Shown here piece after piece: positions 1-20,256 of a DNA stretch of 20,256 nt (positions are counted from its first letter, which is position 1; the number at the start of each line of letters is the position of its first letter). The notes beneath the pieces are model-generated. The model did no database searches and had not been told where the DNA came from. It saw only the letters and a list, made by a program, of their open reading frames with translations. Both the position numbers and the translations under genes were made by a program. The stretch spans positions 1 through 20,256 of the IMG/VR virus record IMGVR_UViG_3300044940_000108; one strand, written 5' to 3'. The stretch comes from a virus.

Positions 1-219
1 CAGGCAAGGATTCAATACAGGCCGGATTTCCGCTTCATAAACTGCGATACGGGCAAGATCGAGTACGCCGAGGCCAAAGGGTACGCGGATCCGAAATGGC
101 CGCTTAAAAAGAAATTGTGGAAGTTTTACGGCCCGGGAAAGCTGACGATATATGGAGGATCGTACCGGAAGGTTTCGATTCTCGAAGTGATAGAACCGAA
201 AGGAGAGACCGATGAGTGA
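1..219 (+). CDS. DUF1064-like PD-(D/E)XK nuclease, 5'-truncated
   Basis: The reading frame is open from base 1 and ends at TGA 217-219, so only the last 72 residues are present. The fragment has the pattern of the phage DUF1064 / RecU-like endonuclease group: a PDF with the first acidic residue (D9), then a strand ending in E24-A-K26-G, then a Lys-rich stretch (LKKKLWKFYGP) and a final beta strand. D...ExK is the metal-binding core of PD-(D/E)XK nucleases. Family members are thought to act on branched or damaged DNA in phage recombination, but the exact substrate is not known. The stop overlaps the next start (ATG 212), which suggests translational coupling. The family assignment is from motif recognition; the N-terminal half lies outside the window. 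Confidence 0.7.
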   Translation, partial: QARIQYRPDFRFINCDTGKIEYAEAKGYADPKWPLKKKLWKFYGPGKLTIYGGSYRKVSILEVIEPKGETDE

Positions 220-421
220 GTTCAAGAAAGGCGATAGTGTACTGTACGAAATTATAATCCACGCCCACAACGGTAAAAGAATTACTGAAGCAAAGGGGGT
301 CGTGGAAGAGTCTCATCCAGGAGCTCCAACTTGTAAGGTGCGGCTGTTCAGCGCCAATCGATCCGAAGTCGTCCGCGTATTGAAAAAGAAGCTGAGGCAC
401 GCCGCCAATGCTACCGCATAA
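212..421 (+). CDS. Small basic protein of unknown function
   Basis: This is a 69-residue protein that I do not recognise. It starts at an ATG overlapping the end of the upstream nuclease, with AGGAGA at 200-205 as a good ribosome binding site. The sequence alternates short beta-type stretches (DSVLYEIII, KVRLFSA) with charged turns and ends in a basic tail (VLKKKLRHA), which would suit a small beta-barrel or nucleic-acid-binding fold. It has no signal peptide or membrane segment. The tight packing with neighbours on both sides supports it being a real gene. Confidence 0.6.
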   Translation: MSEFKKGDSVLYEIIIHAHNGKRITEAKGVVEESHPGAPTCKVRLFSANRSEVVRVLKKKLRHAANATA

Positions 422-614
422 TAGCTACGCATCCGCTCAGGAATACGAGCAAAGAAGAGAAGAGCTTCTCGCCTGGCTCTGGCTCCATGAGTCCACCGTT
501 CTAGATGCCTTAAAGCTCTGCGTTGAAAGATTGCCTTCGCATCTCATCTCAAAGTACGAGCGCGCGCTCGATTCGTTCCCAAAGGAAAGTGTAAATAAAA
601 AGGAGAATAAATGA
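408..614 (+). CDS. Small helical protein of unknown function
   Basis: This 68-residue, mostly helical, charged protein overlaps its upstream neighbour by 14 bases and its downstream neighbour by ATGA at 611-614. The interior reads as two amphipathic helices (EYEQRREELLAWLWLHEST and VLDALKLCVERL) followed by a Lys-rich tail. I see no catalytic motif. It is supported by its place in an unbroken chain of overlapping genes, but the start is not certain because only a weak GAG lies upstream of ATG 408. Confidence 0.55.
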   Translation: MLPHNSYASAQEYEQRREELLAWLWLHESTVLDALKLCVERLPSHLISKYERALDSFPKESVNKKENK

Positions 615-1075
615 ATATATCCAATGAATACGTAGATACCCAAAAGAAGATAATCGCCAAGAAAGAGGTTCATTACTCAATTTATAGAATGCTCAGTCGA
701 CTAATCGGAGAGTGCAATATTCTCTCTGAGATTTTTGGTAATTTATCTGATTCTGATTCTGATATCAGGCGTAAAATTTTCGCAATAAACAAAATAAATG
801 ATGTTTTACGATTCGCCAGGGCATTAGGCGATTACAAGAAGGCTTATGGCGAATACCCGGATTTTTCCCAATGGATTGATCATGAGCTTAGGGAGGTTAG
901 GAAGCGACATGGACGTACTGGCGGGATCGACATCTTTATAAGCGATATGGCGGAAATGGAGTCCGCTAAACAAAAGCTTTTAGGAGACATGGTCAGAAAT
1001 AAAAAAATAGAACCATTGTTTGGTCCGGATTTCATTAAGGCCGCCGAGAAGATCAGGCTCAGGGAGGAGTTATGA
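611..1075 (+). CDS. Helical protein of unknown function
   Basis: This 154-residue protein starts at an ATG overlapping the previous stop, with AAGGAG at 600-605 as a clear Shine-Dalgarno. It is predominantly alpha-helical by composition (runs such as YRMLSRLIGECNILSEIF and KINDVLRFARALGDYKKAY) with a basic C-terminus. No enzyme motif, signal peptide or membrane segment is visible. The first half (611-830) is distinctly richer in A+T than the flanking genes, which may mean separate acquisition. The stop overlaps the next start by ATGA. Confidence 0.65.
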   Translation: MNISNEYVDTQKKIIAKKEVHYSIYRMLSRLIGECNILSEIFGNLSDSDSDIRRKIFAINKINDVLRFARALGDYKKAYGEYPDFSQWIDHELREVRKRHGRTGGIDIFISDMAEMESAKQKLLGDMVRNKKIEPLFGPDFIKAAEKIRLREEL

Positions 1076-1800
1076 TAAGGCAATCGTCGTGCCTAGCGGC
1101 AGAGAACAACCTGATCGGTTCGGGCTATTTCAACGCCGACGGATTCCTCACCGTGAAGCCAAACAGCCCGTCTGTACCAGGAGAGGGGAACGGACTGCTT
1201 CAGACTGGCCTGTGGTACTCGATCAAGGCAAGAAACGGCGGCTTGCAAGACAGTGATAAGGACGCGATCAAGAGAATCACCGCGATGTGCATGCATGACA
1301 GCCATCCGATTCTGTGGCGCTCTCCACACAAGAAGAACCCGGACGACGATCAGCAGCATGATGATTATTGGGGGTGGCTGGCGGCGTGCTATTTCGCCGA
1401 GTCGGATTTCCCGGAGAGGTTTCACCAGTTCTGTGATGATCACCAGTGGATGGTGGACGTGCAGCAGCCATATCATCCAAGGATCAAGTATCTCTTTGAG
1501 AGATTCCCGGGCTTCAAAACTTTCGTGAAGCTCTGTATTCACAATCGCAAGCCGACGCCGATGGAGTGCGTCACGTTCGCTCTACTTATCTGCTTTTGGT
1601 CGATCAAGCCGAATCAAAGCGATAGCTGTATGCGTAGTTACTGCCGTATTGCTGTTGCCTCTGATCGCTCGCTTTTATGCAGGCTTGCGAGCATTCTCTG
1701 GTTTAAGCGCGTGCGCAAGCTATGGGGCAGCGTTGGGAATTCTTTTGCTCCGTACTTCCAGGGGAACAACCATCCGATAACCTGGTACGACTGGAATTAG
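1072..1800 (+). CDS. Phage protein of unknown function, Cys-rich, HDDY and HP motifs
   Basis: This 242-residue protein overlaps the upstream stop by 4 bases. It resembles, from memory, an uncharacterised phage protein group with a conserved GNGL..TG near residue 40, an acidic H-D-D-x-x-G centre (QQHDDYWGW) and a C-terminal HP motif (NNHPITWYDWN). It contains an unusual number of cysteines for its length. A hydrophobic stretch (ECVTFALLICFWSI) followed by a basic segment could be a membrane contact. No enzyme class can be assigned. It is the last gene before the octapeptide-repeat array, whose first start lies only 11 bases downstream. Confidence 0.6.
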   Translation: MIRQSSCLAAENNLIGSGYFNADGFLTVKPNSPSVPGEGNGLLQTGLWYSIKARNGGLQDSDKDAIKRITAMCMHDSHPILWRSPHKKNPDDDQQHDDYWGWLAACYFAESDFPERFHQFCDDHQWMVDVQQPYHPRIKYLFERFPGFKTFVKLCIHNRKPTPMECVTFALLICFWSIKPNQSDSCMRSYCRIAVASDRSLLCRLASILWFKRVRKLWGSVGNSFAPYFQGNNHPITWYDWN

Positions 1801-1811
1801 TTAGAGGACTC

Positions 1812-2381
1812 ATGAAAACAATCATCGTTAAAACACAAGAGGAGCTGGACGCACTTCCGGCGAGTTTTAAGAAATTTACCACAATTGAGATTCGAGGAGG
1901 CACTTTAGGTGCGCCAATAATTATCAGAATGAAGAGGGAAAACTCCCGCGTCATGCTGCGGGAAAGCTCCCGCGCTGAGCTGTATGGAAGCTCCAGTGTT
2001 GAGCTGTGGGAAAACTCCAGTGTCGTACTGCGGGACAATTCCAGAGCTGAGCTGTATGGAAATTCAAGCGCCGTTCTGTGGGACAGCTCCCGCGCCACGC
2101 TGTATGTAGAATCCAGAGCCATTCTACGAGAAAAATCCAGAGCTGAGCTGAGGGAAAGCTCCAGCGCCTTGCTGCGAGAAAACTCAAACGCCATGCTTTG
2201 GGATAACTCCAGTGCAGTGCTTTATGGAGATTCCTACGCTGAGCTACGTGGAAAATCTAGTGCTGAGATTCTGGAAAACTCCCGAGCCACGCTGTGGGGA
2301 AAATCCAATGCCGTGTTCCGGGACAGCTCCCAGTGCCATGCTGCGGGAAAATTCCCACGCCGAGCTGTATGGAAGCTCTAG
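1812..2381 (+). CDS. Octapeptide-repeat protein A, N-terminal part (frameshifted gene)
   Basis: First of four tandem paralogs. The start is ATG 1812, not the further-upstream in-frame start, because this ATG matches the paralogs' starts and has AGAGGA just before it. Residues 1-42 form the shared N-terminal cap (TQEELDALP, then FTTIEIRGGT, then APIIIRM). Octapeptide repeats of the form x-(N/S)-S-x-A-x-L-x follow, the consensus for a beta-helical or beta-roll solenoid. The frame leaves the repeat register after DSS at about 2330 and ends 17 codons later at TGA 2379-2381. An extra C in the CCC at 2329-2331 explains this: removing it joins the frame to the 2338-2745 segment and gives a 310-residue protein with 27 repeats. 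Function is unknown. Confidence 0.75.
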   Translation: MKTIIVKTQEELDALPASFKKFTTIEIRGGTLGAPIIIRMKRENSRVMLRESSRAELYGSSSVELWENSSVVLRDNSRAELYGNSSAVLWDSSRATLYVESRAILREKSRAELRESSSALLRENSNAMLWDNSSAVLYGDSYAELRGKSSAEILENSRATLWGKSNAVFRDSSQCHAAGKFPRRAVWKL

Positions 2382-2586
2382 CGCCACTCTGTGGGAAAAC
2401 TCCAATGCCGAGCTGCATGGAGAATCCAGCGCCACACTGCGGGACAACTCCCACGCTATACTGCATGGAAACTCCAGCGCCGTGCTGCGTGGAAGATCAA
2501 GCGCCGATCTGCATGAAGGCTCCTACGCTGAGCTATGGGGAGAATCCAGCGCCGATCTATGGGAAAAATCCCCTGTCAGTGCTTAC
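1938..2586 (+). repeat. 24-bp coding repeat array A (27 units)
   Basis: Twenty-seven imperfect 24-bp units encode octapeptides such as ENSSVVLR, DNSRAELY and GNSSAVLW. The register is continuous except for the one-base insertion at 2329-2331. The final unit (EKSPVSAY) changes into the conserved C-terminal cap. Confidence 0.9.
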
Positions 2587-2745
2587 GATTTTTCTGTTGT
2601 GAATGTTTTTTCAGGAGATGCCACCATTGAGCATCTAGCCGATCACTCAACTGCATCACTTTATGGAGTGAAACCAAAGATTAAAAAGAAAGACAAAACT
2701 GCTCGGGTAGTGAAAGTACCAAAACGCGCTGATGGGGATAAATGA
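2338..2745 (+). pseudogene. Octapeptide-repeat protein A, C-terminal part (out of frame with its start)
   Basis: This segment continues the repeat register of gene A in the next frame, from SAMLR at about 2332 to TGA 2743-2745. It holds the last ten or so octapeptides and then the C-terminal cap shared with paralogs B and C (DFSVVNVFSGDATIEHL, then a Lys-rich tail with KTARVV). It has no ribosome binding site of its own that I can see; ATG 2338 is only a convenient boundary. It would be translated only if the upstream frameshift is a sequencing error, is bypassed by ribosomes, or if re-initiation occurs. The stop overlaps ATG 2742, six bases before the likely start of paralog B. Confidence 0.65.
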
Positions 2746-2747
2746 GC

Positions 2748-3227
2748 ATGAAATCAATAATCAAATCAATAATCATTAGAACACAAGAGGAGCTGGATGC
2801 ACTTCCTGCTAAATTCGACGAATTCACCACAATAGAGATTCGCGGAGGAACCGATACTGATCCTATTATCATTCGAATGAATAGGGAAAATTCCAGAGCT
2901 GTATTATATGGAAATTCCCACGCTGAGCTGTGGGGAAGCTCAAGCGCCGTGCTGTGTGAAAACTCCCGCGCCGTGTTGCATGAAAATTCCAGCGCTGAGT
3001 TATGGGAAAACTCCAGCGCTGAGTTATGGGGAAGATCCAGCGCTGAGCTGCGCGGAAATTCACGCGTCAGCGCTTACGATTTTTCTATTGTGAATGTTTT
3101 TTCAGGAGATGCCACCATTGAGCATCTAGCCGATCACTCAACTGTCTTATTTCATAGCGTGAATCCCAAGATTGAAAAGAAAGACGAAACCGCTCGGGTA
3201 GTGAAAGTGAGGACTACGCTGAGGTGA
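2748..3227 (+). CDS. Octapeptide-repeat protein B (8 repeats)
   Basis: This is the shortest paralog, 159 residues from ATG 2748. That start is preferred over ATG 2742 because all paralogs begin at agcATGaa and the GGGG at 2734-2737 is then well spaced. The cap begins with a duplicated KSII, caused by a 12-bp tandem duplication at 2751-2774, and continues as in the paralogs. It is followed by eight octapeptides (for example GNSHAELW, ENSSAELW) and the C-terminal cap (DFSIVNVFSGDATIEHL). The last residues (VRTTLR) are read from what is intergenic spacer downstream of paralog C, so the stop has been lost and replaced relative to C. Function is unknown; a solenoid fold is inferred. Confidence 0.8.
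   Translation: MKSIIKSIIIRTQEELDALPAKFDEFTTIEIRGGTDTDPIIIRMNRENSRAVLYGNSHAELWGSSSAVLCENSRAVLHENSSAELWENSSAELWGRSSAELRGNSRVSAYDFSIVNVFSGDATIEHLADHSTVLFHSVNPKIEKKDETARVVKVRTTLR
2751..2774 (+). repeat. 12-bp perfect tandem duplication at the start of gene B
   Basis: The unit aaatcaataatc occurs twice back to back and adds four residues (KSII) to the N-terminal cap of paralog B compared with A, C and D. Confidence 0.9.
2886..3077 (+). repeat. 24-bp coding repeat array B (8 units)
   Basis: Eight 24-bp units, from ENSRAVLY to GNSRVSAY. Two consecutive units encode the identical octapeptide ENSSAELW apart from the neighbouring GRSS unit. Confidence 0.9.
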
Positions 3228-3237
3228 AGAAACGAGC

Positions 3238-3786
3238 ATGAAAATAATCACAATTAAAACACAAGAACAACTAGATAAACTACCGTTGAAGTTCGACGAA
3301 TTCACCACAATAGAAATCCGCGCAGGAACCGATGGAGCACCTATTATCATCCGAATGAATAGTGAAAATTCAAGAGCTGTATTATATGGAAATTCCCACG
3401 CTGAGCTGTTGGGAAGCTCAAGCGCCGAGTTATGGGAAAACTCCCGTGCGGTACTTTGGGACTGCTCCCGCGCGGCGCTGTGGGACAATTCCCGCGCCGA
3501 GCTGTGGGGTAACTCCAGGGCTGATCTGTGCGACAACTCCAGCGCTGAGTTATGGGGAAACTCCAGCGCTGAGCTGTGCGACAACTCCAGCGCCTTGCTA
3601 CGGGAAAATTCCAGCGCTGAGCTGCACGGAAATTCACGCGTCAGCGCTTACGATTTTTCTATTGTGAATGTTTTTTCAGAAGATGCCACCATTGATTATC
3701 TAGCCGACCACTCAACTGCATCACTTTATGGCGTGAGGCCCAAGATTGAAAAGAAAGACGATACAGCTCGGGTAGTGAGAGCATAA
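3238..3786 (+). CDS. Octapeptide-repeat protein C (12 repeats)
   Basis: A 182-residue paralog with a 42-residue N-terminal cap, twelve octapeptides and a 44-residue C-terminal cap (DFSIVNVFSEDATIDYL, then KIEKKDDTARVV). The start ATG 3238 is preceded by gaggtgaagaaacgagc, a leader nearly repeated in front of paralog D, so the duplicated unit evidently included the ribosome binding site and spacer. Repeats are dominated by N-S-S/R-A-E-L with W, Y, C or R at position 8. It has no signal peptide or membrane segment. As in the paralogs, regular Ala and Leu every eight residues suggests a stacked beta-solenoid. The biological role is not known. Confidence 0.8.
   Translation: MKIITIKTQEQLDKLPLKFDEFTTIEIRAGTDGAPIIIRMNSENSRAVLYGNSHAELLGSSSAELWENSRAVLWDCSRAALWDNSRAELWGNSRADLCDNSSAELWGNSSAELCDNSSALLRENSSAELHGNSRVSAYDFSIVNVFSEDATIDYLADHSTASLYGVRPKIEKKDDTARVVRA
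3364..3651 (+). repeat. 24-bp coding repeat array C (12 units)
   Basis: Twelve 24-bp units from ENSRAVLY to GNSRVSAY. DNSSAELW, GNSSAELC and DNSSALLR are close copies of each other. The last unit matches the last unit of array B. Confidence 0.9.
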
Positions 3787-3812
3787 GACTACGCTGAGAT
3801 GGAGAAACAAGC

Positions 3813-4664
3813 ATGAAAACAATCACAATTAAAACACAAGATGAGCTGGATGCGCTCCCGACGAAGTTCGACGAATTCACCGTTATTGAGATTCGCGGAG
3901 GAACCCATGACGCACCCATTATCATCCGAATGAAGAGGGAAAACTCCCGCGTCGTGTTGCGGGAAAACTCCCGCGCTGAGCTGTATGGAAGCTCCAGTGT
4001 TGAGCTGCGGGACAGCTCCAGTGCCGCTCTGCGTGACAGCTCCCACGCTGAGCTGTGGGAAAGATCCCACGCTGAGCTGTGGGAAAGATCCCACGCTGTG
4101 CTGCGAGAAAAATCCAACGCCATGCTGCGGGAAAACTCCCGAGCCACGCTGTGTGAAGACTCCAGAGCCGAGCTTTATGGAAACTCCCGCGCCGTTCTGT
4201 GGGAAAACTCCCGCGCCGTTCTGTGGGAAAACTCCCGCGCCGTTCTGTGGGGCAGAACCCAGGCTGAGCTACGGGATAATTCCAGAGCTGAGCTGTATGG
4301 AAATTCCCGCGCCGTTCTGTGGGACAGCTCCCGCGCCACACTGTATGTAGAATCCAGAGCCGATCTATGGGGAAACTCCAGAGCCATTCTGCGAGAAAGC
4401 TCCCGCGCCCTGCTGCGAGAAAAATCCAGCGCGGTGCTTCGGAACAACTCTAGCGCCATGCTGTGGGGCAATTCCAGCGCCGTGCTGCGAGAAAACTCCA
4501 ACGCCATGCTTTGGGACAGCTCCCGTGCAGCACTGCGGAACAACTCTAGCGCCACGCTGTATGGAGAATCCAGAGCCGTGCTGCGAGAAAACTCCAGAGC
4601 TGAGCTTCGGGAAAACTCCAGCGCTGTGAAGCGGGACAATGCCATCATTGAGGTTAAGAAATGA
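3813..4664 (+). CDS. Octapeptide-repeat protein D (29 repeats, no C-terminal cap)
   Basis: This is the longest intact paralog, 283 residues. Residues 1-42 are the shared cap (TQDELDALP, FTVIEIRGGT, APIIIRM). Residues 43-274 are 29 octapeptides with no interruption, and the protein then ends after DNAIIEVKK. The DFS...NVF...TARVV cap of A, B and C is missing, so either it was lost or this paralog uses another way to close the solenoid. A block of repeats (DNSRAELY, GNSRAVLW, DSSRATLY, VESRADLW) nearly copies repeats 5-8 of protein A, which suggests recombination between the genes. The start at ATG 3813 is preceded by gatggag. The stop overlaps ATG 4661. Confidence 0.82.
   Translation: MKTITIKTQDELDALPTKFDEFTVIEIRGGTHDAPIIIRMKRENSRVVLRENSRAELYGSSSVELRDSSSAALRDSSHAELWERSHAELWERSHAVLREKSNAMLRENSRATLCEDSRAELYGNSRAVLWENSRAVLWENSRAVLWGRTQAELRDNSRAELYGNSRAVLWDSSRATLYVESRADLWGNSRAILRESSRALLREKSSAVLRNNSSAMLWGNSSAVLRENSNAMLWDSSRAALRNNSSATLYGESRAVLRENSRAELRENSSAVKRDNAIIEVKK
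3939..4634 (+). repeat. 24-bp coding repeat array D (29 units)
   Basis: Twenty-nine units in unbroken register. The variable protein positions are 1, 2, 4, 6 and 8 of each octapeptide; Ser3, Ala5 and Leu7 are nearly fixed. Confidence 0.92.
4181..4252 (+). repeat. Three near-identical consecutive 24-bp units inside array D
   Basis: Units at 4181-4204 and 4205-4228 are identical, and 4229-4252 differs only in the last base. This is what recent unit-by-unit expansion looks like, by slippage or unequal recombination. Confidence 0.9.
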
Positions 4665-4848
4665 GCACAACTAAAATTTGCTGGAAGCTGAGCGAGACGA
4701 GCTTCAGGCGAAGGCGGACGTGTTCAAGGATAGAGAGCTTGCTAGAATAAAGGAATACTGGAGGCTCGAATCCGAGAGAGATGCCCTTCAGGCCCAGGTG
4801 GAGGAGCTGCGAAAGTATTCTGAAACCGATAACAAGGAGAAAGAATGA
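4661..4848 (+). pseudogene. Short coiled-coil protein, apparently frameshifted
   Basis: ATG 4661 overlaps the stop of repeat gene D in the ATGA manner used throughout this region, but its frame closes after 29 codons. The neighbouring frame, from TTG 4678 to TGA 4846-4848, encodes a clean heptad-type coiled coil (LEAERDELQAKAD, then LESERDALQAQVEELRKY). Adding one A to the AAAA run at 4673-4676 would fuse the two into a 62-residue protein beginning MSTTKNLLEAERDEL. Either the gene has a one-base deletion, the sequence has an error, or translation starts at TTG 4678. The role is unknown; short coiled-coil proteins are common phage accessories. Confidence 0.55.
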
Positions 4849-4881
4849 GAACTAGAAATCAGAAGAAGGGGCTGGTGCGGG

Positions 4882-5856
4882 GTGACTGATGGCATGGATA
4901 TTCTTAAGCTCTCCGGTATCTCTATCTGCACGGGCGCAGGCGGACTCGACCTTGCGCTTGAAAGATGGGTTAAGCCTGTCGCCTACTGCGAAATCGACCC
5001 TTACGCCCAGGGAGTTATCCTCTCTCGTATCCGAGACGGAAGATTACCCGATGCACCGATATGGGATGACCTCACCACACTCAAGGGAGATATGTTCCCA
5101 AGAGTTGAAATCCTCTACGGAGGACCGCCGTGCCAGGACTTCAGTCTTATTGGAGATGGAGCGGGCCTGGGAGGCGCTAGAGGCCGACTTATGCTTGAAA
5201 CCCTCAGACTCATTGGCGAGTGCCGACCACGCTTCGTCTTGCTGGAGAACGTCCCAGGCATCGTTAGACGAGGACTCGAACAGATTATCCTGGAACTCGA
5301 TGCACTTCGGTATGATGCGCGATGGACTATTGTATCAGCCGAAGAGGTTGGCGCTCCGTTCTTCGGTAAGAGGCTCTTCATCCTGGCCAAGGCCCGTGGC
5401 GAGCGATACGGGAACCCAGGCGAACAAGAGCGTTCATCCTGGAGCGAAGGAAAGACCGACCTTGGGTGCAATTGCAAAAACTTGGGGAATGTGGCCGAGG
5501 CCATTGGCTTCGGACGCGGAGAAAGGTGGTCCGAATCAAACACGGGGCGGGGAGCCAACAATGGCGAGCATAGCTGCCAATTGGAAGCGAGAGCAGAGCT
5601 CACCAGAAAGGCAACGATGGTCTCGTCCGACCGCAACCGACTGGAAAGACGGACACTCACCAAAAAGGCATGGAAGGTTCTTGCCGAGAATCGGTATTCA
5701 GGCCCAGGAGAGTGGCCATCGTGGCTACCTGAGCCCGCTCTTCCACGCGGCGCTGATGGGTTGGGATTCCGATCACACGCAATTAGATGCAGTGGGAATG
5801 GCGTGGTTCCTCTCCAGGCGGAAGAGGCGTTCAAAAGGCTGCTAGGAATTGATTGA
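4882..5856 (+). CDS. DNA (cytosine-5-)-methyltransferase
   Basis: Transfers a methyl group from S-adenosylmethionine to C5 of cytosine in DNA. In a phage this usually protects the genome from host restriction. Motifs appear in order: motif I ICTGAGGLDLALE near residue 15 (SAM binding), motif IV GGPPCQDFS with the catalytic Cys near residue 84, motif VI ENV near 122, a degenerate motif VIII (FFGKRLFIL, without the usual QxRxR) near 163, and motif X GNGVVPLQA near 307. At 324 residues it is of normal length, with a target-recognition region at roughly 175-280. The start is GTG 4882, with AAGGGG at 4866-4871; ATG 4894 is a possible alternative. No restriction endonuclease is next to it. The same DNA carries a second long open frame (4889-5845), discussed as a finding. 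Confidence 0.9.
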   Translation: MTDGMDILKLSGISICTGAGGLDLALERWVKPVAYCEIDPYAQGVILSRIRDGRLPDAPIWDDLTTLKGDMFPRVEILYGGPPCQDFSLIGDGAGLGGARGRLMLETLRLIGECRPRFVLLENVPGIVRRGLEQIILELDALRYDARWTIVSAEEVGAPFFGKRLFILAKARGERYGNPGEQERSSWSEGKTDLGCNCKNLGNVAEAIGFGRGERWSESNTGRGANNGEHSCQLEARAELTRKATMVSSDRNRLERRTLTKKAWKVLAENRYSGPGEWPSWLPEPALPRGADGLGFRSHAIRCSGNGVVPLQAEEAFKRLLGID

Positions 5857-5866
5857 GGATAACACA

Positions 5867-6019
5867 ATGCAAGAATACTACGATGCACTCACTGTCGCCA
5901 TTATCTGCTTCGCGATGGTTGGATTGGCTGTGACCATCTGCTTTATCTACACTGCGATTATGTATTTTCTTGATAAAGATTCGTGGAGTAGCGATATTAA
6001 AAAGCATGAAAATCACTGA
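5867..6019 (+). CDS. Small single-span membrane protein, holin candidate
   Basis: This 50-residue ORF starts with ATG 5867 behind TGAGGA (5853-5858). It has one long hydrophobic span at about residues 8-34 (LTVAIICFAMVGLAVTICF, continuing to IMYF) and a charged C-terminal tail ending KKHENH. Its end overlaps the start of the lysozyme gene by 14 bases, the place where phage holins normally sit. A holin would oligomerise in the inner membrane and time the release of the endolysin. The assignment rests on size, topology and position only; a small membrane protein of other function is possible. Confidence 0.6.
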   Translation: MQEYYDALTVAIICFAMVGLAVTICFIYTAIMYFLDKDSWSSDIKKHENH

Positions 6020-6473
6020 TGATTGCATTGATCTGATCGCCCACTTCGAGGGGCTGTACCTGAAAGCGTATTTATGTCCCGCGAAAATATGGACGATCGG
6101 AATTGGAACAATCAGATATCCGAACGGCACTCCAGTGCGCGAGGGAGACATCTGCACGAAGGAAGAGGCTGAAGAGTGGATGCGCCTAGAGCTGGAGCAC
6201 GATGTCGTTCCAGCGATTGAGCGCCTGGTCAAAGTTCCCCTCAATGACGGTCAATTCGGCGCATTATGCTCGCTGATCTACAATATCGGCCAGGGCAATT
6301 TCGCTCAGTCCACACTTCTTAAAAAGCTGAACGCGGGAAACTACGTGGAGGCGGCGGATCAGTTTTTGGCTTGGGTAAAAGGTGGAGGACGGATTCTACC
6401 AGGACTTGAGCGAAGGCGGCGCGCCGAGCGTAATATGTTCGTGGGAAAAGATTGGGCAGAGTTTAAGGCATGA
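6006..6473 (+). CDS. Endolysin, GH24 (T4-type) lysozyme
   Basis: Cleaves the glycan strands of peptidoglycan to lyse the host. From ATG 6006 the protein has 155 residues, typical of the family. The active-site segment reads HFEGLYLKAYLCPAKIWTIGIGT: catalytic Glu, then Cys at the place of the usual Asp nine residues later, then Thr six further on. The E-C-T variant is frequent in phage lysozymes. The later conserved segment is NDGQFGALCSLIYNIGQGNF, and the C-terminus has the usual LPGLERRRRAE. No signal or SAR segment is present at the N-terminus, so export should depend on a holin. An upstream in-frame TTG is rejected because ATG 6006 starts the canonical fold. Confidence 0.92.
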   Translation: MKITDDCIDLIAHFEGLYLKAYLCPAKIWTIGIGTIRYPNGTPVREGDICTKEEAEEWMRLELEHDVVPAIERLVKVPLNDGQFGALCSLIYNIGQGNFAQSTLLKKLNAGNYVEAADQFLAWVKGGGRILPGLERRRRAERNMFVGKDWAEFKA

Positions 6474-8098
6474 TTCATCCTCGCCTCTTGAATCAGATTT
6501 TTGAGAATCCAGAGTTTATCATTATTCAGGGCGATAATATTTCTTATCTGGTCCGAGATATTATCAACATGAACTGGTGGAACACCTCTGGTGTTTTGGT
6601 CGGGTACAAGAATAACAAGCGTATATGTTTTGATTTCACGGAGACGCAGAAGAGAATCGCTGTCCAGTTAAAAGAATTCTATAGGGTAAGTAGAATAAAA
6701 GATAAAAATGAAAGAAAATTCAGGGACGAAATAGTTGCCTATATCAACGGGGCGATAACAAAGCTTGAGCAGCTCAATGCTTACTCGATGCTTTCCCGAG
6801 CGAATCCGTCTCAATATTTTCACAGGAAAGATGGGACAATGACATGGGTGGACTGTACATCGCGCGCCACCTATGCGGCGAAATACGTTTTCCAGAATGG
6901 ATTTGTAGACTTCGACGGAAAATGCAGGGTGCTTGGAGCATACGAAATAATCTCATCGATTGAATCGGGAGAGTGCGAAGATCTTGGGATTAAGGGTTAT
7001 TTCGATGATGGCGAAAATCAAGTGAAAGAGGAGATATTTTCACAAAAGCACGTTCAGCTTACGGTCGAGGAATGGGTAGAAAAACTTGGCGTTAATATCA
7101 TTCCGGAGCGCGAGTGGCTGTTGAGAGATATCAGTAAGATAAAAACCGATCCGTATAAGATTCATGAGGCGGAAATGGTTCGCCGCGGTCTGGCTAGAGG
7201 GGTCAACGAGGCTCTTTACGGGTACAAGACAATGGCAACTTTAGCTACTAGCGAGATAATAATCTCAAGCCATAGCAGTGCAAGCGACGCAAGCAGTGTA
7301 AGTAGCGCAAGCAACGCAAGCCGCGCAAGCAACGCAAGCAGTGCAAGCAATGCAAGCTGCGCAAGCCGCGCAAGCGACGCAAGCTGCGCAAGCCGCGCAA
7401 GCGACGCCGGAGTCACTGGATATAATGGCGAATCGTGGGAGATGTGTAAGCACGCAATTACACGTCCGGATCACCTTTATTATCCGCCAGTCTTCCGAAA
7501 AAACATTTTTGCAATTGCGGGAAACTGGAAAATAGATCATCGAATCACTTCACTCGCTAAGCTTGGTTGGTTTGATCCATTCTCAGGCCACGGGACAAGT
7601 CCTCTTTATGCGAAGCGTTACGGCATTAGATATCTTGGGTTCGACACGAACAAAAAAGCATTTGATGAATATCTGAATATCATCCAGGAGGAGCTTTCGA
7701 ATTCTCCTGGCGCGAATGTCGAGGTTCGCTGCGCCGACTCAACGGTTTTCGATCCCTCACTAGAAGGGAAATTTGATCTCTGCTACACAAGTCCACCGTA
7801 CTTCAACTTCGAGGAGTACGGCGGAAACACGGCGCATTATGAAGGGTGCGAGTCGTATGATGATTTCCACGAGAAGATCACGAAGCCGGTATTCCGTAAT
7901 GTCTGGCGATATTTAGTTCCAGGCTCCACGCTCGCGCTCCAAACGGAAAAAGATAGGAGCGCCAAGAAGAGATGGGTTGAGGTGATTTCTTCCCTTGGAT
8001 ATGAGCTACAGGAAGATGGATTGGCGGGGCGCGAAAAAGTGAAATACTCGACTCAATCAAAGCGCGACCAGACTCTGCTTGTGTTCAGGCGCGGGTGA
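6470..8098 (+). CDS. TSPPY-type DNA amino-methyltransferase with N-terminal domain and x-A-S repeat insert
   Basis: A 542-residue protein with three parts. Residues 1-265 form a domain I do not recognise (contains SQYFHRKDGTMTWVDC and a helical VEEWVEKLGV stretch). Residues about 270-313 are a low-complexity run of x-Ala-Ser triplets. Residues 314-542 are a Rossmann methyltransferase: motif I FDPFSGHGTSP at 368-378, an acidic end of the next strand (YLGFDTN), and motif IV TSPPY at 440-444, which is typical of N4-cytosine and some N6-adenine enzymes. Motif I precedes motif IV. It probably methylates phage DNA; the target base and site cannot be read from sequence. The start overlaps the lysozyme stop by ATGA. 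The unknown N-terminal domain may set specificity. Confidence 0.75.
   Translation: MIHPRLLNQIFENPEFIIIQGDNISYLVRDIINMNWWNTSGVLVGYKNNKRICFDFTETQKRIAVQLKEFYRVSRIKDKNERKFRDEIVAYINGAITKLEQLNAYSMLSRANPSQYFHRKDGTMTWVDCTSRATYAAKYVFQNGFVDFDGKCRVLGAYEIISSIESGECEDLGIKGYFDDGENQVKEEIFSQKHVQLTVEEWVEKLGVNIIPEREWLLRDISKIKTDPYKIHEAEMVRRGLARGVNEALYGYKTMATLATSEIIISSHSSASDASSVSSASNASRASNASSASNASCASRASDASCASRASDAGVTGYNGESWEMCKHAITRPDHLYYPPVFRKNIFAIAGNWKIDHRITSLAKLGWFDPFSGHGTSPLYAKRYGIRYLGFDTNKKAFDEYLNIIQEELSNSPGANVEVRCADSTVFDPSLEGKFDLCYTSPPYFNFEEYGGNTAHYEGCESYDDFHEKITKPVFRNVWRYLVPGSTLALQTEKDRSAKKRWVEVISSLGYELQEDGLAGREKVKYSTQSKRDQTLLVFRRG
7277..7408 (+). repeat. 9-bp coding repeat (gcaagcNNY), x-Ala-Ser triplets
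   Basis: About fourteen 9-bp units encode SAS, DAS, NAS, RAS, CAS and similar triplets. The gca-agc part is almost invariant, while the third codon varies between agt/agc, gac, aac/aat, cgc and tgc. It forms a flexible linker in the middle of the methyltransferase. Confidence 0.9.
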
Positions 8099-8239
8099 AT
8101 AAATATTATTTACAAATCTCGTCGCATGGACGCACCGCTCTATGCGGCCTTCCGCCCCGCGGCACTATATAATACAGGATAAGCCAAGAAGCGTTATAAG
8201 TTATTGAATTGTCTAGGAAATAAATTCTAGTCTTTGCCA

Positions 8240-8267
8240 TTGACATTACGCCTAGGCATGATATCAT
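8240..8267 (+). promoter_or_regulatory. Sigma-70 type promoter
   Basis: TTGACA at 8240-8245 (perfect -35) is followed after 16 bases by TATCAT at 8262-8267 (5 of 6 for -10). Transcription would begin near 8274, about 33 bases before the start of the 8307 gene. It lies in a 208-base gap after the methyltransferase gene. A second -10-like TATAAT at 8168-8173 has no good -35. I see no convincing terminator in the gap. Confidence 0.7.
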
Positions 8268-8306
8268 CTATCTATCATCTGAGTGATAATGATGAAAGGA
8301 CACGAT

Positions 8307-8834
8307 ATGAGCAAAGAGAAAAAAAGATATGCCATCGACATCAGATATACCGAAGGACTCGCCGACTCGCACGGTAGGCCGATCGGAAATCGCGACTCGG
8401 TGCTTCAGATCTGGGAGAGCGATCGCGGGGAGCACGAGTCTCTAGAGGAGGCGAGGAGGGAGGCTGAGAGGCGCGGATACACCTACACGCTACTGGATGA
8501 GGACGAGCTGCGCATGCACCAGGCCGCCATCCGGTACGACCGGACTGGCAAGCTCGCAGAACAGCGCGTCACGAAGGATGCGGGGGAGTATGCGCCAGTG
8601 TGGGCCGAGGACTTCCTCTATGCCAGCTCGCACACCGATATCTCGCTCGCTCGGCTGCTAAAGATCGGGGCGGACTCATCCGATGAGGAACTTGAGAAGA
8701 TCGCCGACATGCTCAGCTTCGAGGCCAAAAATGAAGGCATCCACTTGTGCGGCGATGTGCTCGAAATCCTGCATCGCGTGAGGGATGCCGTGCGCGAGCA
8801 TGAGCGCGAGGAGTCTGCGGAGGAGTCGGAGTGA
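8307..8834 (+). CDS. Acidic protein of unknown function
   Basis: A 175-residue protein starting at ATG 8307 with AAAGGA at 8294-8299; the in-frame start at 8283 is less well placed. The N-terminus (KKRYAIDIRYTEGLADSHG) looks like beta strands. The middle contains EEARREAERRGYTYTLLDED, a helix-turn often seen in small phage proteins. The C-terminus is strongly acidic and helical (EHEREESAEESE). There is no membrane segment and no known motif. It is the first gene behind the strongest promoter of the window, so it may be expressed early and at a high level. Function is unknown; a DNA-mimic or inhibitor role is possible only in the sense that it is acidic and promoter-proximal. Confidence 0.75.
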   Translation: MSKEKKRYAIDIRYTEGLADSHGRPIGNRDSVLQIWESDRGEHESLEEARREAERRGYTYTLLDEDELRMHQAAIRYDRTGKLAEQRVTKDAGEYAPVWAEDFLYASSHTDISLARLLKIGADSSDEELEKIADMLSFEAKNEGIHLCGDVLEILHRVRDAVREHEREESAEESE

Positions 8835-8840
8835 ATCGCT

Positions 8841-8856
8841 CCACGCGCGATCGTGG
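8841..8856. promoter_or_regulatory. Short inverted repeat before the KorA-like gene
   Basis: CCACG at 8841-8845 and CGTGG at 8852-8856 are perfect inverted arms around six bases. It lies between the 8834 stop and the 8875 start, directly upstream of the AGGAGG ribosome binding site. It could be an operator for the regulator that follows or a small RNA hairpin. Confidence 0.35.
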
Positions 8857-8874
8857 AAAAATAGGAGGAAGAGC

Positions 8875-9120
8875 ATGCGAGATCATGAATTCGATGCACT
8901 AGCAAAACTTCTCCGCATGAAGAGCGGGCCGGCAAGGGAGGCCGCCCGCCTCGTACTCGTGCACAGATTTAAAGTCGGCGAAGCCGCCTGGGCCACAGGG
9001 GTAAGTCAGCCATCGGTTAGCAATGCGGTCGCGAGATGCAGAAAGGGGATCGCTCTAGTCAGGATTGCTGCAGGGAAGTCAATGAGCAGCGCGATGTGCA
9101 ACGGTTTCAGGCGGGAATAA
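8875..9120 (+). CDS. KorA/TrfB-like helix-turn-helix regulator
   Basis: From ATG 8875, with AGGAGG at 8863-8868, this encodes 81 residues. The core matches the TrfB/KorA DNA-binding family: an N-terminal EFDALAKLLR, the signature AREAARLVLVHRF, then a helix-turn-helix at about residues 33-54 (VGEAAWATGVSQPSVSNAV). KorA of IncP plasmids is a dimeric repressor binding palindromic operators; related small proteins occur in phages and prophages. Likely targets here are its own promoter region or the 8240 promoter. The C-terminal dimerisation part of plasmid KorA appears short or different. The last 14 bases overlap the convergent phosphoesterase gene. A longer in-frame extension upstream to 8785 would overlap the previous gene and is rejected. 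Confidence 0.75.
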   Translation: MRDHEFDALAKLLRMKSGPAREAARLVLVHRFKVGEAAWATGVSQPSVSNAVARCRKGIALVRIAAGKSMSSAMCNGFRRE

Positions 9121-10063
9121 AGCGCGGGCCGTACTCGTCGATCCAACCGAATCCCGGCGTCCACGCGACAATCCGCTGCGGCGTGTGAGAAAGCGCTTTC
9201 GACTCCGGATCCCCAGCCAGCCCTGCATTGAGCTCCCATAGTGTCTGCCCGCGCGCTCTTCGAAAGACCACGCCGCCGACGTGAGCGTGACCGCATACGG
9301 CATTCATGAGCGCATAGTCTCGATGCTGGCCAAGGCGAGAGTAGTGCCCGTGAATAAATTCAATGCCTTCCACGATGTACTCCTCGCGCGGATCCGAGAT
9401 GAGCCGGACACCATCGAAGGTCATCAGGCGGTCCAAGTACACCGAGACTACTCGCTCAAGCGAAGGCAGGCTCTCCAGCGTCCGCTTGAGCGGGCGAATG
9501 TCGTGATTCCCCTTGAGCTGCACGCACTCTGCATCTGGGCAGATGGAGCGTAGCGTGAGCCACATCTTTTCAGCGCCGCTTCGCGCCATTTCTTCCTCTT
9601 GAGCGGGCGTGTAGATATTGTGTGAGCGAGGAAATTTCGCGTGGCAGTACATGTCATAAAGATCGCCGATCTGAATGATACGCTTTGGCTTATGCTTCTC
9701 CGCGAATTTGTATGCCGCCTCGAGAACATACTGATTCACGAATGGGAAGTGCGTGTCCGGGATGATGAGCGTCGGTGTGTATGATATCTTCTCCGCCGGC
9801 TCTCTCGGGGCGTACTCGTCGAGAACTTCTGACAGATCGCGTCGAAATATTTCATTAGTGAGCCCAGACTTATTCCGCTTGGTCCTTCTTTCGTCGTAGG
9901 TTTCGAGTCCAGCGGCCTTGAGAAGCTTCGTGTATGAGCCGAATAGAATGGTGATCTGATAGAAGCTCCCTTTCATGTTCGATATGAATTCCGTTTTGGT
10001 CGGCACGCGCCCAAGCTCTGATGCAAGCTGTCTCACTTGGGCGACCAGGTCATGCTCATTCAT
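9107..10063 (-). CDS. Metallophosphoesterase with N-terminal helical (homing-endonuclease-associated-type) domain
   Basis: A calcineurin-like phosphoesterase of 318 residues, one of the only two genes on the - strand. All metal-binding motifs are present and ordered: DTH (103-105), GDLYD (133-137), GNHD (185-188), HGH (238-240) and GHAH (258-261), so it should be an active two-metal enzyme. Its substrate (nucleic acid, nucleotide or protein phosphate) is not predictable. Residues 1-60 (LVAQVRQLASELGRVPTKTEF, then SYTKLLKAAGL) match the short helical module associated with HNH homing endonucleases, probably a DNA-binding element. The start is ATG at 10063-10061, with AAGGAG properly spaced; an upstream TTG is too close to it. 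It is convergent with the KorA-like gene. Confidence 0.85.
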   Translation of the reverse strand: MNEHDLVAQVRQLASELGRVPTKTEFISNMKGSFYQITILFGSYTKLLKAAGLETYDERRTKRNKSGLTNEIFRRDLSEVLDEYAPREPAEKISYTPTLIIPDTHFPFVNQYVLEAAYKFAEKHKPKRIIQIGDLYDMYCHAKFPRSHNIYTPAQEEEMARSGAEKMWLTLRSICPDAECVQLKGNHDIRPLKRTLESLPSLERVVSVYLDRLMTFDGVRLISDPREEYIVEGIEFIHGHYSRLGQHRDYALMNAVCGHAHVGGVVFRRARGQTLWELNAGLAGDPESKALSHTPQRIVAWTPGFGWIDEYGPRFIPA

Positions 10064-10199
10064 CGTCAAACTCCTTTTTGTTTTTCTTATTTTCTTGCCA
10101 AGTGAGCGTGAAAGGCATTGAGGGTGGGACAGATTTCTCTACTCGCTCGAAGCAAAGGCAGGCGTCGCCGTCATCTGAAGGCTGGCCACCAATGTACAT
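10056..10199 (-). CDS. Small protein upstream of the phosphoesterase
   Basis: A 47-residue ORF whose stop overlaps the phosphoesterase start (ATGAATGA), as expected for translational coupling. It starts at the complement of 10197-10199, with GAGG shortly upstream. An earlier in-frame ATG at 10265 would give 69 residues but has no ribosome binding site. The N-terminus has GGQPSDDGDACLCF, the middle PPSMPFTLTW, and the C-terminus is Lys-rich. I do not recognise it. It is supported by arrangement rather than by similarity. Confidence 0.45.
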   Translation of the reverse strand: MYIGGQPSDDGDACLCFERVEKSVPPSMPFTLTWQENKKNKKEFDDE

Positions 10200-10279
10200 C
10201 CTGGCCTCGCAGAATGCGGCGCATGAAATAGTCAGCAGGATCGACCATCCTTGGCGAATGCCCATGCAGAAATTTTAGC

Positions 10280-10308
10280 TTGCTCGGATTGTGAAATAAA
10301 ATCATAAT
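10280..10308 (+). promoter_or_regulatory. Possible promoter for the packaging operon
   Basis: TTGCTC at 10280-10285 and CATAAT at 10303-10308 are separated by 17 bases, inside the only gap between the divergent phosphoesterase unit and the terminase operon. On the other strand, TAAAAT (complement of 10272-10277) could serve as a -10 box for the - strand genes. Both are moderate matches. The predicted + start site lies about 5 bases before GTG 10319, which has no clear Shine-Dalgarno. Confidence 0.35.
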
Positions 10309-10318
10309 CGCATTCAGA

Positions 10319-10810
10319 GTGAGAAAGCCAAGAAGAGAGCGAACACCACAAGAAATCGAAGCACTACGAAGGCATGCCTGGAAGCCAGGCCAGAGCGGAA
10401 ATCCGCTCGGCGCAAAGGCATTCCCCCAGTGGCTCAAGGAAGTGAAGCGCCTGCCGAAGCATATAGCGGCGGCGCTTTGGTCGAAGTGGCTTTCGATGGA
10501 TGCCGAGGAGCTGAAGGCGAACGAAGAGAATTGGCAGCTTTCGGCGCTAGAGCTCGGCATTTGTCGGGCAATACTCCGCGACATCATCACAGGGGATCTG
10601 AAGAATATTGAAATCGGACTAACCCGAATCTGCGGGAGATTAGGCGATGCGCCAGACGTGAATGAGGACGAAGAGCTGTCCAAGCTTACGCCAGAGGAGC
10701 TGCGCTCCAGGGTGGCGAAGGCGCTTCAAATCGTGGAGATGAATCAGAAGTCGCCAGTGATGCTCGAGAGGAAAGACGATGAAGGGCCTGTATCTGATCC
10801 GCCCGGGTAG
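10319..10810 (+). CDS. Putative terminase small subunit (DUF5681-type N-terminus)
   Basis: A 163-residue protein starting at GTG 10319, the only usual start before WLSM at about residue 60. It begins with a basic segment and the signature WKPGQSGNPLGA, the hallmark of DUF5681-type phage proteins found next to terminase genes, followed by helical segments and an acidic C-terminal part (VNEDEELSKLTPEEL). Small terminase subunits recognise the packaging site and regulate the large subunit. The role is inferred from the motif and from position two genes before the large terminase. The start has no obvious ribosome binding site. It overlaps the GNAT gene by 32 bases. Confidence 0.65.
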   Translation: MRKPRRERTPQEIEALRRHAWKPGQSGNPLGAKAFPQWLKEVKRLPKHIAAALWSKWLSMDAEELKANEENWQLSALELGICRAILRDIITGDLKNIEIGLTRICGRLGDAPDVNEDEELSKLTPEELRSRVAKALQIVEMNQKSPVMLERKDDEGPVSDPPG

Positions 10811-11225
10811 GCCGAGCGATCTAAATTTCATTATGAATTCATGGCTTATGAGTTATCGTGGCAGCAAATTCTCGGAGAGAATACTGAAGAGCACCTACTT
10901 CCGAGAGCACCATGATTTTGCTCAAGCCGCGCTCGGGCGCTCAGCAGTATTCTGCGCCGTGGCAAAGGATGATGAGGAGCATATTTATGGCTGGGCTTGC
11001 ATCGAGCCACCGACCGGGGACGAACTTACACGCGCACTGCATTATGTTTACGTGAAGCATCCTTATCGGAACTTCGGGATTGCAGGCGCACTTCTCGACC
11101 ATGTGCTGGAGAATGAAGACGAGTTTGAATATACGCATCTAGCTGGTGGTCGCCTAGAGCATTATTTGAATGATGGTGGGTACTATAATCCGTATCGGTT
11201 TTTCAAAATTGGAGGAAGCGAATGA
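10779..11225 (+). CDS. GNAT-family N-acetyltransferase
   Basis: A 148-residue GCN5-related acetyltransferase. The N-terminal IRPGRPSDLNFIMNSWLMSYR is a typical beta1-alpha1 segment (R-P-x-x-x-D). The central beta4 (HIYGWACIEPP) leads to beta4-alpha3 motif A, HYVYVKHPYRNFGIAGALL, in which R-N-F-G-I-A-G is the acetyl-CoA pyrophosphate loop (R/Q-x-x-G-x-G/A). The C-terminal part carries tyrosines usual for the fold. It sits between the putative small and the large terminase genes and overlaps both neighbours, so it is co-expressed with packaging proteins. Its substrate is unknown; a terminase or another virion protein, or a host target, are possible. Confidence 0.85.
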   Translation: MKGLYLIRPGRPSDLNFIMNSWLMSYRGSKFSERILKSTYFREHHDFAQAALGRSAVFCAVAKDDEEHIYGWACIEPPTGDELTRALHYVYVKHPYRNFGIAGALLDHVLENEDEFEYTHLAGGRLEHYLNDGGYYNPYRFFKIGGSE

Positions 11226-11485
11226 TTAAGGTCGGGTATGTGAAATTTTATCAGGCTGTTCAGGTTGGGTTGCATCAGGAGTCGAATCTTGGGACGGCGC
11301 TATCGAAAAATAAAGATGTCGAGCTCACCTATGAGCACGGGCTGCTGAAGATTTCCAACATCGTCGGAGCGGATGGTGCGCAGCTAGATGACGTGTATGT
11401 CCCTTTCTCGAATATCATGTACTTCTCTGCGCAGGCGGAAGAGTCAAGAGGTCGCGGCCGCCCGCGGAAAGATCAGACGCTGTAA
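11222..11485 (+). CDS. Small protein with C-terminal AT-hook-like tail
   Basis: An 87-residue protein whose ATG overlaps the GNAT stop (GAGGAAGCG just upstream serves as ribosome binding site). The body is predicted beta-rich (DVELTYEHGLLKISNIV, then DDVYVPFSNIMYF). The C-terminus ends RGRGRPRK followed by DQTL. G-R-P-R flanked by basic residues is the AT-hook core, which binds the minor groove of A/T-rich DNA. Directly before the large terminase, it could be a DNA-binding packaging accessory. I do not recognise the family of the body. Confidence 0.7.
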   Translation: MIKVGYVKFYQAVQVGLHQESNLGTALSKNKDVELTYEHGLLKISNIVGADGAQLDDVYVPFSNIMYFSAQAEESRGRGRPRKDQTL

Positions 11486-11488
11486 CGC

Positions 11489-12889
11489 TTGGATAAATCG
11501 GAAGCTGAGCGGGTAATCGAGTATTATGCACGGTCGACTCCTGCGCTCAAAATGGAGTCGCTTGTGGCCTCACTTTTTCCTAAGCAGCGGGCATTCGTTC
11601 TCGACCCTGCGAGGCGGAAGGCCGCGCTGTGTTCGCGCAGGGCTGGTAAGACTAGCGGCGAAGCGGTATCGCTCATTTTGAGTGCGCTAGATCCGACTCC
11701 AGGTGATGTGGCCTATATTGGGCTCACAATTGGCTCGGCCAAGCGCCTGATGTTTCGTCCACTCATGGAGCTTGATCGTCGATATGGTCTAGGCTTTGAG
11801 TTTAACCGCGCCGATCTCACGGCAGAAGCGCCAAACGGCAACACGATTTTTCTTTTTGGTGCCAACACGGAAGACGATACCGAGAAAGTCCGCGGACTTA
11901 AGCTGAAGAAAGTGGCGCTCGACGAATCGGCCTCCTTTCGCGCTCACCTCAAATACTTGATTGAAGAAATCCTTGAACCGACGCTCATCGACACTGACGG
12001 CGTGATGGAGATGATCGGAACGCCGAGCGCTAACCCAATCGAGAATTATTTCTATGAGGCGACAATGAATCCTCAGGAAGGCTTCAGTGTTCACCGCTGG
12101 ACGATTCTCGATAACCCGTTCATCCCACACGCAAAAGATTGGCTCGATAGATACCGAGAGAGGAAAGGGTGGGGCATTGACCATCCGATCTACCGGAGGG
12201 AGTGGCTCGGCGAGTGGACAATGGACGGGAGCACTCTGGTTTACCAGTACAGGAGAGAAAACCAGCATTTCGATTCGCTTCCCGAGCATAAGCTGATGCA
12301 TGTCTTGGGCTGCGACCTTGGCTTCGATGATGCCTTTGCAATTGCAGTGATCGGATATTCCGAGAATATACGAAAGTGCTTCGTGGTCGACCAATTCAAG
12401 AAATCCGGATTACTTCCGTACCAGATGGCGGAGGAGATTCAGAAGCGGCGCGAAAAATATCAGCCTGTTTCAATAGTGGCCGATCACGGCGGATTGGGAA
12501 AGGCAATTTGTCGGGAATTTCAGGATAGGTATCACATTCCGATCAAGCCAGCGGAGAAAAATCAGAAGCGCGCATTCATTGAGCTTATGAATGGCGATCT
12601 GCTTTCTGGCGCGCTGAAAATTCAGGACGGCTCTATGCTCGCGAATGAGATGAAACTCCTCCAGTGGGATCCTGAGCGGCCAGAAAAAGAAGATGAGCGG
12701 ACCCCAAACGATCTATGCGACGCGGCGCTTTATGCGTGGCGTGATGCGAAGCATTTTCTCGGCGAAGAGCGGGAGCCAATGCCAAAGGCGGGGACCAATG
12801 CCTACTATGATAGGATGGCGCGTCGGATGGAAGAAGAAGAAATGGAAGCTTTCCGCGCGACTCAATCCAAGGCGTGGTGGGAGACGTAA
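11489..12889 (+). CDS. terL: Terminase large subunit
   Basis: The ATP-driven motor and nuclease that packages DNA into proheads, 466 residues. The N-terminal ATPase has Walker A SRRAGKT (49-55), Walker B VALDE (142-146) and the coupling motif GTPS (177-180). The C-terminal RNase H-like nuclease has CDLGFD (first Asp 276), VADHGG (Asp 332) and the final acidic NDLCDAALYAWR (Asp 411). All catalytic residues are present. The start is TTG 11489, three bases after the preceding stop; the next ATG (11552) would remove part of the N-terminus but leave the ATPase. No good Shine-Dalgarno is visible, so coupling to the upstream gene is likely. Confidence 0.95.
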   Translation: MDKSEAERVIEYYARSTPALKMESLVASLFPKQRAFVLDPARRKAALCSRRAGKTSGEAVSLILSALDPTPGDVAYIGLTIGSAKRLMFRPLMELDRRYGLGFEFNRADLTAEAPNGNTIFLFGANTEDDTEKVRGLKLKKVALDESASFRAHLKYLIEEILEPTLIDTDGVMEMIGTPSANPIENYFYEATMNPQEGFSVHRWTILDNPFIPHAKDWLDRYRERKGWGIDHPIYRREWLGEWTMDGSTLVYQYRRENQHFDSLPEHKLMHVLGCDLGFDDAFAIAVIGYSENIRKCFVVDQFKKSGLLPYQMAEEIQKRREKYQPVSIVADHGGLGKAICREFQDRYHIPIKPAEKNQKRAFIELMNGDLLSGALKIQDGSMLANEMKLLQWDPERPEKEDERTPNDLCDAALYAWRDAKHFLGEEREPMPKAGTNAYYDRMARRMEEEEMEAFRATQSKAWWET

Positions 12890-12897
12890 CTTTTTCC

Positions 12898-12925
12898 TTG
12901 CAACTAAATAGGTTTCCCCAATAAT
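12898..12925 (+). promoter_or_regulatory. Possible promoter between terL and the portal gene pair
   Basis: TTGCAA at 12898-12903 and AATAAT at 12920-12925, 16 bases apart, fill the 42-base gap after terL. The start site would fall at about 12932, the ATG of the next gene itself, so the message would be leaderless. This is only a moderate match. Confidence 0.35.
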
Positions 12926-12931
12926 TGACTC

Positions 12932-13177
12932 ATGACACACACAAAAAGGATGGCATGGCTTGAGATCGCGGAGAAACCCGATGCCTTCAAGCGGTTTCTT
13001 GACCTTTGCCGTGGTGAAGGCGTTCGAGAAATCTCCGTCGGTGAGATCAGTGTGAAGTTTCAAGAAATGAAGATCGTCGCTCCAGGTAAGCTTGAGGTTG
13101 AGCCGATTTCCTCCATGAGCGAAGAGGAGAAAAAGAAGGGCGACGAGGAAATTCTATACTGGAGCGCAGGAGCGTAG
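12932..13177 (+). CDS. Small protein of unknown function upstream of portal
   Basis: An 81-residue protein between terL and portal. It has an amphipathic N-terminal helix (KPDAFKRFLDLCRGEG), a beta section (REISVGEISVKFQEMKIV) and an acidic-basic C-terminus (MSEEEKKKGDEEILYW). There is no Shine-Dalgarno before ATG 12932. The stop lies three bases before the portal start, and AGGAG within its last codons serves the portal gene. No function is assigned. Confidence 0.65.
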   Translation: MTHTKRMAWLEIAEKPDAFKRFLDLCRGEGVREISVGEISVKFQEMKIVAPGKLEVEPISSMSEEEKKKGDEEILYWSAGA

Positions 13178-13180
13178 CCC

Positions 13181-15028
13181 TTGGAAAACGAAAGCCTTCG
13201 CACATATTGGTGGAAAGACTCAAAGGAAAAGCTCAACGAGAAACTATTCGGCATCGTCCGCCACCTAGATCAGACGCAAAATTATGTTCAGCAATCCAAC
13301 ATTCGGCACCTTCGTCTTTATGGCAACGTTAACGTTCTCGGCCTTAGTGCGCATACGTATTCTCAGAACCAGAATATCAACACGCCGTTTGATCGTATTA
13401 CGCTAAACATCGTAAAGAGCTGCTGCGACACTGCCACTCAGAAGATCGCGAAGAACAAACCAAAGCCGACCTTCTTGACTCAGGGAGGAGACTGGACGCT
13501 TAAGAAGCGGGCGAAGATGCTCGATCAGTATGTCCAAGGGCAATTCTATGCCATGGATATGTACAAGCTCGGGGTGCGGGCTTTCCTCGATGCAACGGTT
13601 TTCGGAACTGGCGCGATCAAGATTTACCCTGATTTCGAGAACATGAAAATTTCCGCGGAGCGCGTGTTTATCGACGAGCTGATCGTGGACAATTCTGAGG
13701 CCATGTATGGCACTCCTCGCTCTCTCTATCAGCGGAAATTTATTCCGAGAGAAGTCCTGGTCGAGCAGTTCCCAGAGTTCAAAGAGAAAATCATGACGGC
13801 AAAGAGGCCGGAGCAACTATCTCCGCAGCACTCTTCTCTCTCTACCTGCATCATGGTTTTGGAGGCGTGGCACCTTCCATCCAGTAAAAAAGCGAATGAT
13901 GGGCGGCATACGATCGCGATCGAAAATGCGACGCTATATGATGGAGAGTGGATCAGGGACTATTTCCCGTTTACCTTTATGCGTTGGAGTCCTAGGCTTC
14001 TCGGATTCTGGGGCCAGGGGCTTGCGGAAGAGCTCACTGGGATTCAAGTTGAGATCAACAAGCTGCTGCGCGTCGTTCAGACTCTTATGCATCTAGTCAC
14101 TCCGCATTGGCTTGTGGAGCATGGGAGCAAGGTCGTCACGGCTCACATAAACAATGAGCTTGGTAGGATTCTGAAGTTTTCCGGTGTGAAGCCGGAATAC
14201 CACGCTCCAGATCCAGTGCCGCCGGAGATACTGGCCCAGATCGAAAGCCTATATCGTAAAGCATACGAAATTGCCGGGATCTCGCAGCTTGGGGCGCAGT
14301 CGAAGAAGCCCGAGGGGTTGAACAGCGGTAAGGCGCTCCGCGAATTTAGCGATATCGAATCGGAGAGATTCATTCTCGTGGGGCAAGCCTACGAGCAGAT
14401 GTACATGGATGCGGCGAAGCAGATCATTGATCTCACCAAGGAGTTATACGCGAAGGATCCTTCTTTTAGCCTCCTTGTTAAGGGCAAAAAATTCTTGGAG
14501 AAGATTGCCTGGGCCGATATTGACCTTCAGGACGACCAGTACATCATGCAGATTTTCCCGACCTCTTCACTATCGCAGACGCCAGCCGGGAGACTTCAAG
14601 ACGTTCAGGAGCTCATTCAGGCCGGATTCATTGATCGCGCCAACGCCATGCGTCTATTGGATTATCCTGATCTCCAGGAGTACATGAGTTTGGCGAACGC
14701 CGCCATTGAAGATATCGAGAATCAAATTGAGGCGATGATCGAGCGCGGCGAGAACGCAATCCCAGAGCCGTATATGAACCTTCAGCTTGGTATACAGATG
14801 GTGCAGTCTGCGTACCTTAGAGCGAAAAATGAGATGGTTCCAGAAGATCGCCTTGAACTGCTTCGCAATTGGATCAATGAGGCGAATAGACTTCTAACCC
14901 CGCCGGCGCCTCCCGTGATGGCGCCAAATGTCCCGCCTCCTGGTGGCGCGGCTCCTGGGATGCCGCCCGGCACGCCGCAGGCAGTTCCAGCCGCGCCTCC
15001 TGTCTCTGATATCCTTCCGATAGCTTGA
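13181..15028 (+). CDS. Portal (head-tail connector) protein
   Basis: Forms the dodecameric ring at the capsid vertex through which DNA is packaged and the tail attaches. It has 615 residues, fitting the large portal family of podovirus-like phages. The call rests on position straight after terL and before scaffold and capsid, on length, and on the family-like C-terminal part: FPTSSLSQTPAGRLQDVQEL, then AGFIDRANAMRLLDYPDLQEY, a helical NAAIEDIENQIEAMIE, and a Pro/Ala-rich tail from about residue 570. Translation starts at TTG 13181, with AGGAG at 13168-13172. No ATG exists until well inside the protein, so the TTG is probably real. Confidence 0.88.
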   Translation: MENESLRTYWWKDSKEKLNEKLFGIVRHLDQTQNYVQQSNIRHLRLYGNVNVLGLSAHTYSQNQNINTPFDRITLNIVKSCCDTATQKIAKNKPKPTFLTQGGDWTLKKRAKMLDQYVQGQFYAMDMYKLGVRAFLDATVFGTGAIKIYPDFENMKISAERVFIDELIVDNSEAMYGTPRSLYQRKFIPREVLVEQFPEFKEKIMTAKRPEQLSPQHSSLSTCIMVLEAWHLPSSKKANDGRHTIAIENATLYDGEWIRDYFPFTFMRWSPRLLGFWGQGLAEELTGIQVEINKLLRVVQTLMHLVTPHWLVEHGSKVVTAHINNELGRILKFSGVKPEYHAPDPVPPEILAQIESLYRKAYEIAGISQLGAQSKKPEGLNSGKALREFSDIESERFILVGQAYEQMYMDAAKQIIDLTKELYAKDPSFSLLVKGKKFLEKIAWADIDLQDDQYIMQIFPTSSLSQTPAGRLQDVQELIQAGFIDRANAMRLLDYPDLQEYMSLANAAIEDIENQIEAMIERGENAIPEPYMNLQLGIQMVQSAYLRAKNEMVPEDRLELLRNWINEANRLLTPPAPPVMAPNVPPPGGAAPGMPPGTPQAVPAAPPVSDILPIA

Positions 15029-15038
15029 AGGGGGAGTT

Positions 15039-15287
15039 ATGGTTTTTTGGCTAACCACGACGCTCAGCTTTCCCGGCGACCGCGATGAGTGGGTGAAGCA
15101 GGAGCCAATTCCTGGGAATCCGGAGAAATGGGTTTGGAGAAATTGCCATGCGCTGACTGATATGCAGAAGCGGCTCTTGGCGAAAAACAAGGAAGTATCC
15201 TGGACGGATCATAACGGAGTTTGGATCCGCGTGCAGATTTTAGATCACAAAGTCCCGACCAAGTGGGGCTCACACATGAGAGGATAA
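15039..15287 (+). CDS. Small protein of unknown function between portal and scaffold
   Basis: An 82-residue protein with a strong ribosome binding site (GGGGGAG before ATG 15039). It is rich in Trp (WLTTTLSF, DEWVKQEPIPGNPEKWVW, VSWTDHNGVWIRV) and basic near the C-terminus. No motif is recognised. Its location among head genes makes a head-assembly role plausible but unproven. Confidence 0.7.
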   Translation: MVFWLTTTLSFPGDRDEWVKQEPIPGNPEKWVWRNCHALTDMQKRLLAKNKEVSWTDHNGVWIRVQILDHKVPTKWGSHMRG

Positions 15288-15288
15288 A

Positions 15289-16173
15289 ATGGAAAATCAG
15301 ACACCACAGGAAGCACCGAACGCTCAGCCTTCGCCAGCAAGTATCGAGCCTCAATCGGAGTCGCCCGATCAGGCTGGCGGTTCTGCTGCGGCCGCAGAAA
15401 GCCAACCGCCAAAGCCGACAAATGAGGATGATCCCAAGTTCGCCGCGCGGTTCGCTGCACTATCGAAGCGTGAGGCCGCGCTGCGCAAACACGAGCAATC
15501 ACTGAAAGAGCTTCAGGCTAAGATTCAATCCTGGGAGCAGGAGCAGAAGCTGCTTCAGGAGAATCCGCTGGAATTCCTGACGAAAAGGGGATTCACTTTC
15601 GATCAATTGACTCAGATGGCGCTCAATGACGGGAAGAAGCCGGCAGAGGTCAAGATTCAGGAGCTCGAGCAACGCCTAGAGCGCGAGAAGCGCGAGAGGG
15701 AAGAAGCCGAGATGCGCCGCCAGGAGGAAGCCAGGGCGAAAACGAGGGCCGGCTATATCGAAAACGCGACAAATTTTATCAAGTCCAAGGCACAAGATTA
15801 CGAATTTTTGAGTGCCCAGGATGATCCTGGTGAACTGATCTTTGAGATCGTCCAGCAGCACTATCTGAGGACTGCGGAGAAGGATTCTGACGGAAATCTT
15901 TTAAAGCCTGGTCGGATTCTCAGCATGGAAGATGCGGCAAAGGCGGCTGAGGAGTGGCTTGAGAAAGAGTTTGAGAAATTCACTAAACTAAACAAGGTAA
16001 AATCGAAGTTTCAGCAGGCTACGACTCCGAGTGCGCCACAGCAGACGGCTCCGAATCCGGCACCAACGCTCACGAATGCGCACGCGAGCCAAGTGCCTTC
16101 TCCCGACAAAAGGCGTCCGCTTACGCTGGATGAGTCTCGCCGCGAGGCCGCGAAGCTGCTCAAGTGGGTATAA
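15289..16173 (+). CDS. Capsid scaffolding protein
   Basis: A 294-residue, highly charged protein directly before the major capsid gene, the usual place of scaffold. The N-terminus is low-complexity, rich in Pro, Gln, Ser and Ala. Residues about 55-150 form long coiled coils (SKREAALRKHEQSLKEL and QELEQRLEREKREREEAE). A helical section follows (FIKSKAQDYEFL, then AAKAAEEWLEKEFEKFTKL), then a Pro/Thr linker and a short basic helical end (LDESRREAAKLLKWV). Scaffolds typically bind the capsid protein through such a C-terminal basic helix and leave before or during packaging. The start ATG 15289 has GAGAGGA upstream. No protease domain is seen. Confidence 0.85.
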   Translation: MENQTPQEAPNAQPSPASIEPQSESPDQAGGSAAAAESQPPKPTNEDDPKFAARFAALSKREAALRKHEQSLKELQAKIQSWEQEQKLLQENPLEFLTKRGFTFDQLTQMALNDGKKPAEVKIQELEQRLEREKREREEAEMRRQEEARAKTRAGYIENATNFIKSKAQDYEFLSAQDDPGELIFEIVQQHYLRTAEKDSDGNLLKPGRILSMEDAAKAAEEWLEKEFEKFTKLNKVKSKFQQATTPSAPQQTAPNPAPTLTNAHASQVPSPDKRRPLTLDESRREAAKLLKWV

Positions 16174-16216
16174 AAAATCCGCTTGCGTAGTAGATGGAAG
16201 TGGTTAACAATTGAAG

Positions 16217-16310
16217 GGCTGAGTCACAGTTACCACTCGGCCATTTAGAGCCACCGGGGCGTGCGGCCTCCGTTTAAAGCGAATAGTTTCTGCGCGGAGT
16301 TATCAGGCGC
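16217..16310 (+). promoter_or_regulatory. Structured leader upstream of the major capsid gene
   Basis: The 171-base gap 16174-16344 has no ORF but at least three possible stem-loops. GGCTGAGT (16217-16224) pairs with ACTCGGCC (16235-16242) over 8 positions with one G-U. CGGGG (16255-16259) pairs with CTCCG with one G-U. TGCGC (16291-16295) pairs with GCGCA. An unstructured CAACAACAACAAC tract and the AGAGG ribosome binding site then precede the capsid ATG. This would suit a stabilised 5' leader for a highly expressed message, or a processing or attenuation site. Confidence 0.45.
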
Positions 16311-16344
16311 AACAACAACAACTATTTAGCTTTAGAGGTGCCCA

Positions 16345-17559
16345 ATGGCTCTTGACATGACCACGTTTGCTGCGGCGCTTAAGCAGCACTACGTCGACTT
16401 TACCGTAAAAAATCTTGTTTATAAGAACAACCCAGCTCTTGCCATGATTGGCAAAGATGAGAAGTTTGGCGGTCTAAACATGCCGCTTCCTCTCATCTAC
16501 GGAAACCCTCAAGGTCGTTCTGCGACTTTCTCGAATGCCCTGGCGCAGAAGACGAACAGCCAGATTAAGGCGTTCACGCTTACCCGCGCTTCGGATTACT
16601 CTCTGGCGAACATCCAGAACGAAGTGCTCGAGGCTTCTCAAGGTGACAGCGATGCCTTCATGCGCGCTGCAACCACTGAGATTGACGGCGCGATTCAGGC
16701 TGCTACTCGTTCTCTTGCCGGAGCGATGTACCGCAACGGAACTGGCTCCATCGGTCAGATTTCTTCTGGCTCCAACGTGAACTCGCTCACGCTGACGCTT
16801 GCCAACATCGAAGACATTGTGAACTTCGAGGTTGGAATGACGATTGCGGCTTCGGCCACGGATGGCGGAGCCAACCGATCCGGTACTGCTGTAATCACTG
16901 CGGTGAACCGCTCGCTCGGAACGATTACGACTTCGGGCTCTAACTGGTCGGCGCAGATCAGCTCGCTCACTGTCGGTGATTATCTGATGGTGGCCGGTGA
17001 CCTGAACGCCAAGATCAAGGGTTTCGATGCATGGATCCCCATGCCAGGAGCTCTCACAAACTCTCCCTTCTTTGGTGTCGATCGCACGATTGACGCAACG
17101 AGACTTGCTGGTATCAATGCCGACTACTCTGGAGTACCGATCGAGGAATCTCTGATCGACCTTGCCGCCAAGATTGGCCGCGAAGGTGGAGTGCCCGACA
17201 AGTGCTTTATGAGCTTTGGTAATTATGCGAACCTTGAAAAAGCTCTTGGTTCGAAAGTGATTTACCAGTCGGTGAAGGATCCTGATGGTGTTGTTGGTTT
17301 CGAGGGGATTAAGATTCACGGCCCGAAGGGCCCGATCACTGTGATCCCTGACCTCAACTGTCAGTCTGATCGCTTCTACATGCTCCAGTTCGATACCTGG
17401 AAGCTGTACTCGCTCGGAATGGCTCCCAAGCTGCTCAAGTCGGATGGAATGGAATTCCTCCGCGTCTCGAGCGCCGATGCCGTGGAAGTGCGTGTCGGCT
17501 ACTATGCCCAGCTCGGATGCGTGGCTCCGGGATGGAACGGCGTAGGCAAACTAAGCTAA
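16345..17559 (+). CDS. Major capsid protein (HK97-fold type)
   Basis: A 404-residue protein forming the icosahedral shell. It is called from position after the scaffold, length, an N-terminal arm (DMTTFAAALKQHYVDFT, LVYKNNPALAMIGK), a central helical region (DAFMRAATTEIDGAIQAA) and C-terminal domains with RFYMLQFDTWKLYSLG and AVEVRVGYYAQLGC, all typical of podovirus/siphovirus capsid proteins with the HK97 fold. Residues about 139-220 form a beta-rich, Ser/Thr/Gly-rich insertion (FEVGMTIAASA, then VNRSLGTITTSGSNW, then VGDYLMVAGD), probably a surface-exposed extra domain. The ribosome binding site is AGAGG before ATG 16345. The gene is followed by a strong hairpin. Confidence 0.9.
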   Translation: MALDMTTFAAALKQHYVDFTVKNLVYKNNPALAMIGKDEKFGGLNMPLPLIYGNPQGRSATFSNALAQKTNSQIKAFTLTRASDYSLANIQNEVLEASQGDSDAFMRAATTEIDGAIQAATRSLAGAMYRNGTGSIGQISSGSNVNSLTLTLANIEDIVNFEVGMTIAASATDGGANRSGTAVITAVNRSLGTITTSGSNWSAQISSLTVGDYLMVAGDLNAKIKGFDAWIPMPGALTNSPFFGVDRTIDATRLAGINADYSGVPIEESLIDLAAKIGREGGVPDKCFMSFGNYANLEKALGSKVIYQSVKDPDGVVGFEGIKIHGPKGPITVIPDLNCQSDRFYMLQFDTWKLYSLGMAPKLLKSDGMEFLRVSSADAVEVRVGYYAQLGCVAPGWNGVGKLS

Positions 17560-17572
17560 CGCTGAAATGAAA

Positions 17573-17596
17573 GGGCCGGGGTTAGTTCCCCGGCCC
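17573..17596 (+). terminator. Strong hairpin after the major capsid gene
   Basis: GGGCCGGGG (17573-17581) and CCCCGGCCC (17588-17596) form a perfect 9-bp GC stem with a 6-base loop. The 3' side reads aatgttt, a weak U tract, so it may be a leaky terminator or a mRNA-stabilising structure that raises capsid mRNA relative to downstream genes. Confidence 0.7.
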
Positions 17597-17633
17597 AATG
17601 TTTAACATCCCGCGCAATCGCTAAGAGGTAAAA

Positions 17634-18017
17634 ATGGCAAACAGAAATTTTGATTTTCTTCAGGTACTAGGGAAGGGAGTGAAGGTTGTATCCGGGAGCT
17701 TCGCTCCTAATGGATCGAACCCGGTAGATGCTGCTTCCGTCAAGGGGAAGGGGTTCTCTGTGGCGCGCAGCTCCGCCGGTGTGTTTACCGTCACGCTCCA
17801 AGATGCTTATGTCGCGCTGCTTTCGGCACATTGCTCGATTCAGCTCGCCAGCCCGGATGATAAATTCGTCCAGTTTGGAGCGATCGACGTGGTGAACGCT
17901 AAGACGGCCCAGATCGTCGTTTGGGATGTTTCTGGAGCCGGCGTGTCTGACGTGGCCGCGAACTCTGGAAACAGAATCCATTTCACTCTGGTTCTGGCGA
18001 ATTCCACCGTTGTCTAA
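17634..18017 (+). CDS. Probable virion protein downstream of capsid
   Basis: A 127-residue, almost entirely beta-type protein. It contains a phage-structural-like pattern: VKVVSGSFAPNGSNPVD at the start, GVFTVTLQDAYVALLSAH in the middle, and a C-terminal SGNRIHFTLVLANSTVV. It has no signal peptide. The start ATG 17634 has AAGAGG upstream. The position immediately after the capsid gene and the beta-sandwich-like composition suggest a capsid decoration or other head protein. The exact role cannot be determined from sequence. Confidence 0.7.
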   Translation: MANRNFDFLQVLGKGVKVVSGSFAPNGSNPVDAASVKGKGFSVARSSAGVFTVTLQDAYVALLSAHCSIQLASPDDKFVQFGAIDVVNAKTAQIVVWDVSGAGVSDVAANSGNRIHFTLVLANSTVV

Positions 18018-18038
18018 TCGCCTAAGGGAGCAGTGGAC

Positions 18039-18332
18039 ATGATAATGGGCGGAGATAAAAAGAAAATGGCTCAGGTTATCGTTGCCGTGATGGACAAGAA
18101 AGATCCGGCTCGAGCGAATGCTGAAGCCTTCAAGGAGAGAGCGTACGAGCCAGAGCAAGAGGAGATTGATCCTGGTCTTCTTTCCGCCGCGGAAGAGGTT
18201 CAGGCGGCGATCAATGGAAAGGACGCCGTTCGCCTGGCCAAGGCTCTTAAGGATTTCATCTATATCTGCGATGAAATTCCTGAAGAGATGGAAGAAGAGG
18301 AAGAGGAAAAGCCTAGTCCGATTTTGGGGTGA
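18039..18332 (+). CDS. Acidic small protein of unknown function
   Basis: A 97-residue protein starting at ATG 18039, 8 bases after GGGAG; GTG 18033 is too close to that site. The N-terminal helix (MAQVIVAVMDKKDP) is followed by a charged middle and a helix (VQAAINGKDAVRLAKALKDF). The C-terminus is very acidic (EEMEEEEEE) and ends KPSPILG. No motif is recognised. It sits in the head-tail region, so an assembly or chaperone-like role is possible. The stop is 3 bases before the adaptor start. Confidence 0.7.
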   Translation: MIMGGDKKKMAQVIVAVMDKKDPARANAEAFKERAYEPEQEEIDPGLLSAAEEVQAAINGKDAVRLAKALKDFIYICDEIPEEMEEEEEEKPSPILG

Positions 18333-18335
18333 TAC

Positions 18336-19031
18336 ATGCTTACGGTTACGCTTGCCCAGCTTAAGACGCAGTCGCGGCAACGTGCCGACATGGAGAACTC
18401 GACTCTTATCTCCGATCCAGAACTAACGACTATAATCAATTCGTCGGCTGCTGAGCTTCATGATCTTCTAATCGGTGTCTATGAGGATTATAAGCTTAGC
18501 AGCTCGACACTTTCCGTCACTCCGAACGTTGATACCTATTCGCTGCCCAATGACTTCTACAAGCTCCGTGGCGTTGATCTTGTTTTAGATTCCGCTGGGA
18601 ATGCTGTCACGCTGAAGCCATTCAATTTTCAGGAGCGGAACAGTTATCTCTACACTCCTACGTGGAATGTTGTTGGGCTTTCGTATCTCCGCTACCACAT
18701 TCTCGGAAATTCCATCCGTTTTGTTCCGGTTCCTAGCACCTCTCAGACGGTCAAGCTCTGGTATATTCCCGCCGTGACAAAGTTGGTGCTCGATACTGAT
18801 ACGCTGGACGGGGTCAATGGGTTCGAGGAATACATTATCATCGACGCCGCGATGAAAATGCGGATCAAGGAAGAAACGGACATTTCCGAGCTTGTCATGC
18901 AGAAAGAAGCGATGAAGCAGAGGATCAATGCGATGGCATCCGGACGCGATGCGTCTCAGCCGGAGCGGATTGCCGACGTGACGAAGCAGATTCCGATTGA
19001 GTTCTGGAGTTACCCTGGGGGCAGCCCGTGA
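18336..19031 (+). CDS. Head-tail adaptor, SU10-type
   Basis: A 231-residue protein matching, by pattern, the phage SU10-like adaptor group that forms a ring below the portal and joins it to the tail. The features are an N-terminal helical part (LAQLKTQSRQRADMENSTLI, then DPELTTIINSSAAELHDLL), a beta domain with YSLPNDFYKLRGVDLV, NSIRFVPVPS and VKLWYIPAV, and a C-terminal helical section (EEYIIIDAAMKMRIKEETD). Its place is after the capsid genes and before the large tail protein. GGGGTGA precedes ATG 18336. A T7 gp11-type gatekeeper would be a distant analogue. Confidence 0.75.
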   Translation: MLTVTLAQLKTQSRQRADMENSTLISDPELTTIINSSAAELHDLLIGVYEDYKLSSSTLSVTPNVDTYSLPNDFYKLRGVDLVLDSAGNAVTLKPFNFQERNSYLYTPTWNVVGLSYLRYHILGNSIRFVPVPSTSQTVKLWYIPAVTKLVLDTDTLDGVNGFEEYIIIDAAMKMRIKEETDISELVMQKEAMKQRINAMASGRDASQPERIADVTKQIPIEFWSYPGGSP

Positions 19032-19327
19032 AGCCAATGAAAACGCTTCAGATGAGCGATTCCGTTCTTTCGCGGTTCCAAGATAACGTGAAAGAAGCCG
19101 TCGGGAGCATATCAAGGGTGCCGATACTGGACGGACTTTTGGTTGAAGGGATTTCCCTGACTACTGGCATTGACAATAATGTGGCGCATAAACTTGGCAG
19201 GATTCCCAGAATGTGGATCGTTGCGGACAGAAACGCGAACTCTACCGTGTGGAGAACCGCGTGGAATGATTCGTTGATAGCCCTTCGCTGCTCGGCCAAT
19301 GTTACCATTTCTCTATGGGTGGCGTAG
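19028..19327 (+). CDS. Small putative tail/virion protein
   Basis: A 99-residue protein. The start is GTG 19028, which overlaps the previous stop (GTGA) and has GGGGG at 19017-19021. ATG 19037 is possible but worse spaced. The C-terminal half (GIDNNVAHKLGRIPRMWIVAD, then LIALRCSANVTISLWVA) resembles short beta-sandwich phage tail or virion proteins with a conserved HxLGR-P. The stop is directly followed by the next ATG. No enzymatic motif is present. Confidence 0.7.
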   Translation: MKPMKTLQMSDSVLSRFQDNVKEAVGSISRVPILDGLLVEGISLTTGIDNNVAHKLGRIPRMWIVADRNANSTVWRTAWNDSLIALRCSANVTISLWVA

Positions 19328-20256
19328 ATGGCTCTGGAATTTCAGACAGTAGCAATAAATTTCGGGCAGGGCCTCGACGGTAAGACCGACGAGAAGATGA
19401 GCGTTGAGGGGAGGCTTTCCGTTTTGGAAAACTCCGTCTTCACGAAGGCGCGCCGGCTTCAGAAGAGAAATGGCTACGACGCACTTAACGACAGTATCAT
19501 CGACGGAGGCACGATTGGACCAGGCAGGAGCCTCGCCAGTTTCACTCCGGCACCGGGGATCAATGAGCTCGTGAAAGTTGGAGGGAATAAGCTATATTCT
19601 TATTCTCCGAGCACGCAGAAGTGGAAAGATAAAGGCGCAGCTCACAGCGTAAGTCTTAAATTCAAGCCCGTTTACCGCACGCAGAACAACGTGCTCAACG
19701 GAGACGCGGCGACTAACGGGAATTTTGATCTTTATGTCTGGCGAGATTCGACTGCTAGCGTTGCTGGTGCCGCTGTAGTTGACAAGGGCACAGGATCGCA
19801 GGTGCTCTTAAACGAGAACCTTTCGCCAACTGTCGGGCGGACAAGATGCGTGGCGATTGGTAATTTCTTCTACATCTTCTACGTGAAAGACACGTTCCAA
19901 GTCGTTTGGAGGCGCATTGATATTGCGTCTCCACAGACTATATCCGGGGAAACAGTAATTGCATCGGCGAATAGTGGAAGCCCTGCATTGGATGTGGTAT
20001 CCGCTGACGGGTTCATATGGCTGGCGTACCTAAACTCCGCCGGATCAGCCATTCAGCTCGCAAAGCTAAATTCTAGCGGGTCTATAGTCGCAAACACCTC
20101 AATTGCTGCGACGTTTGGGCTTGTAACATTGGGCGCGACTCTTACACTTAGAGTTAACGGCAACGTTTTCGTCTATTGGGTCAACAGTGGAGATGGATTC
20201 GTTTACGCGGTCTGGAATAGTTCGCTTACGAATATTTTAGGGAAGACGGTGATCGA
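19328..20256 (+). CDS. Large beta-rich tail protein (nozzle-like), 3'-truncated
   Basis: Open from ATG 19328 to the right edge, at least 309 residues. The N-terminus INFGQGLDGKTDEKMSVEGR, then LENSVFTKARRLQKRNGY, is the usual opening of podovirus tail-nozzle / tail-tubular-B-type proteins (leucine-asparagine, then a basic K-R-N-G-Y). Afterwards there are repeated beta blades (FFYIFYVKD, FIWLAYLNSAG, VFVYWVNSGDGFVYAVWNS), as in the beta-propeller of the T7 gp12 group. It would form the distal part of a short tail. The C-terminus is outside the window. Confidence 0.75.
   Translation, partial: MALEFQTVAINFGQGLDGKTDEKMSVEGRLSVLENSVFTKARRLQKRNGYDALNDSIIDGGTIGPGRSLASFTPAPGINELVKVGGNKLYSYSPSTQKWKDKGAAHSVSLKFKPVYRTQNNVLNGDAATNGNFDLYVWRDSTASVAGAAVVDKGTGSQVLLNENLSPTVGRTRCVAIGNFFYIFYVKDTFQVVWRRIDIASPQTISGETVIASANSGSPALDVVSADGFIWLAYLNSAGSAIQLAKLNSSGSIVANTSIAATFGLVTLGATLTLRVNGNVFVYWVNSGDGFVYAVWNSSLTNILGKTVI

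Follow-up and report, generated by a model that had tools for sequence, protein, structure and literature searches.

Four tandem genes of capped octapeptide repeats in a virus genome fragment, predicted to encode beta-solenoids and related to a variable phage family

The closest described counterparts of the locus analyzed here are repeat genes of Bordetella phages and mycobacteriophages. In the Bordetella phages BPP-1, BMP-1 and BIP-1, bbp36 (phrog_18079; variable region 2, VR2) is made of 24-bp coding units for octapeptides (octads), as in our genes, but it carries DUF7666 at its N-terminus, has no N-terminal cap (N-cap) of the kind found in our genes, and repeats the octad GTATAGxx. We counted 14 units in BPP-1, 21 in BMP-1, 20 in BIP-1 and 7 in vB_BbrP_003, with two alternating residues per unit. 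BPP-1 and BIP-1 show 0 mismatches in 529 + 397 flanking bases, yet differ by these unit numbers; for BPP-1 and BMP-1, an ungapped comparison gave 0/529 mismatches in the 5' flank and 250/378 in the 3' flank, which was read as an indel offset, and this pair was not used. According to the passages of PMC2884959 that deal with VR2 (reporting Liu 2004), its variation apparently does not reflect host tropism and bbp36 is not essential; nothing further on bbp36 or VR2 of Bordetella phage was found among the literature matches listed. The same passages describe Tweety gp54 and Che8 gp57 of mycobacteriophages, likewise variable-length repeat genes with nonsynonymous variation between units, but built of a tetrapeptide unit; they are other genes, with Che8 gp57 lying two genes before gp59. 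Mycobacteriophage Che8 gp59 (phrog_15773) is a member of an already known but uncharacterised family, and it shares with ThetaBob gp59 (also phrog_15773) and Gordonia phage Spooky gp76 an N-cap, an octad array (e.g., GSAHVEAW) and trailing degenerate octads. Our literature search found no account of a phage octapeptide-repeat beta-solenoid, of DUF7666 or of the unit motif.

The window is the whole stretch of 20,256 nucleotides of the IMG/VR virus record IMGVR_UViG_3300044940_000108. On its plus strand, positions 1812-4664 hold four consecutive genes, each starting with a similar N-cap and continuing in octads x-(N/S)-S-x-A-x-L-x, in agreement with an earlier sequence-only reading of this DNA, which had proposed four tandem genes of capped octads. 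Genes B (2742..3227, 161 aa; cap, 8-9 octads and tail), C (3238..3786, 182 aa; cap, 12-13 octads and tail) and D (3813..4664, 283 aa; cap and 29 octads of 24 bp at 3939..4634, without a tail) are open frames. Gene A, which had been taken for a single uninterrupted gene, is split instead: its first part (1812..2381) encodes a 40-residue N-cap and 16 octads, a one-base frame change near 2330 (2325..2335) leads to a stop at 2381, and the other frame (2335..2745) continues with some 10-11 octads followed by the C-terminal tail. This one-base shift may be genuine or may be a sequencing or assembly error. The cap measures 40 residues (46 in B) rather than the 42 claimed before. The leader, said to be conserved before each start, is near-identical only between C (3213..3237) and D (3788..3812); it is partially conserved in B and absent in A. 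The C-terminal tails of A (2575..2742), B (3066..3224) and C (3640..3783), which the earlier reading did not mention, are 89% identical in nucleotides over 44 codons and have no counterpart in D.

Paralogy inside the window is far above chance (D vs B, E=1.4e-36; D vs A, E=1.5e-33 and 1.7e-31). We counted 78 units in total (16 upstream and 11 downstream of the break in A, 9 in B, 13 in C and 29 in D), which agrees with the 27, 8, 12 and 29 units given previously once B and C are each counted without their final degenerate unit. Ser3, Ala5 and Leu7, described as near-fixed, occur in 77/78, 67/78 and 69/78 of these units, respectively, with Val in the other 11/78 at position 5. Across the window arrays, pN at the core is 0.04-0.13 as compared to 0.41-0.51 at positions 1, 4, 6 and 8. 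Between units, pS amounts to 0.40-0.65 and exceeds pN across the whole unit in 5/5 window arrays, so that fast diversification is not seen in these arrays themselves; such large synonymous differences also mean that most of the unit diversity is old. On the other hand, repeat blocks were exchanged between the window genes after the caps had diverged. Genes A and D are 72.8% identical in nucleotides in their caps and 94.4% in the adjoining units 1-3, the three-unit blocks set against caps being the most similar ones picked after a scan, with counts from rounded identities, so that p-values for this contrast err on the optimistic side, and the tails are 89.4% identical as compared to 67-76% for the caps. 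The idea of a diversifying surface thus holds for the more recent exchange of blocks between genes but not for the bulk of the unit diversity. The window copies are solenoid-only genes that arose by tandem duplication.

An AlphaFold2 model of D (mean pLDDT 77.3) predicts a right-handed beta-helix with one strand per octad and parallel strands stacked in coils; the model of a relative, L041, has a pLDDT of 90.0. The nearest solved folds among the matches listed are right-handed beta-helices, and D aligns to TibA (4q1q) with Z 19.8 and rmsd 2.8 over 236 residues. The window proteins are accordingly predicted to be rod-like right-handed beta-solenoids built of octads, and this model, together with the low pN of the core, supports a solenoid whose core is constant and whose surface varies, as had been expected from the repeat pattern. 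The predicted fold is like that of the beta-helix passenger domains of TibA, antigen 43 and pertactin, although the identity in structural alignments is about 7-12%; the titles of these entries name adhesins or virulence factors. A search of PDB sequences with D gave no credible match (best E 0.63). Since the lag analysis showed no clear two- or three-unit period, the number of units per coil is not fixed by the sequence. The residue ratio in the alignment of TibA with D is 244 vs 274. Given the coil length we assume for TibA, each coil would then hold two octads, or about 16 residues.

All window genes except for the second part of A, which gave no match, hit the phrog_15773 profile weakly but consistently (A first part, 1.2e-5; B, 4e-4; C, 8e-6; D, 1.2e-7), and the label of this PHROG, 'unknown function', fits the earlier remark that such proteins are uncharacterised. 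Using gene C, tblastn finds Che8 gp59, ThetaBob gp59 and Spooky gp76 at 22-28% identity. These three differ from the window genes by a C-terminal DUF7666, by units that are much more alike, and by the presence of one gene only in the stretch seen. Pfam detects DUF7666 in five of the eight relatives tested (L010, L012, L013, L014 and L016, but not L008, L009 and L011). At E<=10 it is absent from both parts of A and from B, C and D, and the window genes are therefore filed as a solenoid-only variant rather than as full phrog_15773 members. Because octads and this domain occur in one protein in Che8, ThetaBob, Spooky, bbp36 and L010, the solenoid could serve to bring an enzyme, perhaps ADP-ribosyltransferase-like, to a target, with the window copies acting as decoys or regulators. 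The top Foldseek match of the L041 model, the Arr ADP-ribosyltransferase 2hw2 (E 0.16, probability 0.72), points the same way, but its TM-score by query length is a weak 0.20, the VIA rows of the structure comparison cover the solenoid part only, and a search of PDB sequences with the DUF7666 profile brought up no ADP-ribosyltransferase. Together with the lack of DUF7666 in the window genes, this makes such a targeting role improbable in our assessment.

The four-gene, solenoid-only arrangement is a form absent from all 10 relatives' records searched whole with gene C, each of which has one array; in the other relatives, the search for a second array covered the flanks. What looked like a second array in L050 proved to be its one array read on the reverse strand. 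Six of 31 relatives' loci (L036, L037, L038, L040, L046 and L047) have no clear octad array. Neither the upstream gene nor the terminase led to a phage closely related to that of the window, with terminases of named relatives about 28% identical at best, and the window DNA had no match in named phages. No credible family emerged for the window proteins from Pfam or NCBIfam. Matches to Ion_trans_N (E 2e-4), LLB_putidacin (0.0057) and VLPT (0.014) fell under the curated cut-offs and look like low complexity, and a PADLOC match to HsdS (E 0.0087 for C, 0.0011 for L041) was set aside as probably of the same nature. A plasmid match (H6) was spurious, as it lies on the strand opposite to the annotated gene and reflects a helical EEAKRQAEAL repeat.

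The relatives' arrays vary in another manner. In a set of 25, some of them close kin (L024 and L027; Che8 and ThetaBob) and with L033, L034, L036-L040, L046, L047, L050, L052 and L053 omitted, pN exceeded pS between units in 22 arrays, and the second position of codon 1, the second of codon 6 and the first of codon 8 were among the three most variable nucleotides in 18/25, 19/25 and 19/25 arrays, respectively. The residues that alternate in many phages are E/G at 1, V/E at 6 and W/R at 8; in 17 arrays hand-picked for this alphabet the figure of 219/236 is a description and no test. When eight mycobacteriophage isolates were aligned over a 3,627-base stretch, counting from base 55 onward, three of four substituted sites fell inside the 96-nt array, where they affect residues 6 and 8 of a single octad. 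This alignment replaced an ungapped comparison distorted by the Hanako indel, which had shown no octad enrichment (p 0.08) and, once Rebel was removed, a p of 0.03 for the reverse trend. L024 and L027, with flanks 94-97% identical, share five units and then diverge, and the longest run in the Squirty array is 10 units by regex and more by eye. Variation in repeat number, as proposed earlier, is thus borne out among related phages (e.g., BPP-1 vs BIP-1). As regards a diversity-generating retroelement, no reverse transcriptase was detected in the nine window proteins scanned of this 20-kb fragment, and in the relatives variation is confined to a few fixed sites rather than falling on adenines generally.

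Selfish or neutral slippage, in which arrays grow and shrink without function and are tolerated by the phage, would account for the wide range of unit numbers, the frameshift in gene A and the copies that look broken in the mycobacteriophages EleanorGeorge, Nitzel and Soul22. But the cap is constrained between the window paralogues (dN/dS 0.14-0.33 in the five of six pairs with estimable dS), as are the core positions, and variation in the relatives is focused on few nonsynonymous sites; we therefore consider such slippage unlikely. Our preferred reading sees the window genes as kin of a widespread group of capped octapeptide solenoids in phages, several of them with DUF7666. Each octad would contribute a turn and a short strand spanning positions 4-7; Ser3, Ala5 and Leu7 would presumably face the core, and residues 1, 4, 6 and 8 would lie on the exterior or within the turn. 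Exposed residues would take few alternative states per unit across the family, and arrays would be rearranged by unequal recombination, probably also by short gene conversion between units, so that surface and length could shift quickly while the core stays fixed. The fast change of exposed residues and repeat number in the relatives is probably due to binding of a changing host target. Most likely the product binds a variable host factor inside the cell and serves as inhibitor, decoy or adaptor in host-phage conflict; it would be expressed together with early or accessory genes and be absent from the virion. We give an even chance to this reading of an intracellular, recombination-varied binding scaffold, its fold being predicted and its binding and conflict roles inferred. 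The frameshifted A and the three seemingly broken mycobacteriophage copies are as expected of a dispensable gene and count against it.

More tentatively, the arrays may act as a diversity generator free of reverse transcriptase, in which three exposed choices per octad, reshuffled by recombination between units and between the four tandem genes, give a code-like surface that tracks the host target. If true, rod length and residue choices would provide a modular surface able to follow a changing target. Independently of this scheme, the analysis brings scattered orphan observations (BPP-1 VR2, Che8 gp59-type genes, DUF7666 proteins and metagenomic phage arrays) into one picture, with a fixed core, near-fixed synonymous sites and few alternating exposed residues as their common pattern. 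This pattern predicts a conflict between the apparently dispensable octad genes and some variable factor of the host.

The genomic context bears on where these proteins act. Among the relatives' neighbours (87 of 138 ORFs scanned; best 25 of 229 PHROG and best 25 of 64 Pfam families), exonuclease, SSB, RusA, Sak4, NinB and DnaD-like families were each matched by 2/87, perhaps overlapping, proteins; terminase (2), amidase (2), portal (1) and lysozyme (1) were matched as well, which leaves the context a thin line of evidence. The net charge (K+R-D-E) of the window proteins is near zero: +2 and -3 for the first and second parts of A, -4 for B, -9 for C and +5 for D. Both observations argue against a virion or DNA-mimic role. 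The predicted resemblance to beta-helix adhesins and tailspikes would suit a virion surface or receptor-binding protein, one of the functions suggested earlier, but this fold is common to many unrelated functions, and the DNA-metabolism neighbours, each family at 2/87, and the passages on VR2 in PMC2884959 speak against it; we find a virion role quite unlikely. DNA mimicry that blocks restriction, also suggested from the letters alone, draws on the two DNA methyltransferase genes downstream of the octad genes, which make anti-restriction plausible for the region. DNA mimics are strongly acidic proteins, though, and with charges of only +5 to -9 per protein and a pI of 9.46 for D, such a role is very improbable here.

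Four consecutive genes, A to D, occupy positions 1812-4664 of the + strand, each with a similar N-terminal region (the cap) followed by an array of octads, i.e., eight-residue units x-(N/S)-S-x-A-x-L-x of 24 bp. The near-fixed core noted in the sequence-only reading holds across the 78 units of A-D (Ser3 in 77, Ala5 in 67 and Leu7 in 69). Its claim of uninterrupted octapeptides fails for gene A, which is broken by a one-base frameshift near 2330, with 16 units before and 11 after it; B, C and D, likewise on the + strand, carry 9, 13 and 29 units. A leader had also been described as conserved before every gene, and it is indeed common to C and D, but B has only part of it and A lacks it. Genes A, B and C share a C-terminal tail resembling degenerate octads; D has no tail. 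Other reading frames are open across the arrays as well, as a by-product of the 24-bp period, and relatives conserve the frame taken here as coding.

The caps are, judged by their divergence, old duplicates: pairs share 67-81% nucleotide identity, and dS is 0.49-1.32 in the five estimable pairs, A-C being saturated. For these five pairs dN/dS is 0.14-0.33, so the caps have been maintained by purifying selection. Blocks have been exchanged among the four genes. Units 1-3 of A and D are 94.4% identical, compared to 72.8% for their caps (Fisher p=2e-4). Between B and C, these units reach 91.7% compared to 76.3% for the caps (p=0.01), and the tails reach 89.4% compared to 67-76% for caps (p 3e-5 to 0.0095), although these p-values are optimistic because the blocks were picked after a similarity scan. 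Another pair of blocks, units 5-7 of A and 15-17 of D, is also 94.4% identical. Recombination or gene conversion between paralogues best explains this likeness. The diversity of units in the window is nonetheless mostly old, since units within a gene share a mean nucleotide identity of only 0.46-0.69 at lags 1 to 6 and whole-unit pS (synonymous differences between units) exceeds pN (nonsynonymous) in all five window arrays; at positions 1, 4, 6 and 8, pN and pS are about equal.

PHROG 15773, whose function is listed as unknown in PHROG, gives weak matches to B, C, D and the portion of A before the frameshift, and strong ones to gp59 of mycobacteriophages Che8 (1.2e-169) and ThetaBob (4.4e-175). 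Profile-based scans gave 24 viral and 7 bacterial/archaeal genome loci, 25 of the 31 with a clear octad array, and a later scan added three contigs. Some relatives join cap, octads and a C-terminal domain (e.g., L025, L028, L029, L030, L032, L041, L043 and L045), whereas others have another N-terminus with octads and a C-terminal domain (L019, L020), another N-terminus with octads only (L021, L034, L042) or cap and octads only (L024). The C-terminal domains align mutually, as well as to the equivalent domains in Che8, ThetaBob, Spooky and bbp36, the octad gene of Bordetella phages BPP-1 and BIP-1. Pfam matches DUF7666 in L010, L012, L013 and L014 (the Che8 locus) and in BPP-1 bbp36, there N-terminally, but not in L008, L009 or L011. 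When gene C was used to search 10 viral records over their full length, the matches in each fell in one place, with no second array elsewhere; thus, among these, four tandem genes were seen only in the window. Contig ends fall inside the array in L023, L026, L027, L039 and L044, as though assemblies break there. In L008, the same phage contig as L017, three unlike repeat genes adjoin (GxFIKA type, 2-403; octads, 536-1555; VNGSxG type, 1559-2182). In L014, Che8 gp57 (2776-3639), a Tweety gp54 homologue of SAAW tetrapeptide repeats, lies two genes upstream of octad gene gp59 (3995-4801). L036 and L038, from the same profile search, have ORFs with a 9-residue period, L036 also a 5-residue one.

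In the relatives, units are more alike (nucleotide identity 0.77-0.94 at lags 1 to 6 in 24 of 25 arrays; L031, 0.51-0.62), and their variation is site-specific. Unit pN exceeds pS in 22 of 25 arrays, the exceptions being L022, L031 and L044 (sign test p=1.6e-4, with arrays partly non-independent). The three most variable nucleotide positions include codon 1 position 2 in 18, codon 6 position 2 in 19 and codon 8 position 1 in 19 of the 25. Among 17 arrays hand-picked for the E/G, V/E, W/R alphabet, all eight combinations occur and together make up 219 of the 236 units. The residues at positions 1 and 8 (p=1) and at 1 and 6 (p=0.21) vary independently, whereas those at 6 and 8 show an association (p=0.003).

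Array length has also changed recently in relatives, so that the repeat counts which the sequence-only reading proposed to compare do vary among them. The flanks of BPP-1 and BIP-1 (529+397 bases) are identical, yet their arrays have 14 and 20 units and differ in residue pairs. In L024 and L027, whose flanks are 94-97% identical, the first five units are common to both and the later ones differ, the L027 array being cut by the contig end. Related mycobacteriophages have from 3 (Raymond7) to 15 (ThetaBob) units, Squirty having more by eye, and the copies of EleanorGeorge, Nitzel and Soul22 have frame changes and appear broken. Eight mycobacteriophage isolates (10 records, H26-H35, two being second accessions) aligned over 3.6 kb have four substituted sites, three in the 96-nt array and one elsewhere, once an indel in Hanako and a diverged block in Rebel (bases 2-54) are set aside. 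All three array substitutions affect octad 2, at its residues 6 and 8; six isolates have the same array sequence. Octad 2 of Rebel equals octad 3, and that of BabeRuth has the ending of octad 1, a pattern that short gene conversion might leave. Pham et al. (2007, PMC2884959), in a passage citing Liu 2004, give 9-20 repeats between isolates for VR2, the variable repeat region of bbp36, with no apparent link of this variation to tropism and bbp36 dispensable; the same paper describes the pattern of a tetrapeptide array as consistent with selection for variation.

The beta-solenoid suggested for the octad proteins is borne out in the predicted models of D (mean pLDDT 77.3; residues 82-94 below 50) and L041 (90.0), in which each octad forms one four-residue strand, although these were built on alignments of 21 and 14 sequences and the repeats may be out of register. 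The closest solved structures to both models are right-handed beta-helices: TibA 4q1q (Z 19.8, rmsd 2.8, 236 aligned) and antigen 43 4kh3 (Z 17.9, rmsd 2.4, 208 aligned) for D, and 4kh3 (Z 14.1, rmsd 3.0, 174 aligned) for L041. With Foldseek alone, neither model had a PDB match at E<=0.001. A BFVD structure search returned a DUF7666 protein (probability 1.00, E 0.0088). The DUF7666-like part of L041 spans 2331-2714, and an alignment of 16 domains of this kind has invariant C, G, H and K residues. The first Foldseek match of the L041 model was a rifampin ADP-ribosyltransferase (E 0.16, probability 0.72), and the DUF7666 profile found no ADP-ribosyltransferase among PDB sequences; a tie to these enzymes is only a lead.

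Among the matches listed for 87 neighbouring proteins from 22 loci, the PHROG families hit by two of these proteins include exonucleases, SSB, RusA and further Holliday junction resolvases, Sak4, NinB, DnaD-like helicase loaders, terminase and DNA methyltransferase, counts being small and families overlapping. Together with bbp36 lying near an exonuclease and an SSB in BPP-1, this weakly suggests an early or accessory gene block. This context speaks against a role of the octad proteins in the virion, which is disfavoured, though less firmly than the DNA mimicry proposed earlier, against which the protein charge argues. We infer that the exposed solenoid face may bind a changing intracellular host factor, and that the solenoid-only forms of the window may be binders or decoys.

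In the 20,256-base window, the octad genes adjoin DNA methyltransferase and lysozyme genes. Among 9 window proteins, Pfam matches exceeded curated cut-offs for C5 methyltransferase, N6/N4 methyltransferase, lysozyme and terminase, and fell below them for portal and capsid (SU10-like). The C5 methyltransferase ORF (4882-5856, 324 aa) overlaps a same-strand 318-aa open frame (4889-5845). A minus-strand gene (9107-10069) combines a homing-endonuclease-associated HNH repeat with a metallophosphoesterase-like part, the latter below the Pfam cut-off. Besides octads, the phage carries a second kind of repeat, a three-residue one (SASDASSVSSASNASRASNAS...) inserted at 7274-7402 in the methyltransferase ORF 6470-8098 (N6_N4_Mtase match).

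Follow-up and report, generated by a model that had tools for sequence, protein, structure and literature searches.

Two overlapping reading frames at the methyltransferase locus

The window, that is, the whole stretch of DNA analysed here (20,256 bases of a virus record), encodes a terminase-like protein, SU10-like portal, capsid and adaptor proteins, and a C5-cytosine methyltransferase chain (frame A) whose ORF wholly encloses a second long ORF (frame B), read in the +1 frame of A at an offset of 7 nt (Table 1). The first-pass annotation had reported a 318-codon shifted frame running from ATG 4889 through the cytosine methyltransferase gene, and both this frame and all of the strings quoted from its product were confirmed. 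The GTG start of A was placed by reference to relatives of the same clade, ATG 4894 being the alternative. An ATG at +7 of A recurs as the start of B in this clade, most members of which begin B a few bases into A (ATG at +7, or at +4 or +10, opening with MAWI or similar), with GTG as the start in L279 and L005; since the two starts adjoin, B overlaps nearly all of A in the clade. The GGGGTG at 4879-4884 could serve B as a ribosome-binding site.

Table 1. Features of the overlapping frames A and B, in window positions
Feature	Position	Strand	Remarks
Possible ribosome-binding site of A, AAGGGG	4866..4871	+	Read from the sequence
Frame A, C5-cytosine methyltransferase chain, motifs I-VIII and X	4882..5856	+	GTG 4882 to TGA 5854-5856; 324 codons
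Frame B, nested ORF, proposed target-recognition and motif-IX chain	4889..5845	+	ATG 4889 to TAG 5843-5845; 318 codons
A motif I, TGAGGLDL	4930..4953	+	Coordinates and alignment to M.HaeIII
A motif IV with catalytic Cys, GGPPCQD	5119..5139	+	Coordinates and alignment to M.HaeIII
A motif VI, LLENVPG	5239..5259	+	B over the same bases reads SCWRTSQAS (5237-5263)
A YDARW	5311..5325	+	Overlapped by B MMRDG from 5312
B MMRDGLLYQP	5312..5341	+	Recurs among B relatives as GMMRNGxxYxL
A motif VIII region, EEVGAPFFGKRLFI	5341..5382	+	Pfam match ends here
B putative recognition-region unit 1, SWPRPVASD	5381..5407	+	Overlaps A LAKARGER (5383-5406); WPTP-type units enriched in frame B
B putative recognition-region unit 2, MWPRPLASD	5489..5515	+	Sequence coordinates
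B putative recognition-region unit 3, RWSRPTATD	5615..5641	+	Sequence coordinates
B motif IX equivalent, LSPLFHAALMGW	5729..5764	+	Divergent copy; A over the same bases reads PEPALPRGADGL (5728-5763)
A motif X, CSGNGVVPLQ	5788..5817	+	phrog_1008 positions 294-320 match here

Frame A matched PF00145 (3.5e-29) and phrog_363 (6.8e-50), the former only over model positions 3-168 (of 324). The Pfam coverage stopped at motif VIII, as did comparisons with M.HaeIII and M.HhaI, and motif X was then found further on. Thus A holds motifs I, IV (PCQ), VI (ENV) and VIII in order, plus X, but not the recognition region and motif IX that monomeric enzymes of this family carry in the same chain. At the corresponding place, B carries WPTPxAxD units followed by LNPxWVEWLMG[FYW]P. 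The base-by-base register that had been proposed between the shifted frame and the methyltransferase motifs (ENV with WRTSQ, YDARW with MMRDG, LAKARGER with WPRPVASD, and PEPALPRGADGL with LSPLFHAALMGW) was correct.

The window's own motif IX in B (LSPLFHAALMGWDSDHT) lacks the near-invariant proline that normally follows MG[FYW] in relatives, and since this typical residue is missing, activity of the window's own gene copy appears less certain than the statement made below for the family. Two indels close together near 5755-5790 might have explained this odd motif, but the spacing of both A and B there matches that of relatives, and the difference was left as divergence.

B matched phrog_1008, which is named a DNA methyltransferase, over residues 60-299 and most of the model (positions 26-281 of 329; 3.9e-14, with a second figure of 4.1e-15). 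From position 294 the same profile runs on into motif X of frame A, so that some members of the family appear to hold B and motif X in one frame; in the window they lie in two different frames. With the window's B as query, tblastn and pattern searches returned no relatives, and these were reached through frame A (L003).

A long antisense ORF (5115-5888) was rejected as a further gene, its openness being that expected (3 stops in its frame over the gene versus 2.8 expected from the codons of A) and no Pfam or PHROG family being matched. Directly upstream of the methyltransferase (1722-4664), consecutive ORFs (1722-2381, 2212-2745, 2742-3227, 3238-3786 and 3813-4664) contain arrays of a 24-base (8-residue) repeat, e.g. 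ENSRAVLW, in up to about 29 copies, and three of them weakly match phrog_15773. A 542-aa ORF at 6470-8098 contains a 9-base tandem repeat (7274-7402), and its N6/N4 DNA methylase match is confined to the C-terminal part (436-499). On the minus strand, 9107-10069 encodes an N-terminal homing-endonuclease-associated HNH repeat with a weak calcineurin-like phosphoesterase match.

Conservation of frame B with the protein of frame A held constant

In the window, none of 5000 synonymous-codon shuffles of A left B open through its 318 codons (P<1/5000), and the +2 frame was as interrupted as these shuffles predict. A divergent set of 71 genes, each representing one cluster after greedy clustering at 55% (the full gene set has a median pairwise identity of 38%), held 24 stops in B, compared with 298 expected from a gene-wide shuffle or 227 from a segment shuffle, and B was fully open in 57 of the 71, where 2.9 were expected. 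The other four frames contained 0.96-1.10 of the expected stops, i.e. no depletion.

A cross-validated B profile, from which the motif-IX site had been removed, scored the real B above all 40 shuffles of the same gene in 69 of 71 cases (median 147 versus 73 bits). Frame C also exceeded its shuffles in 55/71 genes (103 versus 56), and part of the profile signal is thus general nucleotide conservation. For the window itself, the scores were 111.8 versus 50.5 +/- 10.4 shuffled for B, and 39.1 versus 25.5 +/- 10.2 for frame C. In the variable region, 91 WPTP-type units were present in frame B where 7.1 +/- 2.6 were expected, and there were no B stops where 67 were expected. The reverse shuffle, using synonymous codons of B, predicted 154 stops in A where none exist, showing that A is also kept open through the variable region. 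Translation-start signals for B were found to be selected family-wide, a Shine-Dalgarno sequence with a start codon in frame B occurring at nt 110-240 in 33 of the 71 genes (11.6 +/- 2.9 expected), with frames A and C near expectation.

The ratio of amino-acid changes in B to those in A (70 pairs) fell from 2.24 before motif IV to 2.04 between IV and VI, 1.56 between VI and VIII and 1.00 within the variable region, rising again to 2.15 beyond motif IX; a ratio of 0.52 at motif IX was set aside as biased, the loci having been fetched with a motif-IX pattern. Taken alone, the variable-region value of 1.00 could also reflect relaxed selection, but the stop, profile and variable-region tests argue against this. 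Taken together, the results show each frame to be open and conserved to a degree that the coding needs of the other do not explain.

As a sample chosen without regard to B, 80 viral loci were fetched by frame-A alignment only (motif IV and IWDD region patterns); these are the 80 best matches, and the result covers this methyltransferase subfamily rather than all viral C5 methyltransferases. Among the 76 full-length A ORFs, B was uninterrupted between motifs IV and X in 73 (2.7 expected), and the set held 3 B stops over this interval compared with 267 expected. The motif-IX pattern occurred in B in 65/76 (0.1 expected) and in A in 0/76, and PTP motifs numbered 143 versus 27 expected. Likewise, in all seven phage methyltransferases picked on frame A alone, B was open and its variable region contained WPTP-type units, two of the seven having motif IX in frame A.

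The double frame recurs in phages of cyanobacteria, Porphyromonas, Gordonia and Rhizobium, in phages from environmental genomes, and on plasmids of Leptospira, Rhodoplanes, Paenibacillus and Bacteroides. In L003, the viral relative found through frame A, B is open too, with WPTPTA and LSPLFVEAIMGYPPEWT. The VEWLMG[FY]P codon pattern was found at 121 sites in IMG/VR, of which 118 are read in frame +1 relative to the covering methyltransferase ORF, and in bacterial and archaeal genomes 110 of 119 sites were so placed; at least three of the remaining genomic sites lie near the ends of sequence stretches. The WPTPTAxD/LNPxxVEWLMG database group thus represents a recurrent overlap with methyltransferase genes. 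This bears on the two readings offered by the first-pass annotation, a recurring shadow of dcm-type genes or true use of both frames. The group does recur over such genes, nearly always although not at every site, but it is not a mere shadow, since B is conserved far beyond the demands of A; it is the use of both frames that the shuffling tests support.

In Paenibacillus phages (TADHANA_54/55) and in E. coli phage K1ind2 (ORF29, a methylase, and ORF28, Mte8-like), both frames have been deposited as genes, the nested CDS matching phrog_1008 at 1.6e-74 and 1.1e-64. In these pairs B starts inside A, whereas in the window it starts beside the start of A.

Two further relatives showed unusual arrangements. 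In L083, a distance of about 1 kb separates two VEWLMG sites (821-843 and 1863-1885); both overlie a methyltransferase match, and the gene may thus be present in tandem copies. On the reverse strand of L241 (about 1144-2774), the methyltransferase gene is apparently interrupted near motif IV by an HNH-like insert, and a single 500-codon ORF seems to contain both the beginning of A and all of B.

A proposed two-polypeptide enzyme and its alternatives

We consider it highly probable that A and B are the two polypeptides of a single C5 methyltransferase of the M.EcoHK31I kind, A being the catalytic chain and B the target-recognition and motif-IX chain, read in frames one base apart. Chain A would supply AdoMet binding, catalysis and motif X, and its stretch between motifs VIII and X, which lacks motif IX, would probably be for the most part a by-product of B. 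Chain B would supply the target-recognition region, in the form of the WPTPxAxD units, together with motif IX; its first half is largely constrained by motifs IV-VIII of A and may help B to bind its partner. Followed along the gene, the functional path would thus run from A to B and back to A. We infer that the B protein is produced from this locus, partners A and sets the specificity: the two chains would associate, with B reading the DNA target and completing the small domain with motif IX. Phage methyltransferases methylate phage DNA against host restriction, and the enzyme may be expected to protect its phage in this way. That B is very probably the target-recognition and motif-IX part absent from frame A goes beyond what the first-pass annotation had proposed.

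Natural variants support this proposal, and the simplest reading of them is a single enzyme with parts that can be encoded in either frame. In L137 (Candidatus Megaera), motif IX lies in frame A immediately before motif X, and Pfam covers the frame-A protein end to end (model 3-322), its 75-residue C-terminal fragment with motif IX matching model positions 275-322 (E 0.0083). Motif IX is also in A in L014, L262 and L264, relatives from Gordonia and Mycobacterium phages. In L145, A goes no further than motif VIII, and the 369-aa B bears the recognition units together with both motif IX and motif X, its second half matching phrog_363. In L059, L253 and L140, a stop interrupts A past motif VIII, and B is intact.

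Several observations count against the assignment of A and B as two chains of one enzyme. AlphaFold2 gave no confident fold for B alone (two models, mean pLDDT 58.6 and 61.9, too weak for fold searches), and profile and single-sequence searches of the PDB with B proteins returned no methyltransferase match. Furthermore, the recognition domain of M.EcoHK31I is predicted to lie in the large chain (PMC3404938). The proline missing from the window's motif IX and the share of the profile signal that frame C also shows weigh in the same direction.

Among the alternatives, programmed frameshifting, in which ribosomes would shift from A to B after motif VIII and perhaps back before X to produce one fused enzyme, would join the functional path in a single chain, and the frame junctions do vary among relatives. 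Nevertheless, we regard it as unlikely, as B has its own selected Shine-Dalgarno and start sites far upstream of the recognition region, starts beside A in the window's clade, and is conserved and open well before motif VIII. It is more doubtful still that B is a functional protein unrelated to methylation (e.g. anti-restriction or regulatory) which merely overlaps the methyltransferase gene. Such a protein would fit the failure of B to match any Pfam or NCBIfam family, as well as the PDB result, but motif IX is absent from A exactly where B has it, some relatives carry it in A, the B of L145 extends to motif X with a C-terminal half resembling phrog_363, and nearly all sites found overlap a methyltransferase ORF. 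Finally, that A is the sole gene, with the openness and likeness of B being only conserved methyltransferase motifs read in +1, agrees with the base-by-base alignment of the motifs and with the excess similarity of frame C, yet it is scarcely credible for the locus and is refuted at the family level by the shuffling tests, as, with the protein and codon usage of A fixed, the stops, WPTP units, motif IX and start signals of B depart strongly from expectation where other frames do not, and B survives where A is interrupted.

Relation to known two-chain methyltransferases and wider meaning

The target of M.EcoHK31I is YGGCCR, and its small chain was reportedly described in 1995 as starting inside the large one in another frame. 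At the locus described here, likewise, selection acts on two ORFs that share their DNA but are read in different frames. In M.EcoHK31I, a two-polypeptide C5 methyltransferase, the large chain carries motifs I-VIII and X, and only motif IX lies in the smaller chain (PMC3404938). The likeness of the proposed A/B enzyme to it, drawn from this published motif arrangement, is that motif IX lies in a chain other than that with I-VIII and X, which holds at the family level, the window's own motif IX being divergent. Unlike M.EcoHK31I, the conserved recognition-like region here is in B rather than in the large chain. A further difference is the extent of the overlap, B running over almost the full length of A in the window's clade. 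The split of M.AquI falls within its variable region and leaves a catalytic half and a recognition half on two chains (PMC3404938). The division into catalytic and recognition halves is shared with M.AquI and other split C5 methyltransferases, and L145 has this very division. In contrast to M.AquI, whose small chain holds motifs IX and X, motif X stays in A in the window; the M.AquI feature is present in L145.

The two-subunit principle is thus known already, and nested ORFs of this kind are annotated in a few phages. Judged against the open-access literature, what is new is the scale of the phenomenon, an overlap that spans the full length, the placing of the recognition region in B, and variants that switch frame. 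In that literature we found nothing on point for overlapping methyltransferase genes in phages and no published explanation of the nested ORFs of the Paenibacillus phages and K1ind2, 'Mte8' appearing only as a mention within a phage gene list.

It is an evenly balanced possibility that the C5 methyltransferases of phages and prophages include a large class whose members, although annotated as single genes, are in fact double-coded two-chain enzymes, with the recognition/motif-IX domain in the +1 frame and repeatedly switching frame. If so, few long same-strand gene overlaps in tailed phages would be as widespread, and this one would be largely unrecognised. Of the two frames, genome pipelines usually retain a single one, as on plasmids L136 and L138, for which A alone stands in a gene table that is incomplete by its own description. 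Should B be the specificity subunit, cloning A alone would yield inactive or mis-assigned enzymes, and target prediction from the variable region of A would be meaningless. As motifs IX and X lie in different frames in different relatives, the family also offers a large natural data set on the origin and resolution of overlapping genes.
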